Numbered from the stretch's first letter, positions 1 through 64,000 are shown. The stretch: DNA of 64,000 nucleotides from Pseudothermotoga sp. (GCA_025060105.1 JANXCS010000002.1:124001-188000); one strand, 5' to 3'. Translations and numbers: made by a program. Notes: generated by a model from the sequence alone, not told the origin.

Positions 1-606
1 ACCCAACAACAGTACGCAAAAATCGATCAACTGTTTGAAGAATACAGAGAAAAGTACGAGTCACATGGTCACAAAGTTTACACGATACCAGAGGGTGGTT
101 CGAACGCACTCGGCGCCCTAGGCTACGCTTGGACAGTCGTTGAAATGACGAGCCAGCTTGATTTATCGGAGTTCGATGCCATTTATTGTGCGGTAGGTAG
201 CGGTGGTACTTACGCAGGGTTACTGGCAGGTTTGAGGTTCCTCGGTTATGAGACGGATGTTGTGGGCATTAACGTGACCAAGAAGGAAGCCAATTTCTTC
301 ACTGAAAAAGTGATGAAAATCATTGCTGAATTGTCCAATTACGGAATAAGGGTGAACATAGAGCCAGAAGAAATCAAGATTCTCGACGATTTCAGTGGAC
401 CAGCTTATGCCGTACCGAGTGAGGCCGATCTTGAATGCATAAAAATGGTCGCAACTATGGAGGGTTTGATCCTCGATCCTGTTTACACATCCAAAGCCTT
501 CAGAGGCATGCTCCAATCAAGCAGGAGAGGACAAAAAATTCTGTTCATACACACTGGAGGTACTTTTGGCCTTTTTGCGCAAGCACATAGATTCTTAGAA
601 ATATGA
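1..606 (+). CDS. PLP-dependent D-cysteine desulfhydrase / ACC deaminase family protein, 5' end missing
   Basis: Open in frame from the first base, so the N-terminal part lies outside the window; about 201 residues are visible. The segment PEGGSNALGALGY, followed by AVGSGGTYAGL and the C-terminal HTGGTFGLF, are the phosphate-cradle loops of the tryptophan-synthase-beta fold family that includes D-cysteine desulfhydrase and 1-aminocyclopropane-1-carboxylate deaminase. These enzymes use pyridoxal phosphate to deaminate small amino acids. The catalytic lysine would be in the missing part, so substrate cannot be narrowed. The stop overlaps the start of the next gene (ATGA), suggesting co-transcription. 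Confidence 0.8.
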   Translation, partial: TQQQYAKIDQLFEEYREKYESHGHKVYTIPEGGSNALGALGYAWTVVEMTSQLDLSEFDAIYCAVGSGGTYAGLLAGLRFLGYETDVVGINVTKKEANFFTEKVMKIIAELSNYGIRVNIEPEEIKILDDFSGPAYAVPSEADLECIKMVATMEGLILDPVYTSKAFRGMLQSSRRGQKILFIHTGGTFGLFAQAHRFLEI

Positions 607-1913
607 AGAAACTAGTTCTACTATTATCAATCTTGTTCGCACTTTTTCTCGTATCATGCACAAATTTGAGTTTAACACGCATCAAAGTTTTGCTCCCAGG
701 CAATATGTACGCTGGAAAACCTTTCATTGTGAAAGTGGGAGTGATGGGACCATTCAATTTTCTTCTGTCCAACGTCGATGTAGAGATCAACGGTCAGACT
801 TACAGAACTGACAGCTCTGGCTATGCACACGTTCAATTCCTTTTTTTGAAAGCAGGTTCGTACAAAATCGGTGTGAAATACGAAGAAATTACTCAAGAGA
901 TCGTTTTGAACGTTAAACCAGCGTCATGGTTAGTTATCGGTTGGATTGGAGCCGACAACAACCTTTCTAGCTATGTCGATCAAGACATTCAAGAGATGAA
1001 AAAAGCCGCTAAAGATGTTGCTGTGATCCTTCTTGTTGATCATCTAAAATCAGAAAAATCAGATGGGATCTATGCACTCTCAAATGAAGGTGAATTTTTA
1101 CAAATAGAAACTTTGAACGAGTTGAACAGTGGTTGTCGTGATACTTTTTCCTGGTTTATCAAGAAATATCAAAACTGTGATGCGGTCAGGAAATCTTTGA
1201 TCATCTGGAACCATGGTACGGCATGGAACGATGTTGATCCATACAAAACTAAGGGAATTTCCTATGATGACACGGATAAAGATTTTTTAACCATCGATGA
1301 ATTGAAAGGAGTTCTGGAAGGTACACATTGGGATGTTCTGGGATTTGATGCCTGTTTGATGGCATCTGTGGAAGTCCTGTATGAATTAAAGAACTCAGCA
1401 GATTTTTTCTTGGCAGCTCCCGGTGAGATACCATCAACTGGTTGGGATTATTCTTTTCTTGGAGAGATCTCGAACAGTGATTCAAAGTCATTCTGCCAGA
1501 AAGCTGTACAATTTTGGAGAGCCCATTATAACAACAGTAAGTTCAGATATTCTCTAAATGCTTGGGAGAAGGAAAAATTTACCGAGGCAGTGAAACAATT
1601 CGCTGATAGACTGAAATCAATTCCACCAGAGGTTCAACCAGAGGTTTTACCGATCTGTGCCATTTATTCTCTGAATCCTAGACTTTGCGACTTTGGAGAA
1701 GTTCTCGCAAGTTTTGAGTGGTCAGACGTACTGAAAGAATTTCAAAGAGCTTGCTTGTCGGAAATAACTACCCAGTTGCACTTGAATGTGTTTTTTCCTC
1801 AAAGCAAAGATCAACTCGACAATTACCGTGAAATGTACTCAAAGTTGTCTTTCGCCTCACAAACCGGCTGGCTCAATTGGCTCGACAAGTACTTCAGTAC
1901 AATCTTGCCATGA
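603..1913 (+). CDS. Clostripain-like (peptidase C11) lipoprotein
   Basis: 436 residues. The N-terminus is a lipoprotein signal peptide with lipobox LVSC around Cys19, so the protein is probably anchored on the cell surface or in the periplasm. Residues about 25-105 form a small beta-rich region resembling an Ig/carboxypeptidase-regulatory domain. The rest is a clan CD cysteine peptidase: His204 in IIWNHGTAW and Cys251 in GFDACLMAS match the clostripain catalytic His/Cys dyad, and the following APGEIPSTGW is also typical of C11. Clostripains cleave after basic residues; the specificity here is unknown. ATGA overlap with the upstream gene. A second clan CD lipoprotein lies at 2458-3654. Confidence 0.82.
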   Translation: MKKLVLLLSILFALFLVSCTNLSLTRIKVLLPGNMYAGKPFIVKVGVMGPFNFLLSNVDVEINGQTYRTDSSGYAHVQFLFLKAGSYKIGVKYEEITQEIVLNVKPASWLVIGWIGADNNLSSYVDQDIQEMKKAAKDVAVILLVDHLKSEKSDGIYALSNEGEFLQIETLNELNSGCRDTFSWFIKKYQNCDAVRKSLIIWNHGTAWNDVDPYKTKGISYDDTDKDFLTIDELKGVLEGTHWDVLGFDACLMASVEVLYELKNSADFFLAAPGEIPSTGWDYSFLGEISNSDSKSFCQKAVQFWRAHYNNSKFRYSLNAWEKEKFTEAVKQFADRLKSIPPEVQPEVLPICAIYSLNPRLCDFGEVLASFEWSDVLKEFQRACLSEITTQLHLNVFFPQSKDQLDNYREMYSKLSFASQTGWLNWLDKYFSTILP

Positions 1914-1939
1914 AGTAAAATTAATCATTCGAGCGAGTG

Positions 1940-1945
1940 TATAAT
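1940..1945 (+). promoter_or_regulatory. -10 box (TATAAT) upstream of the lipoprotein gene
   Basis: A perfect TATAAT sits 33 bases before the chosen TTG start and 18 bases before the AAGGAGG ribosome site, a sensible leader length. No clear -35 hexamer was seen at the correct distance, so this is a moderate call. Confidence 0.4.
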
Positions 1946-1972
1946 AGATTTAAGCTCAAGGAGGCGGTAACT

Positions 1973-2392
1973 TTGCAAGGTAAGGCAAAAAGACTTTTTG
2001 TAGTCATCCTTGGAATTGTGCTAATCATAGCATTTGCAGGATGTTCCAAAATGGATCAAAATGAGCAACCTCCTGCCAACAATCCACCAAATAAGCCTTC
2101 TAATCCAAATCCAGCTCATGAAGCCACAGGAGTGTCTCGAGCAACATTTCTCAGTTGGCAATGCTCAGATCCAGATGGGGATCCACTGACCTACGATGTT
2201 TACCTCAGCAAAGGTCCGAATCAGTTCACCCTCGTTGCCTCAAATTGTACGATCACAACTTACGATCCTCCGACAGTTCTCGATCCCATGACCACTTACT
2301 ACTGGAAAGTACTCGTAAGGGATAGCAAAGGTGCGACAAACGTGAGTGATGTATGGTTTTTCACAACTTCTTGTTGTCCACCTAGTAAATAA
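1973..2392 (+). CDS. Small lipoprotein with one fibronectin type III-like domain
   Basis: 139 residues from the TTG at 1973, chosen because AAGGAGG at 1958-1964 lies 8 bases upstream; the longer GTG start at 1937 overlaps the -10 box. The signal peptide ends in a lipobox (FAGC), followed by a Pro/Asn-rich linker (PPANNPPNKPSNPNP) and one domain with the motif TFLSWQCSDPDGDPLTYDVYL and YYWKVLVRDSKG, characteristic of fibronectin type III-like modules in surface proteins. No catalytic motif. It lies between two cysteine-peptidase lipoproteins and may be a surface binding partner; that is inference from position only. Confidence 0.7.
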   Translation: MQGKAKRLFVVILGIVLIIAFAGCSKMDQNEQPPANNPPNKPSNPNPAHEATGVSRATFLSWQCSDPDGDPLTYDVYLSKGPNQFTLVASNCTITTYDPPTVLDPMTTYYWKVLVRDSKGATNVSDVWFFTTSCCPPSK

Positions 2393-2457
2393 GATTATGT
2401 AGTGATCAACAAAAACTGTCCTTGGATTATGAATTATAAAGTCTAGGGGGGATTATT

Positions 2458-3654
2458 GTGCTAAGGGGCAAATTTTTGTTGCGCATTTTTTTGCTCTTTT
2501 GTGCCACAATCCTACTCACAGTGGCTTCATGTGCATTCAAAACTGGTATTGCTCCAACTGATATCGCCCAAAAGATAGCCAATCAACTTGATCTTCGACA
2601 GCTTGCAGAAAATTTGGAAGAAAGGCGCATTATCTTCCTTGCTGCAAAGTTGGAACAAGGCGATGTTGTGGCAGAATTGGACCCAACATTGGATAAGTCA
2701 TCCACGGGTTTCACAGTATCTACAGACGGTTTTCTGTTTGTAGTTGATCTAGAACCACTGTCACGCTTTGCCCATCGTGTTATTTATGTTGTCACAGACA
2801 AAATTGGTAACATCGTTGAGCTGAAGCTTTTTGAATGGCCGCCCACTGTGAACGGTGTTGCAACACTGACAGGCAGCATTTACGAGCCAACTTATAGCAA
2901 AATTGTCTGGACAAACTTTCATTTGACTGCGATGGGAGGCATCAGTTTCGGTGAGATAGTGAATCGAATGGAAGTACCATATGGAGCAATCGTGGTTAAT
3001 GGAAATGATCCAACAAGGCTTCCAGACTGTGACATGAGCGTTGACTTCACAAACATGGGACAGTTTTTCACCATGTTTTACGATGAATTTCGAACTCGAA
3101 AGCTCAATTATCCAACAAATACTCATCAGCACTTGGTGGATGCGATCCACGATCTAACTCAACGGTCACTGAATTTTATAACGATCTACATCGTGACGCA
3201 TGGCAGTATTGATAGGCTTGTGATGGGATCAGAATGGATTAACCCTACGCAACTGAGGGACTTGATGCTGAGCCATCCCGAAGTCACATTTGCCATTATC
3301 ATTGATGCGTGCCATTCAGGTAGCTTCATCAACGATTTGTGGGTGACCGTACCCAACTTAGTATTGATAACTACCGCAACAGACCTTGCACATTCTTCAT
3401 ACGGTGATTTGGATGAGCCTAACGATCCAAATCCTGAAGATGTAGGAGGAGAGTGGTCAAGTGGATTTCTCAAAGGGCTTCTCCAGAACACCGTTTTAGG
3501 ATCCTGGTTGAACATCGAAGTGGAAGCAAATACAGCCGGTGTAGTACCTGAACAGATACTCTATCACAGAGCATTTCAAGTTGCCTGGGAAAATGATTGT
3601 TCACGTATAAACGGCTTAAGCATACCACAATACTATGGTCAATACGCTCCCTAA
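2458..3654 (+). CDS. Lipoprotein with caspase/legumain-type (clan CD) cysteine peptidase domain
   Basis: 398 residues from a GTG preceded by a G-rich ribosome site. Lipoprotein signal with TVASC lipobox. The C-terminal half carries the clan CD dyad: His248 in YIVTHGS and Cys285 in IIDACHSGS, followed by VLITTATD and a Glu/Ser-rich loop (GGEWSSGF), the pattern seen in C13/C14-like peptidases. The first 200 residues have no recognised domain. It probably cleaves proteins at the cell surface, but whether it is an Asn/Asp- or Arg/Lys-specific enzyme cannot be told. It could also be an inactive receptor-like homologue, although both dyad residues are present. Confidence 0.72.
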   Translation: MLRGKFLLRIFLLFCATILLTVASCAFKTGIAPTDIAQKIANQLDLRQLAENLEERRIIFLAAKLEQGDVVAELDPTLDKSSTGFTVSTDGFLFVVDLEPLSRFAHRVIYVVTDKIGNIVELKLFEWPPTVNGVATLTGSIYEPTYSKIVWTNFHLTAMGGISFGEIVNRMEVPYGAIVVNGNDPTRLPDCDMSVDFTNMGQFFTMFYDEFRTRKLNYPTNTHQHLVDAIHDLTQRSLNFITIYIVTHGSIDRLVMGSEWINPTQLRDLMLSHPEVTFAIIIDACHSGSFINDLWVTVPNLVLITTATDLAHSSYGDLDEPNDPNPEDVGGEWSSGFLKGLLQNTVLGSWLNIEVEANTAGVVPEQILYHRAFQVAWENDCSRINGLSIPQYYGQYAP

Positions 3655-3687
3655 AAAAGGATATAGATATGTTCGGCTAAGAGGTTG

Positions 3688-4209
3688 TTATTTCTGAACT
3701 ATCAAAACTGTTCCGCTACTTTCTGATGTTACCGAGAGATTCATAGAGTTCAGTAAACCAATAGTTGCTTCAAGAGTGATAGCTGGATTGTCATGTTTCA
3801 AAGATACTTTCACTCTTTGTTTAGGTTTCGGTGGAGGTGAGGACAAGTTAGCATTAACTTCGAATCTACATTGAAGCTTTAGGGAACTGATCGTTGATTC
3901 AGTGGTTTTCGTTTTGATATGAAAACCTTTATCACTCGCATAGAAAATCAATTGCTTATCATTGATATTCAACGGCACAACATTTGTTGCAGTTGCACTT
4001 TCTGCAAGCGTTAATTCCCTTCTCATGATCTCAACGATTTTTCTCATCTCCTCGAATGTCACGTACTGCTTTTGAGTAAAATCAGTATTCCTGATGGGTA
4101 AGTAGACCAACAACGAAAGAATAGCGAACACGACGCCAATGAGTATTAACATAATCAAAAGCTCTACGATTGTGAAACCATTCCTCGTCTGAAAGCATGA
4201 TTTACACAC
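3688..4209 (-). CDS. Pseudopilin / prepilin-type protein
   Basis: 173 residues from the GTG at 4209, picked because GGAGG lies 8 bases upstream; the longer frame would begin inside that site. The leader MCKSCFQTRNG is followed by FTIVELLIMLILIG, the type III signal of type IV pilins with Glu at +5, cut by prepilin peptidase after Gly. The rest is a globular domain of roughly 140 residues with no recognised motif. It is last in a three-gene minus-strand cassette and is likely a minor pilin of a type IV pilus, type II secretion or DNA-uptake machine. Confidence 0.72.
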   Translation of the reverse strand: MCKSCFQTRNGFTIVELLIMLILIGVVFAILSLLVYLPIRNTDFTQKQYVTFEEMRKIVEIMRRELTLAESATATNVVPLNINDKQLIFYASDKGFHIKTKTTESTISSLKLQCRFEVNANLSSPPPKPKQRVKVSLKHDNPAITLEATIGLLNSMNLSVTSESSGTVLIVQK

Positions 4210-4230
4210 AGAATAAGCCTCCACTTCAAT

Positions 4231-4554
4231 TCATTGTTGAGCTTGCGTAGGTTCGAACAAGAATAGGGGAATATTTCTATACTCTGAGCCTGAAGGTCTA
4301 ATGATCTGCACCTGCAACTGCGTGGCCAGTTCCGTTACCCTCAGATAAGAGATCTCAGATGGAACCGCTTCGCTGGTAGCACCTGTCAAATAACTTTCCA
4401 ACTTTGAATTCGCTTCGAAATTTTTTACAGATTCACGATAAACTCTCCCCATGCCACTCAAAACATTGCTCAAAATCGAAAAGAGTACGATAGCAGCAAT
4501 AGCGATTATTGCCAAAGCCATGATGATCTCAAGAAGGGTGTAGGCGCTTTTCAC
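4231..4554 (-). CDS. Minor pseudopilin, GspI/PilV-like
   Basis: 107 residues. Short leader then AYTLLEIIMALAIIAIAAIVLFSIL, a class III signal segment with Glu at +5 and a hydrophobic N-terminal helix. Its small size and the leader are typical of GspI/PilV-class minor pseudopilins. The GTG start overlaps the stop of the upstream gene, so the two are translationally coupled. No prepilin peptidase, ATPase or secretin gene lies in the window, so the assembly machine must be encoded elsewhere. Confidence 0.68.
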   Translation of the reverse strand: MKSAYTLLEIIMALAIIAIAAIVLFSILSNVLSGMGRVYRESVKNFEANSKLESYLTGATSEAVPSEISYLRVTELATQLQVQIIRPSGSEYRNIPLFLFEPTQAQQ

Positions 4555-5816
4555 TTGCTCCAGCCTCCGTATGTATATACAGGGTTTAGAAAATCGATAG
4601 GAAAATCGCTACCTGGATCGGCGAATGTCAAATTCAAGTTGTTGAGTTTATTTTTCAACCCGATGAAACTCTTCGTGATTATTGCTCCAAATAAGGTGAA
4701 GTTGTTCTGAACTTCAAATGTTGCATTCGGTGCATATATAAAAACAGCTCCTTTCGTGTTTGGCGGTTGGACTTCTACTTGAAAACCATTTTTGAACGTC
4801 ATACTCCCATTACTAGCAGAGTAGAAAAGGATTTGGGAACCATCTTCAACTCTTACCGTAACTTGATTATTCACGTTATCCTGAGGACCTATGTTGTTCG
4901 CAAAGTACACTTTTACTCTACGTCCACCTTTTACAACAATTTCAGCTCTCGTACTCGTATAGATGTTGCTAACATAAATGGAAAGTTCACCAGCTGAAGT
5001 ATCGAATGTGAGCCTTTTGTTGTTTTCAATTGTGATGTTTCCATAGTTACCGCTCCTTGAAATCACAATACCACTACTCGTTGGATCAGGACTGATGACT
5101 GCTGAGCTTGCTTCTGGGGGTGGCGAAGGTAGAGGAAAACCACCGTATGCATATTGAGAAGGGAATGGCACAGGGTTTTGGTTCGGATAAGCCCTTCCTT
5201 TAATAACTACACCGCTTGTATCTATAGACCCACCTGCATATGCATCTTCCTCAATTACCGGCTTAGATCTTCCTCCACCACCTATAGAGACTATGTTTCC
5301 TTTCACATAAGCAGTACCCTTGACGGCCGTGTTGTTTTCAAGGCGAAGATCACCTTGTAATATTTCTACATCACCATTAATGATCCCATTATTTGTGATT
5401 TCAACGGTTGTGTTCGATACTAGAGCAGCTCCAAACGATAGACCACCCATTTTTTTCAACCTCAGCGAGTAGTTATCTGAAACGTTTTGATCGTTCAACG
5501 TAGCTATACACGTTATTGTAATGTAATTTCCATCACTGCGCACTTTGTACTCTATTCGTCCTGGAAATTCTTTCAACGAAGCCGTTAAATCCACATTTAG
5601 ATTATTTGCTAGGCTGGGATTTTGCCGAAGAAGCTTAACATAATGATCTGCCAATACGTATGCTCCACTTTTGGCTACATTTGAAACCATCAAGCGCTTT
5701 TGTTGCATAGAATAATTATTGATAAGCTGACTATAAAGAGCCAACATCATTATGATCGTCAGCGACAGAAAAATTACTATTGTGAGAGTCACGATCAGAA
5801 CTGAACCTTTTTTCAT
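4551..5816 (-). CDS. PilX-type N-terminus fused to a polymer-forming beta-solenoid domain
   Basis: 421 residues. The N-terminus MKKGSVLIVTLTIVIFLSLTI with a long hydrophobic helix resembles PilX-like minor pilin assembly proteins (no canonical Glu+5). From about residue 135 a repetitive beta stretch begins, including TNNGIINGDVEILQGDLRLENNTAVKG-type short repeats with GDV/GNI steps, as in bactofilin-like or DUF7305-type solenoids. A Pro-rich linker follows at about residues 210-235, then a second beta-rich half. It is first in the three-gene cassette and is likely exposed outside the membrane. Its exact role is not known. Confidence 0.6.
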   Translation of the reverse strand: MKKGSVLIVTLTIVIFLSLTIIMMLALYSQLINNYSMQQKRLMVSNVAKSGAYVLADHYVKLLRQNPSLANNLNVDLTASLKEFPGRIEYKVRSDGNYITITCIATLNDQNVSDNYSLRLKKMGGLSFGAALVSNTTVEITNNGIINGDVEILQGDLRLENNTAVKGTAYVKGNIVSIGGGGRSKPVIEEDAYAGGSIDTSGVVIKGRAYPNQNPVPFPSQYAYGGFPLPSPPPEASSAVISPDPTSSGIVISRSGNYGNITIENNKRLTFDTSAGELSIYVSNIYTSTRAEIVVKGGRRVKVYFANNIGPQDNVNNQVTVRVEDGSQILFYSASNGSMTFKNGFQVEVQPPNTKGAVFIYAPNATFEVQNNFTLFGAIITKSFIGLKNKLNNLNLTFADPGSDFPIDFLNPVYTYGGWSK

Positions 5817-5832
5817 GTTCTCACCTACTTTT

Positions 5833-5838
5833 ATTATA
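5833..5838 (-). promoter_or_regulatory. -10 box for the pseudopilin operon
   Basis: On the minus strand TATAAT reads just upstream of the AGGTGA ribosome site and ATG of the first pilin gene. No good -35 hexamer was seen at 16-18 bases, so confidence is limited. Confidence 0.4.
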
Positions 5839-5904
5839 CTAAAACCAGTTGGTTTATTCTAAGTAAAATCAAAAGTTCAGTGTATACTCTGCACAGGTGA
5901 TCGT

Positions 5905-7131
5905 GTGCTCAAACGAATGGGTCAAAAATTTGAATGCACCTGTGGCAAGGTTCACCAAGTACCGGACGTTGAGTTTGTGATTGAAAGATGGTCTTCAAAA
6001 CACCTTAGTGGTTTCTTCACTGACGCTACCTATCTTGTGGACGAAAACACGATAAAGCTCGTGGATGTACCTGATTCCAGAACGTTGAAACTCGAAGGTA
6101 AACCGAGAGTTCTGGCCACAATGGAAAACGTTGAAAGAGTGCTCTCGCAATTCAACGGAAAACATATCGTTTCCATCGGTTCTGGTAGTCTTACAGACAT
6201 CGCAAAATGTGCCGCTCATCTGAAAGGTGCGAAATTTTCGTCCTTTCCCACGGCTCCATCTGTGGATGGTTACACTTCATCTATAGCTGCTATTTCGATA
6301 AATGGCGAAAAAACAACCTTACAAGCGACTACACCTAATAAAGTGGTGATAGATCCAAAAATCCTCATAAAAGCCCCTTCAGAACTAGTTAAAGCTGGAA
6401 TCGGAGATATCTGTGCCAAGTTCACGGCAAGATTGGATTGGAAATTGAGCAATCTCGTGACTGGTGAATCTATCTGTGATCTTGTGTGGGAAGAACTGAA
6501 AGTAACTTTCGAGAAAGTTTTAATGAAAGTAGAATCGATTTTAAAAAAGGATGAGAAAACTATTCTGGAGCTGATGAGAGCGCTCTTGATTTCAGGTTTG
6601 AACATAACCGTCGTTGGAAATTCGCGACCCGCATCGGGTGCAGAACATCTAATTTCCCACTCATTCGAGATGTACCATGAACTCAGAGGAGAAACCCCAA
6701 TGTACCATGGTTTACAAGTCGCCATTGGCACCTTCATCACGATGAAGGCCTATAAGATGATCTTTGAAAATATCGAGCTTCGTAAAATGAACATCAAAGA
6801 TGAGGAAAGATTCTCAATTCTCAAACGGCTCTTCAAAGAAAGAATAGCAACAAAGTTCATGAGAACTTATGAAAGGAAAACAAGGGTCGATCAAATTGAA
6901 CTTGAGCGTGTGAAAGAAGTCCTCTATCCCACTTACGTACAGTTTCACAAAAAGATCGAGTCCGTACTTGAACAAATAGGTGTGAAAGAATTGCTCAAAA
7001 GCTATGATCCTGAGTTGATTCAAAAAATAACGCTTGTGGCAAACACAATAAGAGATAGATACACCATTTTGGACTTGCTCGATGAACTTTCTTTATTGAA
7101 AGATTTTTCTAGCAAAATTTTTGAATTGTGA
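5905..7131 (+). CDS. sn-glycerol-1-phosphate dehydrogenase (EgsA/AraM family)
   Basis: 408 residues from a GTG with AGGTGA 4 bases upstream; an ATG at 5917 is an alternative. The iron-type alcohol dehydrogenase fold is clear: NAD(P)-binding GSGSLTDIAK near residue 92, FPTAPSVDGYTSS near 114, AGIGDICAK, then metal-binding His in NSRPASGAEHLISH and MYHGLQVAIG. This pattern separates glycerol-1-phosphate dehydrogenases from glycerol dehydrogenases. The enzyme reduces dihydroxyacetone phosphate to sn-glycerol-1-phosphate, the archaeal lipid enantiomer; in Bacillus AraM it feeds heptaprenylglyceryl phosphate. The C-terminal 100 residues are longer than in archaeal members. The next gene is DUF1177. 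Confidence 0.82.
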   Translation: MLKRMGQKFECTCGKVHQVPDVEFVIERWSSKHLSGFFTDATYLVDENTIKLVDVPDSRTLKLEGKPRVLATMENVERVLSQFNGKHIVSIGSGSLTDIAKCAAHLKGAKFSSFPTAPSVDGYTSSIAAISINGEKTTLQATTPNKVVIDPKILIKAPSELVKAGIGDICAKFTARLDWKLSNLVTGESICDLVWEELKVTFEKVLMKVESILKKDEKTILELMRALLISGLNITVVGNSRPASGAEHLISHSFEMYHELRGETPMYHGLQVAIGTFITMKAYKMIFENIELRKMNIKDEERFSILKRLFKERIATKFMRTYERKTRVDQIELERVKEVLYPTYVQFHKKIESVLEQIGVKELLKSYDPELIQKITLVANTIRDRYTILDLLDELSLLKDFSSKIFEL

Positions 7132-7342
7132 ATTTTCTCTGCCAAAGTTTAAACCATAAGTAAGGGAAAAATCACTTAAATATCCCTAACGTCTCAGAAC
7201 GAATCATTTATAGCATCAACTTCGTGAAGACACAATTCAAATGCGAAATTCTTTTACCAGGGACAAATTTTCAATCATTCATCTGTGTGCCTTCACCTCG
7301 AGCGAATCATGGGAGTTTGATGTTATACGAGGAGGTATGAAA

Positions 7343-8263
7343 ATGCTTACGCAAGTGATGACAGCTATGGAAGTACTGGATGATCCGACGACAAATGGAG
7401 AGAAAGTTTGTAATCTTTTCAAGGACTACGATGGAGTACACGCAGAGTACGAGACGATCAAAACAAAACGTGGCAAAACAGATGTGGTGAGGATAACTAT
7501 ATATGGAAGTGATTCCTCCGCACCTGTGTTGGGCATAATCGGTCAACTTGGAGGAGTGGGTGCAAGACCACAAATGATAGGGTTGGTGAGTGATGCGGAT
7601 GGCGCAATCGCTGCGATTGCTTGTGCTTTGAAACTGGCACAGATGAAGCGAAAGGGTGAAGAAACTACAGGCACAATCTTTGTAACAACACACATCTGTC
7701 CAAATGCACCCACTAAGGAACATAAACCAGTACCTTTCATGGATTCTCCAATCGGCGTGGAGGAAGTACTGAAATCGATGCTCAACAGAGATGTTGATGC
7801 CATACTTTCTATAGACACAACGAAAGGCAACCGAGTGATAAAGAAGAGGGGTTTCGCCATATCGCCAACTGTTTTGAGAGGATACATACTCAAAGTGTCA
7901 GAAGATTTACTTGATATCTATGAGAGAGTTTGTGGAACTGCACCGTTCGTGCTACCAATAACGACGCAGGATATAACCCCGTATGATAATGGGGTTTATC
8001 ACATAAACAGCATCATGCAACCTTGTACCGTTGTTCCACATGTGCCTGTAGTGGGTGTCGCGATAACGACGGAAGTACCTGTGGCGGGGTGTGCAACTGG
8101 AGCTTCGCACGAAGTTGATATAGAACTCGCGGCGAGATTCTGCGTCGAGGTTGCAAAATATTTCGGTAAAGGACAAGTTAAGTTTTATGACAAAGCTGAA
8201 TTTGAGAAACTCGTCGAAATGTACGGTGATCTCACTCATTTGGTGACGACAAGGATGATTTAG
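7343..8263 (+). CDS. DUF1177 family protein
   Basis: 306 residues from the ATG at 7343, 7 bases after GAGGAGG (7329-7335). A longer in-frame GTG/ATG extension exists but has no ribosome site. The sequence (MEVLDDPTTNGEKV near the start, IIGQLGGVGARPQMIGLVSDADGA, FVTTHICPNAPTKEHKPVPFM, SIDTTKGNRV) is that of the DUF1177 family, whose biochemical function is unknown to me. Conserved Asp, His and Cys residues look like a metal or hydrolase centre, but this is only impression. No signal peptide; probably cytosolic. Confidence 0.75.
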   Translation: MLTQVMTAMEVLDDPTTNGEKVCNLFKDYDGVHAEYETIKTKRGKTDVVRITIYGSDSSAPVLGIIGQLGGVGARPQMIGLVSDADGAIAAIACALKLAQMKRKGEETTGTIFVTTHICPNAPTKEHKPVPFMDSPIGVEEVLKSMLNRDVDAILSIDTTKGNRVIKKRGFAISPTVLRGYILKVSEDLLDIYERVCGTAPFVLPITTQDITPYDNGVYHINSIMQPCTVVPHVPVVGVAITTEVPVAGCATGASHEVDIELAARFCVEVAKYFGKGQVKFYDKAEFEKLVEMYGDLTHLVTTRMI

Positions 8264-8270
8264 AATCGCG

Positions 8271-8311
8271 GTGTAGTATGAAGATGACTAACTCATTCTT
8301 TCGTGCTGCAC
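8271..8311 (+). other. RNA hairpin just after the DUF1177 stop
   Basis: Arms 8271-8282 and 8300-8311 pair over 12 bp if G-U wobbles are allowed. The wobbles would be C-A mismatches on the other strand, which points to a structure in the plus-strand transcript. No U-tract follows, so it is not an ordinary intrinsic terminator; it may protect the 3' end. Confidence 0.45.
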
Positions 8312-8390
8312 TGTTGGAGAAACACTGAAAGATCACAGCTGTAGGTATCTAAGTGGTCAGTCTTCCGAATTTTTGAGATTCTTCATACAT

Positions 8391-9413
8391 TCAACCGTTC
8401 AGACACAGATCGATCAGATCTTGGATCTTAGCAGTCGCAAGGCAAATGCTGGTGTCTGCTGCTCCGTAATAGATTTTCACCTCTTCTCCTTCGAGTATTG
8501 CTGCGGTTGGAAACACAACGTTGTTTCTGTAACCATTCTTGGTTTCGTATTCTTCCTCTGGAACGATCAAAGGATGTTTGTGGATGCCTAGGATCTTGCT
8601 CGGATTTTTCAAATCTAAGAGCATGATTCCTGCAGTATAACGCTTAGTCCATCTTTCTTCCCAGCCATTTTTACCTCTCGATGGATCTGTATCAACAGCA
8701 TGAAAGATCACAAGCCAACCGACATCGGTCTTGATTGGCGGTGCGCCAGGTCCAATTTTGAGGTTGGCGAACGGAACATTCTCAACCCCCAACAACAATT
8801 GACTTTCTCCCCAGTACTTAAGATCAGGAGAGAAGCTGATCCAAATATCGAACCTCTCCAGTCCCAATCTCCCATAAACTGGAAAAGGTCTTTCGAGTCT
8901 GGCATACATACCCGCTATCTTCTCTGGAAAAAGTACAACGTTTCGATTGTCAGGAGTAGAAAGATGAATCAATTCAAAATGCTCAAAATCTTCCGTAGTC
9001 GCAATACCCGCTCTGATTCCGTGCCATGTATCAACAGCGAAAGTGATGTACAGTTTGTCCTCAATCAAATTCAATCGAGGATCGTAGATCCTTATAAAAT
9101 CTTCGCCTTCAAGTTTTAGAGAAATTGGTCGTGGTTCCACCTTCCATTTCACACCATCTTCACTGTAAGCGAGTCCAAGGTTGGTACCTTCTAACCTTTG
9201 CTCTTCAAATGAACCATAATCGTTTCTAAAGACCATGACGTATTTGCCCTTCCATTTACACACCCCTGGGTTGAAAACCAACGCCGAAGGGTAAGGAACA
9301 TCCCGATGAGTGAGTAATGGATTGTCATGGTGCCTCTTTATGATAGAAGAAGACTTCAGATGCCCAACGGGTTTTGGTTCGAACAGAGCTCTGATTCGTT
9401 GAAAATCAATCAT
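8391..9413 (-). CDS. Glycoside hydrolase family 130 beta-mannoside phosphorylase-like enzyme
   Basis: 340 residues, start ATG behind GGGAGTGATGGT. Five-bladed propeller sequence of GH130: NPLLTHRDVPYPSALVFNPGVCKWKGKYVMVFR, EDFIRIYDPRLN, DNRNVVLFPEKI, KIGPGAPPIKTDVGWLVIFHAVD and the YYGAADTSICLA C-terminus. GH130 enzymes phosphorolyse or hydrolyse beta-mannosidic linkages, releasing mannose-1-phosphate with phosphorylases. It lacks a signal peptide and is cytosolic. It diverges from a ROK repressor and sugar ABC importer, suggesting that the imported oligosaccharide contains beta-mannose. The subfamily cannot be fixed by eye. Confidence 0.85.
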   Translation of the reverse strand: MIDFQRIRALFEPKPVGHLKSSSIIKRHHDNPLLTHRDVPYPSALVFNPGVCKWKGKYVMVFRNDYGSFEEQRLEGTNLGLAYSEDGVKWKVEPRPISLKLEGEDFIRIYDPRLNLIEDKLYITFAVDTWHGIRAGIATTEDFEHFELIHLSTPDNRNVVLFPEKIAGMYARLERPFPVYGRLGLERFDIWISFSPDLKYWGESQLLLGVENVPFANLKIGPGAPPIKTDVGWLVIFHAVDTDPSRGKNGWEERWTKRYTAGIMLLDLKNPSKILGIHKHPLIVPEEEYETKNGYRNNVVFPTAAILEGEEVKIYYGAADTSICLATAKIQDLIDLCLNG

Positions 9414-9614
9414 ACCATCACTCCCAATATCGTACTGTTCTTTTCCTCTTCACGATATATGAATACCACAGCTTGCATTGGTATGTTCTCAAAAAATCAC
9501 AGATTCTTGAACGAATAACTTGCGTTTTTGATGAAAAATGAACCAAATAGTAGAATACACTTCTAAAACTTTCACAAATGTTTGTTTTCATGGCAAAGCA
9601 TGTTAATTCTAAAC

Positions 9615-9644
9615 TTGACAAGATAAATACATCTGCTTTACAAT
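9615..9644 (+). promoter_or_regulatory. Sigma-A type promoter of the ROK/sugar operon
   Basis: A perfect -35 TTGACA (9615-9620) and -10 TACAAT (9639-9644) are separated by 18 bases. The predicted start near 9651 lies inside the operator candidate at 9649-9670, and the GGAGGT ribosome site follows at 9673-9678. Confidence 0.7.
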
Positions 9645-9648
9645 TTCA

Positions 9649-9670
9649 TTAGTTAGCTTTAGATAACTAA
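9649..9670 (+). promoter_or_regulatory. Operator candidate: perfect inverted repeat at the transcription start
   Basis: TTAGTTA (9649-9655) and TAACTAA (9664-9670) form a perfect 7-bp inverted repeat with an 8-base centre. The TTAGTT/AACTAA arms recall the known xyl operator of Bacillus bound by the ROK protein XylR. Placement on the transcription start suggests autorepression by the adjacent ROK protein. Confidence 0.6.
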
Positions 9671-9684
9671 ATGGAGGTAGTCTT

Positions 9685-10809
9685 TTGCTGACGGGATTGG
9701 AAAGTAGTATTCTGAAGATCATTGTGGAGAACGAAGGAATATCTAGACAGCAAATTGCCCAAAAGCTTGGGATAACTAAGCCTGTTGTGAGCAACGTGGT
9801 AGCACAGCTCATGGATAAAGGTTTGGTCGTTGAGTCTGGAAAAACAAAGATTCAGAACGGACGACCACGCGTAAGGTTGAGTTTTGTGAAGAACGCTTGG
9901 TACTGTGTTGGGCTCGAGCTGGACGAAAACTTTTTCGAAGTAGTGGTCTCGGATCTTTTGGGAAACGTTGTGGATTCGATGGAGGAAAGAATACCTTCTT
10001 ATAGAAACTTCGATCAACTCGTAGATTGGTGTTGTAAGAAAGCCAATGAAGTGCTCTCGAGAAACTTCATTTTTAAAGATAAGCTACTCGGAGTTGGTAT
10101 AGGTATCGCTGGAATGGTGGATCCAAAAACTGGAATGGTCAGGACAGCCCCGGCATTCGGGATCAAAAACGTGGATGTTGCATCGATGTTTGCACAAAGG
10201 TTGAATGCGAACGTGATCGTCATGAACAGAGTGAGAGCCGCGGCCTTCACAGAGTGTAGGATCGGAATCGCCAAGGGTCTCGAAAAGGCTGTCTTCGTGT
10301 TTTTCGACAGCGGACTAGGTTCTGCTCTTTTGATCGATGGTAAGTTCTACGAGGGCTTTTTCGGTAAGGCTGGGGAGTTCGGTTGGTTGATCACTGATCC
10401 TTTCAAAAAATCAGAAGAAATTTTCCATGAACCAAACTTTGGATATCTTGCAAGGAAAATCTCTGGACACGGCTTCAAGGAGCTTTCAAAGAAACTCGGA
10501 ACGAACATCGAAGAGATATTCTCTCAGGATCGAGGAATGTTGAAAGAAATTCTAGATAAAGGGTTGAAACATCTTGCTATCGCACTGGCCAACGTCTTAC
10601 TGATTTTCGATCCTCAAGCTGTGATAATCAAAGGTAGACTTGGACAGAAATACTTCGACCGTATCACGAAAGTGATAGTGCCAACGCTCAAAGATTTTTT
10701 ACCTGAACAGTTCTACGAAAATCTGGACATTCGATGCGGAATTGTGGAAAAGTTCGACGTTGCGCTCGGAGCAGCCTTCATGGTTAGACAAAAAGTGATG
10801 AACATATGA
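9685..10809 (+). CDS. ROK family transcriptional repressor (NagC/XylR type)
   Basis: 374 residues from a TTG 7 bases after GGAGGT. The N-terminal winged helix-turn-helix (about residues 8-60, ISRQQIAQKLGITKPVVSNVVAQL) binds DNA. The remainder is an actin-like ROK kinase fold with GVGIGIAGMVDPKTG and DSGLGSALLIDG. The usual ROK zinc motif CxCGxxGC after GEFGW is absent: the region reads ITDPFKKSEEIFHEPNFG, so the zinc-free subset applies. It probably senses a sugar or sugar phosphate and controls its own operon through the inverted repeat at 9649-9670, and possibly the divergent GH130 gene. Confidence 0.85.
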   Translation: MLTGLESSILKIIVENEGISRQQIAQKLGITKPVVSNVVAQLMDKGLVVESGKTKIQNGRPRVRLSFVKNAWYCVGLELDENFFEVVVSDLLGNVVDSMEERIPSYRNFDQLVDWCCKKANEVLSRNFIFKDKLLGVGIGIAGMVDPKTGMVRTAPAFGIKNVDVASMFAQRLNANVIVMNRVRAAAFTECRIGIAKGLEKAVFVFFDSGLGSALLIDGKFYEGFFGKAGEFGWLITDPFKKSEEIFHEPNFGYLARKISGHGFKELSKKLGTNIEEIFSQDRGMLKEILDKGLKHLAIALANVLLIFDPQAVIIKGRLGQKYFDRITKVIVPTLKDFLPEQFYENLDIRCGIVEKFDVALGAAFMVRQKVMNI

Positions 10810-10813
10810 TTCA

Positions 10814-10825
10814 ACCCCATTTGGG
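10814..10825 (+). other. Short palindrome CCCCATTTGGGG between ROK and binding-protein genes
   Basis: A 5-bp GC-rich inverted repeat (CCCCA/TGGGG) with a 2-base centre just before the AAGGAGG ribosome site. Its loop is too short for a stable RNA hairpin; it might be a protein site or chance. Confidence 0.25.
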
Positions 10826-10842
10826 GAGAAGGAGGTGCTTGT

Positions 10843-12078
10843 ATGGGAAAGGTTGCTGGTCTATTGGTACTGTTGGTTTCCGTGGTGTTGTTTGCAGACA
10901 CAGTTTTAATGTGGTTCACCGACGGTCCAGATTTTGACCTCATCACTGCTCAGACCAATAAATTCACCAAACAAACAGGAGAAAAAGTCGTCATATTGAA
11001 CTTACCGTACTACTTGGAGTACAAGCCTAAACTCGCTGCGATGGCGAAAGCAGGTTCTCCACCAGACGTTGCGAGAGAAACTGATCTACTACCATGGGTT
11101 GAGTATGCGATCGATTTGAAACCACTCGTTGAAAAGTACACAGGAATGAAATTTGAAGACTGGCTCGAGAATGTGTCATTTTACAAAGCCGGGTTCAAAA
11201 AGCTCTATGAGAAATACGGTAAGGTGGTAGGTATCCCGTACACATCGGATGCACATGCGATCTTCTACAACAAAGAGATCTTCAAAAAAGCAGGTATTGA
11301 ACCTCCAAAAGACAGACCTTGGACTATCGATGAGTGGTACGCTGCAATGAAGAAGATCAAGCAAAGTGGGGCGGCAAGATACGCGCTTGTGTATGACTTC
11401 AGTCCATACAGATTCGCTAATCTGTTGTATGTGTTCGGTGGAGGCATCTGGGATAGACAAGGTAAAAACATCATAATCGATTCTCGTGAATCGATTGAAG
11501 CGTTAGAGTTCTTCGTCAAACTGCACGATGAAGATCTCATACCCAAAGCTGTGTGGCTCACCGGTGACGCTCCAGCAAAATATTTCCAAAATGGTCTTGC
11601 CGCCATGTATGTATCTGGTACCTGGATGCTCGCGCAGTTCAGAGAACAATTGAAGTTCGACTGGGGCGTTATCATGTGGCCTTACAAACGCGAGCGTGCT
11701 GTCATGACTGGAGGAAAATACATAGTACCATTCACGGAAAGAGGTGCCGCTCTCGCGTTCTTCCTGACAAACCCAGAGAACCTTACAGAATTTGCAGGCA
11801 AGTTATACTTGATTCCTGATAGAAAAGATCTTGCAGATAAAGTCAAGATAGAAGATCCAATCATCAATGAAGTATACGCCGTTGTTATGAAGGATCTAGC
11901 AGAATCAACACGCGGTAGCATGGTGCCTGATTGGTACGATCCGGACACCGCAGGCATTGTTCAAACGAACAGAACAGTCATAAACGATCACATCAAAGCA
12001 GCAATAGCGAAAGAAAAAACTCCAGAACAAGCTTTCAAGGATTTAGCAACGATACTAAGGAAGGCCGCTGGAAGATGA
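10843..12078 (+). CDS. Sugar ABC transporter substrate-binding protein
   Basis: 411 residues, ATG behind AAGGAGGTG. A Sec signal peptide without lipobox (LLVLLVSVVLFADT) is followed by a family 1 extracellular solute-binding protein: WFTDGPDFDLITAQTNKFTKQTG, GSPPDVARETDLLPW, GIPYTSDAHAIFYNKEIFKKAGIEPP, and ARGSMV-like C-terminal helices. It delivers a di- or oligosaccharide to the two permeases encoded downstream. No ATPase gene is present in the operon, so a shared MsiK/UgpC-type ATPase elsewhere is implied. The sugar is not readable from sequence; the neighbouring GH130 suggests mannosides. Confidence 0.85.
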   Translation: MGKVAGLLVLLVSVVLFADTVLMWFTDGPDFDLITAQTNKFTKQTGEKVVILNLPYYLEYKPKLAAMAKAGSPPDVARETDLLPWVEYAIDLKPLVEKYTGMKFEDWLENVSFYKAGFKKLYEKYGKVVGIPYTSDAHAIFYNKEIFKKAGIEPPKDRPWTIDEWYAAMKKIKQSGAARYALVYDFSPYRFANLLYVFGGGIWDRQGKNIIIDSRESIEALEFFVKLHDEDLIPKAVWLTGDAPAKYFQNGLAAMYVSGTWMLAQFREQLKFDWGVIMWPYKRERAVMTGGKYIVPFTERGAALAFFLTNPENLTEFAGKLYLIPDRKDLADKVKIEDPIINEVYAVVMKDLAESTRGSMVPDWYDPDTAGIVQTNRTVINDHIKAAIAKEKTPEQAFKDLATILRKAAGR

Positions 12079-12085
12079 AAGTAAC

Positions 12086-12109
12086 GACCCGGGGTTCTAT
12101 CCCCGGGTC
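12086..12109 (+). other. Strong intercistronic hairpin between binding protein and permease genes
   Basis: Perfect 9-bp GC-rich stem, GACCCGGGG/CCCCGGGTC, with loop TTCTAT. It is not followed by a U-tract but directly by the GGAGAG ribosome site of the permease gene. This is the position of the known stabilising/attenuating hairpin that raises binding-protein expression above the permeases in sugar ABC operons. Confidence 0.65.
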
Positions 12110-12130
12110 TTCAAAGGAGAGTAGGAAGAA

Positions 12131-12994
12131 TTGAAAAGATATCATTATGCATGGCTGTTTCTGCTTCCTAATCTTTTGATATTCACGATCTTCGTTGTCA
12201 CACCAGCTTTGAGTAGCTTCTACTTTTCATTGACAGACTACGATATGCTGAGATTTTCAGGAAGGTTCGTTGGACTGACCAATTTTCAGTATTTGTTCAG
12301 CAACAGGAGCGATTTTGGAAAAGTGCTGCTGAGAACTTTTTACTATTCAGCCATGGTCGTGCCACTCGCGTTTTTTGCTTCACTCTTTCTGGCCTTGGTC
12401 ACGAGCTCCGACTTGATCAAGGGTAAAGCTTTCCTCAGAGCTCTTTTTTACTGGCCTTGGCTATTATCACCATCTATCATAGGCATTTCTTGGAAGTGGT
12501 TTCTCGACTACGATGCCGGATTGATCAATATACTGCTGTTAAAATTTGGATCGTCACCCATTCCATGGTTACTCGATCGAAAACTCGCTTTTTTGAGTGT
12601 CGTTATAGTGACGGTTTGGAACGTTGCGGGTTATTTCATGGTCATGTTCAACTCCGCTTTAACTGCCATACCCATCGAGGTTTACGAAGCTGCCGCTTTG
12701 GATGGAGCGAACCGCTGGGTGAGATTCTGGAAGATCATATTCCCTCTATTAAAGCCCACAGCGATACTAGTGATAGTGCTAAGCACGATCATGTCCATGA
12801 GAAGTTTTGAAATCATCTACGTTTTCACGGCTGGCGGACCTGGAACAGCAACCACGGTTTTAGCACAAAAAATTTATTATACCGCCTTCCTCGAACGCAA
12901 GTTGGGTATGGCCTCAGCTATGTCTATAGTTTTGTTCGGAATCCTGATCACACTTTCCCTATTGCAATTCAAGATTTTGGAGGAAGAACAATGA
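12131..12994 (+). CDS. Sugar ABC transporter permease, MalF/UgpA type
   Basis: 287 residues from TTG, with GGAGAG upstream. Six predicted membrane helices; the EAA loop appears as EVYEAAALDGANRWVRFWKIIFPLLKP near residues 190-215, where the ATPase docks. The N-terminus YHYAWLFLLPNLLIFTIFVVTPAL is typical for MalF-type subunits of CUT1 importers. The stop overlaps the start of the second permease by four bases, so equal production of the two subunits is expected. Confidence 0.88.
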   Translation: MKRYHYAWLFLLPNLLIFTIFVVTPALSSFYFSLTDYDMLRFSGRFVGLTNFQYLFSNRSDFGKVLLRTFYYSAMVVPLAFFASLFLALVTSSDLIKGKAFLRALFYWPWLLSPSIIGISWKWFLDYDAGLINILLLKFGSSPIPWLLDRKLAFLSVVIVTVWNVAGYFMVMFNSALTAIPIEVYEAAALDGANRWVRFWKIIFPLLKPTAILVIVLSTIMSMRSFEIIYVFTAGGPGTATTVLAQKIYYTAFLERKLGMASAMSIVLFGILITLSLLQFKILEEEQ

Positions 12995-13809
12995 GAAAGA
13001 AGATCTTCTTGATCACCCTCAATTGTTTGGCATATTTGTTCGCATTCATTTACGTGTTGCCAATCGTTTGGACGATCTTTTCGAGCTTCAAAGATGAAGC
13101 CGATCTTTTCTCTTGGCCACCACGTCTCATAACTGAGCCAACACTCATCAATTTTGTCAAAGCCCTCCGAAGAACTCAGTTCGGATTGTTCTTTAGAAAC
13201 TCTCTCACAGTTTCACTCTCTGCTACAGCCATCACCGTCATCATAAGTGTGATGGGAGGATACGCACTCGCAAAGTATCAGTTCAGATTTAAGGGTGCGA
13301 TTTCAACATTCATTCTTTCAATGCTCATGATACCTTTGCAGGTCATCATGGTGCCGATTTATTTGGTCCTTTCAAAATTGAACATGATCAACAGCATTTG
13401 GGGACTCATCATACCACCAGCCGCGACTCCAACTGGAATTTTTTTGGCCCAAAAGTACATCATCTCAGCAATACCAGATTCTGTAATAGAGAGTGCTAGA
13501 ATCGATGGTGCCAATGAATCCGTCATATTTTGGAAAATCGTTCTACCACTTTGCCAACCTCTAATCGCGGCTCTAGCTGTTCTGTCGTTCACATGGCGTT
13601 GGAATGACTTTCTCTGGCCCATGATAGTGGTCGGTTCTCCAAAGCTCTACACTATACAACTCGCACTCGGTCTGTATGCAGGTGAACACATAGTTCAATG
13701 GGGTCCTTTGTTGGCCATGACTGTACTTTCAATGATACCAGTTTTGATAGTTTTCATCACTCTACAAAAGTATTTTGTCAAGGGAATCACCACTGGCGCG
13801 ATCAAGTGA
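12991..13809 (+). CDS. Sugar ABC transporter permease, MalG/UgpE type
   Basis: 272 residues, six predicted helices, EAA loop SVIESARIDGANESVIFWKIVLPLCQPL near residues 165-192. The C-terminus FVKGITTGAIK is the classical MalG-type end. It pairs with the upstream MalF-type subunit to form the channel of the importer. ATGA overlap with that gene; the next gene follows after 12 bases. Confidence 0.88.
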   Translation: MRKKIFLITLNCLAYLFAFIYVLPIVWTIFSSFKDEADLFSWPPRLITEPTLINFVKALRRTQFGLFFRNSLTVSLSATAITVIISVMGGYALAKYQFRFKGAISTFILSMLMIPLQVIMVPIYLVLSKLNMINSIWGLIIPPAATPTGIFLAQKYIISAIPDSVIESARIDGANESVIFWKIVLPLCQPLIAALAVLSFTWRWNDFLWPMIVVGSPKLYTIQLALGLYAGEHIVQWGPLLAMTVLSMIPVLIVFITLQKYFVKGITTGAIK

Positions 13810-13821
13810 GGAAAAAAGATC

Positions 13822-15612
13822 ATGGATTACAAAATCATAGGTGACTGCATTTTGTACGAAAAGAATGTGCCGGAGAAATATATTTTGTCTAACATCGAGC
13901 TCACTTTAGAGCTGAGAAAAGGTTTACCCTATAGATTGTTCTCTTCAAAGAACGGCCTTCTCCTTAGTTTCGCAGAAATCGATCTTACAACACCTGAATC
14001 ATCCAAGTTCTGGCCCAACGGATGCGAGTTCAGATTTAAAAACAAATCTTGGTCTTTCTTCACATCAACATTTTCGCGCTCCATTCTTTGGTGTTTGAAA
14101 GATGTGGAATGGATGAGTTTATCGTTCAAGGTACCATTAGAAAAACAATTCAAGGTACCTTTCGGTGATACATTCAGTTTCGCTCAACCTCTGAACGTAG
14201 TGGCGAGAAATTCAACAGTGAACTTTTCTGAAATGATATCAATAGAAGTGATCGAAGGGAAAATAGAAAAGTTCCACTGTGAAAAAGACAGATACTTTTC
14301 CTTGAAGCTGCGAAGTAGTGACGAGAAACAATTGAAGATCAGATTCTTCAGCAAAAGAGAACCAATTGATGAACAGAAAGATAATCTCACTTACAGAGAA
14401 TTTCTGAAGGAATACACTCCAAAGAGCATCGATGAGATGAAAAGAACTCTAGCGATCTTTGCTTTACACACAGCGATGAGCAATTGGAAAGATCTTGGTC
14501 CAGTACATGCTTTCACGGCAGGTGTCAATTATTCTTTTCCACCGAGGACCTACTTCAGAGATTCTTTCTGGACATGCTTGAGCTTACTTTCACTTCGTAC
14601 GAAATCTGAGCTTGTGAGAGAGCAAATTTTGGTATTGGCGAGCGGGGTACACGATGACGGTTGCCCAAGCGGCGTGATGTTCTTGTCAGAGGAAGAAAAA
14701 GCGCTTCTGAGACAACTCAGAGACAAAAATCCTACGATAAAGGAAAGCGTCAGATATGAGAACGATTGGTGGAGCGATCATCATGATTCTGGCTTTTTGT
14801 TCGTCTTGTTGCTATCTCAGTACATTGAGAATACGGAAGATACTTCTATTCTTCGTGAACAGTTGGGTGGAGAAACTATCCTTGATAAATCAGTGAAGAT
14901 AATGCTGCATGCTAGTAAATTCGTTGAAAATGGTGTATTCAAAAAACCATACGACTGTAGGGATTGGGCAGATAACGTTTTCAGAAACGGTTTTGTCAGT
15001 TACGATGCGGCGCTTTATGTTGCAGCGTCTCGAGAATTGTCAAAACTTCTGCTCATATCAAATAAACATAAAGAGTCGAAACTTTGGGAAGATCACTATT
15101 TTCAGTCTAAAAAAAGATTCAACGAAGTTCTCTTCGATGAAGGAAAAGGTTACTTCATAGATTTCCTTGGTAGTTACTCAGAAGATCATTTAAGTATAGA
15201 TACCGTGGTAGCGATGATCTTCAACGTTGCAGAAGATCAAAAAGCAATTTCTTCTCTTGTGAAGATGGAAAAACTTCTTGAAACGAGGAACAATTCGAAG
15301 CAGCCTTATGGAGATTGGGGTGTAATGAACGTTTGGCCGAATTACAAGAGAAGGTCTCACTTGTTTGGAAAAAGTGCCTTCGCTTATAGATACCATAACG
15401 GTAGTTGTTGGCCATACTTGAGTTGCGCTTACGCCCTCGCTAAGTACAGATATGGTCTTGATCCAAACTATCCACTGCTGAGCTGGTGGAAATACTGCTT
15501 GGAAAGGGGATGGGTGAATCTTTTGGAATATTACTCTCCATGTTATGACCATGGTTCATTGCATCAAGCTTGGAGTTCCTACGCAGCGGCTGTGATAAAG
15601 CAAATTCGATAG
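13822..15612 (+). CDS. Six-hairpin (alpha/alpha)6-barrel glycosidase, family uncertain
   Basis: 596 residues, cytosolic (no signal peptide). The first 190 residues form a beta-rich N-terminal domain. The C-terminal 400 show the six-hairpin glycosidase pattern seen in GH15/GH63/GH133-like enzymes: YFRDSFWTCLSLL near residue 238, NDWWSDHHDSGF, KPYDCRDWADNVFRNGFVSYDAALY, HLSIDTVVAMIF, and YRYHNGSCWPYLSCAYAL. Acidic residues in RDSFW and CRDWAD are candidate catalytic or subsite residues. It probably trims the imported oligosaccharide. An amylo-1,6-glucosidase or alpha-glucosidase/mannosidase activity is equally possible. Confidence 0.6.
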   Translation: MDYKIIGDCILYEKNVPEKYILSNIELTLELRKGLPYRLFSSKNGLLLSFAEIDLTTPESSKFWPNGCEFRFKNKSWSFFTSTFSRSILWCLKDVEWMSLSFKVPLEKQFKVPFGDTFSFAQPLNVVARNSTVNFSEMISIEVIEGKIEKFHCEKDRYFSLKLRSSDEKQLKIRFFSKREPIDEQKDNLTYREFLKEYTPKSIDEMKRTLAIFALHTAMSNWKDLGPVHAFTAGVNYSFPPRTYFRDSFWTCLSLLSLRTKSELVREQILVLASGVHDDGCPSGVMFLSEEEKALLRQLRDKNPTIKESVRYENDWWSDHHDSGFLFVLLLSQYIENTEDTSILREQLGGETILDKSVKIMLHASKFVENGVFKKPYDCRDWADNVFRNGFVSYDAALYVAASRELSKLLLISNKHKESKLWEDHYFQSKKRFNEVLFDEGKGYFIDFLGSYSEDHLSIDTVVAMIFNVAEDQKAISSLVKMEKLLETRNNSKQPYGDWGVMNVWPNYKRRSHLFGKSAFAYRYHNGSCWPYLSCAYALAKYRYGLDPNYPLLSWWKYCLERGWVNLLEYYSPCYDHGSLHQAWSSYAAAVIKQIR

Positions 15613-15633
15613 AGCGAGAGGAGGGTCAGAACA

Positions 15634-17454
15634 ATGGTAGAAAAATGGAATCATTTCCCGGTCTACATGTGGGCTGGTCCTGGAACGATCAGGATAAACA
15701 GGGTGAAATTTCCCACAACGCTCATCGATGAAAAAGTACACATGGAAGGAGGGTTGAGAATCGGGGCGAAAAAACTGAGAGAAATGGGTTACAATTGGGC
15801 CTACTGTACCTACAATTGGGGTTTCCCACCGGAAATAGAGGAGGAAGATCATAGGTATTTTAAACGTACAGTACAAGAATACCATGAAGAAGGATTGAAG
15901 GTGTTCGGCTATGTTCAATTTTCGAACGTTGTTTTTGATGGTTCCTATACAACTAAGCGATGGTACGCAATGGATCAATATGGTAACAAAATCAATTATT
16001 ATTCTGGAAGGTACTTGACGTGTCCTACGGATGAGGAATGGAAAAAGCATCTTGCAAACGTGGTGAAAGGTATCGTGGAAAGCGGAGCAGATGGTGTCTT
16101 TTTTGACAACGTTTTTGGTTCTTGGTTTGGCTTCAGACCATGCTATTGTGAAAGATGCCAAGGTTTGTTCAAAGAATTCGCTCGCTCGATGGGTACTCAA
16201 GTGAAAGGAATTCCAGAATATCTTTCTGAAAATGAGGATTCGAAAGTCTACTTGCTCTGGAGAAAAAAGATTCTCTGGGAAACCATAGAACAACTCTCAA
16301 AGTTTGCAAGAACGATGAATCCGAATATCCTCATTTCATCGAACTCCTTCGAAGTTGGTATAAGTAAGTTGTCGATCATGGCAGGTATAGATTTGAGAGA
16401 AGCTTTCAGAGTTCAAGACCTCGTGATGATAGAAAATCATCAACTCCCAAGAAAATTTAAGGGTTTACAGATATTCAACACTATGACCTACAGGATCGCA
16501 CACGCACACTGTAGAGGGAAACCTGTCACATCCGTTCCGTACATGTTCGGTATAGGTGCTGATGGTGTTTATCCAACGAGGATCTATCTTCAAGCGATGG
16601 CTGAAGCTTACGCGAACGATTCGGTGATGGTTCTGAAAGGTACTGAGTATTTTCATAATGGCCGCTGGACACTTTTAACAGATGATCAGTTTGAAGAAGT
16701 GAGGAAAAGCATTGCTGATTATCACCTATGGTTCAAAAGTGTTTGGAAGAATTGCTACGGAAAACGAGCCACTAAAATCGCGATCTTCCATCCCTACGAT
16801 TCGTTGACGTTCTATTGGGAAAGAACTTACTTGCCATTCTTCGCAGCACAACATGAACTCGTTAAGAACAACATAGATTACAAAGTCGTGTGGGATGATT
16901 TCAACGATGTAGATGTGCTACTCGTCCCACCAATCTTCGAAAAAAGTGAAATAGAGAAGATTAGCCGATTCAAAGGTGAAAAGATATTCTTGGGATATTC
17001 ACCTTTCAACGAAGGAAAAATTATCTGGAAAGACGTCTACGAAAAATTGTCTTCGAACATCAAGACTGAAGAGCAACTTCAACTTGAGCAAATTTTATCG
17101 TTGCTGAACTTCTGGGCTTATTTCAACGATCCAAACTGGAGAAGAAGGATGGAGAAGGCGAATTTCTTGTTCTTCAATTATTTGAATTATTGCTACAATT
17201 TTATACATCCATTTGATACAAGGGAGTTGATCGAGCTCGTCAAAACACACCAACCTTGGACCGTTGAGTCGGACGGTTTTCTCATCACAAGCAGCTTTGA
17301 AGAATTTGACACTCTGAAGATCCATATAGTGAACCTAGAGGAGAAAGATATAAATGTTGATCTTGTATTACCAAAAACTTGGTCTATCGAGAGAATCGAA
17401 AATTACAAATACGAGGGGGCATTCGTACACAGAATTTACACCTTGAGAACTTAG
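15634..17454 (+). CDS. Putative TIM-barrel glycosidase with Cys-rich GHL6-like motif
   Basis: 606 residues, ATG behind GAGGAGGG. The N-terminal half reads as a (beta/alpha)8 barrel: GAKKLREMGYNWAYCTYNWG, YHEEGLKVFGYVQFSNVVFD, ESGADGVFFDNVFG, then a CYCERCQGLFKEFA segment. Asp/Asn in FFDNVFG followed by CxCxxC occurs in the hypothetical glycosyl hydrolase 6 group and in GH42-like proteins. The middle resembles a class I glutamine-amidotransferase/trimerisation-like domain (VDVLLVPPIF) and the C-terminus a beta domain. No signal peptide. Last gene of the sugar operon; the substrate is unknown. Confidence 0.5.
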   Translation: MVEKWNHFPVYMWAGPGTIRINRVKFPTTLIDEKVHMEGGLRIGAKKLREMGYNWAYCTYNWGFPPEIEEEDHRYFKRTVQEYHEEGLKVFGYVQFSNVVFDGSYTTKRWYAMDQYGNKINYYSGRYLTCPTDEEWKKHLANVVKGIVESGADGVFFDNVFGSWFGFRPCYCERCQGLFKEFARSMGTQVKGIPEYLSENEDSKVYLLWRKKILWETIEQLSKFARTMNPNILISSNSFEVGISKLSIMAGIDLREAFRVQDLVMIENHQLPRKFKGLQIFNTMTYRIAHAHCRGKPVTSVPYMFGIGADGVYPTRIYLQAMAEAYANDSVMVLKGTEYFHNGRWTLLTDDQFEEVRKSIADYHLWFKSVWKNCYGKRATKIAIFHPYDSLTFYWERTYLPFFAAQHELVKNNIDYKVVWDDFNDVDVLLVPPIFEKSEIEKISRFKGEKIFLGYSPFNEGKIIWKDVYEKLSSNIKTEEQLQLEQILSLLNFWAYFNDPNWRRRMEKANFLFFNYLNYCYNFIHPFDTRELIELVKTHQPWTVESDGFLITSSFEEFDTLKIHIVNLEEKDINVDLVLPKTWSIERIENYKYEGAFVHRIYTLRT

Positions 17455-17537
17455 GGATAAGTCGATTTCGATTGTTCTGGTAAGATATCTCAAACTTGTG
17501 AAAATTTACTGGGTACTTGCCACATCGAATGAGGTGT

Positions 17538-18362
17538 TTAACGAGCAAGAGCCCCAAAGATTTGATTTTGCTCTGCTAAAAATTTTTCGAGTTTTTCCAT
17601 ATCGAGTTCCGCCAAAAGGACAGCACTTCCTTCGATCGATTCATTCCTCACGATGTACCCATCTTGACTCTGAGTGATTGGAATTGGAGCACAAACGCAC
17701 GCTTTATCCTTGAGTTGATTCCGAAGAATCCTCCCAACGAGTGTTGCTTTAAGACAGTAATAACCTATCATCTGAGCGTGCGACCAAAAGTAGTATTTAT
17801 CATCCCACTCACTGTAATCGTTCATGCCACAAGTCGGAGTTGCTATGATCCTCACACCATTGCTAACCATTTTTGATAACGCTTCACTGTTGACCAACCA
17901 TCTCTTCGACAACAATGCTAGTTTGTAACCATTCACCAAAGTCTGTTTCTCCTTAATGAACGAACCTGCCGTGTAAAGCCTTAATCCACGCCGCGTGCCG
18001 AAGGCGACAGTACAATTCATTCTCTTGGAAAGTTCTGCCATGAATCGTTCACATTGCTCGCTCACGCTTTCAGATACAGTGAAATCCTTCCTCATTAATT
18101 TTCCAAGTAGAGGTATCGACCAAATTCCACCAACAAAAAACAAATCTGTCAAGGCTGGAAAAACTACTACTTGAGGGGAGAAAGAAGATAACTTAGAAAA
18201 AAGCGAGATAAAAAAATCTGTGAAAATCCTATGATTACTGAAGCTACTGTCGTATTCAAGCTGCAATACTGCGACACGGACAACACTGTCCCTTTCGAAA
18301 GCACATTTCATTAATGGTAGATCCTTCAACAGCTTCCAGAGTCTTGGGGTTAAGAAACTCAT
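17538..18362 (-). CDS. Divergent nitrilase-superfamily-like protein, probably missing the catalytic Glu
   Basis: 274 residues. From about residue 28 the order RVAVLQLEY, VVFPALTDLFF, NCTVAFGTRRG, VRIIATPTCGMNDYSEW and the helix WSHAQMIGYYCLKATLVGRIL follows the carbon-nitrogen hydrolase fold. The first catalytic residue, Glu in the usual FPE, appears as Ala (FPALTD), and the Lys position is not obvious; a Cys remains in PTCGMND. It may be a non-catalytic binding relative or a changed enzyme. It follows the 177-residue gene by 7 bases and is probably co-transcribed. The start has no clear ribosome site. Confidence 0.45.
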   Translation of the reverse strand: MSFLTPRLWKLLKDLPLMKCAFERDSVVRVAVLQLEYDSSFSNHRIFTDFFISLFSKLSSFSPQVVVFPALTDLFFVGGIWSIPLLGKLMRKDFTVSESVSEQCERFMAELSKRMNCTVAFGTRRGLRLYTAGSFIKEKQTLVNGYKLALLSKRWLVNSEALSKMVSNGVRIIATPTCGMNDYSEWDDKYYFWSHAQMIGYYCLKATLVGRILRNQLKDKACVCAPIPITQSQDGYIVRNESIEGSAVLLAELDMEKLEKFLAEQNQIFGALAR

Positions 18363-18369
18363 GAGTGAA

Positions 18370-18903
18370 TCAACTAACGAAAGTCTTCACGGTGAAAGAT
18401 CTCCCAGAGTCTGTTCGAGACACATCAAGCTCCACGATGCAAGAAGAAGTTGCGTCAAAGAGAATACCGGATTTTTCCCGACCTTGTCCCGGCACACAGA
18501 AAAAAAGATGAATTACAGACGCGTGTTGAACGAAAAGCACAATGGGAATGTTGAACTCACGACTTGATCCCCAGCAAACAGCTTTCGCCATCAACAGATC
18601 CTCGAGCTTACTTACAGACTGAAAAACAAATAGAGCATTTGCACCCTTTTCAGAAGCCTGTTTTGCAAATTTCCAGCTCATGAAACCCGTCGTGATTGCA
18701 AAAATCCCTTGGGGTAACTCCACACAATGAAAGCCTGCACCATAGTTTACTTCCTCAGAAAAGCTTGAGATCAAGATATAACCTTTGTCGCTACCAAGCA
18801 GGTAAAAACTCGCACCATTAACTGGTTGATCCACCCAAGAAACTGCGAGGTCGACCTGGAGAAATTCCTTCAACGCGATTTGCCTTCCGACAAGGAGTTT
18901 CAC
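18370..18903 (-). CDS. Hypothetical protein, 177 residues
   Basis: Starts at GTG behind GAGGTGG. No signal peptide or membrane helix. Alternating beta/alpha pattern with segments GYILISSFSEEVNYGAGFHCVEL, IFAITTGFMSWKFAKQASEKGANALFVF and IPIVLFVQHASVIHLFFCVPG. The GANALFVFQS strand is reminiscent of a Rossmann or PA-domain-like fold, but I do not recognise a family. It is directly upstream of the divergent nitrilase-like gene and has its own extended -10 promoter inside the tRNA-Asp terminator region, so the two genes probably form one unit. Confidence 0.5.
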   Translation of the reverse strand: MKLLVGRQIALKEFLQVDLAVSWVDQPVNGASFYLLGSDKGYILISSFSEEVNYGAGFHCVELPQGIFAITTGFMSWKFAKQASEKGANALFVFQSVSKLEDLLMAKAVCWGSSREFNIPIVLFVQHASVIHLFFCVPGQGREKSGILFDATSSCIVELDVSRTDSGRSFTVKTFVS

Positions 18904-18920
18904 TCGTCCACCTCGATCGA

Positions 18921-18926
18921 ATTATA
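18921..18926 (-). promoter_or_regulatory. Extended -10 promoter for the 18370-18903 gene
   Basis: On the minus strand TGTTATAAT (TG-N-TATAAT) lies 17 bases before the GTG start; its upstream part overlaps the U-rich tail and stem of the tRNA-Asp terminator. No good -35 is present, as expected for an extended -10. Confidence 0.5.
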
Positions 18927-18931
18927 ACACA

Positions 18932-18958
18932 AAAGGAGGGTTTTGGAAACCCTCCTTT
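18932..18958 (-). terminator. Intrinsic terminator of tRNA-Asp
   Basis: Perfect 12-bp stem AAAGGAGGGTTT/AAACCCTCCTTT with a 3-base loop, followed on the minus strand by a U-rich run. It begins at the tRNA 3' CCA. Confidence 0.75.
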
Positions 18959-19036
18959 GGCGGGGACGACGGGATTTGAACCCGCGACCACCGGTGTGAC
19001 AGACCGGCATGCTAAACCAGGCTGCACCACGTCCCC
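18958..19036 (-). tRNA. tRNA-Asp (anticodon GTC)
   Basis: Cloverleaf reads on the minus strand with acceptor GGGGACG/CGTCCCC, D-stem GTGC/GCAT, anticodon stem CCGGT/ACCGG with loop CTGTCAC giving anticodon GTC, T-arm GCGGG-TTCAAAT-CCCGT, discriminator G and encoded CCA. Preceded by its own promoter at 19054-19082. Confidence 0.95.
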
Positions 19037-19053
19037 GACTTTCGACACAATTT

Positions 19054-19082
19054 AGTATAACACAAACCCTTCGCTCAATCAA
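19054..19082 (-). promoter_or_regulatory. Promoter of tRNA-Asp
   Basis: Minus strand: -35 TTGATT (19077-19082), 17-base spacer, extended -10 TGTTATACT with TATACT at 19054-19059. Confidence 0.6.
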
Positions 19083-19102
19083 GTAGCAATTGACTTAAAA
19101 GT

Positions 19103-19300
19103 TCATTCTTTTCTGCATCTCAAGAAGTTCTCAATCGATCTGTCCCAAGTGCGCTCAGCTTCATTAGAAAAATAGCATGCTGGAAGCTCTCCGTTGAGCC
19201 TGTGGTACGATAGACACTCGCAGCAGATACCTTTTCTAGGACAGGAGGGATAAGAACAGTTACACTTTTTCAAGTTTTTCTCTTTATTGATGCAGTTCAT
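19103..19300 (-). CDS. Small cysteine-rich protein, DUF6485-like
   Basis: 65 residues from the ATG at 19300; GGGAGGTGG precedes it, and the longer frame would start inside that ribosome site. The pattern MNCINKEKNLKKCNCSY, CPRKGICCECLSYHR, GELPACYF with eight cysteines resembles a short family found in anaerobes (DUF6485) and probably binds a metal or Fe-S cluster. The function is unknown. It stands alone between tRNA-Asp and the divergent flavin reductase gene. Confidence 0.65.
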   Translation of the reverse strand: MNCINKEKNLKKCNCSYPSCPRKGICCECLSYHRLNGELPACYFSNEAERTWDRSIENFLRCRKE

Positions 19301-19475
19301 TGATCCCACCTCCCAATTGGTTTTTCAAAAAAGAGTTTATCAAAGTATCCAGAAACTTTTAGTAATTTTTGATTCAAACTCAGCACTCGATCTCACATTC
19401 AATTGAGCATACTTTTCACTTCACCTCGCGAAGATCATTCAATGCACATCGAAAATACACAGATTGAATTTGGGG

Positions 19476-19481
19476 TATAAT
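19476..19481 (+). promoter_or_regulatory. -10 box upstream of flavin reductase
   Basis: Perfect TATAAT 23 bases before the GAGGTGA ribosome site. No convincing -35. The remainder of the 19301-19475 intergenic stretch is AT-rich with nothing else recognised. Confidence 0.4.
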
Positions 19482-19515
19482 ACTTAGAGAACCTTAATGT
19501 GATGAGGTGAAGGAT

Positions 19516-19977
19516 GTGTATAAAAACGCTTTCGATTGTCTGGTTCAAGGGGTTTACATAGTTTCGAGCTCGATCGGTGACGAAAAGGCTGGGTTGACTG
19601 CAGCATGGGTCATGCAATCTTCTTTCAAGCCAGTCATGCTTGCCGTTGCACTCGGTCCAACGAGGAGAACTGCAGAGGTTATAGAAAAAAGCAGAAAGTT
19701 TTCCGTCCAGGTTCTTGACAAAAAACAGAAAGAAATCGCTGAGCTCTTCGGTTATTATTCGAGCAGACAAATCGATAAGTTTGCCAAAGTTCGTTGGTTC
19801 GAGAGCGAGAAACTAAAGCTTCCCATCGTGGAAGACGTTATCGCTTACTTTGAGTGTGAGCTGGTTGGAAAATTTGAAAGTGGGGATCACATGATATACA
19901 ATGGCCTTGTGGTGAATCACAAACTGTTGAACCCCAAGGGTGAACCCATTCTGTTTTCCATGAGAGATTGGTTCTGA
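19516..19977 (+). CDS. Flavin reductase-like, FMN-binding split-barrel protein
   Basis: 153 residues from the GTG at 19516, 5 bases after GAGGTGA (an in-frame GTG at 19507 overlaps that site). The segments LVQGVYIVSSSIGDEKAGLTAAWVMQSSF and VMLAVALGPTRRTAEVIEKSRKFSVQVL are the FMN phosphate-binding part of the flavin reductase-like family; the C-terminus HMIYNGLVVNHKLLNPKGEP completes the barrel. It may transfer electrons from NAD(P)H to FMN or serve as a flavoredoxin in oxygen or metal detoxification. Cytosolic. Followed after 14 bases by the RemA-like gene. Confidence 0.8.
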   Translation: MYKNAFDCLVQGVYIVSSSIGDEKAGLTAAWVMQSSFKPVMLAVALGPTRRTAEVIEKSRKFSVQVLDKKQKEIAELFGYYSSRQIDKFAKVRWFESEKLKLPIVEDVIAYFECELVGKFESGDHMIYNGLVVNHKLLNPKGEPILFSMRDWF

Positions 19978-19991
19978 TTGGATGGGAGATC

Positions 19992-20249
19992 ATGTTGATT
20001 CAGATAGTTAAAGGTGTTTTTGTCAACAGTGATAGAATCAAAGCAGTCGTTCCCGTAAGTAGTGCTATGGCAAAGCAGTTGAGAGAAACGGCGAATTTTT
20101 CGAACAAGATGGTGAACCTCACCTATGGTGCTCAAGCAAGAAGTGTGATTTACATAGACAGTGGACACGTCTTGATCTTGGCCGAAAAAGCTACCAAAGT
20201 CAGACAGAAACTTCTCAAAAAGAAAGGTCAGGTACGGCATTCAAGCTGA
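19992..20249 (+). CDS. RemA/DUF370-like protein
   Basis: 85 residues from the ATG at 19992 behind GGGAGAT; the longer frame begins in the preceding gene. GVFVNSDRIKAVVPVSSAMAKQLRETA, MVNLTYGAQARSVIYIDSGHVLILA matches the DUF370/RemA pattern (NRIxAVV, ATYGRRTRAVIxTDSGHV). RemA in Bacillus is a DNA-binding activator of matrix and osmoprotection genes that forms rings. The usual double-Arg in YGRRTRA is changed to YGAQARS, so DNA binding may differ. Its last 35 bases overlap the 3' end of the convergent tsaD gene. Confidence 0.7.
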   Translation: MLIQIVKGVFVNSDRIKAVVPVSSAMAKQLRETANFSNKMVNLTYGAQARSVIYIDSGHVLILAEKATKVRQKLLKKKGQVRHSS

Positions 20250-21207
20250 GATCCGAAAATTTCCCGATCTTCGCCAAATCGATGGCTGCCCTCGCGATCA
20301 TCGCGGCATTGTCTACGCATAGACTTGCGGGGGGAATATAGATTTCAAAAGATTTTCTTGAACATTCTTCCTTAAGTTTTTGTCTCAATCTCTCGTTGGC
20401 CGCCACACCACCAACGAGTAAAAGTTTCTTCACATGTGTCAACTCAGCAGCGTGGATTAGTTTCCAAACGAGGATATCAATTACTGCTTCTTGGAAAGAA
20501 GCAGCAATGTCGAAACTGTTAAATTTCTCTTCGTTCCTGAGAAGATACAAAACGGCAGTTTTCAACCCCGAGAAGCTGAAATTCAAATTTCCTTTTTCGA
20601 TCATCGCTCTTGGAAAGCGGAATCTGTTTGGATCACCAAACTTTGACGCTCTCTCTATGGCTGGCCCACCAGGATAGCCTAATTGAAGCAACCTTGCGAC
20701 TTTGTCGAAAGCTTCTCCAGCGGCATCATCAACAGTTCTTCCAAGCACCTCAGCTTCAATTGGATCATTTTTGAACAAAAGTAATTCAGTATGACCACCA
20801 CTCACCAACAAAGCTAGATAAGGTGGATTAAGGTGAGGAAAACTCAACTTGGCTGCGTAAGTGTGACCGAGAAGGTGATTCACTCCAACGATAGGTTTTC
20901 CTAAAGCAAGGCATAGTCCTTTCGCAAATGATATACCAACCATCAGAGCTCCAATGAGGCCCGGGCCATGTGTGACTGCAACGATATCGATTTCTTTCAA
21001 CTCAACTTTGGCTTCCTCCAGAGCCATGTTGAAAATCTGCGGAAGATTTTTCAAATGATGCCTTGCGGCGATCTCCGGGACCACTCCGCCAAAAGGCTCG
21101 TGAATTTGAACTTGAGACATCACTACATTGGACAAAATTTCCTCATCTTGAAGAACAGCAACGGATGTTTCGTCACAAGAAGTTTCGATCGCTAGAACTT
21201 TCATCAA
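20215..21207 (-). CDS. tsaD: tRNA N6-adenosine threonylcarbamoyltransferase TsaD
   Basis: 330 residues. Motifs [11 protein letters not shown] at residue 7, [33 protein letters not shown] with the two metal-binding His, [26 protein letters not shown] and [10 protein letters not shown] define the Kae1/TsaD family. It transfers threonylcarbamoyl from TC-AMP to A37 of ANN-decoding tRNAs together with TsaB and TsaE, which are not in the window. The start ATG overlaps the clpX stop (ATGA), so they are co-transcribed. Confidence 0.95.
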
Positions 21208-22418
21208 GCTATCTCCCGTATCACGAGTTTTGGTTTTTCTCTACCTTCCACGGCTGCAGCTGTAATTATGACTTTTTCCACATTTTTGGATGATGGCAAT
21301 TCAAACATGGCATCCATCATGACTTCCTCAAAGACACTCCGTAGGGCACGCGCACCAGTTCCACGTGCTAACGCCTTTCGAGCAATGGCAATCAATGCTT
21401 CTGGCTCTATCTCGAGTTGTACGTTGTCAAGTTCAAACAACTTTTTGTACTGCTTTATCAAAGCATTCTTTGGCTCACTGAGTATTTTCACCAAGTCTTC
21501 CTCGGTGAGATCATCGAGTGTCGCTATTACAGGGAATCGACCCACGAACTCTGGTATCATACCGTACTGTACCAAATCATCTGGAGTCACATGAGAAAGG
21601 ATCTCTCCAAGTCTCATTTGTTTCTTACTCCTTATTTGAGCCCCAAAACCCATAGAAGAACTTTGTATTCTCCTTTTGATTATTTCTTCCAGACCGTCAA
21701 AAGCTCCACCAACTATGAAGAGTATGTTCGTTGTGTCCACCTTGATGAATTCCTGATATGGATGTTTCCTTCCACCTTGTGGTGGTACGTTCGCAATGGT
21801 ACCTTCGACGATCTTTAACAAGGCTTGTTGTACACCCTCTCCTGAAACATCTCTCGTGATGGATGGATTTGGAGATTTTCTCGCTATTTTGTCGATCTCA
21901 TCTATGTAAATGATTCCGTACTGGGTTCTCTCGATATCGAAATTCGCAACCTCAAGCAAGCGCAGTATCACATTTTCTACATCCTCACCCACATAACCAG
22001 CTTCAGTGAGGGGTGTGGCGTCCGCTATAGCGAATGGTACGTCCAATATCTTTGCTAATACGCGAGCTATGAGAGTTTTTCCACTACCAGTCGGACCAAT
22101 CATCATGATGTTCGATTTCTCCATCTCAACATCATCGAAACTACCCCCGTAGAAAACTCTCTTGTAATGGTTGTACACAGCCACAGATATGATTCTCTTG
22201 GCTTTCTCCTGCCCAATCACGTACTTATCCAGTTCAGCTTTTATCTCAGCAGGTTTCGGCAGAGGTCTTCTTCGTTCCCTCCTGACTCTCCTGTCGGTCG
22301 TTAAAAGATCATGAAACAGTTCAACACACTCGTCGCATATGTATGCGTTCGGACCAGCTATCAACTTTCCCACTTGACTGGACGATCTACCGCAAAAGGA
22401 GCAAAATTTCTCTGGCAA
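21204..22418 (-). CDS. clpX: ATP-dependent Clp protease ATP-binding subunit ClpX
   Basis: 404 residues from TTG, 6 bases after GGAGGG. N-terminal zinc finger [17 protein letters not shown]...CDEC (residues 6-33) binds adaptors. AAA+ domain with Walker [13 protein letters not shown] near 115, Walker [12 protein letters not shown] near 170, pore loop GYVGEDV, sensor and C-terminal ARGLR-type box ([14 protein letters not shown]). It unfolds tagged proteins and feeds ClpP, including tmRNA-tagged ones; the tmRNA gene lies at 40593-40950. Confidence 0.96.
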
Positions 22419-22439
22419 AGTTAATCCCTCCGTGCGAAC

Positions 22440-22445
22440 ATTTTA
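22440..22445 (-). promoter_or_regulatory. Extended -10 promoter of clpX
   Basis: Minus strand TGTTAAAAT (TG-N-TAAAAT) about 10 bases upstream of the GGAGGG ribosome site. No clear -35. Confidence 0.4.
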
Positions 22446-22506
22446 ACACACACCTTCCAAATCTGTTTTAACAACAATTCACAAAAACTATAAACACAAG
22501 CAATCG

Positions 22507-23679
22507 TTACGATGGATTGTGCGACATTTCAGAGAAAAGCGAGCGAGACATATATTCTTGTTTCTGCCAGTAACCGTTCAATTTACCCTCGGAAGCAAAT
22601 TTTGACAACTTCTTTTTCAACCAGTCAGGTAAATGAGCACTCCCTACTGATTCCAGAGATGTTCCTGGCAATGGCAAAAAGCTGTGCGCATGTATTTTGC
22701 AACCCATTTGCACAAGTTTCTCCATGAATTGAACTGTTTCTTCCCTGTCTTCATCCGTTTCGAACGGAAAGCCGAAAATGAGGTCTATGTGTGGCACGAA
22801 ACCGTGATTCAATATCGTTTCTGCAGCGTTCAAAACATCATCTTTTGTGTGCCCTCTATTCAGTAACCTGAGGATCCTATCACTTCCACTTTGTGCTCCA
22901 ACGATTATACTTCTATTGTCTACATACTTTTTGACTACGTTCATTATCTCATCGTTGACAGACTCTGGTCGGACATCCGAAGGGAACGTGCCGAAGTATA
23001 CCTCTCTCATACCTATCTTCCTGAGGTTGAACAACAAAGATTCTATCGTTTCCACGTTTGGCGTGACACCATCCTTTGATCCATATCCAAATGCGTTTGG
23101 TGTTATGAATCGAGCCACATATCTTCCTTTCTTCATTCCAAGCTGACAGTAATAGACGATTTGCTCAACACTTCTGTGTCGAACGGTTCTGCCAGCCACC
23201 AGAGATGTCTCACAATAACCACAATTAAAAGGACAGCCTCTGGTGATTTCTATAGGCATGAATCTTGCTAACTCAACCGAAAATGGGGGATACTCGTTCA
23301 GATCGACTCGGTTGTTTATTCCATCGAATATGGGACGTCTTTCTCCCATCAAAAATTTGATCAAATTTTCTTCGCCATCACCGGTGAAGACATGATCGAA
23401 ACCCAGCTTGAGACATTCGTTAGGACGAGCGGTCGCATGCGGACCTCCAGCCAGAAGTGTGTAACCTTTAGACTTGAGCAACTTTATCTCCTGACTGACC
23501 CAGGGCAAATCAAAACTCATGAAAGAATAAGCGACAAAACCTTCATCAGTTGCATTGAGGATTTCTTCAATTTTTTCAGCAACGACAATTTCGACAAAAT
23601 CGATCTTGCTAGCAACAGCACTGAGAAGAGCAGTGATACTGTATCGATTGAACTTAGTTTGCCTGAATATTAGTTTCAT
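22507..23679 (-). CDS. B12-binding-domain radical SAM protein
   Basis: 390 residues. Residues 1-130 resemble a cobalamin-binding Rossmann domain (LLAGGPHATARPNECLKLGFDHVFTGDGEENL), without the DxHxxG base-off motif. The radical SAM core starts with ITRGCPFNCGYCETS near residue 148, giving the CxxxCxxC cluster site, followed by GFPFETDEDREETVQFM. The layout matches the B12/radical SAM group with archaeal-like members (MJ_1487 type). The substrate is unknown. It overlaps the holA stop by four bases and ends 89 bases before clpX. Confidence 0.78.
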   Translation of the reverse strand: MKLIFRQTKFNRYSITALLSAVASKIDFVEIVVAEKIEEILNATDEGFVAYSFMSFDLPWVSQEIKLLKSKGYTLLAGGPHATARPNECLKLGFDHVFTGDGEENLIKFLMGERRPIFDGINNRVDLNEYPPFSVELARFMPIEITRGCPFNCGYCETSLVAGRTVRHRSVEQIVYYCQLGMKKGRYVARFITPNAFGYGSKDGVTPNVETIESLLFNLRKIGMREVYFGTFPSDVRPESVNDEIMNVVKKYVDNRSIIVGAQSGSDRILRLLNRGHTKDDVLNAAETILNHGFVPHIDLIFGFPFETDEDREETVQFMEKLVQMGCKIHAHSFLPLPGTSLESVGSAHLPDWLKKKLSKFASEGKLNGYWQKQEYMSRSLFSEMSHNPS

Positions 23680-24632
23680 TTTCCCTCATCACCGAGAATC
23701 TGTTTGAGATCAAACAAAAAGTTGTGTAAAAGTAAATTGGGCGTTGGTGAGCTTTTCACGGTAAGATCAAGCCAGTAAAGCCTTTCAAGAATCTTTTCTA
23801 ACTTCTCCACATCGTAAGCAACCACATGATTCAAAGTTTTTTCTTCCCCTTTGAAAGAAAAACCAAGAAATTTTGCGGTTTTCCCAAGCCCCAAGCCTAA
23901 ACTCTCAGCCAATTGTTTTACCACAGGCCATGAGTAACTGCTTCTTCTATCCGCAAAAAGGACAAGTTTATAAAGATCGAGAAAATGCCTGATGATTGTC
24001 GAAACCACCACGACAGCTTCTGTATGACTCAATATCGATTTAAGAATTGCATGGGCTTCCTTGAAGCGTTTCGTCGAAACGACGAAGCAGAATTCCTCAA
24101 GGTCCGCTTTAGCATGGGATACGATCAACTCTCGAACGAGTTTTTCATCTGGCCGATTTGAAACACAAGCTAATTTTTCGATTTCCTTTTCGAGGAGTTC
24201 ATCGTTCGGTCCCACTCGCTCAAAAATCATTTCCACAATACTTCGTGAAGCAGAAATACCATGCTTCCTTAGACGTTCAGCTATGTAGGTTAACCATTTT
24301 TCCTGCTCCCATGGTTTCGGTACAAAAAAAGTGGCAACGTTTTTCGCTTTTATCGCCTCTTGGGTTCTAACGACCGCAGTGATGTTTGAAGATTCAGCGA
24401 GTTGTAGTAGCTTTCTCTGCTCATCTTTTTTCCAGTCATCAAAGTCAACGATGTCGAGCAACACGTTGTCGAGGAAAAAACTACTCTGAGTGAGCAGATT
24501 GAAAGCCATCTCTTTTTCTTCAATTTCAATCCTCATCCTCTTGGCTTTCACTTTCATGCAGAGTTCTTTTACATATTCTTGTTTCAAAACTTCGGCATCA
24601 CCGGTGAGAAACAGCACCGGCAAGAGTTTCAC
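23676..24632 (-). CDS. holA: DNA polymerase III delta subunit-like protein
   Basis: 318 residues. LPVLFLTGDAEVLKQEYVKEL at the start and the middle EKWLTYIAERLRKHGISASRSIVEMIFERVGPNDELLEKEIEKLA follow the HolA order (AAA+ lid helices, then collar domain). The P-loop is degenerate, as usual for delta, the wrench that opens the sliding clamp. The level of conservation is low, so the symbol is a probable call. The start overlaps the end of the 1387-residue activase gene by 35 bases out of frame. Confidence 0.7.
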   Translation of the reverse strand: MKLLPVLFLTGDAEVLKQEYVKELCMKVKAKRMRIEIEEKEMAFNLLTQSSFFLDNVLLDIVDFDDWKKDEQRKLLQLAESSNITAVVRTQEAIKAKNVATFFVPKPWEQEKWLTYIAERLRKHGISASRSIVEMIFERVGPNDELLEKEIEKLACVSNRPDEKLVRELIVSHAKADLEEFCFVVSTKRFKEAHAILKSILSHTEAVVVVSTIIRHFLDLYKLVLFADRRSSYSWPVVKQLAESLGLGLGKTAKFLGFSFKGEEKTLNHVVAYDVEKLEKILERLYWLDLTVKSSPTPNLLLHNFLFDLKQILGDEGK

Positions 24633-27600
24633 TCCTCTTCTTGAATTGCTTTAATTGAGCAATGAATGCATCTATTCTTGCTTCAATGGACGGTGTGAAT
24701 GGGTTTCCATCCAGCTCGATAGAAATGAATGGCAAGGGCTTGCCAAGCTTCCGCTTTTTATCTTCTATGGCTTTCTTGAGTATCGATTCGGCTATTCTAG
24801 TAGGCATACAAGCGAAAGGACCAACAGCCAGAACCCCATCATAGTATTCTCCGATCTCAGCTAGAGCACTACCAACAGTCAAAATAGCTTCTCCAGTCAA
24901 CATTGGAGAAAGGTACGGACGAGCGGTTTCAACCACATGTGTGATATCCAGCATGCGTATGTCACAGAGACCTGTACGGGCAAACAGATTTTTCATTCTT
25001 CGCTCGAAATATCTCAAAACCCGCATTTCCATACGTTTTTTGATCCTTTGAAATTTTGTTGAATCCTTGTTTACAAGTCTTTGTATGAAGATGTAGTAGA
25101 TGTAGTAAATCCACTCATGTATGGGTGATATGTGTAGGATGATACCTTCTTGTGCAAACAAATCTTCTATCCTCTTTCTACTGAACTCATCCCAACGAAC
25201 ATATATTTCACCCGTCATCATCGCTTTGGGACTTCTCTCGTACGCTTCCTTCAAGTTGAGTCTCTCAAGCTCAGAACAAATTTTTTCTACTGTTTTAAAG
25301 AAACCAGCTATGGTATCCTTGCGCAGGCTCTCAAGGACCATTTTTTGATGCCTCTCAACCAACGAATCAATGTAATTTTCATCTCTAACGAGGGTTTTCA
25401 AAGAATTCTCCAAATTTGAATACAAATCGGAAATGAGTATAGCGAGCCAGGCTCTAATCGTGAAGTCTATCCCTAATCCACCGTAAGCGTTCTCTGAGTT
25501 CAATGAGACCAACCCGACGTTTTGAACTCCATTCTGCTCTAACCAAAGCTTCATATAAACGCTGTACTGTCCAAATCTACAGGGACCAGACGTTGTTGGC
25601 ATGAAAAAGAGAGTGATCTCATCTTTGGGCCTTTCTTCAAGATACCTTATCAATGAACCTAATGTCAAGTGTAGAGGTAAACATTCCTTAGACAGTGAAT
25701 TACCTTTACCAATCCTGAATTCAATTTCTCCTGGGGGAGGACAAACATGCGTTTTCACTCCAAACCTTGAAATAGCAGAAGCCAAACAACGAGCTCCAAA
25801 AGCCCCCATCGTTGGAAAAACCAACTTCACATTTGGATCGGTCCAAGGGATCTTCACACCGTCCTTCAGAACGAAGACACCAGATTTGTCTATCTGAACT
25901 TGGAGTGATCCTGAAATTGTTCGTTCTTTTTTAACACCTTTTCTACACTTGATGATATCTAAAAATGCCTCTATGCGTGTTTCTATCCCAGCGTCTGCGG
26001 TGTGACTGTCAAGCTCGAGTATGAGCGCAGGTTTTTCACCCATGATGGTCTTGAAATAAGATAGAATAAAAGAATCTGGACCACAGCTGAAATTCGTTAT
26101 GAAAACAGGATAAAGCTTTGGATGATTTTTCACGTATCTAGCGGCTTTGATCATCATTTCTCCCCACGTCCAATACATGTTTTCATAACCTTGGTTCGAT
26201 TCGAACGGAAGCGCATCGAAACTTGCCACGGGATAACCGTAACTTGCGATCTTTCTTGGCACACCTAGATTTGCATATCCTAGAAAAGCGTTATAAGCTC
26301 TCCCAAAGATGACAATACCCATATCACTCTCTTCAACTTTTCGAATGAACAACTCTCCCAACCGTTTCAGATTGTTTTCAAAATCTTTCTGACTCTTTCT
26401 TGCTTTCTCGAAAGCTATCTCAACTTCTTCTTTTCTGAAACCAAGATTTTCGAACATTTCGAAGATAGCTTTAAATACCTTTTCCTCTGGATCATTGAAA
26501 TCAAGTTCACATGAGAGAATCTGAACATTTTCTAGTTCTTTTATGTCCGCTTTTAACCAATCCGCTTCACTTTGAACGAAGGGACAATATACACCTTTCA
26601 CATTTGAACCAGCCGGCTTTGCCCCCCTTATCCTCGGAAGAAAGATGAAATCAATGTTCTTCTTCAAGAGCGAAAGTATAAAACCGTGTGACTGTTCAAC
26701 AGGGAAACAGAATTCTGAACCCATCCTATCTTTTCCAGATTCCTCTGGTTCATCAGGTAGAACTATTTCAAATCCGAGTGTTGCAAACAATGTAGAAAAA
26801 AATGGGAAGAACACGTTCATTACGAACGATTTACTAATGCCAACACGTTTTCCGTGACCGTTTTCTTTCAATTCAAAAACCATCTTTTCTCTCTTAGCAA
26901 CAAAGTCAAGATCGTTCACATCGAATTTGTGCTCCCTGAAAGATTCATATAGATTACACGCTCCACCGTACGGTATCCTCTTTCCGTTGACTTCGATGAC
27001 ACTGATGGTGCATTTTCTGTCGCAGCCAATTCTTCCACCAGTGCAAGTGAATGGTTTTAAATATTTCACTTCCCGATCTGCTAGCTCACGTATATCGTAA
27101 TGTTTCCTCTCCAAAATACCTTTTTCGATGTTCTCAATCGTCATGAGTGCTACACCATATGCACCCATGAGTCCTGGTTCAGGGGGAACTATCACTTTCT
27201 TTCCAGTCAGTGCAGCCATCGCAAGTGGTACTGCTTTATTGTAACAGGTACCACCCTGGACGAAAACTTTGTTCCCAATGGGTCTGTTGCCTTTCACTCT
27301 ATTTAGATAGTTCATACAAACCGAATAGACCAAACCTGCACATATGTCTTCGGCAGAGATGCCTTCTTGTATAGCGGTTTTTACGTCACTGTTTATAAAG
27401 GCCGCACATTGGTCGCTGAAGTTCGGGGGGTTTTGAGCCTTCAACGCATAGTCTGCAATTTGCCTATAATCTATGTTCAAAGACTCGCGAGCAGCTTCTT
27501 CCAGGAAGGAACCGGTTCCAGCAGAACAGGCCTCGTTCATGGCGTAATCGTACGGCACACCTTCATTCAAGTAGGTATACTTGGCATCTTGCCCACCGAT

Positions 27601-28761
27601 TTCAAAGATCGTGTCAACTTCAGGGTCGAAATGTGCGGCAGCTTTTGCATGAGCCATGATTTCATTGTAGACAGCTTTTGTTTGAACGTGAAGACCAACG
27701 ATCTTCCTACCAGAACCGGTAACGCCAACTCCAATTATTTTCACAGGAACATTCAGTTGAGACAGAATTTCTTTGTAACATTTTCTTGAAGCACCAATCG
27801 GGTCTCCAAGCGTTCTGAGATAGCTTTTCGCCAGAATCTTCTTGTCACTCAATCTTACAAGCACTGCTTTAGTGGTCGTAGAGCCAACATCAACACCAAG
27901 AACACATTCATCGTTCAACTCGGCTTTTCCGTTCTCGATAGTTTTGAACTCCACCATGGATACATATTTCGATAATGGAGCCAATCTGAGGAAGGCTGAG
28001 GGTATCTGTTTTGGAATGATATGGTATTTCTTTACAATTTCTGGATTGTTTTCAACAAGCCAAAGATATGCTCCGAAAGATTCGAAATAAGTTGCTTCAT
28101 CTGGGATGACGTAATCAATACGACCATTGAGATATTTCAACATGAGTTTATTCCTCGTGGAACCACCAACGATCAGAATTCTTTTCACACCCGCATTGTT
28201 CGCAAGTTGAAGTATTTTGTCAGCCATAACTTTGCCTAAACCATTGAGCACTAAATCTTTCGGAACACCTTTGTTCAAAGCGTGAGTACAATCGCTCTTG
28301 CAGAATACCGTGCAACGTGAGGACAACCTGTAGAAACCATCTGAATTCACCGAATCTATAACTGAAAGATCCAATCCCATTCTTTTCAACTGTTGCAGAA
28401 AGAACTCACCTGTACCGGATGCGCACTTACTTCCCACTTGAATTGAACTTACCTCACCGGCTCGATCGAGTTGGTACAACACAAAATTTTCGCCACCAGC
28501 ACTCACAATTCCATCACATTCGCCATACTTATATCTCAAACTCTTGTAAGCGAATTCAACCGCAAGTGATTCGGGGATATTCGGGGCTCTAAAAATTTTT
28601 CTCAACTTTCTACCTGTGAAAACGAGTTGGAGGTTCTCTGGCAAATCCTTCAGGATTTTTTCAACTGCCCCAATTGGATCACCGTTGTGTGAAAGCCATA
28701 ACACTCCTCTGTCTCCAAAAGCTGAAACGCTCGATGAGCCAACGCAAATAGCGAGACGCAT
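24598..28761 (-). CDS. Giant acyl-CoA dehydratase activase / DUF2229 fusion protein
   Basis: 1387 residues. Two tandem BadF/BcrA-type ATPase domains: the first (1-270) has VGSKCASGTGEFFLQQL and GGSTRNKLML; the second (about 285-565) has LGVDVGSTTTKAVLV, NEACSAGTGSFLEEAA and QGGTCYNKAVPLAMAALTG. Then comes a Cys-rich link (TGGRIGCDRKCTISV, YGGACNLYE), DUF2229 (VGISKSFVMNVFFPFFSTLFATLGFEIVLPD) and a C-terminal 2-hydroxyacyl-CoA dehydratase-like part with FSCGPDSFI, GPCRFGQY and GPFACMPTRIAES. Such proteins couple ATP hydrolysis to low-potential Fe-S reduction; their substrate is unsettled. Near usual length for the fused family. Confidence 0.82.
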   Translation of the reverse strand: MRLAICVGSSSVSAFGDRGVLWLSHNGDPIGAVEKILKDLPENLQLVFTGRKLRKIFRAPNIPESLAVEFAYKSLRYKYGECDGIVSAGGENFVLYQLDRAGEVSSIQVGSKCASGTGEFFLQQLKRMGLDLSVIDSVNSDGFYRLSSRCTVFCKSDCTHALNKGVPKDLVLNGLGKVMADKILQLANNAGVKRILIVGGSTRNKLMLKYLNGRIDYVIPDEATYFESFGAYLWLVENNPEIVKKYHIIPKQIPSAFLRLAPLSKYVSMVEFKTIENGKAELNDECVLGVDVGSTTTKAVLVRLSDKKILAKSYLRTLGDPIGASRKCYKEILSQLNVPVKIIGVGVTGSGRKIVGLHVQTKAVYNEIMAHAKAAAHFDPEVDTIFEIGGQDAKYTYLNEGVPYDYAMNEACSAGTGSFLEEAARESLNIDYRQIADYALKAQNPPNFSDQCAAFINSDVKTAIQEGISAEDICAGLVYSVCMNYLNRVKGNRPIGNKVFVQGGTCYNKAVPLAMAALTGKKVIVPPEPGLMGAYGVALMTIENIEKGILERKHYDIRELADREVKYLKPFTCTGGRIGCDRKCTISVIEVNGKRIPYGGACNLYESFREHKFDVNDLDFVAKREKMVFELKENGHGKRVGISKSFVMNVFFPFFSTLFATLGFEIVLPDEPEESGKDRMGSEFCFPVEQSHGFILSLLKKNIDFIFLPRIRGAKPAGSNVKGVYCPFVQSEADWLKADIKELENVQILSCELDFNDPEEKVFKAIFEMFENLGFRKEEVEIAFEKARKSQKDFENNLKRLGELFIRKVEESDMGIVIFGRAYNAFLGYANLGVPRKIASYGYPVASFDALPFESNQGYENMYWTWGEMMIKAARYVKNHPKLYPVFITNFSCGPDSFILSYFKTIMGEKPALILELDSHTADAGIETRIEAFLDIIKCRKGVKKERTISGSLQVQIDKSGVFVLKDGVKIPWTDPNVKLVFPTMGAFGARCLASAISRFGVKTHVCPPPGEIEFRIGKGNSLSKECLPLHLTLGSLIRYLEERPKDEITLFFMPTTSGPCRFGQYSVYMKLWLEQNGVQNVGLVSLNSENAYGGLGIDFTIRAWLAILISDLYSNLENSLKTLVRDENYIDSLVERHQKMVLESLRKDTIAGFFKTVEKICSELERLNLKEAYERSPKAMMTGEIYVRWDEFSRKRIEDLFAQEGIILHISPIHEWIYYIYYIFIQRLVNKDSTKFQRIKKRMEMRVLRYFERRMKNLFARTGLCDIRMLDITHVVETARPYLSPMLTGEAILTVGSALAEIGEYYDGVLAVGPFACMPTRIAESILKKAIEDKKRKLGKPLPFISIELDGNPFTPSIEARIDAFIAQLKQFKKRSETLAGAVSHR

Positions 28762-28770
28762 CTATCAACA

Positions 28771-30066
28771 TCACCTCCTGTCCAGATCACGAATGAGAGC
28801 ACACAGTTCTTCAGCGAGTTGCTTTACTCGAACTTCTTCCTTTCCCTCCACCATCACGCGAATCAACTTTTCTGTACCGGATGGTCTCACAACGACCCGA
28901 AATGGTCCTTTCATATGTTTCTCCAGTTCCATTTTCAGCAGCGGATGTTCCACAACTGATTTGTCCTGTACCGGAACGTTGAGTAGAATTTGAGGATAAT
29001 CCTGAACTTCTGCTCCCAACTCAGACGAACTTTTGTTTGTCGTAACCATCAATCTCAGGAACTCAAGGGCAGTTATCAAACCATCGCCGGTAGTTGATCT
29101 GTCCAGAAAGATGATGTGACCAGACCTCTCTCCACCGAAGCTCGCACCTGCCTTCAGCATACCCTCCAGCACATACTTGTCCCCTACTTTCACCCTTAAA
29201 AGCTTTATACCTCGATTTTGTAAATAATCCTCTAAACCTTTATTACTCATGATTGTTGCCACGATCGTGTCCTTCCGCAGACGATTCTCCTCTCTGAGTC
29301 TCGTTGCAATTACACCCATGATCTTGTCGCCGTGGATTTCTTCACCCTTTTCACTGAGTAATACGCATCTATCGGCATCACCGTCATGCAAAACACCGAG
29401 GTCAAAACCAGCGATATGCCTAGCAAGGAATTCCGGATGCTGTGATCCACAATTTTCATTTATATTCCGACCGTTGGGAGTGTTAGAAAAACAAACCACA
29501 CTCGCACCTAGTGCGTTTAGAACCTCTGGCACAGTTGTGATTGCCGCTCCATTGGCAAGATCGATTGCGATCTTAATACCAGACAAATTGATTTCGCTGA
29601 ACAATTTTAAGACAGTTCTCAGATAAATTTCCCGTAACTGCGGATCGATTTCCAAAAAGCCCCTTTGTACACCGCCCGAAACATTCTCCATGATCGATTC
29701 GATCATTTCTTCCTCACTATCTGGAAGTTTGAAGCCTGATCTGAATATCTTTATTCCATTGTATTGATAAGGATTGTGCGAAGCCGATATCACTATGCCA
29801 AAACAGTCCAGCAACTTTGTGATCATTGCTACTGCTGGAGTAGGCAGTATGCCAGCAATTCTCACTTTTGCTCCTTTCTCCAACAATCCTTTCACGATAG
29901 CTTTTTGAATAGGTTCAGATGATTCTCTCGTATCGCAAGCAATTATGAACTGTGCGGATTCATAAAGCTCGCCGAGTGCTAAACCTAACTTGTAGGCAAG
30001 CTCATCGGTTAAATCTTCTCCGTAGATACCCCTCACCCCGTCTGTACCAAAAAGATTTCTCATCAC
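28771..30066 (-). CDS. glmM: Phosphoglucosamine mutase
   Basis: 431 residues from GTG, 7 bases after GGGGAGGT; the ATG three bases on is an alternative. NLFGTDGVRGIYG at the start, the phosphoserine loop ISASHNPYQYNGIK near residue 95, metal loop LHDGDADRCVLL, sugar loop GGERSGHII and C-terminal RPSGTEKLIRVMVEGK are all present. It converts glucosamine-6-phosphate to glucosamine-1-phosphate for UDP-GlcNAc. It sits with murB in an envelope-precursor cluster and overlaps the TPR gene stop. Confidence 0.88.
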   Translation of the reverse strand: MMRNLFGTDGVRGIYGEDLTDELAYKLGLALGELYESAQFIIACDTRESSEPIQKAIVKGLLEKGAKVRIAGILPTPAVAMITKLLDCFGIVISASHNPYQYNGIKIFRSGFKLPDSEEEMIESIMENVSGGVQRGFLEIDPQLREIYLRTVLKLFSEINLSGIKIAIDLANGAAITTVPEVLNALGASVVCFSNTPNGRNINENCGSQHPEFLARHIAGFDLGVLHDGDADRCVLLSEKGEEIHGDKIMGVIATRLREENRLRKDTIVATIMSNKGLEDYLQNRGIKLLRVKVGDKYVLEGMLKAGASFGGERSGHIIFLDRSTTGDGLITALEFLRLMVTTNKSSSELGAEVQDYPQILLNVPVQDKSVVEHPLLKMELEKHMKGPFRVVVRPSGTEKLIRVMVEGKEEVRVKQLAEELCALIRDLDRR

Positions 30067-30617
30067 TTCATTACCTCCCCATAAACCTTTGCAACTTGCT
30101 CAGCTTTCTCCTTCTCTCCAGTTTGTTTGTAAAGATCTATAAGTAAATTGATCGCCTGTGTTTTATAGAAAGAGTTCGGCATATCGAGTACTGCGCTCAA
30201 TTGAAGTTTAGCTTCGCTGGTTCGGCCAGCCTTCGCCAGGCTTTGACCTATGAGATAAATCAACTCCACCTGCCTTTGATCGTTTTGATGGAGTTGTTGA
30301 AGAGCCTTCTTGAAGTTTTCAGCCGCAGACGAGAAGTCTCCCACTTGGAACTTCACAACTCCAAACGCGTAGTATTTCTCGAAAAGACGATGCTTCAGCT
30401 CGTCTTTGAATCCTTTGAATTCCTTTAAATCGTTTTTGTCCACATATTTTTCGAACTCTTCGTATTGTTCATTTGCATAGAGTTTGTACGCTTCCAAGAT
30501 CATCTCGTATCTTTTCAGCTGAGATCTTTTGGAATTGTAAGCTTGAAAACAGAGCAAGAAAAGCAAAGAAAAAATAGTTAGCAAGATCAAGAAGACACCC
30601 TCAGGGCGAGATTTCAC
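30063..30617 (-). CDS. Membrane-anchored TPR-repeat protein
   Basis: 184 residues from the GTG at 30617, which has AGGTG six bases upstream; the longer GTG at 30626 lies inside that site. One N-terminal membrane helix (VFLILLTIFSLLFLLCF) then helical repeats: FGVVKFQVGDFSSAAENFKKAL, YLIGQSLAKAGRTSEAKLQLSAVL and AINLLIDLYKQTGEKEKAEQVAKVY match TPR units. It is probably a scaffold on the inner face or periplasmic side, between murB and glmM, perhaps in wall synthesis; this is positional inference. Confidence 0.7.
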   Translation of the reverse strand: MKSRPEGVFLILLTIFSLLFLLCFQAYNSKRSQLKRYEMILEAYKLYANEQYEEFEKYVDKNDLKEFKGFKDELKHRLFEKYYAFGVVKFQVGDFSSAAENFKKALQQLHQNDQRQVELIYLIGQSLAKAGRTSEAKLQLSAVLDMPNSFYKTQAINLLIDLYKQTGEKEKAEQVAKVYGEVMK

Positions 30618-30626
30618 GTTCAACAC

Positions 30627-31493
30627 CTACCACACATCAACCTCTGGTTCTAGGGTAACGTTGAACTTCTCCTGCACGAGTCTCTTCACAACCTCAGCGA
30701 GAGTCAACACGTCTTTTGCTGTCGCAGATCCCAAATTCACTATGAAGCCTGCGTGCTTAGTAGAAATTTGCGCATCCCCGATCCTGTATCCTTTCAAACC
30801 AAGTTCTTCAATGGCTTTCCCTACGTAAAAGTTTGGCTTTGGACGTTTAAAAAAACTTCCTGCGCTCGGTAGATCGAGTGGTTGTGTTTCGATACGCTTT
30901 CTCATTATTTGTTCCATCCTCGAACGAATCAGTTTGCTGTCAGATTTGACCATTCTGAGGCACACCCTGAGAACCACCCAACCGTTTCTTTTGAAGACGC
31001 TATCGCGATAAGAAAAGTAGAGCTGATCGCGGCTTGCAAGCATCACACGTTCCCCATCAAAAAACTCAACCCAATCTATCACATCACAAATTTGACCGCC
31101 ATAAGCACCAGCGTTCATGTAAACAGCTCCACCGATCGTACCAGGTATACCGTAAGCGAATTCCAAGCCCGAAAGCCCGCGTTCCGCCGCTTCTATGCAA
31201 AGTTTGCTGAGCTGAGCGCCAGCCTCACTCACCAACGAATCATTATCAAAGTAGAACCTATCCAGACCCAAAGTATTGATCACTACATCTACACCTTCAT
31301 CTGGTGGTAAAACGTTCGTACCCTTCCCCAGCAATTTCGCACCCGGAAAGAGAGTTAAAGCACAGACAAGTTGCTGGATCGACTGCGGTACCAGAAACAA
31401 TCTTGCTGGACCTCCTATCCTGAAGCTGGTATGGAGACTTAAAGGTTCATCGATCAAACGTTGGCACATTTGATTTACCTTCATAAGAGTCAC
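30627..31493 (-). CDS. murB: UDP-N-acetylenolpyruvoylglucosamine reductase MurB
   Basis: 288 residues, start GTG overlapping the preceding stop. FAD-binding HTSFRIGGPARLFLVP near residue 21, LGKGTNVLPPDEGVDVVI (the usual GSN is GTN here), YGIPGTIGGAVYMNAGAYGG, catalytic Ser in SAGSFFKRP, HAGFIVNLGSATAKDV and terminal Glu in LEPEVDVW. It makes UDP-MurNAc by NADPH reduction. The tail is short, as in the compact MurB class. Confidence 0.92.
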   Translation of the reverse strand: MTLMKVNQMCQRLIDEPLSLHTSFRIGGPARLFLVPQSIQQLVCALTLFPGAKLLGKGTNVLPPDEGVDVVINTLGLDRFYFDNDSLVSEAGAQLSKLCIEAAERGLSGLEFAYGIPGTIGGAVYMNAGAYGGQICDVIDWVEFFDGERVMLASRDQLYFSYRDSVFKRNGWVVLRVCLRMVKSDSKLIRSRMEQIMRKRIETQPLDLPSAGSFFKRPKPNFYVGKAIEELGLKGYRIGDAQISTKHAGFIVNLGSATAKDVLTLAEVVKRLVQEKFNVTLEPEVDVW

Positions 31494-32194
31494 GACTTCC
31501 TCAGCTCATTCACAAAGAGCTCGACTTCGTTGGTTATCACTGCGTCTATGTGGTACTTTATACGATGATATTTGTTGATATCATCCAATGTCCAGACATA
31601 GACCTTTACGCCTAGATCCTTGACAAGTTTGATTATCCTGTTCGACAAGATTGGATAATCGAAGAGCTGGTGTGGTAAATGCATTGAATATGGTCTGTAT
31701 TGCAAGAGTTTTTCTATCAATTCAATTGGATCATACCTCAACTCTTCACCAACGAGGAAACCAAACTTCATATCTGGCCTTTGTTTTATCAATCGAACTA
31801 TCAGTTCGTGATCGAACGAAGAGACAACCACACTCTTTGTAAGATGAAACTCATCGATGAGCTGTAAAGCTTTCTGGGCAACCCTTGCTTCTTTGATCTC
31901 TGCGTTCAAGATGTGTTTCTGATCGAACATGGTAAGTACTTCTTCAAAAGATGGAATTCTTTCACCACTCACCGCATAACCTTTGAGCTCTTCCAGCGTT
32001 AAATCCGAGACCTTCACATCCACACCACACAATCTTTTTAGATCTTCGTCATGAATCACCACGACTTTGTCATCTTTTGTGCTCCTCAAATCCAACTCGA
32101 CGCCGTTTGCTCCAAGCTCGAGGGCTTTTTTGAATGCGATGAGGGTGTTCTCTGGATAACGCGCTGAGTAACCTCTATGAGCTAACAAAATCAT
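31490..32194 (-). CDS. Glycerophosphodiester phosphodiesterase
   Basis: 234 residues. AHRGYSARYPENTLIAFKKALELGANGVELDLRSTKDDKVVVIHDEDLKRLCG in order gives the GDPD TIM-barrel with the catalytic His pair and Glu/Asp metal ligands; VYVWTLDD near residue 200 is the usual C-terminal motif. It hydrolyses glycerophosphodiesters to glycerol-3-phosphate and an alcohol. No signal peptide, hence cytosolic, UgpQ-like. It overlaps neighbours on both sides by four bases. Confidence 0.92.
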   Translation of the reverse strand: MILLAHRGYSARYPENTLIAFKKALELGANGVELDLRSTKDDKVVVIHDEDLKRLCGVDVKVSDLTLEELKGYAVSGERIPSFEEVLTMFDQKHILNAEIKEARVAQKALQLIDEFHLTKSVVVSSFDHELIVRLIKQRPDMKFGFLVGEELRYDPIELIEKLLQYRPYSMHLPHQLFDYPILSNRIIKLVKDLGVKVYVWTLDDINKYHRIKYHIDAVITNEVELFVNELRKS

Positions 32195-32670
32195 CTCAAC
32201 ACACCCCCCACCTCTGCAAAGGCGTTCATGACGTCCCTCACGAAACCTTTTGAATTTTCACTCGACTCAACGACGAACAGCCAAACGTCCTTCCACCAAG
32301 CAGTAATGGTCTTACCTCCCTTTTTGGTGCTGTAATAACCGAAAGATGGAAGATCTATATAAATTCCGAAATTCCATACACCATACTTCTTCACTATAGA
32401 CTTCCACAGATTCTTTGAAGAACCATCAAACCTCTTGAGACCGTAAAACAAAAACATCTGCCCTTTATTATCACGATAAATCGCCACAGTTCCTCTCGCA
32501 TCGATCCCTTCATAGTTGTCAAAAATATCGGTATGAACCAGGACGTATTTGCCCTGAACAATTTTCACCGCAGATTCGAGCGAATAGGCACGCGGCGGAA
32601 CTTCTACGATCCTGATCGTACAACCGTTAAGAACTGAGAGAATGAAGAAAACTAAAAAGATTTTCTTCAC
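32191..32670 (-). CDS. Hypothetical lipoprotein
   Basis: 159 residues with a lipoprotein signal (LSVLNGC lipobox). The mature part is a beta-rich domain with YVLVHTDIFDNYEGIDARGTVAIYRD and several Trp/Tyr (NLWKSIVKKYGVWNFGIYIDLPSFGYY). I do not recognise the family. It is co-transcribed between the metallo-hydrolase and glycerophosphodiesterase genes, suggesting an envelope role, but nothing more can be supported. Confidence 0.55.
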   Translation of the reverse strand: MKKIFLVFFILSVLNGCTIRIVEVPPRAYSLESAVKIVQGKYVLVHTDIFDNYEGIDARGTVAIYRDNKGQMFLFYGLKRFDGSSKNLWKSIVKKYGVWNFGIYIDLPSFGYYSTKKGGKTITAWWKDVWLFVVESSENSKGFVRDVMNAFAEVGGVLR

Positions 32671-33287
32671 TCTTTTTCCTCCTTCAAAAAATCGTTGTAT
32701 TTCAAGATGTACTCGATCGTTCCAAACTCCCCATGACCTGGTAGAATCATTGAATCTGGTCTAAAACTTTTGAAGATCTGCCTTAATCGTTTCAAGGTTC
32801 TCACCATCGTCGCTTCATCACCACTGGGAAGGTCGGTTCTACCAATACTGTCCAAAAAGATTGTATCACCACTGAAGATCACATCGCTGACTTTTAGTAG
32901 AATCGAACCTGGTGTGTGTCCAGGAGCATGGATAATTTGAAATTCTAATCCACCCTCATTCAACACATTTTCTGTGAGGATTTCAATTGTTCCATCGAAA
33001 ACGAACCGTTCCCCAAAGTATGAAGACAGATTCAAAAGGGGATCTCTCAAATGTTTTGAATCCTTCCTGGAAATGTAAACTTTCTTGGCATTCAATTCTT
33101 TCAAACCGCAGACATGATCGAAATGACCATGTGTGAGAAGCACCACGCAGGGTTCTCTCACGATCGTTCCAATACCGTATCCTGGATCGACAACGATTTT
33201 AGGATCAGTTTCTAACAGATAAGTGTTCGTCCCTATAGGACCTGTCACAATGCGGAACACCAAACCTTTGATCTGAAAAAGTTGCAA
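32667..33287 (-). CDS. Metallo-beta-lactamase fold hydrolase, glyoxalase II-like
   Basis: 206 residues from the TTG at 33287, 5 bases after GGGGGTGA; the longer frame runs through the promoter. VTGPIGTNTYLLETDPKIVVDPG, metal motif LLTHGHFDHVCG, HAPGHTPGSILL, FSGDTIF and LPGHGEFGT give all metal ligands for a binuclear site. It belongs to the small cytosolic GloB-like group, which often hydrolyses thioesters; the substrate is unknown. First gene of the minus-strand set ending at glmM. Confidence 0.82.
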   Translation of the reverse strand: MQLFQIKGLVFRIVTGPIGTNTYLLETDPKIVVDPGYGIGTIVREPCVVLLTHGHFDHVCGLKELNAKKVYISRKDSKHLRDPLLNLSSYFGERFVFDGTIEILTENVLNEGGLEFQIIHAPGHTPGSILLKVSDVIFSGDTIFLDSIGRTDLPSGDEATMVRTLKRLRQIFKSFRPDSMILPGHGEFGTIEYILKYNDFLKEEKE

Positions 33288-33302
33288 TTTTCTCACCCCC
33301 GG

Positions 33303-33309
33303 TATAATA
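33303..33309. promoter_or_regulatory. Shared -10 element of divergent genes
   Basis: GTATAATAC is nearly symmetric: plus strand TATAAT (33303-33308) serves the PLD-like gene, and minus strand TATTAT can serve the metallo-hydrolase gene. The plus start codon follows only 8 bases later, implying a leaderless message. Confidence 0.5.
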
Positions 33310-33316
33310 CTAAAAT

Positions 33317-34192
33317 GTGAAAACATTTCTTCTGTGCCTATCGACATGTTTGTCGTTTGCTTTTCAACTCGTGTTCACACCGCTCCAGTCCACGGACTGG
33401 CTGTGCGAATTGGTAGATAAGGCTTCGTGGCGTGTGTATGTGTGCACTTATTCTCTGAACGAAGAGAACTTGCTGTCAGCACTGTTCAAAGCTTCTCAAC
33501 GTGGTGTAGAAGTAAAGATAATGTTCGAAACAGGTGTGGCGCCACCTGGTGCACGTATAAAAGTAGATGTCGAAAACTCCCTGTTGCATTTGAAATTCAT
33601 TGTCATAGATGAAAGAGTCTTGTTCGGCTCTGCGAATTTCACTCAAAACGGTCTGAAAAATTCTCTGAACGATCTTTTGCTCGTTGAGGATTCACTAGTA
33701 GCTTCACAGTTTGCTGACTTGTTCGAATCCATCTGGAACGGAGAGGTGAAACGAATCACAATAGAGCAGGATGGTCTGATGGTGAAAAATTTTCATCTTG
33801 AAGAACTTTTGCTTGAAGAGCTTTCCAAAGCTAGAAAAACTGTGGATATAGCCATGTACGCTCTGACACATCCGAAAGTCTGGGCTTTATTGAAGATCCT
33901 TGCAAGTAGGAAAGTCAAAGTCAGGTTGCTCGTCGATCGATGGTTTCTAGATTCCTCCACATTGAAGGACCTGCCAAAATCTTGCATAGAATTGAGGGTT
34001 TTCAAAGATCTCACATTGCATACGAAATTTTTTATAATCGACGGGCGAACAGTTATAAGCGGTTCAGCCAATGCTACGAAAAGTGGTTATGCAAAGAACG
34101 CTGAGTTGATGATGATACTTAAACGTAAAGATCTGGTCAAAGAGTACGTGGAATTCTTCGAGAAAATATGGCGGGAGGGAGTTGAACCTTGA
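33317..34192 (+). CDS. Phospholipase D-family protein with signal peptide
   Basis: 291 residues from GTG without any ribosome site; a TATAAT ends 8 bases upstream, so translation may be leaderless. An N-terminal signal peptide (FLLCLSTCLSFAFQLVF) sends it out of the cytosol. Two HKD motifs are intact: HLKFIVID from His91 with GSANFT, and HTKFFIID from His235 with GSANAT. Such pairs hydrolyse phosphodiesters in lipids or nucleic acids. The small size is like bacterial secreted nucleases (Nuc type, duplicated). The stop overlaps the next gene's TTG. Confidence 0.8.
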   Translation: MKTFLLCLSTCLSFAFQLVFTPLQSTDWLCELVDKASWRVYVCTYSLNEENLLSALFKASQRGVEVKIMFETGVAPPGARIKVDVENSLLHLKFIVIDERVLFGSANFTQNGLKNSLNDLLLVEDSLVASQFADLFESIWNGEVKRITIEQDGLMVKNFHLEELLLEELSKARKTVDIAMYALTHPKVWALLKILASRKVKVRLLVDRWFLDSSTLKDLPKSCIELRVFKDLTLHTKFFIIDGRTVISGSANATKSGYAKNAELMMILKRKDLVKEYVEFFEKIWREGVEP

Positions 34193-34992
34193 AGGTTTTC
34201 GTGTTCGATTTGGACGGAACAATCCTCGTTGATTCGCACAATATTCATCCTTCAAACTTGAGAGCTATAAACATTTTGTTGAATAAAAACAAAAAGATCG
34301 TTTTTGCCAGTGGGAGAATGCTCCCATCCGTTCGGAAGTTATTGAAACGCCATTTCGACCTAGAATTTCCAGTGATAGCGTACAATGGTTCTGTGGTATG
34401 GACACCTCAGTTGGGAAAGATAATGGAACTCAGAATCGATCCAATGCGGGCAGTGGAAATAGTTGAGGCTCTCAGAGAGTTGAAAATACACAGGCAAGCC
34501 TATGTGAACGATGAACTCGTCGTCGAGGAAAACAATAAAGAAGCAAGAGCTTACAGTGAGCACGCCGATGTAGAACTCACATTCACAGATGATCTAGCAA
34601 AACTAGTGGCAAAGTGCGGTGCAACAAAGTTACTCGCTATTGCTGAGCCAGAGAGATTAGACATGATAATTCCTGTACTGAGGAGAACTTTTCCAGATGT
34701 TCTCATCTTCAAATCTTTTAGCAATTATCTTGACTTTGTTCCGTCTCAAACAGACAAAGGGCGCGCACTGAAACTACTTGCCGAGAGATTGGGATTCGAT
34801 CTTTCAGAAACAATGGCGTTCGGAGATAACGATAATGATGTACCCTTGTTCAAGTGTGCTGGGCTCAGCGTGGCTGTGCGAAACGGAACTAAAGCTTTAA
34901 AGGAGGTGGCAGACGTCATTGTGGATGAAAATTTTCTTGGTGGTCCTGGTAACTTCGTGCTTGATTTGCTCGAACTCGGTCTACTCGATTGA
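34189..34992 (+). CDS. HAD-superfamily Cof-type sugar-phosphate phosphatase
   Basis: 267 residues from TTG behind GGGAGGGAG. Motif I FDLDGTILVD at residue 4, motif II ASGRM, motif III Lys in QTDKGRALKLLA and motif IV FGDNDNDVPLF near residue 208 show an active HAD hydrolase with a type IIB cap. The substrate is probably a sugar phosphate or nucleotide. Its last 75 bases overlap a longer possible upstream extension of the following frame, judged a shadow. Confidence 0.85.
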   Translation: MKVFVFDLDGTILVDSHNIHPSNLRAINILLNKNKKIVFASGRMLPSVRKLLKRHFDLEFPVIAYNGSVVWTPQLGKIMELRIDPMRAVEIVEALRELKIHRQAYVNDELVVEENNKEARAYSEHADVELTFTDDLAKLVAKCGATKLLAIAEPERLDMIIPVLRRTFPDVLIFKSFSNYLDFVPSQTDKGRALKLLAERLGFDLSETMAFGDNDNDVPLFKCAGLSVAVRNGTKALKEVADVIVDENFLGGPGNFVLDLLELGLLD

Positions 34993-35695
34993 ACTTCGTA
35001 CTGATCTCTCGACTTGCCAAAGTGAGTGTGTTTTGTTCATACCTCTACAAACGCTTTTGAAGGACGTTTCTCTTCTCTCTCTAGGTTGCAATCAAAACTT
35101 GGAGATTGCGAGAGACGCTTCTTACGCTGCTGGTATGCTAGCACGTTCCCACGGATTTGAGTATGTGGTTTTTGGGACATTGGATGTTCTCACAGATAAT
35201 GATCCGATGCCTTTGCACAAGATCTCACGCTCGCCCTTCATCACAGCACAAGTACTTTCCTACATGATCGAGGGATTCCTTTCAGCAGGTGTGGTACCCA
35301 TACTGAATGCGACCACCAAGATCAATGTGGACCTGATCAAAGCATTACTGAACAGAAAAATTTCTTGTCCTGCCCTCGTCGACAATGAAGAAAAAGTAAG
35401 ATATCTGCGTGATCAAGGTTTCAACGTCACATTCGTGACAGTCCAAGGCCACGTACTTGGAAGGTTACCGACTTTGAATGTGAAACCTCCTGTGGATGTT
35501 AGCGAAGTGGAACGAATCAGGAAAAAAGTCCTGGAAGGCGCGATTGTTTTGCTGAACCGTTCTGTGAACAAAATCTCGGTGAACAATCCTTTTGAAAGGG
35601 CCGGAGTTCTGGTTTTCGCCGATGAAGAATGGTTGATCAAACTGGCAGAGCAAGTTCTCAGAGGCGAAAGACCTTCAACTGGTAGACTTCCTTGA
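34989..35695 (+). CDS. Degenerate GH3 / NagZ-like protein with uncertain start or frameshift
   Basis: The readable frame contains QNLEIARDASYAAGMLARSHGFEYVVFGTLDVLTDNDPMP and ITAQVLSYMIEGFLSAGVVPIL, like the N-terminal barrel of GH3 beta-N-acetylglucosaminidases, but the KHFPGH segment is replaced and the protein is only about 220-235 residues. The coupled TTG at 34989 (overlapping the previous TGA) opens a different frame, MNFVLISRLAKVSVF, joined to the main frame only by a -1 shift at the T-run 35031-35034. Otherwise the start is TTG 35033 or an in-frame TTG at 34919. Probably non-catalytic. Confidence 0.45.
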
Positions 35696-36157
35696 TACTA
35701 AACAGATCGCTATTGCTGAAACGCCTTCGTTCACTTCGAAACCCAAATTGTTGGCACTTTTGAACTTAATGTTGATGACTTCTACCGAGGTCTTCAAAGC
35801 TCTTGACAATGTTTCCACCATTTTATTTCTGTAAGACGACAGTTTCAACAATCCACAAATCACAGTCACATCTACGTTCACGATCGACCAACCATCTTCT
35901 TTCAGCAGATCATACACTCGCTCGAGCATGAGCAAACTCGAAGCACCGCGCCAGTTTTCACTCTGGTCGAAATATTCACCTATATCTCCCATACCAGTAG
36001 CTCCAAGGAGTGCATCTATTAAAGCATGACAAACAACATCTGCATCGGAATGACCTTCGAGCCCAATATCTTCACTCACAACTACCCCGCCTAGAACCAT
36101 CCGTCCAGATTTCTTGACAGGATGTCTGTCAGTACCAATACCCACTCTGAAATTCAT
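35675..36157 (-). CDS. ispF: 2-C-methyl-D-erythritol 2,4-cyclodiphosphate synthase
   Basis: 160 residues. RVGIGTDRHPV (metal Asp and His), HSDADVVCHALIDALLGATGMGDIGEYF and KATE-like SANNLGFEVNEGVSAIAICLV are the IspF signatures. It forms the cyclic diphosphate in the MEP isoprenoid pathway as a zinc trimer. The start overlaps the dnaB stop, and the 3' end overlaps the convergent GH3-like gene by 21 bases. Confidence 0.95.
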   Translation of the reverse strand: MNFRVGIGTDRHPVKKSGRMVLGGVVVSEDIGLEGHSDADVVCHALIDALLGATGMGDIGEYFDQSENWRGASSLLMLERVYDLLKEDGWSIVNVDVTVICGLLKLSSYRNKMVETLSRALKTSVEVINIKFKSANNLGFEVNEGVSAIAICLVSRKSTS

Positions 36158-37506
36158 TCACCTTCGACCCTTTCCATCTCATAGAATGATGCTGTCTGGG
36201 GCTCAAACATAAGTTTCACAGTTCCTATGGGGCCATTTCTTTGCTTACCTATGATTATTTCCGCTTCGTGAGGTTCCTGAAGTTTCTCGGTTTTTTTGTA
36301 GTACTCTTCACGATAAATGAACAACACCGTGTCGGCATCTTGTTCTATCGCACCTGATTCTCTCAAATCACTCAATCTCGGTTTTTTTTCTTCCCGAGTC
36401 TCTACAGCCCGTGACAATTGCGATAATGCGATGACAGCTATGTTAAGTTCCCTTGCAAGCAATTTCAAAGATCTCGAAATCTCGGATATCTCCTGTTGTC
36501 TACTTTCGTGACTACCACCTCGAGTGTGCATCAACTGAAGATAGTCAACAAAAATCGCATCAACATTGTATTCTCTTTTCATTCGCCTTGTTTTCGCGCG
36601 AAGCGTCCTCGGATCCAGTGAAGGTTCATCATCGACTATGATGTTGGCCTTGTACAATCTCGAAGCGCCCACCGTGAGTCTTTCCCATTCCTGATCGCTC
36701 AGATACCCTGTTCTTATTTTGTGCAAGTCGACTCTCGATTCACTGCATAAAAGCCTTTGTGCGAGTTGTTCTTTTGACATTTCTAAGCTGAATATACCCA
36801 CGGAAAGGTTAAACTTGACAGCCATGTTCCTTGCGATGGTGAGCGCGAATGCCGTTTTGCCAACTGAAGGTCTTGCAGCGATGATGATGAGATCTGATTT
36901 GTGAAATCCGGAAGTTTGTCGGTCCAAATTTCTAAAACCAGTCGGTAACCCGCTGACAACAGCACCTGGTTCAACGAGTGAAGAACTCTTTAACCTCAAC
37001 TCTTCAAGGTTCTCGAACACAGCGTGCATTATCGTGCCTATATGATCGTATGTTTTCGTGGCCCTCGATTCTGCTATATCGAAGACTACCCTTTCAGCTT
37101 CATCCAGGATTTCGTCAACCTCACGCTCTTCATAAGCTGATTCAACGATGTTCCTTCCAGCCACAATCAAACTTCGAAGAATCGACTTGTCACGCACTAT
37201 CTTAGCGTAGTGCATCGCATGCGCCGAGGTTGGAACCGCCTCAGCAAGCCTTGCGACATCAAGCTCGCTTCCAACAAACTTCATTTGACCGTTTTTCTTC
37301 AATTCCTCACAAACTGAGAGTACATCGATGGGTTCACCTCTTTCATACAGTTTCTCCATGACAGAGAATATCGCCTGATGCTTCTTCGAGTAGAAATCGG
37401 TACTCCTGAGAATCTCCATCACATCGTTCACCACGCTCGGATCGATCAATATACTACCGAGTACAGCTTCCTCAGCTTCCAAGTTGTGTGGAGGTACGAG
37501 CGGCAC
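36154..37506 (-). CDS. dnaB: Replicative DNA helicase DnaB
   Basis: 450 residues, GTG start with GGGGTGATC upstream. N-terminal collar domain PPHNLEAEEAVLGSILIDPSVV; RecA-like C-terminal domain with GLPTGFRNLDRQTSGF, Walker A ARPSVGKTAFAL near residue 215, Walker B IFVDYLQLMH near 318, SQLSRAVETREEKKPRLSDLRESGAIEQDAD. It unwinds DNA at the fork as a hexamer. No intein. Transcribed downstream of tRNA-Ala with a terminator between. Confidence 0.96.
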   Translation of the reverse strand: MPLVPPHNLEAEEAVLGSILIDPSVVNDVMEILRSTDFYSKKHQAIFSVMEKLYERGEPIDVLSVCEELKKNGQMKFVGSELDVARLAEAVPTSAHAMHYAKIVRDKSILRSLIVAGRNIVESAYEEREVDEILDEAERVVFDIAESRATKTYDHIGTIMHAVFENLEELRLKSSSLVEPGAVVSGLPTGFRNLDRQTSGFHKSDLIIIAARPSVGKTAFALTIARNMAVKFNLSVGIFSLEMSKEQLAQRLLCSESRVDLHKIRTGYLSDQEWERLTVGASRLYKANIIVDDEPSLDPRTLRAKTRRMKREYNVDAIFVDYLQLMHTRGGSHESRQQEISEISRSLKLLARELNIAVIALSQLSRAVETREEKKPRLSDLRESGAIEQDADTVLFIYREEYYKKTEKLQEPHEAEIIIGKQRNGPIGTVKLMFEPQTASFYEMERVEGE

Positions 37507-37534
37507 AGAAGATCACCCCAATGTAATGATACAG

Positions 37535-37557
37535 AAAAACGGGGCAACTTCGCCCCG
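37535..37557 (-). terminator. Intrinsic terminator of tRNA-Ala(CGC)
   Basis: Minus-strand stem CGGGGC/GCCCCG with 6-base loop GAAGTT followed by TTTTT, just after the tRNA 3' end and before dnaB. Confidence 0.75.
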
Positions 37558-37559
37558 CT

Positions 37560-37635
37560 TGGTGGAGCCGATGGGATTCGAACCCACGACTTCTACCTTG
37601 CGAAGGTAGCGCTCTCCCAGCTGAGCTACGGCCCC
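37560..37635 (-). tRNA. tRNA-Ala (anticodon CGC)
   Basis: Acceptor GGGGCCG/CGGCTCC, D-stem GCTC/GAGC, anticodon stem CTACC/GGTAG with loop TTCGCAA giving CGC, T-arm GTGGG-TTCGAAT-CCCAT, discriminator A and encoded CCA. Confidence 0.95.
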
Positions 37636-37645
37636 GGCGATTGTA

Positions 37646-37674
37646 ATTATAGAACAACAGTTCAAACAATGCAA
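37646..37674 (-). promoter_or_regulatory. Promoter of tRNA-Ala(CGC)
   Basis: Minus strand: TTGCAT (37669-37674), 17-base spacer, TATAAT (37646-37651), ending 10 bases before the tRNA 5' end. Confidence 0.65.
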
Positions 37675-37750
37675 GTGGCCCATCGCAGATCAACACTCGC
37701 CAATCCTATGCGATAATTTTGTTGATAAAACTTCATCGCGAGGTGATTTT

Positions 37751-38236
37751 ATGAACATTGAAGTGGTACAAGTCAACATACCTGAGGGTGCAAACGTTAT
37801 CATAGGTCATTCACATTTTATCAAAACTGTCGAAGACATCTACGAGGTGGTTATGACAACCAATCCCAACATGAAATTTGGTCTCGCTTTCAACGAAGCA
37901 AGTGGGCCTTGTTTGGTGAGGTTCGAGGGTAATGATCAAGCACTCATCGACGCGGCAATCGATAATGCAAAAAGGATCGGCGCTGGACACCTCTTTGTCT
38001 TGATAATCAGAAATGGTTACCCGATCAGCATACTCAACCAAATCAAGAACGTTCAAGAAGTTTGTAGGATCTTCGCCGCAACTGCCAATCCTTTACAAGT
38101 TTTGGTTGTACAGACTGATCAAGGAAGAGCTGTGATAGGTGTCGTGGATGGATTTGCCGTTAAAGGTGTTGAGAGCGATAAGGACAGAGAATGGAGGCAT
38201 AACTTTCTCAGACAGGTCACTAAATACAAAAAGTAA
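37751..38236 (+). CDS. Adenosine-specific kinase family protein (PF04008)
   Basis: 161 residues, ATG behind GCGAGGTGAT. The whole protein is one domain with [79 protein letters not shown] and [24 protein letters not shown]. It matches a small prokaryotic family annotated as adenosine-specific kinase on structural grounds; the true activity is poorly established. Monocistronic: it is followed by an intrinsic terminator. Confidence 0.8.
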
Positions 38237-38260
38237 AAAGACGAGTCTCCAAATGAGCTT

Positions 38261-38283
38261 ACCCGCCCTTAGGCGGGTTTTTC
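38261..38283 (+). terminator. Intrinsic terminator after the adenosine-kinase-like gene
   Basis: Stem ACCCGCC/GGCGGGT with loop CTTA followed by TTTTT. The AT-rich stretch 38286-38384 beyond it holds no recognised feature. Confidence 0.85.
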
Positions 38284-38384
38284 TGTGCATTGAAAAAATC
38301 CAAGGTTGTAGTTCATATAATTTCATATTATTCTTTGTTATTCACTATTAATTGATACTTGATATCCATATTTTTTATATGGAC

Positions 38385-38413
38385 TTGACAAATTTTGAAG
38401 GTAGTGGTAAGAT
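38385..38413 (+). promoter_or_regulatory. Strong promoter of a small orphan gene
   Basis: Perfect -35 TTGACA (38385-38390), 17-base spacer, extended -10 TGGTAAGAT with TAAGAT at 38408-38413. Confidence 0.7.
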
Positions 38414-38432
38414 TTTTATCGGAGGTGAGAGT

Positions 38433-38600
38433 ATGATGATGGAATATCTGTTGGCAAAGATCAGATGGGAAGAACTCATCAAAGAAGCAGAGAGAGAAAG
38501 ACTGCTAAAGACAACAAAAAATCAGTTCAAAGTCCTATTTGGCTCAAACACCCAAGATGAAAAAGCAAAACAAGATGAAAAATCGAAGATCAATGTCTGA
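38433..38600 (+). CDS. Orphan small charged protein, 55 residues
   Basis: ATG at 38433 with GGAGGTGA at 38421-38428 and a consensus promoter just upstream, so expression is well supported. The predicted protein MMMEYLLAKIRWEELIKEA is one amphipathic helix rich in Lys/Glu, ending in a highly charged tail (TQDEKAKQDEKSKINV). No signal or membrane segment. I know no family. It could be a small regulator or a protein-binding peptide. No terminator is visible before the MFS gene, which has its own promoter. Confidence 0.6.
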   Translation: MMMEYLLAKIRWEELIKEAERERLLKTTKNQFKVLFGSNTQDEKAKQDEKSKINV

Positions 38601-38616
38601 GCCTCAAAGTTGGAAC

Positions 38617-38646
38617 TTGCACACGTTGCACCCGTAGTTCTATAAT
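38617..38646 (+). promoter_or_regulatory. Promoter for the MFS gene (leaderless arrangement)
   Basis: TTGCAC (38617-38622), 18-base spacer, perfect TATAAT (38641-38646). The ATG begins 6 bases later, at the expected transcription start. Confidence 0.5.
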
Positions 38647-38652
38647 CATTAC

Positions 38653-39777
38653 ATGACACGATCGAAGCTTGTACCTCTACTGGTCGAGTTTTTAGTTTAT
38701 GCACTTCTCGCATGCATGACTCTGTTGAGTCAATATTTTGTACACATTGATCTTCCACCATCTTTCGTGGGCATTTTGATGGCTTTACCATCTATCAACG
38801 CACTTTGGGCGAATCAGCTTTATTTTCTGATGACGTACAAGACTAATCTCAAACGAGTTGTTTTTCTCTCAACAGTAGCTGGTATTGTTTCACTTTGGCT
38901 ACTTTTTATTTCGAGAAATCCCTTGCCAATATTCGTTTTTTGCTTTTTGTTGATGCTCTCTCAAGGTGGTTTGGTTCCGTTGTTGGAATCTTCGTTGATC
39001 GAGCTGGCTAGTCGTTCCAATTTTCCCTATGGAAAGATCAGACTTTTCGGCACTCTAGGTTATGCAATAACAGCCTTTTTCGCCGGTAGTTTCATGTCCA
39101 AGAACTTCATTGTGTTGTTCGTGGTTTATTCGATCTTGTTCTTTTTGACCGAATTTACTGTGCAAAAGAGTGAGCTCAGTATAGAATTCCATCGGAGACC
39201 GTCAGTACATACGATCGACAAAAGGTTTTTCGTTCTCTTTCTGATCGTGACATTGTCAGTTGGTTTTAACCTTTTCAACACAGTTTTCTTGCCGGTTCTC
39301 GTTAGATCCAAGCGATTCCACCCAACGAGCGTCGGTTTGAGCTTATCACTCATGGCGTTGAGTGAGCTTCCTTTTCTTTTGCTCGCCGATCGCGTAGTGA
39401 AGAAAGTGGGGGAACTCAAGTTGCTGTTCAGTGCCATTTTCGTTGTGGGTTTGAGGTTAGCGTTGGCTTCGATGGTGAAGAACGAATCTCAGTTGATCTT
39501 GATACAACTGCTTCATGGTTGGACATACATAGTGATCTATTACACAACGTTGTTTTTGATGAGAAAAAATCTTTCAGTACAAACACTCCAGAGCATGCAG
39601 ATAGTTTTTTGGACATCGTTACAAGGTATAGGACCTCTGATGGGCTCGAGCATCGGAGGTTTAGTGATAGAGAATCTAGGAGCAGAAACTACTTACTTGA
39701 TCTTTGGCGTATTTGCCATGTCACTGACTAGTTTTGGCTGGTATTTCAAAAAAACGCTTTCTGAAACGGGGGGTTAA
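38653..39777 (+). CDS. Major facilitator superfamily transporter
   Basis: 374 residues with about 11-12 predicted membrane helices. The segment SSLIELASRSNFPYGKIRLFGTLGYAITAFFAGSF near residues 115-150 is typical of the MFS_1-like/nucleoside-symporter group, and the C-terminal half repeats the pattern (GIGPLMGSSIGGLVIENLGAETTYLIFG). The substrate is unknown. The ATG lies 6 bases after TATAAT without ribosome site, suggesting a leaderless transcript. The next gene starts 3 bases after the stop. Confidence 0.78.
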   Translation: MTRSKLVPLLVEFLVYALLACMTLLSQYFVHIDLPPSFVGILMALPSINALWANQLYFLMTYKTNLKRVVFLSTVAGIVSLWLLFISRNPLPIFVFCFLLMLSQGGLVPLLESSLIELASRSNFPYGKIRLFGTLGYAITAFFAGSFMSKNFIVLFVVYSILFFLTEFTVQKSELSIEFHRRPSVHTIDKRFFVLFLIVTLSVGFNLFNTVFLPVLVRSKRFHPTSVGLSLSLMALSELPFLLLADRVVKKVGELKLLFSAIFVVGLRLALASMVKNESQLILIQLLHGWTYIVIYYTTLFLMRKNLSVQTLQSMQIVFWTSLQGIGPLMGSSIGGLVIENLGAETTYLIFGVFAMSLTSFGWYFKKTLSETGG

Positions 39778-39779
39778 AA

Positions 39780-40535
39780 GTGGAGCAGTTCGTAAGAAAG
39801 TTGAGGAGTTGGATGAAGTCTCCTGATCTGGACACACTTCAGAAACTGATATGCGTCCAACCACATCCAGACGATGCAGATATATCCATGGGTGCGACCG
39901 TGGCAAAGCTTTCAGAAAAGGGTGTCAAGATTTACTACATCAGTGTGACAGATGGTAGTGCGGGAACACGTGACGAATCCCTTTTGGGTCAGAGGCTCGC
40001 AGAGATCAGGAAAAAAGAACAAGAGAAAGCTGGGGAAATTCTGGGAGTACACGAACTGATCTGGTTAGATTTCGAAGATCTCGGTGATTATTCTTTAGAA
40101 CAAGTACGCAGCAAAATAGTTGGTATCATTAGAAAGATCGAACCCGACGCGGTATTCACAGTTGATCCGTTCGCACCTTACGAAGTGCACCCAGATCATA
40201 TAAAATGCGGTATGTCTGTTGCTCAAGCCGTGAGCCTGTATAAACTACCTAAGTTGCTTCCAGGAACTTCGAGCCATGATGTGGCGATCGTGGGATTCTT
40301 CAATACTCCTTTTCCAAACACGTTTTACCCTGTCGAGAGAAAACATTTGGATAAGAAATTCCAAGCAATATCACAGCACAAAAGTCAATTCGATGAGAAA
40401 ACGCTTCAAATGCTATTTTTCTATCTCACAGAGAAAAGCAAAGGATACGCTCTTGAAGAGAATAAATTTGTAGAGGTTTTTAAACTGCTCCCACCGACAG
40501 CACTCCATGTAATGAGTGAAGCATACTTGCTTTGA
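39780..40535 (+). CDS. PIG-L/LmbE family deacetylase
   Basis: 251 residues from GTG. VQPHPDDADISMGATVAKLSEKGVKIYYISVTDGSAGT contains the zinc-binding HPDD, and HPDHIKCG supplies the third ligand. The family removes N-acetyl groups from GlcNAc-type sugars (GlcNAc-PI, bacillithiol and mycothiol precursors, chitooligosaccharides). The pairing with an MFS permease suggests use of an imported acetylated compound. No signal peptide. Confidence 0.85.
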   Translation: MEQFVRKLRSWMKSPDLDTLQKLICVQPHPDDADISMGATVAKLSEKGVKIYYISVTDGSAGTRDESLLGQRLAEIRKKEQEKAGEILGVHELIWLDFEDLGDYSLEQVRSKIVGIIRKIEPDAVFTVDPFAPYEVHPDHIKCGMSVAQAVSLYKLPKLLPGTSSHDVAIVGFFNTPFPNTFYPVERKHLDKKFQAISQHKSQFDEKTLQMLFFYLTEKSKGYALEENKFVEVFKLLPPTALHVMSEAYLL

Positions 40536-40571
40536 ACTTTTTTCATCTGGGGTGAGTCACCAAAATTGGAG

Positions 40572-40577
40572 TATAAT
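40572..40577 (+). promoter_or_regulatory. -10 box of the tmRNA gene
   Basis: Perfect TATAAT 16 bases before the mature tmRNA 5' end, leaving a short leader for RNase P. The -35 is weak. Confidence 0.5.
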
Positions 40578-40592
40578 TAAAATTGGTATTGT

Positions 40593-40950
40593 GGGGGCGA
40601 ACGGGTTCGACGGGTGTGAGATCCCCCGAGAAGCGAGCCGAGGTCTCCACTACCTCGTTAAAAAAGTGGAAGTAAAAAGAAGTGCCAACTACGAAATGGC
40701 TCTCGCTGCCTAATAGAGGATAGGCAGCCGTCCCCCGTGAGGTCTGACCGGCGCCCACGGAAGGGGCGTGAGAAAGCCGGTTAACCACCGAAAGTACCGC
40801 CCTGGACTTTCGGTTGGTATGAAAGGGGCTATGGTTCGAGAGGGCCTGCCTGTGGGCACTTTCGAACCGAAAAACAAACACAGGCTGCGCTCGGAGACGC
40901 TCGGGGGTACTCACATTCGGACGGGGGTTCGATTCCCCCCGCCTCCACCA
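40593..40950 (+). ncRNA. ssrA: tmRNA (SsrA)
   Basis: The 5' GGGGGCGAACGGGTTCGACG and the 3' GGGGTTCGATTCCCCCCGCC then TCCACCA are the conserved tRNA-like ends, with acceptor GGGGGCG/CGCCTCC. The tag frame 40684-40713 reads ANYEMALAA then TAA TAG, with the usual hydrophobic ALAA end recognised by ClpXP and SmpB-dependent resumption. GC-rich pseudoknot segments follow (for example GGCGCC and CCGGTTAACC). About 358 bases, normal size. Confidence 0.96.
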
Positions 40951-40953
40951 ATA

Positions 40954-41607
40954 TTAGTATTTTCTCCAGCTACCCACATAAATGGCTCCGTGGTTTCCAG
41001 CTCTTCTTCCTGCAACATCGGCCTCTTCAAAGGGAGGTATTGCGTTTGGGGAGAGAAAGATAGCTTCCCTTTCGGCCTCGCACATTCCTAGTAGTTCAAT
41101 CAGATCTTCCTTCGTATAAAAACGTGCTCGATTCCATGGTTCTGTACCCTTATCACCAAGCCTTCGGTAGAGAGCAACCCATGAGGATAAAGCGTTGAGG
41201 ATACCAACTATGAGAATTCCGTTCTTTTTTAAAACCCTCATCGACTCGCTCAGAGTTTTTCGAACGTCTTGAACAAATTCCAGCACTGTGAACAGAAGAA
41301 CCACATCAAAGCTTTCATTCTCTAAAGGTAATTCTTCTCCCCTGGCACAGATCCATCTCGCCCAAGGCGCATTCTTTTTCCCAATTTCTAACATCCGTAT
41401 CGACGGTTCGATCGCGACGACTTCTGAGTATCTGAACCTTCTCAACCACCAGCCAGTGCCAGCTCCAACTTCGAGAAATTTCTCACCTGCAGGTAAAAGG
41501 TCTCTAAGTATTTTCTCCTCTTCTTTGATGATGAAAGAGCCAAGAGGAGTCTCGTACCAACTATCATAGCTTTCCGCTAGATTTGCAAAAGGATCATTGA
41601 GATTCAT
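40954..41607 (-). CDS. Class I SAM-dependent methyltransferase
   Basis: 217 residues from the ATG at 41607 that overlaps the permease stop (ATGA); the longer frame is a shadow. FLEVGAGTGWWLRRF near residue 48 is SAM motif I, AIEPSIRMLEIGKK motif post I, FDVVLLFTVLEFVQD motif II/III and VLKKNGILIVGI motif post III. The beginning NLNDPFANLAESYDSWYETPLG is typical of UbiE/COQ5-like methyltransferases. Last gene of the MacAB operon; its target is unknown. Confidence 0.8.
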   Translation of the reverse strand: MNLNDPFANLAESYDSWYETPLGSFIIKEEEKILRDLLPAGEKFLEVGAGTGWWLRRFRYSEVVAIEPSIRMLEIGKKNAPWARWICARGEELPLENESFDVVLLFTVLEFVQDVRKTLSESMRVLKKNGILIVGILNALSSWVALYRRLGDKGTEPWNRARFYTKEDLIELLGMCEAEREAIFLSPNAIPPFEEADVAGRRAGNHGAIYVGSWRKY

Positions 41608-42812
41608 TCGTATCTGAGGGCTTCCACAGGATTGAGTTTCGAAGCCCTCACAGCTGGCCATACGCCAAAAAACAATCCTACGAGCACCGAAACAGAAACC
41701 GCTATGAAGACTACCGTTGGGGTCACAACGGTTCGAATGGAACCCACACTCGCGATCAGCTTGGAAAGGCCAAAACCCGCCGCAATGCCGAGCAAGCCTG
41801 CAACAAAGGTTAATACGATCGATTCGAGCAAGAACTGAATTAATATGTGCCTTCTGCTAGCACCTATTGCTTTTCTCACACCTATTTCTCTCGTTCTCTC
41901 GGTAACGGTGACCAACATTATGTTCATGATACCGATCCCGCCAACGAGTAAAGAGATGCCTGCAATACTACCGAGCATAAAACTCAACATCGTCATAGTT
42001 TGATTCACAGTCTCGAGCAATGCATCTTGACTGATTATGCGGTATCTCTCTTCATTCTGGAATTTCTCAAAGAGAATTGAATCTATCTCTGAAACTGCTT
42101 GTGCCGCCAAGGTTTCCGAAACTGCCTGTGCGACTATCATGGAAACGTTTTTCCGTCTGAATAGCCTATTTTCAGCGGATGAAAAAGGAACCAAAATGGA
42201 TCTGTCTGGATTCAGGAACAGAAGATTTCCACTCTTTTCGAGCACACCAACAACAACGTAAGACTGTCTCATTGAACCACTTGTAATTCTTATCGTTTGA
42301 CCCAGCGCATTTCCATCTGGGAACAATTGGTCAGCCACTTCTTTGCCTATCACCGCGACGCGACGTCTGCCCCTTTCATCCGATTCATCGAAGAAACTTC
42401 CTTGAGCAAGTTTTATATTCAACATGTTGAACAGAACTGACCTTGAAGCCAATACTGTTGCCATAGCGTTTTGCCTCTCGTACTGTACAACAAAGTTTCC
42501 TTGTTGAACGGGAGTAACGTGTAGCACCGAAGGGCATGCTTGAGCTATTTTATCAGCATCTTCCTTTTCCAAAACCTCAGTCAATGCGATCGCAGTCCTT
42601 CCACCGCCACCTCTGGTGAAACCAGGTGAGATCAGTATCAAATTCGAACCTATAGCAGTCAAGGTTTGCCTGATACTTCTGCTCGTACCCTCGGCGACGG
42701 AGACAACACCTATAACCGCTGCAACGCCTATGATTATCCCAATCATAGAAAGAGCCGCACGAAGCTTGTTGTGGGAAATCGAGCGAAAGGCTTCTTTCAG
42801 CATGTCAAGCAC
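41604..42812 (-). CDS. MacB-type ABC transporter permease
   Basis: 402 residues. N-terminal helix, MacB periplasmic core domain (about 45-240) and FtsX domain with three helices (GGIGIMNIMLVTVTERTREIGVRKAIGAS near 295-325). The ending KLNPVEALRYE is the classic signature. The ATPase is a separate gene upstream, overlapping by 8 bases, as in split MacB systems. With the MacA-like adaptor and TolC-like proteins it should form an efflux or lipoprotein-export complex. Confidence 0.88.
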   Translation of the reverse strand: MLDMLKEAFRSISHNKLRAALSMIGIIIGVAAVIGVVSVAEGTSRSIRQTLTAIGSNLILISPGFTRGGGGRTAIALTEVLEKEDADKIAQACPSVLHVTPVQQGNFVVQYERQNAMATVLASRSVLFNMLNIKLAQGSFFDESDERGRRRVAVIGKEVADQLFPDGNALGQTIRITSGSMRQSYVVVGVLEKSGNLLFLNPDRSILVPFSSAENRLFRRKNVSMIVAQAVSETLAAQAVSEIDSILFEKFQNEERYRIISQDALLETVNQTMTMLSFMLGSIAGISLLVGGIGIMNIMLVTVTERTREIGVRKAIGASRRHILIQFLLESIVLTFVAGLLGIAAGFGLSKLIASVGSIRTVVTPTVVFIAVSVSVLVGLFFGVWPAVRASKLNPVEALRYE

Positions 42813-43506
42813 GCACGTTCACCTCTTCGGAGACGATCTTCCCATCGCGCATTCGAACAATGCGATCGCCACGTTTGGCCACATCGGGATCGTGCGTGAC
42901 CACAATTATAGTCTGACCTTCGCTGTTCAAATCTGAGAATATCTTGAGTATCTCTTCTCCACTCTTAGAATCTAGATTTCCAGTAGGTTCATCTGCGAGC
43001 AGTACGGCTGGTTTGTTTGCCAATGCTCTGGCTATGGCAACTCTTTGCATTTGTCCACCGGAAAGTTGCGTGGGTTTATGGTGCATTCTGTCACCCAAAC
43101 CTACCAACTCTAGCAGCTCTTTTGCCCTATTCCTTCTCAGTTGTCTTGGAACACCAGCGTATATCATTGGAAGCTCAACGTTCTCAAGAGCAGTGAGACG
43201 AGGAAGAAGATTGAATTGTTGGAAAACGAAACCTATCATCTTGTTTCTGATCCTGGCGAGTTGGTTATCGTTCAGTTTCGATACGGGTGTTGAATCGATG
43301 TATATTTCACCATCGTCTGGTTTGTCCAAACATCCCATGACGTGTAGCAATGTTGATTTACCACTTCCCGATGGTCCCATAACTATCAAGAACTCACCCT
43401 CTTCAACTGTAAGGCTCACTCCATCGAGTGCTCTCACCTCATTGTCACCCATTCTGTAGATTTTCCTAACGTTCTCAACCCTTATGATTTCCGCCACACC
43501 GTTCAC
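42805..43506 (-). CDS. MacB/LolD-type ABC transporter ATP-binding protein
   Basis: 233 residues from GTG. Walker A GPSGSGKST near residue 46, Q-loop VFQQFNLLPRLTALENVELPMIYAG, signature LSGGQMQRVAIARALANKP and Walker B LLADEPTGNLDSKSGEEIL, then the switch His in VVTHDPDVAKRGDR. It powers the FtsX-like permease. The start overlaps the stop of the adaptor gene. Confidence 0.93.
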   Translation of the reverse strand: MNGVAEIIRVENVRKIYRMGDNEVRALDGVSLTVEEGEFLIVMGPSGSGKSTLLHVMGCLDKPDDGEIYIDSTPVSKLNDNQLARIRNKMIGFVFQQFNLLPRLTALENVELPMIYAGVPRQLRRNRAKELLELVGLGDRMHHKPTQLSGGQMQRVAIARALANKPAVLLADEPTGNLDSKSGEEILKIFSDLNSEGQTIIVVTHDPDVAKRGDRIVRMRDGKIVSEEVNVRA

Positions 43507-44690
43507 CTCGTTGGTCCAGGACCAAAACCAGGTATGGGCCCAAATGTTTGAGAAGTGCGGTTTGCACTCGTCGTTCTTCCAGTGACTAGTACAACTTCTC
43601 CCTCCGCCAAGCCACTCAAAACCTCGTAAAAATTGCTTGTTCTTACTCCTACACTGATCTCTCTATCTTCTGTGGTACCATCTTTCTTTTTCACCGTCAC
43701 GTAAGACTTCCCCGACACGAACTTAACAGCGTTCACTGGTACAGCGATCACATTCTCTTTACTCAAAGTGACGATATTGACCTCACAGGAGAGACCAGGT
43801 ATAACCCTGCTGGTTTGAGCCTGTATACTTGCGCGTCCCAGCGATGGTCTCTGCCCCGTAGAGAGTTGATTTCTCAATTGTTGCAACCTCTGCTGCACCT
43901 GAGCTTGGTCCATTCCTTGGAACTGATTCCTGAACTGTTGAAACACTTGTTGAATTTGTGATCGCTCCGCACTGGAGAGTTGTGAGATATCCAGATTAAG
44001 CACATCAAGTTCTATGGGTACAACAACTATGCCACCCGAAGTTTCGGCAACGCTTGAAACATAACTGACCCTCGCTCCCAACCTCAAACCTTCGATTGCG
44101 TCGAAACTAACCGTGGCAACTTGTCCAACGGCGATTTTTGAATAATCCACCTCATCCACTGAAGCTGAAATATAAAGCTTCTCAAGATTAACAACTCGAG
44201 CGAGGGTTTTTCCAGTGTTCACCAAATCACCTTGTTTCACATCCAAAGAGGTAACTACTCCGCTTATTGGACTGACTATCTTGCAATTCTCAAGGTCTCT
44301 TTTTGCAAGCTCAAGTTCTATTTCGCGTTGCTGTATTAAAAGTTTGGAACCAGAATTCTTTGCCGTCTCATAATTTTGAAGCGCTTTGATGTAAGCTAAT
44401 TTATACTCAGTGTCATCGATTTCAACGAGTACATCACCCGCTTTGACTTGATCACCTTTATTCACTAACACTTTCTTCACTATACCGGACACCAACGTCC
44501 TTATGTCGGCATACTCTCTCGCTTGAACAGTTCCAGACAATGTAACGGTGTCTATCAGATTCATCTTGGAAACTGTGTATTCACTGACTTGTACCGTGGT
44601 GGTTTGAACCGTGTTTCTGTTGCTACAAGCTGTTAAAATAAAAATGAAAGAAAGAAAAACCAACATCAATCGCAACTTGTGCACTCTCAT
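43503..44690 (-). CDS. MacA/HlyD-type membrane-fusion adaptor lipoprotein
   Basis: 395 residues, lipoprotein signal with TACS lipobox. LVSGIVKKVLVNKGDQVKAGDVLVEIDDTEY is the first half of the lipoyl domain, a short helical hairpin follows, and SPISGVVTSLDVKQGDLVNTGKTLARV is the second half; then beta-barrel and membrane-proximal domains. A Gln-rich coil (VFQQFRNQFQGMDQAQVQQRLQQLRN, about residues 245-275) is inserted in the beta-barrel region. It bridges the MacB-like pump and the TolC-like proteins. Confidence 0.85.
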   Translation of the reverse strand: MRVHKLRLMLVFLSFIFILTACSNRNTVQTTTVQVSEYTVSKMNLIDTVTLSGTVQAREYADIRTLVSGIVKKVLVNKGDQVKAGDVLVEIDDTEYKLAYIKALQNYETAKNSGSKLLIQQREIELELAKRDLENCKIVSPISGVVTSLDVKQGDLVNTGKTLARVVNLEKLYISASVDEVDYSKIAVGQVATVSFDAIEGLRLGARVSYVSSVAETSGGIVVVPIELDVLNLDISQLSSAERSQIQQVFQQFRNQFQGMDQAQVQQRLQQLRNQLSTGQRPSLGRASIQAQTSRVIPGLSCEVNIVTLSKENVIAVPVNAVKFVSGKSYVTVKKKDGTTEDREISVGVRTSNFYEVLSGLAEGEVVLVTGRTTSANRTSQTFGPIPGFGPGPTR

Positions 44691-45997
44691 GCACCTCCTG
44701 AAGCTTCAACCAAATCTATTCCTAAGACCATTAATAAGTTGAGCTTACTCGCCAAAAGATCCAGTTCAGCTTTGAAAAGCTCAAGCTCCGCCTCTTCCAC
44801 ATCGAGTGCGGCTGTTTCGAGATCTCGCGACGAGACAAACTCTTTCTTCTTATTCAAACGATCCAAATTCATCCTTTTGAGTTCTAGGTCCAGTTCTACG
44901 ACCGCTTTGGAAATTTCAGCAATTTTTATCGATGCGTAGGAATCTCTCACCGCTTTCTCTAAGTTTTGCAACTTCTCTTCGTATACTGCTCGCTGCAAGT
45001 TAAATTTCTGCTGCGTCAATTTGTAACTGTGCAACTTTTCTCCGCGATCTAACAAATTGTAGCTGAGCGCGAAACCGAGTGAGATGGAAAAATTCTTCTC
45101 CTCTTTCAGAGTAACCCCAGCTGTAACAGTTGGATTTGGTAACCATGTTTGATAGGATCTTTCATTCTGTTTTTTTGCGATCTCTAGGTCGATGAATGAA
45201 GCTTGTACATCGTATCTCGCCTTAATCGTTTCGAGTGCTTCTTGTTCACTGGGTAATTTTGAAGTCATCTGGCGCAATCGAGCCATCATGGTATCCAAAA
45301 CGGTTTGTGGGTAATTCTTAGAAACACTGAACTTAGCCTGACTGAGCTTTTCTAGCTGTAAAGTGAAGTTTTGCAACTGCTTTTGAGCGCTCACGATATC
45401 TTCGAAGGCAACACTTCCAACTTCGTATGCTTTACGTAACTCTTCAACCTGTTCATTCAAAAGTTGAAGTCTTCTAGATGTGATGTTCAACTTTTTCGCG
45501 TAGTAGAAGCTGTTGAAAACGTCGTTCACCACGTTCAAAAAAATGCTGTTCTTCACAGACAAAAGTTTCCACGCAGCTTCAAAAAGATTCTTTTGCTTTT
45601 CAAGTTGTTGCAGATCAAAATTGGAGAATAAGTCTCTCGAGACGAAAAAAGTCCAACCACTGTCTTTCCATTCTTCAAGGGAAGAATGATAACTCCAACT
45701 GTTTTTGATCGAAAAGTTGAAACCAGCCACGTTTGGGAAAGTTATGGACACAGGTATACTGGTAGAGTAAGTAACATCGGTACCTGAAATCGACGCTGAA
45801 ATACTGAGTCTATCCAAACCGATGTATGGTACTAGCATCGTTTTATCCTTTTTGACCTGAAATTCAATTTCTTCATAACTCAGCTTGGCAGACAGATAAT
45901 TCACATCGGATTGCAAGCTCTTCTGAACCTCATCCATGAAAGCTGCCAGGACAAATCCTGACAGTAACAAAACTAAAAGCAACATTACTTTTTTCAT
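44687..45997 (-). CDS. TolC-family outer-envelope protein, long form
   Basis: 436 residues, signal peptide VMLLLVLLLSGFVLA. Two repeats of long alpha-helical hairpins, for example LQLLNEQVEELRKAYEVGSVAFEDIVSAQKQLQNF and LDRLNKKKEFVSSRDLETAALDVEEAELELFKAELDLLASKL, with beta-rich segments between. This is the outer membrane efflux protein (OEP) pattern. In Thermotogota it would lie in the outer toga. Near normal TolC length. Four-base overlap with the adaptor gene. Confidence 0.75.
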   Translation of the reverse strand: MKKVMLLLVLLLSGFVLAAFMDEVQKSLQSDVNYLSAKLSYEEIEFQVKKDKTMLVPYIGLDRLSISASISGTDVTYSTSIPVSITFPNVAGFNFSIKNSWSYHSSLEEWKDSGWTFFVSRDLFSNFDLQQLEKQKNLFEAAWKLLSVKNSIFLNVVNDVFNSFYYAKKLNITSRRLQLLNEQVEELRKAYEVGSVAFEDIVSAQKQLQNFTLQLEKLSQAKFSVSKNYPQTVLDTMMARLRQMTSKLPSEQEALETIKARYDVQASFIDLEIAKKQNERSYQTWLPNPTVTAGVTLKEEKNFSISLGFALSYNLLDRGEKLHSYKLTQQKFNLQRAVYEEKLQNLEKAVRDSYASIKIAEISKAVVELDLELKRMNLDRLNKKKEFVSSRDLETAALDVEEAELELFKAELDLLASKLNLLMVLGIDLVEASGGA

Positions 45998-46003
45998 GTT
46001 ACA

Positions 46004-47014
46004 TCACTCTCCAAGGGTTGCTGCAAGCATCTTTGAAAAGTCTTGTTCTACATCCACGTGAATATTGCATATACTCTTCAGAAGGGATTTGAGTTGTGTT
46101 AGAAACGTTCTCCTCGCATTTGCGTAGGACAGCTTGGCGCTCAGAACATCCTTCTCGGATGCGACCCCAGCACTGTAGTTCTTCTGCACTGTGTCGAGCT
46201 GTAGTCTTGCGACATCTACCTTTTCAATTTGCGCTTGAATAGATTTTATATTGTTTTTAATTGACTGAATTTGGCTTTCGTAGGACTTTCTCAAAGTTTG
46301 TAAGTACAACTGAACATCGGCTTGAGCTTTTTTCAAATTCCTTTCGTAATAATTCTTCATATATTGGGATGGATTCACCAATCCGTCCAAATCCATCTGT
46401 GCAAGTTGAACATTCAATCTGGCTATAGCGAGCGTTAAAGATTTGTCCATCAGCTGCTCAACAGTTGGCAATGAAAAATTCAGATTCAACTTAGTTGGCA
46501 TTTCAACTTTGATGTTGGCACCTATGAGACTTTCGAAATCTCGTTTCGCTTGTTCTAACGAAAGCTTTGCAGCTTCAAGGTCTCTTTGAGCTTCAATCAG
46601 TGTGGCGCTAGCACTCTTAAGTTCTTGAATCGTTCCAACACCTTTTTCATACAAACCTTTCTTTTCCCTGTTATCGATCTCTGCTATTTGAAGATTCAGT
46701 TGTGCTATTTCGAGAGCAATTTGACTCTCGATTGTTCCGAAATAAACATCGAGAAAGTCACTGAGAAAATTTTTCAGAGATTCTCTGTAACTGTTTTCGG
46801 ATCTCAGCTTGGAAAGTTCTGCAGAGAGTTCCTGCCTTTTATTTTTCGCTTCAAGCAAAGCTTTTTGATAATCGTCCTCAGCTTGCTGACGATCCAGTAC
46901 AAGCTTTAAATACGCTGGGCTGTTATTTTTAGCACTCTCTAGAGCATCTATAACTCCACCAAAGAGCATACAACCGATCAGAACCAAAAACATTAAAAAC
47001 ATTCTACGCCTCAT
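46004..47014 (-). CDS. TolC-family protein, short form
   Basis: 336 residues with a signal peptide (FLMFLVLIGCMLFGG). Long coiled helices (DYQKALLEAKNKRQELSAELSKL, NLQIAEIDNREKKGLYEKGVGTIQELKSASATLIEAQRDLEAAKLSLEQAK) show the OEP pattern, but the protein is about 100 residues shorter than the next one and has little beta-strand sequence. It may be a partner subunit or an adaptor-like variant of the tandem pair. First gene of the efflux operon. Confidence 0.68.
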   Translation of the reverse strand: MRRRMFLMFLVLIGCMLFGGVIDALESAKNNSPAYLKLVLDRQQAEDDYQKALLEAKNKRQELSAELSKLRSENSYRESLKNFLSDFLDVYFGTIESQIALEIAQLNLQIAEIDNREKKGLYEKGVGTIQELKSASATLIEAQRDLEAAKLSLEQAKRDFESLIGANIKVEMPTKLNLNFSLPTVEQLMDKSLTLAIARLNVQLAQMDLDGLVNPSQYMKNYYERNLKKAQADVQLYLQTLRKSYESQIQSIKNNIKSIQAQIEKVDVARLQLDTVQKNYSAGVASEKDVLSAKLSYANARRTFLTQLKSLLKSICNIHVDVEQDFSKMLAATLGE

Positions 47015-47106
47015 TTTTCAACCCTCCTGCTTTTTCGCCTTCTATCATCATTTTAGATCCTCGAATGATCAACATTTTTATTCTTAATGGTTTTCTAATG
47101 TTAGAG

Positions 47107-48855
47107 TTAACCAGCACCGATCTTGCTTCCCCCAGCCCCAGAACCAACAGTTCCACCTCTGAAATTGCTAGAAGAAGATGTCTGTGCGATCGTTTGTGAA
47201 GCCGTTTGAACCATGGATGGAATCACATCCAACATCTTCGGTTGAGCAAGGATAAGATTTGTGACGGATGTCTCAGCGGGTGGGTTGAGCTTCTTGAAAT
47301 TTTCTGCAACCGTTTTTGCGATACCCAAAGCTGTTGCATAAACTATGTACTCGTCCCACATAGCGATAGACTGCGGAGGATACATCGAAAGAGCGGAAAA
47401 ATCCAACAAGAATCTTTCAAAGTTTTTCCATCTCAAGTAGTAAAGTAGACCTTCCTTCGTCCATCTTGAGAAGACATCTTTCCTCATAAGAAAGATAGCT
47501 ATGCCCACTGAAATACACAAAAACATCATGGTTCTTATATAAACAATCATCGGACGATGTTCTGCACCAAAATTAGTCAGAACAATCAATATGGTCAAAG
47601 GTACGAACACACAAAAGATCGCTGCAAAGCTTTTCACAGTCTTATTGCCTTTCTCATCCATGAATTCCTTTTCCCTAATTTTATGTAGAACCTCCATTTG
47701 CCATTTTCTGAAATTTTGTAAGAATTTTCTTGCGCTGGATTCTTTCTGAACAGATTTTTTGAAAGAGTTGAAGTCCAATCTATTCTCTGAAATGAAACCA
47801 TCGAACACCCTTATGAAGCTGTCTTTGGAGACATCGGTCAGAAATTCTATTGCTTCGATTTCTCCCGTTTGCCCTGTGACGATCCTTGCTTTCTTTTCTC
47901 TCACTGCATTGAGCAATACACTGTTTAAACCATGTTCATCAGGAGTGGAGCATAGTCTTCTCACCACACCATTGACTATGTCCGGCGAATCTTTGTAAGG
48001 GATTTCCCTTTCATATTCAGCATCATAAACGACAGAAAACTCTTTACCAAACTTTCTGTAAATGAATACGGGGACCAACAACACAAATGAACCATAGGTT
48101 AAAGCGAAGATCGTACCAAAGTAATTTTTCTGCAGATACCTTTTCTCATGAATCAAAATCTCGCTCAAAGAAACATTTTCACTGCGCTTGAATCGAATGG
48201 GCAAAATTTTTGCGAAAACATACCTTCCCTCAACAAACGTTTCAGGTGGAACGTTTTTGAAGATGAATCGTAACATGTTACCATTCTTCTGCGAACTCAC
48301 CATCAATCCCCAGGGATGCTGATAAACAATTGGTTGGCCGAATTCGCTTGGAAAAACAATTCTAACGTCCAGTTTTTTGGTAACCACTGGAGCTTCTGCT
48401 GCGTATTTGATGAACAACTGTGTGAAATCTTTCCCCTGGATGAGAAGGTTTTTAACTTTGTAACTGAATTTCAACTCGATGATCAAACCATCCTTTGGTA
48501 CCTGGACATATTCTTCCATCGAACGGCTGAACTGGAGAAAGACATCTATGTTTCTTGGCCCAAACCTCTTGAATTGAACCCCTCCGAGTAGCGGTGGTCC
48601 TTGCAAAATATCGTAATGAAAATCTTCTATCAGTGTTCCTTCTGGCATCTCAAGGCTCCATGTAACGTAACGGAAAGGCTTGATGAACCTCATAGTGAAT
48701 GTCTCCGTAATGTTTGCTGTTCCATCACCTTCCATGAGTAACGTGTAAGTCCTAGTTGGAAGCTCGAAAAGTCCATTTGAGGGCCGATTTGTGACAAACA
48801 ACAAGATAAGAAACACGATTGACGCCACTAAAAATGGTACGGTTCGTTTGAACAT
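47107..48855 (-). CDS. DUF2207 membrane protein
   Basis: 582 residues. N-terminal signal/anchor, then a periplasmic DUF2207 domain (GDGTANITETFTMRFIKPFRYVTWSLEMPEGT), membrane helix near 245-265, cytosolic part (DIVNGVVRRLCSTPDEHGLNSVLLNAVREKKARIV), two more helices near 425-475 and a Gly/Ser-rich tail GGTVGSGAGGSKIGAG. The family is widespread but without an assigned function. Last gene of the DUF2089 operon. Confidence 0.75.
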   Translation of the reverse strand: MFKRTVPFLVASIVFLILLFVTNRPSNGLFELPTRTYTLLMEGDGTANITETFTMRFIKPFRYVTWSLEMPEGTLIEDFHYDILQGPPLLGGVQFKRFGPRNIDVFLQFSRSMEEYVQVPKDGLIIELKFSYKVKNLLIQGKDFTQLFIKYAAEAPVVTKKLDVRIVFPSEFGQPIVYQHPWGLMVSSQKNGNMLRFIFKNVPPETFVEGRYVFAKILPIRFKRSENVSLSEILIHEKRYLQKNYFGTIFALTYGSFVLLVPVFIYRKFGKEFSVVYDAEYEREIPYKDSPDIVNGVVRRLCSTPDEHGLNSVLLNAVREKKARIVTGQTGEIEAIEFLTDVSKDSFIRVFDGFISENRLDFNSFKKSVQKESSARKFLQNFRKWQMEVLHKIREKEFMDEKGNKTVKSFAAIFCVFVPLTILIVLTNFGAEHRPMIVYIRTMMFLCISVGIAIFLMRKDVFSRWTKEGLLYYLRWKNFERFLLDFSALSMYPPQSIAMWDEYIVYATALGIAKTVAENFKKLNPPAETSVTNLILAQPKMLDVIPSMVQTASQTIAQTSSSSNFRGGTVGSGAGGSKIGAG

Positions 48856-48856
48856 C

Positions 48857-49660
48857 TTAGCTCAACTCCTCGAGCATTCGTTTTGCTTCCTCATAGCTCA
48901 ACTTCCCCTCAGCAACGAGTCTGAGTATCCTTCTCTCGATTTCTTCCACCCGTTCTCTCTTACTCATAACTTTGACTCTCACGTCTCCAGAAACAGTTGA
49001 AACTATTATCCTCATTCGCCCATCGCCAAAAACGTACTCGTTACCATGACGGCTGTACCCAACATTAGAGGTCAATTCTCCACTCGCGCTCTTCAAGATC
49101 AACTTCATATTCGGTAAACCTACAACGTTCAACTCTACGTCTCCACTCACGGTATTCAAAAGCCAGTCATGTTCTCTACACTCCAGTTTGTTCACAATCA
49201 CATCTCCACTTGCGTTACTGATAACCAATCTTTCTACGTCAATGGCTGAAAGTACAACATCTCCGGAAACTGATTTGACCTCAACATTCCGTGATCTACA
49301 ATTTTCAAGAATGATCTCACCTGAAACTGTTCTGAACATGCATTTTTCCGCATTCACTGATGAAACTTGAACATCTGCGGAGACGGAATTAACAAAAATC
49401 GACGCTAGATCCACGGGAATGTGTAGTTCCAACTGTTCTGAAGAACTCGAACTGAAACCAAGCAAACCAAAAATTCCGCTCTCAATCTTTTTCGCATCTA
49501 TGATCAACGCATTGCCATCGATACGAACATCGGGTTCGATCTCCTCGAAAAACAATTTGAAACTTCTTTCTGGACTTCTCGTGACCTTTAAATTCCCACT
49601 GGTGATCTTTACTCGAACTTCACTGACTTGTTTTTCTATCGAAATGAACTTTTTTTCCAC
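48857..49660 (-). CDS. DUF4097 beta-solenoid protein with C-terminal SHOCT-like helix pair
   Basis: 267 residues from the GTG at 49660 behind GGAGGTGA; the longer frame includes that site. Repeated strands SVSADVQVSSV, TVSGEIILENC, SVSGDVVLSAI, NASGDVIVNKL, TVSGDVELNVV, SASGELTSNVG, TVSGDVRVKVM form a right-handed solenoid typical of DUF4097 proteins. The end (VEEIERRILRLVAEGKLSYEEAKRMLEEL) is a SHOCT/YvlB-type helical pair. DUF4097 genes often accompany envelope-stress regulators (LiaG/YvlB). No signal peptide, so probably cytosolic or membrane-bound through partners. Confidence 0.75.
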   Translation of the reverse strand: MEKKFISIEKQVSEVRVKITSGNLKVTRSPERSFKLFFEEIEPDVRIDGNALIIDAKKIESGIFGLLGFSSSSSEQLELHIPVDLASIFVNSVSADVQVSSVNAEKCMFRTVSGEIILENCRSRNVEVKSVSGDVVLSAIDVERLVISNASGDVIVNKLECREHDWLLNTVSGDVELNVVGLPNMKLILKSASGELTSNVGYSRHGNEYVFGDGRMRIIVSTVSGDVRVKVMSKRERVEEIERRILRLVAEGKLSYEEAKRMLEELS

Positions 49661-49671
49661 AGCTTCACCTC

Positions 49672-49896
49672 CTAAAAACCCATGAATCTGATGATCACCC
49701 ATATGACGACGATCTCACCGACGATGTAAAACAATATCGGTATGACATTCCCTAACAACAGAAGAAAAGCGTACAGTGCTACGAAGAAAGCGTAAGTCAT
49801 GGCTATGGATCTCACTTTAATCTGAAGAAGTTTGTATCCTATGTACGCTAGAAGCAAAGCCCCTATAATGCCAACTATTATTTTGAAAATCAGCAT
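49672..49896 (-). CDS. Small two-to-three-helix membrane protein
   Basis: 74 residues, almost all hydrophobic: IIVGIIGALLLAYIGYKLLQI, YAFFVALYAFLLLLGNVIPILFYIVGEIVVIWVII. Three predicted helices with few charges. I recognise no family. It lies between the DUF2089 regulator and the DUF4097 gene, two bases after the former, so it is a likely membrane component of the same system, similar in place to LiaI-type small proteins. Confidence 0.6.
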   Translation of the reverse strand: MLIFKIIVGIIGALLLAYIGYKLLQIKVRSIAMTYAFFVALYAFLLLLGNVIPILFYIVGEIVVIWVIIRFMGF

Positions 49897-49898
49897 AG

Positions 49899-50276
49899 TT
49901 ACACGCCTTCCTTGAGTTTTCTAATTTTTTCAAGAGCCTCCTGTGCGGATATTTCTCCTCTCTCGAGACTTTCCAAGACCTCGTTCACTTGTCTTTCTTG
50001 CTGGACCTCCACAGCCTCATAACCCAACGTTTTGACGATGGCCTCGAGCCTCGATCGAGCTGTGGGATAAGAAATTCCAAGTTCCTTTTGAACCTCACTG
50101 AGATTCCCCCGAGCTTTTATGAAAATCCTTAGAAAGCTCAATTGCTCCGGTGAAAGTCTGAAAAATTCTTCCAGTTCGAACTTTCCCCTTATTGTCGTTC
50201 CACACGACGGGCAACTGAGCTCAGTTATCAACAATTGATTATCACAAACGGGACACCTCGAGATCACACGCGCCAT
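49899..50276 (-). CDS. DUF2089 zinc-ribbon/helix-turn-helix regulator
   Basis: 125 residues. N-terminal zinc ribbon SRCPVCDNQLLITELSCPSCG, helix-turn-helix LSFLRIFIKARGNLSEVQKELGISYPTARSRLEAIVKTLGY (about 47-87) and a SHOCT-like C-terminal pair VNEVLESLERGEISAQEALEKIRKLKEG, the same type as the end of the DUF4097 protein. It is a likely DNA-binding regulator. Its own promoter is overlaid by two palindromes, so autoregulation is likely. Ribosome site AAGAGGTGAT. Confidence 0.78.
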   Translation of the reverse strand: MARVISRCPVCDNQLLITELSCPSCGTTIRGKFELEEFFRLSPEQLSFLRIFIKARGNLSEVQKELGISYPTARSRLEAIVKTLGYEAVEVQQERQVNEVLESLERGEISAQEALEKIRKLKEGV

Positions 50277-50298
50277 TCAAATCACCTCTTTCAATTTA

Positions 50299-50314
50299 TT
50301 TAGTTTGAACTAAA
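50299..50314 (-). promoter_or_regulatory. Operator candidate at the DUF2089 transcription start
   Basis: Perfect palindrome TTTAGTT-TG-AACTAAA, 7-bp arms. It lies just after the -10 box, covering the expected transcription start. Confidence 0.6.
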
Positions 50315-50317
50315 AAT

Positions 50318-50346
50318 ATTTTAGTCTAAGACTCAAACTTTGTCAA
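50318..50346 (-). promoter_or_regulatory. Consensus promoter of the DUF2089 operon
   Basis: Minus strand: perfect TTGACA (50341-50346), 17-base spacer, TAAAAT (50318-50323). Confidence 0.75.
50323..50333 (-). promoter_or_regulatory. Second palindrome within the promoter spacer
   Basis: AGTCT-A-AGACT lies between -35 and -10. With the palindrome at 50299-50314, it makes two symmetric sites within 35 bases. Confidence 0.4.
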
Positions 50347-50392
50347 GTACATGTTGGTGTAACATGAAAAGCGATGAATCTGTCCATACAGT

Positions 50393-50401
50393 TGGTACAA
50401 T
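50393..50401 (+). promoter_or_regulatory. Extended -10 promoter of pyrH
   Basis: TGGTACAAT (TG-N-TACAAT) just upstream of the GGGAGGGG ribosome site; the leader would be about 16-18 bases. Confidence 0.45.
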
Positions 50402-50423
50402 CCTGAGGGAGGGGATTCAAAAT

Positions 50424-51125
50424 ATGTACAAGAGAGTGTTGATAAAGCTCAGTGGGGAAGTCATGTGCGGTGAAGGCTCAAGGGGGTTCGATAGGGAGAA
50501 CATAGACTTTCTGGTTAGACAACTTTCGCGAGTAGTTGAGTATGGCGTGAACGTTGGTATCGTTATAGGAGCGGGAAACATATTCAGAGGAGAAGAATTG
50601 GTAGATCTCCCACATTCGCTTGCTGACCAGATAGGCATGTTGGGAACAGTTATCAACGCTCTGTACTTGAAAGGGGCTTTGCAAAGAGTTGGTATAAAGT
50701 GTGTTGTCGTGTCTCAGATAAGTTCACTTCCATCCATAAGGCCGATCCACTATGACGATATAAATCTCTACTTTGACGCAGGTTATGTGGTCATTTTTGC
50801 AGGTGGTACTAGCAATCCTTTCTTCACAACGGATACCGCTGCAGCCTTGAGAGCAGTCGAAATGGGTGCAGACCTTTTGATCAAAGCAACGAAAGTTGAT
50901 GGAGTTTATGATAGTGATCCAAGAAAGAACAAGAGTGCAAAAAAATTTGAACGATTGTCCTACCAAGATGCGATAAAATTGGGCTTGAAAGTGATGGATA
51001 CCGAAGCGTTTTCCATATGCGGAAGGTACAAGTTACCCATAGTTGTGCTTAACTTTTTCGAAGAAGATGCTCTACTGAAAGCTGTCAAAGGTGAGCCAGT
51101 TGGTAGTTACATTTCACCCGAGTGA
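50424..51125 (+). CDS. pyrH: Uridylate kinase PyrH
   Basis: 233 residues from the ATG at 50424, with GGGAGGGG 9 bases before; the longer frame passes through the promoter. YKRVLIKLSGEVMCG, VGIVIGAGNIFRG, DQIGMLGTVINALYLKGAL, FAGGTSNPFFTTDTAAALRAVEMGADLLIKATKVDGVYDSDP are diagnostic of bacterial UMP kinases of the amino-acid-kinase fold. It phosphorylates UMP to UDP and is usually GTP-activated and UTP-inhibited. The eno gene follows after 12 bases. Confidence 0.96.
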   Translation: MYKRVLIKLSGEVMCGEGSRGFDRENIDFLVRQLSRVVEYGVNVGIVIGAGNIFRGEELVDLPHSLADQIGMLGTVINALYLKGALQRVGIKCVVVSQISSLPSIRPIHYDDINLYFDAGYVVIFAGGTSNPFFTTDTAAALRAVEMGADLLIKATKVDGVYDSDPRKNKSAKKFERLSYQDAIKLGLKVMDTEAFSICGRYKLPIVVLNFFEEDALLKAVKGEPVGSYISPE

Positions 51126-51137
51126 GGAGGTGGATAG

Positions 51138-52424
<1,287 letters not shown>

Positions 52425-52444
52425 AACTTGATCAATTCGAATCG

Positions 52445-52468
52445 GCGCGGCGACACGCCGCGCTTTTT
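52445..52468 (+). terminator. Intrinsic terminator after eno
   Basis: Stem GCGCGGCG/CGCCGCGC with loop ACA followed by TTTTT. It ends 19 bases before the next start. Confidence 0.9.
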
Positions 52469-52487
52469 GATCGGCTGGTGAGAACGG

Positions 52488-53414
52488 ATGAATGAGAGAA
52501 ATAAACTCTTCTCAAAGGCAGCTTGGTTAGGTGTTTGGGTCAACGGCGTGCTCTCGTTGACCAAAATCTTGGTGGGATTTTTCTTCGGCAGCGCAGCAGT
52601 TCTGGCGGATGGAGTGGACACAGGTACAGACGTATTCACTTCCCTCGTAACACTGGTGTCTGGAGCCATATCCAGCAGACCGCCAGATAAGACACATCCT
52701 TACGGTCACGAAAGAGCCGAAACTATAGCAGCGAAAGTAGTTTCCTTCATTGTTTTCTATGCTGGACTCAGTCTGATCATTTCTTCAGTGAAAAAGATAA
52801 TCTCGCAGAGCCACACACAAATACAAGGTTTATTGCCATTATTTGTGACGATCATATCTGTAGCAACCAAAACTTGGTTATTCCTCTACAAGTACAACGC
52901 CGGTAAGAAATTGAACAGCCTCGCACTCATAGCTGATGCTATGAACATGAGGAATGACATTCTCATATCTGGCACAGTGTTACTCGGTGTTGTTCTCAGC
53001 AGAATTGGATTTTTCTGGATGGACAGTATCGCTGCGCTCGTGGTTTCCGTCATGATAATCAAGACTGCTTTCAATATTTTTCAAGAGACCAGCTACGAGC
53101 TGATGGACGGCATGCACGATCTAGAGATATATCAAGAAATATTCGATGCCACAAAGTCCGTGAAAGGGGTAAAGAATCCCCACAAAGTGCGAGTGCGCCA
53201 AGTGGGTTATAAGTATTTCGTTGACATAGACATTGAAGTTGATCCGAACTTAACAGTTAAAGTTGGGCATGAGATAGCCACTCAAGTCAAACGAGCAATC
53301 ATTGAAAAAAACGACCGTATAGCGGATGTTTTAGTCCACATTGAACCCGCCGGTAACGTGGAACAAGAGCCTTTCGGGTTGGATCAGGAAAAGTTGAATG
53401 CAGGAAAAAAGTGA
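52488..53414 (+). CDS. Cation diffusion facilitator transporter
   Basis: 308 residues, six predicted helices. The CDF metal site in helices II and V is represented by ADGVDTGTDVF near residue 44 and AIADAMNMRNDILISG near 150; the usual HxxxD is changed to DxxxD and AxxxN-like residues, so metal choice may differ (Mn or Fe rather than Zn). HPYGHERAETIA is conserved. The C-terminal cytosolic domain (KVRVRQVGYKYFVDIDIEVDPNLTVKVGHEIA) is complete. Convergent with the zinc-binding protein gene. Confidence 0.82.
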   Translation: MNERNKLFSKAAWLGVWVNGVLSLTKILVGFFFGSAAVLADGVDTGTDVFTSLVTLVSGAISSRPPDKTHPYGHERAETIAAKVVSFIVFYAGLSLIISSVKKIISQSHTQIQGLLPLFVTIISVATKTWLFLYKYNAGKKLNSLALIADAMNMRNDILISGTVLLGVVLSRIGFFWMDSIAALVVSVMIIKTAFNIFQETSYELMDGMHDLEIYQEIFDATKSVKGVKNPHKVRVRQVGYKYFVDIDIEVDPNLTVKVGHEIATQVKRAIIEKNDRIADVLVHIEPAGNVEQEPFGLDQEKLNAGKK

Positions 53415-53416
53415 CA

Positions 53417-54229
53417 TCACTTCGATGGCTTTGAAATCAACAAGAGTTTTTCAACGATTGAATCGATGAGGTTGAGATAACTTTCAACTTCGTAGCCCAT
53501 CAAATCAAGCTCAATCGTTTCAAGGTTCAGTTGTTTCGCTAAGTTCAAAATAGTAGAACTTTCTACGTGCTCGTCCACAAAGATGTGCTTTACTTCACCT
53601 TTTTTCACTAAACTTGCAAGTTCGGTTATTTTCTTCATAGTCAAACCTTCTTCGTGACCAGTCTCCAAACCGAAAATTTCGCCGAGGTTGAAACGCTTTG
53701 CAAAGTGTGTCAACGCCGGATGAGCCTCAACGATCGTCTTATTCTCTAATGGCCTAAGCCTTTCATACCAAAGATAGATCCTTTCCAGCAGATTTTTTGA
53801 GAAATTCTGCCACTTGGACCAAAATGATTCTCTGTATTTCGGATCAATTCGACTCAGTCTCGTTGTGAGTACGTATGAAAAAACAATGACATTGACTGGA
53901 TCAAGCCAAAGGTGTTCATCGCGCTCGAAATCTTTTTTGAAGATTCCATCCGCAAAGACCAAAGTTTTGTTCGGAAATACGGTTCTAACCTTTTCTGCCC
54001 ATTCCTCAAACCCAACTAGAACTATTAAATCCGCTTCATTAAGAAGTTTTAAGTCATTAGTTTTCAACTGATACAGGTGGGGGTTCACATTCTTCATGAT
54101 ACATACGACGTTGCAACTTTCACCACCGATTTCTCTGACGATCAATTCCAAGGGTTTGATCGAAACAACCACAGTTGTGGAGAAAACAAACGTGCAAAAA
54201 AACAGAAAAATCGTTGATAACGATCGCAC
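53417..54229 (-). CDS. Zinc/manganese ABC transporter substrate-binding protein
   Basis: 270 residues from the GTG at 54229, 7 bases after GGGGG; the longer frame begins in the tRNA terminator. Signal peptide TIFLFFCTFVFSTTVVV without lipobox. Metal-binding His in NVNPHLYQLK, DEHLWLDP and EAHPALTHFAKRF and an acidic VDEHVE are the cluster A-I (ZnuA/TroA) pattern; the His-rich loop of ZnuA is absent. No permease or ATPase gene lies next to it. Confidence 0.8.
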   Translation of the reverse strand: MRSLSTIFLFFCTFVFSTTVVVSIKPLELIVREIGGESCNVVCIMKNVNPHLYQLKTNDLKLLNEADLIVLVGFEEWAEKVRTVFPNKTLVFADGIFKKDFERDEHLWLDPVNVIVFSYVLTTRLSRIDPKYRESFWSKWQNFSKNLLERIYLWYERLRPLENKTIVEAHPALTHFAKRFNLGEIFGLETGHEEGLTMKKITELASLVKKGEVKHIFVDEHVESSTILNLAKQLNLETIELDLMGYEVESYLNLIDSIVEKLLLISKPSK

Positions 54230-54245
54230 ATAGATCCCCCCAATC

Positions 54246-54269
54246 AAAAAGAGGGGGTTATCCCCCTCT
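54246..54269 (-). terminator. Intrinsic terminator of tRNA-Ala(GGC)
   Basis: Minus-strand stem AGAGGGGG/CCCCCTCT with loop ATAA and a TTTTT tail. It immediately follows the tRNA and abuts the binding-protein start. Confidence 0.8.
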
Positions 54270-54345
54270 GGTGGAGCCGATGGGACTTGAACCCACGACC
54301 TCTACCGTGCCATGGTAGCGCTCTCCCAAACTGAGCTACGGCCCC
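54269..54345 (-). tRNA. tRNA-Ala (anticodon GGC)
   Basis: Acceptor GGGGCCG/CGGCTCC, anticodon stem CTACC/GGTAG with loop ATGGCAC giving GGC, T-arm GTGGG-TTCAAGT-CCCAT, discriminator A and encoded CCA. Near-identical body to tRNA-Ala(CGC) at 37560, differing mainly in the D-loop, anticodon loop and T-loop. Confidence 0.95.
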
Positions 54346-54356
54346 ACGCATTTTAA

Positions 54357-54386
54357 ATTATATACCATCAAACACGATCTTGACAA
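54357..54386 (-). promoter_or_regulatory. Promoter of tRNA-Ala(GGC)
   Basis: Minus strand: TTGTCA (54381-54386), 18-base spacer, TATAAT (54357-54362), 11 bases before the tRNA. Confidence 0.6.
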
Positions 54387-54416
54387 CCATCGAGTTTTAC
54401 AAGTCCAAAATGCCAA

Positions 54417-55109
54417 CTAACGTTGCTCGCTTTTCTTACCCATCACGACCTTCAATTGTTCACCTGTCTTGATGAAATAAAGCTTTTCCGCGACATTTGT
54501 GATGTGATCAGCTATTCTTTCGAGATGTCTTATCAGAAAAGCCTCCTCGAGGTAAATACGCATTTTTCTTGGATCATGTTCACCACAAGCCAGTTCTATG
54601 AGTTTCTCGTGACCTTCAATGTGGAGCTTATCGACTTCGTCATCCCTCTGCCACACTTTTATGGCGAGCTGTAGGTCGCTATTTCTGACAGCTTCTACTA
54701 TCTCTTGGAACATGACTAGTACATTCTTTATCATTTCGTTGAGAGTTTTCCAAGATGAGAAAGATTCGATCGTCCTTTGGACATGCCTGTTGAGTTGTGC
54801 GATGTTCACGCACTCGTCTGCGATCCTTTCTAAATCTATCGAAAGCCCTATCATGGCCACCACAAACCTCAGATCATCGGCAAGTGGTTGATATTTAGCA
54901 ATGATGTCGAAAGCCGTTTGCTGTATCTGCATATCCAAGGCATCGAAGTAATCATCCATCTGCTCTATTTCAACCACAGTATTCTCATCTCCGCTCTGAA
55001 TAGCAAAAAGTGTTTTTTCAAAGAGATTCTCAACGCCCACGAGAAAGTCCATCATTTTCACGTTCAACGAACTTACTTCTTTTTCGTAATGTTTTGTCCT
55101 CTCCGTCAC
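54417..55109 (-). CDS. phoU: Phosphate uptake regulator PhoU
   Basis: 230 residues from the GTG at 55109, 6 bases after AGGTG; the longer GTG at 55118 lies inside that site. Two three-helix PhoU repeats: VEIEQMDDYFDALDMQIQQTAFDIIAKYQPLADDLRFVVAMIGLSIDLERIADECVNIAQL and EVDKLHIEGHEKLIEL...LIRHLERIADHITNVAEKLYFI with the acidic metal motifs ERIADE and ERIADH. It links Pst transport to the PhoB kinase. Adjacent to pstB. Confidence 0.93.
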   Translation of the reverse strand: MTERTKHYEKEVSSLNVKMMDFLVGVENLFEKTLFAIQSGDENTVVEIEQMDDYFDALDMQIQQTAFDIIAKYQPLADDLRFVVAMIGLSIDLERIADECVNIAQLNRHVQRTIESFSSWKTLNEMIKNVLVMFQEIVEAVRNSDLQLAIKVWQRDDEVDKLHIEGHEKLIELACGEHDPRKMRIYLEEAFLIRHLERIADHITNVAEKLYFIKTGEQLKVVMGKKSEQR

Positions 55110-55118
55110 GTTCAACAC

Positions 55119-55880
55119 CTACCCTATCTTTCCAGTTAGAAATTTCCTCGTCATCTCGTGACGAGGTTTCTTGGCAATAGTCGAGGTCTCACCGTATTCT
55201 ACCAAGCGACCTTCATAGAGGAAAAGCACATAATCACTGATCCTCAATGCTTGTCCAACGCTGTGTGTTACTATCACAACGGTATAGTTTTCTGCGAGCT
55301 CTTCGAGAAGTCTCTCAATCTTCGTCGTTGCAATCGGATCGAGCGCAGAAGTTGGCTCATCTAAGAGTATGACCTCCGGTTCTATCGCTATGGCTCTGGC
55401 TATACAAAGTCTTTGTTGCTGACCTCCGGAAAGTTGGACTGCAGGTTTGTTCAATTTGTCCTTCACTTCGTCCCACAATGCGGCTTTTACTAATGCTTCT
55501 TCAACTTTCTGACGCAGAATTTTTTTATCCCTCACACCTTTGATCCTCAGTCCGTACGCGACGTTGTCAAAGACCGATAAGGGAAAAACGTTCGGCCTTT
55601 GAAAAACCATGGTGACTTTTCTTCGATACTCATTCACATCGCCAATTTGATAGATGTCTCGACCATGGAAAAGTATACTTCCTTCTATTCTAAAATCTGG
55701 AATCATGTCATTCAATCTGTTGAGACACCTCAAAAGAGTACTTTTACCACAACCGGAAGGTCCCATGATCGCAGTGATTTTTCCTTTCCTCACTTCTACA
55801 TTGATGTTCTCTAGCACTTTGTGTGTTCCATAGTATGCGCTGAGATTCTTTATTGTGAAGACAACTTCGTTTTCAAACAT
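55119..55880 (-). CDS. pstB: Phosphate ABC transporter ATP-binding protein PstB
   Basis: 253 residues. Walker A GPSGCGKSTLLRCLNRLNDMIPDFRIEG, Q-loop VFQRPNVFPLSVFDNVAYGLR, signature LSGGQQQRLCIARAIAIEP and Walker B ILLDEPTSALDPIAT are the PstB form, and the NRLNDMIP insert is characteristic. Overlaps pstA by 8 bases. Confidence 0.95.
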   Translation of the reverse strand: MFENEVVFTIKNLSAYYGTHKVLENINVEVRKGKITAIMGPSGCGKSTLLRCLNRLNDMIPDFRIEGSILFHGRDIYQIGDVNEYRRKVTMVFQRPNVFPLSVFDNVAYGLRIKGVRDKKILRQKVEEALVKAALWDEVKDKLNKPAVQLSGGQQQRLCIARAIAIEPEVILLDEPTSALDPIATTKIERLLEELAENYTVVIVTHSVGQALRISDYVLFLYEGRLVEYGETSTIAKKPRHEMTRKFLTGKIG

Positions 55881-56697
55881 GAGTCCGCCTCCTCAAAAAT
55901 TGAACTAAGCTGTAGACAATTATCACGATCAGAACCATCAAACTCGCCATGCCTTGAGCCATCCATCGAGATTCGCCACGCAAGTTCATCACAATAGCGT
56001 AAATGCTCGTCGGGAGCGTCATGATTGGATCGGACAGTTTAGAAGGCAATTTCGTCGAATAGAAGACAGCCCCTGTCGCTAACAGAGGAGCCGTTTCACT
56101 GAAAGCCCTACCTAACGTGAGAATCAGTGTCGTTATCAATCCGTTTCTGCTTGCTCTGAGAACCATTAAAGTTGATTGCAATTTGTTGGCTCCGAGCGCT
56201 ATGACTCCTTCCCTCAACTCTTTTGGAACTGAGCGAAGAAATTCCGCAGCACTGTTGATGAAGAAAGGTATAGCCATGGTAGAAAGAGTGAGCGACGCTG
56301 AAAGTAGAGATGTTCCAAACCCCAAAGCCACGCAGAAGAAACTCAATCCAAAAAGACCATAAACGATCGATGGAATACTGTTCATTGTAGCTGCGAGGGA
56401 TTGAATCAAAATCGACAATCTTCTCGGTGCTAACTCACTGACAAAGATGGTGCCCATCAAACCGGCAGGAATAGTGATTAAAAAAACAAATAGCATCAAT
56501 AAAAGTGAACCCACAAGCATCGGTAATATACCACCCTCGCGCATCATGGACCTTGGATACTCGGTGAAAAAACCTGGCGAAAAGAAATAACGCATCCCAG
56601 GGACGATGATCAAGAAGAGAACGATCACAAGACACGCAAAAATGACATAAGTTACAATCCTGAACAACCAGTGAACCAGTTTCACCCTTTGACCCAC
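55873..56697 (-). CDS. pstA: Phosphate ABC transporter permease PstA
   Basis: 274 residues, six predicted helices. AGLMGTIFVSELAP, TMNSIPSIVYGLFGLSFF and RSVPKELREGVIALGANKLQSTLMVLRASRNGLITTLILTLGRAFSETAPLL, the EAA-like loop, are the PstA form. It overlaps pstC by 16 bases. Confidence 0.92.
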   Translation of the reverse strand: MGQRVKLVHWLFRIVTYVIFACLVIVLFLIIVPGMRYFFSPGFFTEYPRSMMREGGILPMLVGSLLLMLFVFLITIPAGLMGTIFVSELAPRRLSILIQSLAATMNSIPSIVYGLFGLSFFCVALGFGTSLLSASLTLSTMAIPFFINSAAEFLRSVPKELREGVIALGANKLQSTLMVLRASRNGLITTLILTLGRAFSETAPLLATGAVFYSTKLPSKLSDPIMTLPTSIYAIVMNLRGESRWMAQGMASLMVLIVIIVYSLVQFLRRRTHV

Positions 56698-57545
56698 CTT
56701 TCCAGTTGCCTCATCAGTCTGTTGCTCACCAAATTCAAACCGAGTGAAGCGGCCAAGAGCAATGATCCTATGAAAAACAGTGCGCTGTAGTGTAGACTAC
56801 CGACTGCTACTTCGTTTATTTCACTACCGAGTGTCACGGTCAAAGGTCTCACCGGACTGAAAAAAGATCTTGGGAGCATGTTGGCTCCACCAGAAACCAT
56901 CAAAACTATCATAGTTTCCCCAAAAATTCTATTGAAAACTGTCAATGCTGCGTTCAAGATACCTGGAGCGGCATACTTCAATTCTAGAGGAATAAGTTTT
57001 GATTCACTCGCTCCGAGACTGATAGCTCCTTCCAAAACTTCTCTCGGTACTTGTTCGAGTGACTGATACGAGAGGCTAACCATTAACGGTAAAGTGAGAA
57101 CTGAGAGCACAATTGAAGCGTTGAGGAAATTGAGAGGCGTCCAGATCTCGAACTTCAAAAACAAGGGAGCAAGAACGACGACTCCGAAGAAACCAAGAAC
57201 AACGGACGGAATTCCGCTGATGAATTCGAACACGCGCAAAATCACTTCTTTCTCCATTCTGCTGGCAAATCTATGTAGATAAGATGCGATGGTCAATCCG
57301 ATAAAAAACACGATGAAACTCGTCCAAGTTGAAAGCAGCAGTGAGTTCAAAAGCATTGTTCTTATTCCGAATTCTGCTTCACTCCAAACTGGATACCAAT
57401 TCGGTGAGAACAAACCGAATCCGACTTCCCGAATCGCCCTGATGGATTCTTTAGTGATGAAAAAAATCATCGCAAAAATGGCGGCTACCACGATCATGGC
57501 AGCCGCAGAAACGATAGCAACAAAAATCTTTGAAAATACCTTCAT
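56682..57545 (-). CDS. pstC: Phosphate ABC transporter permease PstC
   Basis: 287 residues, six predicted helices. FEFISGIPSVVLGFFGVVVLAP and YQSLEQVPREVLEGAISLGASESKLIPLELKYAAPGILNAALTVFNRIFGETMIVLMV are the PstC signature. It starts one base after the pstS stop. Confidence 0.92.
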   Translation of the reverse strand: MKVFSKIFVAIVSAAAMIVVAAIFAMIFFITKESIRAIREVGFGLFSPNWYPVWSEAEFGIRTMLLNSLLLSTWTSFIVFFIGLTIASYLHRFASRMEKEVILRVFEFISGIPSVVLGFFGVVVLAPLFLKFEIWTPLNFLNASIVLSVLTLPLMVSLSYQSLEQVPREVLEGAISLGASESKLIPLELKYAAPGILNAALTVFNRIFGETMIVLMVSGGANMLPRSFFSPVRPLTVTLGSEINEVAVGSLHYSALFFIGSLLLAASLGLNLVSNRLMRQLERWVKG

Positions 57546-57546
57546 T

Positions 57547-58380
57547 TTATTCAGTCCCGTACGCAGGTATGTAGCCCGCTTCTTTCACCAATTTTTGACC
57601 TTTTGGGGAAAGAACGAATCTCAGATAATCTGCTACGACACCTTTGTCAGGCCATGTGTTGTTGAAACGCTTCAGATCGATAAACATGAACAAGGGTCTA
57701 CTTATTGGATAGATTCCAGCCAACACGTTCTCAACAGTGGGCGCGATTCCGTTCACTTTCAGCGCCTTCACTTGCTTGGTGACATAACCCATACCTGTAT
57801 AGCCTATCGCATAGGGATTGACCGCCACACTTTCTATTTCAGCTTGAGAAGATTCAAGCATCTGCACTGTTGGACTCAATTTTGCACCTTTGAGGACCTT
57901 TTCGACCCACGTTTCAAATGTACCTGAAGCGGTATTTCTCGAATAGACAACGATCGGTCTTTTTGGAAGTTTCGGATCGACTTGGCTCCATTCTGTAATC
58001 TCACCGGTGTAGATCTTTCTGAGCGTATCGATGCTGATGTCTTCGATGGGTAAACTTGGATGAACGATCACGGACAAACCGTCGTAAGCAATGATTATAG
58101 GGACGAAATATCGACCAGATTTGTGCATTTCGTCAACCTCTTCCGGTTTGAGAAATCTGCTCGAATTGGCGATGTCCGTTGTTTCGTTGAACAATGCCTT
58201 GATCCCCGTGGTAGACCCAGCACCTTCCAACGTTACGGTGACGTTCGGATAAAGTTTCTTGAAGGCTTCCACCCAGAGCTGAGCGATGGGATAAACTGTG
58301 TTGGAACCTTTGATGACCAAAGTTTGTGCGGTTATCACCACGGTGACGAAAGTCAAAAGCACTAAGAAAAGTTTCCTCAT
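57547..58380 (-). CDS. pstS: Phosphate-binding protein PstS
   Basis: 277 residues with a Sec signal peptide (FLVLLTFVTVVITAQT), no lipobox. IKGSNTVYPIAQLWVEAFKKLYPNVTVTLEGAGSTTGIKAL, TDIANSSRFLKPEEV, IYTGEITEWSQVDPKLPKRPIVVYSRNTASGTFETW are the phosphate-binding residues. First gene of pstSCAB-phoU, divergent from phoB. Confidence 0.93.
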   Translation of the reverse strand: MRKLFLVLLTFVTVVITAQTLVIKGSNTVYPIAQLWVEAFKKLYPNVTVTLEGAGSTTGIKALFNETTDIANSSRFLKPEEVDEMHKSGRYFVPIIIAYDGLSVIVHPSLPIEDISIDTLRKIYTGEITEWSQVDPKLPKRPIVVYSRNTASGTFETWVEKVLKGAKLSPTVQMLESSQAEIESVAVNPYAIGYTGMGYVTKQVKALKVNGIAPTVENVLAGIYPISRPLFMFIDLKRFNNTWPDKGVVADYLRFVLSPKGQKLVKEAGYIPAYGTE

Positions 58381-58421
58381 TCAATCACCTCCGAGGGAGT
58401 TTTTACACGCGAAATCTCTAA

Positions 58422-58476
58422 CCAGTGTGAAGAAATATAAATGTTTTTTAACACTTCACTGGCATGATTCACTTGG
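58422..58476. promoter_or_regulatory. Candidate PhoB-binding region between pstS and phoB
   Basis: The motif TTCAC(0-2)TGG occurs three times: TTCACACTGG on minus (58422-58431), TTCACTGG (58455-58462) and TTCACTTGG (58468-58476) on plus. AT-rich -10-like sequence TATAAA/TATATT lies between them, for the two divergent genes. Confidence 0.45.
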
Positions 58477-58486
58477 GAGGGATGAG

Positions 58487-59137
58487 GTGGCAACGATATT
58501 GGTCGTAGAAGATGTTGAAGATGTTAGCGAAGTGGTGTGCAATTATTTGAAGCTTGATTCTCACGAAGTGAAAGCGGTTTCAAGTATCAAAGAGATGTAT
58601 GATGAGCTGGAAAAAAGATGTTTTGATGTGATAGTGCTGGATCTACTCTTGCCAGACGGAGATGCTATGGACGAGATACCATCGATAAGACTCTATTGTC
58701 CTAACACCTTCATATTGGTATTGACCGCGTTGAGAGAAGATAGAGACAAAATATTGGGTTTAGAAATGGGGGCAGACGACTATGTGACCAAACCCTTCAA
58801 TCCCAGAGAACTTGTGGCCAGAGTGAGGGCAATTCTCAGACGCAGAGGAGAGCCACAGAAAGAGTTGGTTTATAAAGATATAAAGTTGAACCTTCAGCAG
58901 AGAACTTTGACCGTGGGCAACGACTTAGTACAGCTCTCACCGAAAGAATTCGACTTGCTCGCTGTGTTTCTCGAAAATCCAAAGAGAGTATACACAAGAA
59001 GTGAGTTGCTCGACCTTGTTTGGCGAGGCGAGGAGAAAAACGATCGTTTGATTGACGTTTACATAAGTTCCTTGAGGAAGAAAATAGGTAAAGAAAGGTT
59101 GGTGACAGTGAGAGGTGTCGGTTACAGATTGGTATGA
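58487..59137 (+). CDS. phoB: OmpR/PhoB-family response regulator
   Basis: 216 residues from the GTG at 58487, 6 bases after GGGAGG; the longer frame runs into pstS antisense. Receiver domain with acidic pair VVEDVEDVSE, phospho-acceptor Asp in DVIVLDLLLPDG near residue 50, Lys in VTKPFNPREL near 100. The C-terminal winged helix has LSPKEFDLLAVFLENPKRVYTRSELLDLVW and IDVYISSLRKKIG. Position next to pst suggests phosphate control; the symbol is inferred by context. Confidence 0.85.
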   Translation: MATILVVEDVEDVSEVVCNYLKLDSHEVKAVSSIKEMYDELEKRCFDVIVLDLLLPDGDAMDEIPSIRLYCPNTFILVLTALREDRDKILGLEMGADDYVTKPFNPRELVARVRAILRRRGEPQKELVYKDIKLNLQQRTLTVGNDLVQLSPKEFDLLAVFLENPKRVYTRSELLDLVWRGEEKNDRLIDVYISSLRKKIGKERLVTVRGVGYRLV

Positions 59138-59888
59138 AATCATCGAGAAGCACAAACCCATACTCTTGATTGAATCAGACAAAATAGTTTTCTATCCCTC
59201 AGAAGGAGATGGTTTGGTACAACCACAAAAGTTGACAGATACAAAAACATTCTTTGTCAGCGCCGTTTCACACGAACTCTTCACCCCAGTGACCGCCATC
59301 ATTGGATTAGTTCAAATGGCCAAAGATGGCATTTATGTTCAAGAAACCCTTCAAAAAATAGAGAAACATGCTTTAAAGATGCAGAGGATTTTGGAACAAC
59401 TCGTTGTGCTATCGAAGGTTGAGAAGGAAGATTTTGTGCCTAACTTAACTGAACTGAATTTAGAAACGCTGATCAAGGAGATCCTAGAGGAATTCAAAGG
59501 ACGTATAGAAGAGAAAAACTTGAGTTTTTCTATAAATACGAGAGGTCTTATCAAGGTAGACAGGGAAGCCTTCAAAATCGCTCTGAGGAATCTCATCTCA
59601 AACGCTGTGAAATATTCACCCCATGGTGGAGAGATAAAAATACATTTCGAGAAAAACGTACTCTCGATCGAAGACAGAGGTGTGGGAATACCAGAATCTG
59701 AACTCAAGAATGTAACGGCACGATTCTATAGGGCAAGTAATGTAAGAACAGTTCCTGGATCCGGATTAGGACTCGCCATAGTCAAACACATTTTAAGGAG
59801 ATTCAACATCGTCTGGGCCATACATTCGAAATTGAATCAGGGGACAAAAGTTTTCATAAAAATTGAGCGCATCGATCAATCGAAATAG
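59115..59888 (+). CDS. Histidine kinase (PhoR-like) lacking membrane segments
   Basis: 257 residues from GTG 59115 (uncertain; a downstream TTG at 59163 and none with a good ribosome site). No membrane helix or periplasmic sensor. A short N-terminal stretch of about 50 residues resembles the end of a PAS domain (PILLIESDKIVFYP). H-box VSAVSHELFTPVTAIIGL near residue 52, N-box LRNLISNAVKYSPHGGEI, G1 IEDRGVGIP and G2 GSGLGLAIVKHIL follow. It phosphorylates the upstream regulator and probably takes its signal from PhoU/Pst. Overlaps that gene by 23 bases. Confidence 0.82.
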   Translation: MSVTDWYEIIEKHKPILLIESDKIVFYPSEGDGLVQPQKLTDTKTFFVSAVSHELFTPVTAIIGLVQMAKDGIYVQETLQKIEKHALKMQRILEQLVVLSKVEKEDFVPNLTELNLETLIKEILEEFKGRIEEKNLSFSINTRGLIKVDREAFKIALRNLISNAVKYSPHGGEIKIHFEKNVLSIEDRGVGIPESELKNVTARFYRASNVRTVPGSGLGLAIVKHILRRFNIVWAIHSKLNQGTKVFIKIERIDQSK

Positions 59889-60823
59889 TTTTCTGCAGCG
59901 TGTATCGCTGCGATGGCTCCGTCGGCAACAGCAGTAATGATCTGTCTCACGTTTTTCTTCCTCACATCACCTATAGCATAAAGACGTGGAACGTTAGTTT
60001 CCATCCATTCATTTGTGATAATATAACCGCTCTCGTCAAGCTCGACTAAACCTCTAACTAAGCCTGAATTGGGTGTTGAACCAATAGCAATGAAAGCTCC
60101 ATCGACGGTGAGTTCATTGACTTGGTTTGTCTGTAAATTTCTAACGACTAGTTTTTCAAGTCTTTTCTCTCCAACGAACCTTTCGACCACAGTATCGAAC
60201 AAGAATTTTATGTTTTCCCTCGAGAATGCTCTATCTTGTAGGATTTTGACAGCTCTAAGCTTGTTTCGCCTATGGATCACGAAAACCGTTCGGGCAATCT
60301 TAGAAAGGTATATCGCATCGTTCATCGCGGTGTCTCCCCCACCAACCACCACTACATCTTTATCCCTAAAAAAATAGCCATCACAAGTAGCACAATAGGA
60401 GACACCTTTACCTACCAATTGGGATTCACCGGGAACATTCAATCGCTTAGGTTCCGTTCCCGTAGCCAACATCAACACCCTGGCTTCGATAGTTCTGCCA
60501 TCATCTAAAACTATCGCATGGATTTTCTCAGCCACGATGATTTTTTGTACAAGCGCATTCAAAAATTCTGTACCTAAAGATTCAGCATGTTCTTTCATTC
60601 TTCTTGCGAGCTCTGAACCCTCTATGCTTGAAAAACCAAGATAATTATCGATGTAAGTGGTGAGATTCAACTGACCACCTTCGAGTGTTTTTTCAACGAT
60701 GAGAACATCCAATCCTGCTCTTCGAGCATACACTGCGGCACCGAGTGCCGCAGGACCACCTCCAACTATCAAAACATCGTACCGATCCTTTACACCTTGT
60801 AACTCTCTGAATCCGAAAAGCAT
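59876..60823 (-). CDS. trxB: Thioredoxin reductase
   Basis: 315 residues. FAD-binding VLIVGGGPAALGAAVYARRAGLDVLIVEK, active site YCATCDGYFF near residue 146, NAD(P)H site VVVGGGDTAMNDAIYLS, C-terminal YAIGDVRKKNVRQIITAVADGAIAAI. It reduces the thioredoxin-like protein encoded next to it. The 3' end overlaps the convergent kinase gene by 13 bases. Confidence 0.93.
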   Translation of the reverse strand: MLFGFRELQGVKDRYDVLIVGGGPAALGAAVYARRAGLDVLIVEKTLEGGQLNLTTYIDNYLGFSSIEGSELARRMKEHAESLGTEFLNALVQKIIVAEKIHAIVLDDGRTIEARVLMLATGTEPKRLNVPGESQLVGKGVSYCATCDGYFFRDKDVVVVGGGDTAMNDAIYLSKIARTVFVIHRRNKLRAVKILQDRAFSRENIKFLFDTVVERFVGEKRLEKLVVRNLQTNQVNELTVDGAFIAIGSTPNSGLVRGLVELDESGYIITNEWMETNVPRLYAIGDVRKKNVRQIITAVADGAIAAIHAAENYFD

Positions 60824-60825
60824 CC

Positions 60826-61488
60826 TCAGTTCTTCCTTACAGCTCTGAGCAATTCTTGAACGAAGGCACCCTCAGGATAAGCACCCACGAACTCACGAAC
60901 ATCGTTCACAACAGTGTGAGGTACGGAAGAAACACCATACTTCATACTCAATTCAGGAAACTCATTCGCTTCAATCATCTCGGCAACGATGTTTCTGTTC
61001 AACAAAGCGGCACTATGTGCCATCAATACTGCTTTCGGACAATAGGGACAAGTTGGTGTCACAAAGACCCTTATTCTGACCGGAGATTCTATAGACTTAA
61101 TCTGAGCAATTTGGGTCTCATTGAAGAACAACGGCTTGTTATTGGAAACAGCTATAATGTCTTGAATTAAACTTGAGAACTCATGACCGGATGGTATTCC
61201 ATAGAATCGGATGCCCGTATCTTGACCGTTCATGTCTAACAAAAGTATGGCGGGTGTCATTTCCACTCTATGAATTCTCACAAGCTCAGGCTCTTTTTTG
61301 ACGTGATGAACACTCAGCTGGATTTTCCCATCTATAGTGGAGAGTTCCTCAAGAACTTGGCGTGTCACATCGCAATACTCACATTCGTCAGGGTCATCAA
61401 CAAAAACCAAGATTCTCACAGGATCTTTCAACTGCTCCTCGAATGTCCTCTTTAAGTACTTTGTGTCCTTTTCACTCAGTAAAGGCAT
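60826..61488 (-). CDS. Protein disulfide oxidoreductase (glutaredoxin-like, two thioredoxin folds)
   Basis: 220 residues with two thioredoxin-fold units. The N-terminal unit has CEYCDVTRQVLEEL near residue 36, the C-terminal one TPTCPYCPKAVLMAHSAAL near 146 and the cis-Pro YGVSSVPHTVVND. Archaeal and Thermotogota PDO proteins have this size and both CxxC sites. It carries disulfide reduction from TrxB to cytosolic proteins. The two genes lie two bases apart. Confidence 0.88.
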   Translation of the reverse strand: MPLLSEKDTKYLKRTFEEQLKDPVRILVFVDDPDECEYCDVTRQVLEELSTIDGKIQLSVHHVKKEPELVRIHRVEMTPAILLLDMNGQDTGIRFYGIPSGHEFSSLIQDIIAVSNNKPLFFNETQIAQIKSIESPVRIRVFVTPTCPYCPKAVLMAHSAALLNRNIVAEMIEANEFPELSMKYGVSSVPHTVVNDVREFVGAYPEGAFVQELLRAVRKN

Positions 61489-61543
61489 ATTTTTCCCTCC
61501 TACAGTTCTGTTTCCAACAAAATTATACTAAAATAGTCGGAAT

Positions 61544-62044
61544 TTAGTTCTTTCGATCGAGTAACGAAGAAGTAACACCAAGGCACAACAAGAACAAACC
61601 AATCCAAAATCCAAGATATTGTCGAACCTCGAGATGACGCATCTCAAGGATCAGGGTGAATAAACCCCAGCACGAAAAAAGTGAAGTGATGTTCTTCCGT
61701 ATTGCGCGCTTGAAAAGGTAATTCAAAACGTACTCGTTTTTTGTATAACCAGAAGAAAGGAAGAATACCCTCAATCTCTTGTCCTCATTCTCCAGCAACG
61801 TAGATAGTCTCCCGACGTGGAAAAAGAAACTAACAGCGATGTAGATCAGAAAATCTCGAATACCGGACACTTCCACAGAACTGTTGTACATGAAGAGTAC
61901 CCCAAGAGTGGTCAACGCATTCATGAAGGAAAAAGGCGAGAGATTCACGTTGGCAAAGCTCACAAGACCCACCCAAGTGAGCAAAATCGCTAAAGCTAAT
62001 CCTATGGAAGAAAAAGCAAAAGCAATCAAAATATTGTCAACCAC
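61544..62044 (-). CDS. Hypothetical membrane protein
   Basis: 166 residues with four or five predicted helices (LIAFAFSSIGLALAILLTWVGLVSF, FMNALTTLGVLFMYN, FLIYIAVSFFFHVG, LFSCWGLFTLILEM, YLGFWIGLFLLCLGVTSSLL). A charged cytosolic loop ENEDKRLRVFFLSSGYTKNEY lies in the middle. I do not recognise a family. It directly abuts the SPFH gene (stop to start in 1 base), so may belong to that membrane module. Confidence 0.5.
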   Translation of the reverse strand: MVDNILIAFAFSSIGLALAILLTWVGLVSFANVNLSPFSFMNALTTLGVLFMYNSSVEVSGIRDFLIYIAVSFFFHVGRLSTLLENEDKRLRVFFLSSGYTKNEYVLNYLFKRAIRKNITSLFSCWGLFTLILEMRHLEVRQYLGFWIGLFLLCLGVTSSLLDRKN

Positions 62045-62962
62045 TCAGTTCTTCTCTCCTTCCTGTGTTTCTCTCCTAAGGGCTTCGGCTATACCAGCTA
62101 AACTCGATATGATCGATGTAGCCTCGATCGGAAGGAATATCTTCGTCGCTTTACCGTTCGCTATTTCTTTGAGCGCTTCGAGATATCTTATGGCTATCAA
62201 ATCACTCGTCGGGGAACCTTCATGTATCGCCTTGAAAACGCTCAGTATGGCCTGAGCTTGTCCCTCTGCTTCGGCGATCAGTTTATAACGGTTAGCTTCA
62301 GCAACTTTTTTTATCGCTTCAGCCTCTCCTTCAGCCCTCAAGATAGCAGCGTTCCTTTCACCCTCAGCTTTCAAGATTTCAGCTTGCTTGATGCCCTCAG
62401 CTTCCAATATTGCGGCTCTCTTGGTTCTTTCGGCCTTCATTTGCTTGCTCATCGCTTCAGTGATGTCCTTTGGTGGGTCTATCTTTTTGATTTCAACTCT
62501 CGTGATGCGAACTCCCCACTTATCTGTTGCGTCGTCTAGAACCGTTCTAAGCTTTGCGTTGATTTTCTCACGCGAAGTTAGGGTTTGGTCCAACTCGAGT
62601 TCACCTATAACGTTCCTGAGGTTGGTCTGCGCGAGCTTGAGAGTAGCAAATTGGAAATTGTTGACGTTATAAACAACTTTGTATGCATCAGTGACTTCAT
62701 AGTAGATGACGGCATCAACCGTCACGACGACGTTATCTTTAGTTATGACCTCTTGTGGCGGAACATCTATGACCATTTCTCTGAGATCTACTTTGATCAT
62801 CCTATCAAAGAATGGAACGATGAAGTGAAGACCTGGCCCGACCTCGCGATGGAATTTTCCAAGACGTTCAATTAAGCCCCTCTGAAAGGGCCTGACAACT
62901 TTGATACCTGTTGCTGCAATGACGAACAAAAGAACCACTAGAACTATCAAACCTATCATCAT
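62045..62962 (-). CDS. SPFH/Band 7 stomatin-like protein
   Basis: 305 residues. One N-terminal helix ([18 protein letters not shown]), Band 7 domain [70 protein letters not shown], then a long coiled coil with AEGE/AEGI repeats ([34 protein letters not shown]) and a C-terminal YLEALKEIA. Related to QmcA/YbbK; it forms membrane rings with NfeD partners. Four-base overlap with NfeD. Confidence 0.93.
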
Positions 62963-63405
62963 GTGACATCACCCCTTTCATGTTTTCGCACCACAACATG
63001 AGCACCTTCAACTCTCAAAATTACCACTTTCTGTCCTTCTTCGATCACAACATCATCGAACTCAGAATAAGCTCTCCAAATCTCTCCATTGACCTTCACC
63101 AAACCTTTACTCTGTTTGTTGTCTATCTTTTCAACTACGATCGCTTCCTTGCCTATTATCTCATCTATATGTATTTTCCTTGGCTCCGAACTCGTGATTT
63201 TCTTGGCCAAAGGTCTTGTGAGCAATACGAGAACTCCTGAGACTAGCATGAAAGTGAGTATCTGAATCAAAGTACCAGCAAGAAAGCTCATCCCAGCTGA
63301 AGCAAAGGCTCCAAGAGCGAACCAGAAGAAAAAGAAAGTTGGTGTCAGAATTTCAGCCACAACTAAGATGACCCCGAGTATGAGCCAAAAAACATAAGGT
63401 TCCAT
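62959..63405 (-). CDS. NfeD-family membrane protein
   Basis: 148 residues from the ATG at 63405, with GGAGGTGA before it; the longer frame includes that site. Three to four N-terminal helices ([40 protein letters not shown]) and a soluble OB-fold domain ([33 protein letters not shown]) match the short NfeD class (YbbJ) that pairs with SPFH proteins and helps organise membrane domains. Confidence 0.9.
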
Positions 63406-63418
63406 GGCTTCACCTCCT

Positions 63419-64000
63419 TCACATCGTGAACAATTCGTTTGGATCGACGAAGAATATTTCAAAAGGTTCTTCACTCAAATTCCTCAAATACTTTTCTATC
63501 TTACCGGAGTAACGTGTCGAAATATGGTACAAAATCAATTTTTTTGCTCTCGCTTCCTTCGCAATCTTTATAACTTCCTCGAGTGAAGCGTGTGCATTCA
63601 TCTTTCTATCTTCTTTTCTCAAGAAAGTACACTCATGAAGTAAAATCTCGCTTTCAAAAGCGTCGATCGGATCTATTCCGTAGGTGTCACCCGAGATCGT
63701 CAAGACTTTCTTCTCGTAAGATTCAGTTATGCTATCTTGACCGATCTCCTTCGATAGACGCACTATTTCCGATTCTGGCAAATTTTTGTATTCTTCCTTC
63801 AATCGCTTACGCACTTCAATCACGTTGTAGCCAAAACTCTGATCGTACTGTGTGTGTTTCACCCTGAAAGGCACTATGTATCTTGCAAAACTCCCAGCTT
63901 GCCTTAAAAAAATCTTTTGGCCGGCAGATATCGGAACACAATTCAATTCAAATCTCAAATCCCCGTTCACTTTCACAATGAACTGAAGCCATTCTTCTAC
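63419..64000 (-). CDS. RNase Z-like metallo-beta-lactamase protein, N-terminal part outside the window
   Basis: The frame is open to the right edge; 193 residues of the C-terminal part are visible. EILLHECTFLRKEDRKMNAHASLEEVIKIAKEARAKKLILYHISTRY matches the tRNase Z end: acidic HECTF, HAS motif and HIS motif provide metal ligands. VLTISGDTYGIDP replaces the usual GDT(R) turn. The HxHxDH site lies beyond the window. Either tRNA 3' processing or another RNase Z-like activity is possible. Confidence 0.7.
   Translation of the reverse strand, partial: VEEWLQFIVKVNGDLRFELNCVPISAGQKIFLRQAGSFARYIVPFRVKHTQYDQSFGYNVIEVRKRLKEEYKNLPESEIVRLSKEIGQDSITESYEKKVLTISGDTYGIDPIDAFESEILLHECTFLRKEDRKMNAHASLEEVIKIAKEARAKKLILYHISTRYSGKIEKYLRNLSEEPFEIFFVDPNELFTM

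Follow-up and report, generated by a model that had tools for sequence, protein, structure and literature searches.

Background

The arrangement closest to the locus described here is a conserved gene context reported by Ravi et al. (2024; PMC11237479), in which a DUF2089 protein (zinc ribbon, HTH, and SHOCT-like domain) is found with a toastrack protein. A PSP-like role was proposed for this context and SHOCT-like domains were proposed to be membrane anchors; Thermotogota, DUF2207, and bactofilin do not appear in the main text. The toastrack is also a recurrent partner of components of the phage shock protein (PspA) system. In LiaFSR-LiaX/LiaG and YvlABCD of Firmicutes, an envelope-stress operon combines small membrane proteins with a toastrack protein that bears SHOCT-like helices. 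In leaderless bacteriocin clusters (enterocin DD14, bawcin; PMC7332713, PMC10707071), HlyD, an ABC ATPase, and a MacB-type permease are encoded alongside a small membrane protein and a DUF2089 protein. The DUF2089 proteins there are 89-98 aa long, and neither toastrack nor DUF2207 is listed.

The operon analyzed here lies in a 64,000-nucleotide stretch of DNA (hereafter, the window) from Pseudothermotoga sp. (GCA_025060105.1 JANXCS010000002.1:124001-188000). It shares with the context of Ravi et al. the presence of DUF2089 and toastrack genes in one operon and the proposed link from membrane signal to transcription. It differs in that the membrane partner is a 74-aa protein rather than LiaI-LiaF-TM, PspC, or a B-box protein, and in that DUF2207 and MacAB-TolC-type genes follow. 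Given the 2024 publication of DUF2089 with toastrack, the system can no longer be called undescribed, as the initial annotation had done. Its description as a Lia/Yvl-like layout lacking a two-component system was borne out: unlike in LiaFSR-LiaX/LiaG, no histidine kinase or response regulator is encoded among the nine genes, and neither a match to PspA/IM30 nor PspC was found in the window's genome. The locus is thus a recognizable envelope-response module with new details, not a new kind of system; to a conserved regulator-scaffold module known in outline, it adds DUF2207 and a MacAB-TolC-type exporter.

Operon organization and gene content

The coordinates of all features are collected in Table 1. 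The genes for DUF2089, the 74-aa protein, DUF4097, and DUF2207 follow one promoter and are tightly spaced on the minus strand, so that the compact four-gene array noted earlier was confirmed, as were its families by Pfam. The start of the DUF4097 gene was placed at the GTG at 49,660, which stands behind GGAGGTG, and an upstream ATG was discarded.

Table 1 Features of the operon and its promoter (window coordinates)
Feature	Position	Strand	Remarks
-35 hexamer TTGACA, operon promoter	50341..50346	-	identical in 11/11 family promoters
-10 hexamer TAAAAT, spacer 17 nt	50318..50323	-	similar hexamers in relatives
Palindrome ACTAAAA-ATA-TTTTAGT over -10	50309..50325	.	symmetry weakly kept in relatives
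Palindrome TTTAGTT-TG-AACTAAA	50299..50314	.	unique in this genome; absent from sister promoters
DUF2089 regulator, 125 aa (zinc ribbon, HTH, SHOCT-like tail)	49899..50276	-	Pfam, model
Membrane protein, 74 aa, matching no known family	49672..49896	-	orthologues in the window's family and one outgroup
Toastrack (DUF4097) protein, C-terminal SHOCT-like helix pair, GTG start	48857..49660	-	
DUF2207 membrane protein	47107..48855	-	joined to the module only in the window's family
TolC-like outer-membrane efflux protein (OEP) 1	46004..47014	-	
TolC-like outer-membrane efflux protein (OEP) 2	44687..45997	-	
HlyD/MacA-type periplasmic adaptor	43503..44690	-	TIGR01730 above cut-off
MacB-type ABC ATPase, separate chain	42805..43506	-	
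MacB/FtsX-type permease, separate chain	41604..42812	-	

Five exporter genes lie downstream of the DUF2207 gene after a gap of 92 nt, in which no terminator was detected. Their products matched models for the HlyD/RND adaptor, the MacB_PCD and FtsX permease, the ABC ATPase, and OEP. The set resembles the MacAB-TolC exporter in its adaptor, MacB-type ATPase and permease, and TolC-type outer-membrane proteins, and departs from it in carrying ATPase and permease as separate chains and in having two OEP genes. Gene order, exporter included, was kept across the window's family wherever the contig was long enough, except in one genome (G059) that retained the first genes of the operon and lost the exporter. 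Because the exporter genes follow without a detected terminator and gene order is stable across the family, the operon probably extends into them, which would make the functional unit one of nine co-transcribed genes. The operon limit placed earlier at 47,107 is therefore probably wrong, the TolC-TolC-HlyD/MacA-MacB continuation having been overlooked.

A methyltransferase-like gene (window 40,954-41,661) overlaps the end of the MacB permease gene; its orthologues also lie 3' of the exporter at two other loci of the same genus (L033, L035).

Protein domains and predicted folds

The regulator matched the DUF2089 HTH domain (PF09862; 84.4 bits, cut-off 33.4, E = 4e-24) and zinc ribbon (PF22747; 56.8 bits, cut-off 27.6, E = 2e-15), the cysteines of which are nearly invariant. 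It is 96% and 75-76% identical to homologues of named relatives, and the genome is Pseudothermotoga-type. A fold search with the regulator gave no significant whole-chain match; only the HTH segments of LuxR-type, sigma-4-type, and other regulators were matched.

The toastrack protein matched PF13349 (DUF4097; 73.7 bits, cut-off 22.9, E = 2e-20), and its model, a beta-solenoid, matched solved toastracks in a fold search (4qrk, E = 3e-11); its sequence profile found no match among the sequences of solved structures. No membrane segment or signal peptide was apparent in it. Scores far below cut-off against the LiaG model (39.3 of 285 bits) and the LiaX model (22.6 of 350 bits) ruled out an assignment to either. 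The N and C domains of the DUF2207 protein were recognized by Pfam (E = 2e-16 and 6e-50). The 74-aa membrane protein matched no Pfam family, and a negative profile comparison ruled it out as LiaF-TM.

Toward PF22746 (SHOCT-like_DUF2089-C), the regulator tail scored 24.9 bits, slightly below the cut-off of 27, and the toastrack C-terminus 33.5 bits, above it. The AlphaFold models place two helices at each C-terminus (H89-105 and H111-123 in the regulator, H234-250 and H256-266 in the toastrack protein) with nearly equal helix lengths in the two proteins. Since a modelled helix pair and a PF22746 match (just sub-threshold in the regulator) occur at both protein ends, the initial annotation was right in seeing similar SHOCT-like helix pairs there.

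Distribution of the module

Among 103 Thermotogota genomes, DUF2089 was present in 98, covering all 38 genera, toastrack in 69, and DUF2207_C above cut-off in 51. DUF2089 and toastrack genes adjoin across the phylum. DUF2207 was linked to this pair only in the window's family (f1; 11/11 loci) and was unlinked elsewhere, for which reason it was rejected as a core member. Judged by this linkage, the module is one of two families plus lineage-specific additions and not of four families: the proposed four-family co-occurrence held for the DUF2089-toastrack pair and failed for DUF2207 outside f1.

These additions are DUF2207 and MacAB-TolC in the window's family, LiaF-TM-like membrane proteins in other families, and MFS or ABC-2 exporters in f2, f3, f4, and f8. 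Altogether, nonhomologous exporters (MacAB-TolC, MFS, ABC-2) were found in 38/121 operons, and no exporter was called in the remaining 83. The automated count of operons with a partner, 107/121, is slightly low, as ORF picking missed some partners (e.g., at L044, L068, and L078).

A SHOCT-like helix pair shared by the regulator and its partners

The 119 PF22746 matches above the Pfam cut-off listed from the 103 Thermotogota genomes comprised 49 DUF2089 tails and 70 other proteins. All but four of the other proteins (66/70) are encoded on the same strand and ≤ 3 kb downstream of a DUF2089 gene, where about 0.3% would be expected by chance; two of them, at 25-28 nt, may instead represent tails of DUF2089 to which a different reading frame length was given. 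These partners are unrelated scaffolds: the domain sits at the C-terminus of toastrack proteins and at the N-terminus of bactofilin-type and small, ~120-aa proteins.

An HMM built solely from Thermotogota DUF2089 tails was run against neighbor genes. It matched the +1 gene at 49/120 loci and the +2 gene at 21/116, with 0/182 matches among upstream genes and 4/299 among later ones. Outside Thermotogota (45 loci from Chloroflexi, WOR-3, Hydrothermae, Firmicutes, Armatimonadota, Cloacimonadota, an archaeon, and others), the same HMM matched 25/43 +1 genes, and Pfam confirmed the SHOCT-like domain in sampled partners from other phyla. Tail and partner occurred together at 33 of these loci (many from Anaerococcus and hence not independent), neither at 6, the partner only at 5, and the tail only at 1. 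DUF2089 proteins of Oscillospiraceae and related bacteria (L218, L220, L225-L227) are 249-289 aa long and carry a long unassigned domain instead of the tail; no SHOCT-bearing neighbor of their genes was found. Second DUF2089 copies in a Mesotoga-type genus (g27; L144-L150, L069) are without a SHOCT partner, two having in-frame stops and one being truncated.

At positions 10, 17, and 19, the mean charge of the tail is opposite to that of the partner, the sense at position 19 being reversed in some bactofilin-type loci. Charge covariation was borderline (minimum z -3.54 versus a 5% null of -3.38) and is confounded by phylogeny; it was rejected as proof of contact and kept as suggestive. As far as gene neighborhoods can tell, the coupling of regulator and scaffold through a shared helix pair is a strong, scaffold-independent association, and it is the best-supported finding of the analysis. 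What is new here, and can be tested, is that the SHOCT-like pair appears to be the element that unites the regulator with several partners of unrelated kinds.

Promoter dyads

The promoter TTGACA-17-TAAAAT has 11/12 matches. Two palindromes had been described as covering it, and both are exact (7+7) in the window. Their reading as an operator was rejected: they are not conserved in 10 relatives, palindromes equal to them arose in 14/100 window shuffles (not above chance), and their symmetry across the 11 orthologous promoters of the window's family was at the null level of column permutations.

Conserved promoter dyads were found in sister lineages (genus g32 of f10, f3, and genus g5 of f2) and none in the window's family, despite its conserved promoter. 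In g32, a nearly perfect 33-bp dyad, ATACCACTTGACTTT...AAAGTTAAGTGGTAT, runs from -35 to -10 with a mean symmetry of 0.92 (0/60 column permutations). It is present in 7/7 genomes, each time as a single copy at the DUF2089 promoter. In f3, two AAATATTT-type palindromes lie over -35 and -10 (0/60 column permutations), and the double site has its exact match only at the DUF2089 promoter. Because the dyads are conserved there and not in the window's family, autorepression is supported in sister lineages and is something we infer for the window's operon.

In promoters of genus g27 of f9 (L068, L082, L083, L087), a conserved palindrome, (C/T)TAAATATATTTAAG, lies immediately upstream of the DUF2089 -35, a possible site for an activator or a second operator.

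Proposed mechanism and alternative explanations

The following model builds on gene content, domains, and predicted folds, together with the conserved linkage and the promoter dyads of sister lineages. DUF2089 would bind its own promoter and repress the operon, repression being the presumed sign of control. Its C-terminal SHOCT-like pair would dock on the matching pair of the toastrack scaffold, a cytoplasmic protein that would be kept at the membrane, probably with the 74-aa membrane protein as its anchor. Membrane or peptide stress, the presumed inducing signal, would alter the regulator-scaffold complex, relieve repression, and raise expression of the operon, with DUF2207 and a presumably co-transcribed MacAB-TolC-type exporter as outputs in the window's family. 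The occurrence of DUF2089 with HlyD, ABC, and MacB genes in bacteriocin clusters (PMC7332713, PMC10707071) fits an output directed against membrane-active peptides. In our judgment, the chances are about even that this is a one-component, autorepressed envelope-response operon whose regulator docks by its tail on a SHOCT-bearing sub-membrane partner. Several points weigh against this model, namely the regulator tail just below the Pfam cut-off, the lack of a conserved dyad at the window promoter, the exporter gone from the G059 operon and uncalled in most others, and the weak charge signal. The original SHOCT domain also did not oligomerize in its first test, binding to something else being left open (PMC3581485), and this is counted against docking of the helix pairs.

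That last result sits more easily with the SHOCT-like pairs being independent membrane anchors, as already published for such domains (PMC11237479), so that regulator and scaffold would each lie at the inner leaflet with no mutual binding through them. We consider this unlikely, though worth serious weight, since it leaves unexplained the near-total adjacency of such domains to DUF2089 in Thermotogota, the absence of a SHOCT-bearing neighbor where Oscillospiraceae DUF2089 lacks the tail, and the opposite average charges on the two sides. The bacteriocin clusters allow a different interpretation, in which the operon would protect the cell, by immunity or export, from membrane-active peptides of its own or of a competitor, and DUF2089 and the small membrane protein would be immunity factors rather than parts of a stress-sensing regulator. 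The window's DUF2089 protein, however, has a complete zinc ribbon and HTH, no bacteriocin-like gene was noticed among the abutting genes of the operon, and DUF2089 is nearly universal in Thermotogota, mostly with no exporter called in its operon. An immunity role is thus improbable. Least probable, in our estimate, is that DUF2089 senses metal or redox through its zinc ribbon and that toastrack adjacency is mere co-transcription of membrane housekeeping genes. The near invariance of the zinc ribbon cysteines would suit such a sensor, as would a Streptococcus mutans DUF2207 protein that affects acid and peroxide tolerance, without a major shift in its mutant's susceptibility to cell-wall antimicrobials (PMC10457818); this alternative has no room for SHOCT-specific coupling across unrelated scaffolds.

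Were the docking of regulator on scaffold true, it would give the widespread, as yet unassigned SHOCT-like domain a concrete, testable job, namely to couple a one-component repressor to a scaffold on the membrane side. Toastrack signaling where there is no two-component system or PspA would likewise be explained, and a heat-stable system would be on offer for its study. Applied to this operon, docking predicts that a MacAB-TolC-type exporter of a diderm thermophile is under stress control. More tentatively, and with somewhat less than even confidence, SHOCT-like pairs may form a general heterotypic docking code for kinase-free, plug-in signaling across phyla, with one half on the DUF2089 autorepressor and the other on toastrack, bactofilin, small proteins, or perhaps LemA.

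Additional SHOCT-like loci

At a betaproteobacterial locus (L230:3231-4538), a DUF2089 gene is followed by one for a LemA protein with an N-terminal helix pair of SHOCT-like appearance, which is not reported by Pfam. The window's genome has a second SHOCT-like locus (L231:6279-7194; G000 contig C1), with genes for a small SHOCT protein and a protein of membrane type. A ribosomal-protein gene and valS flank this locus, and at the same place relatives carry a second DUF2089 gene, which is missing here.
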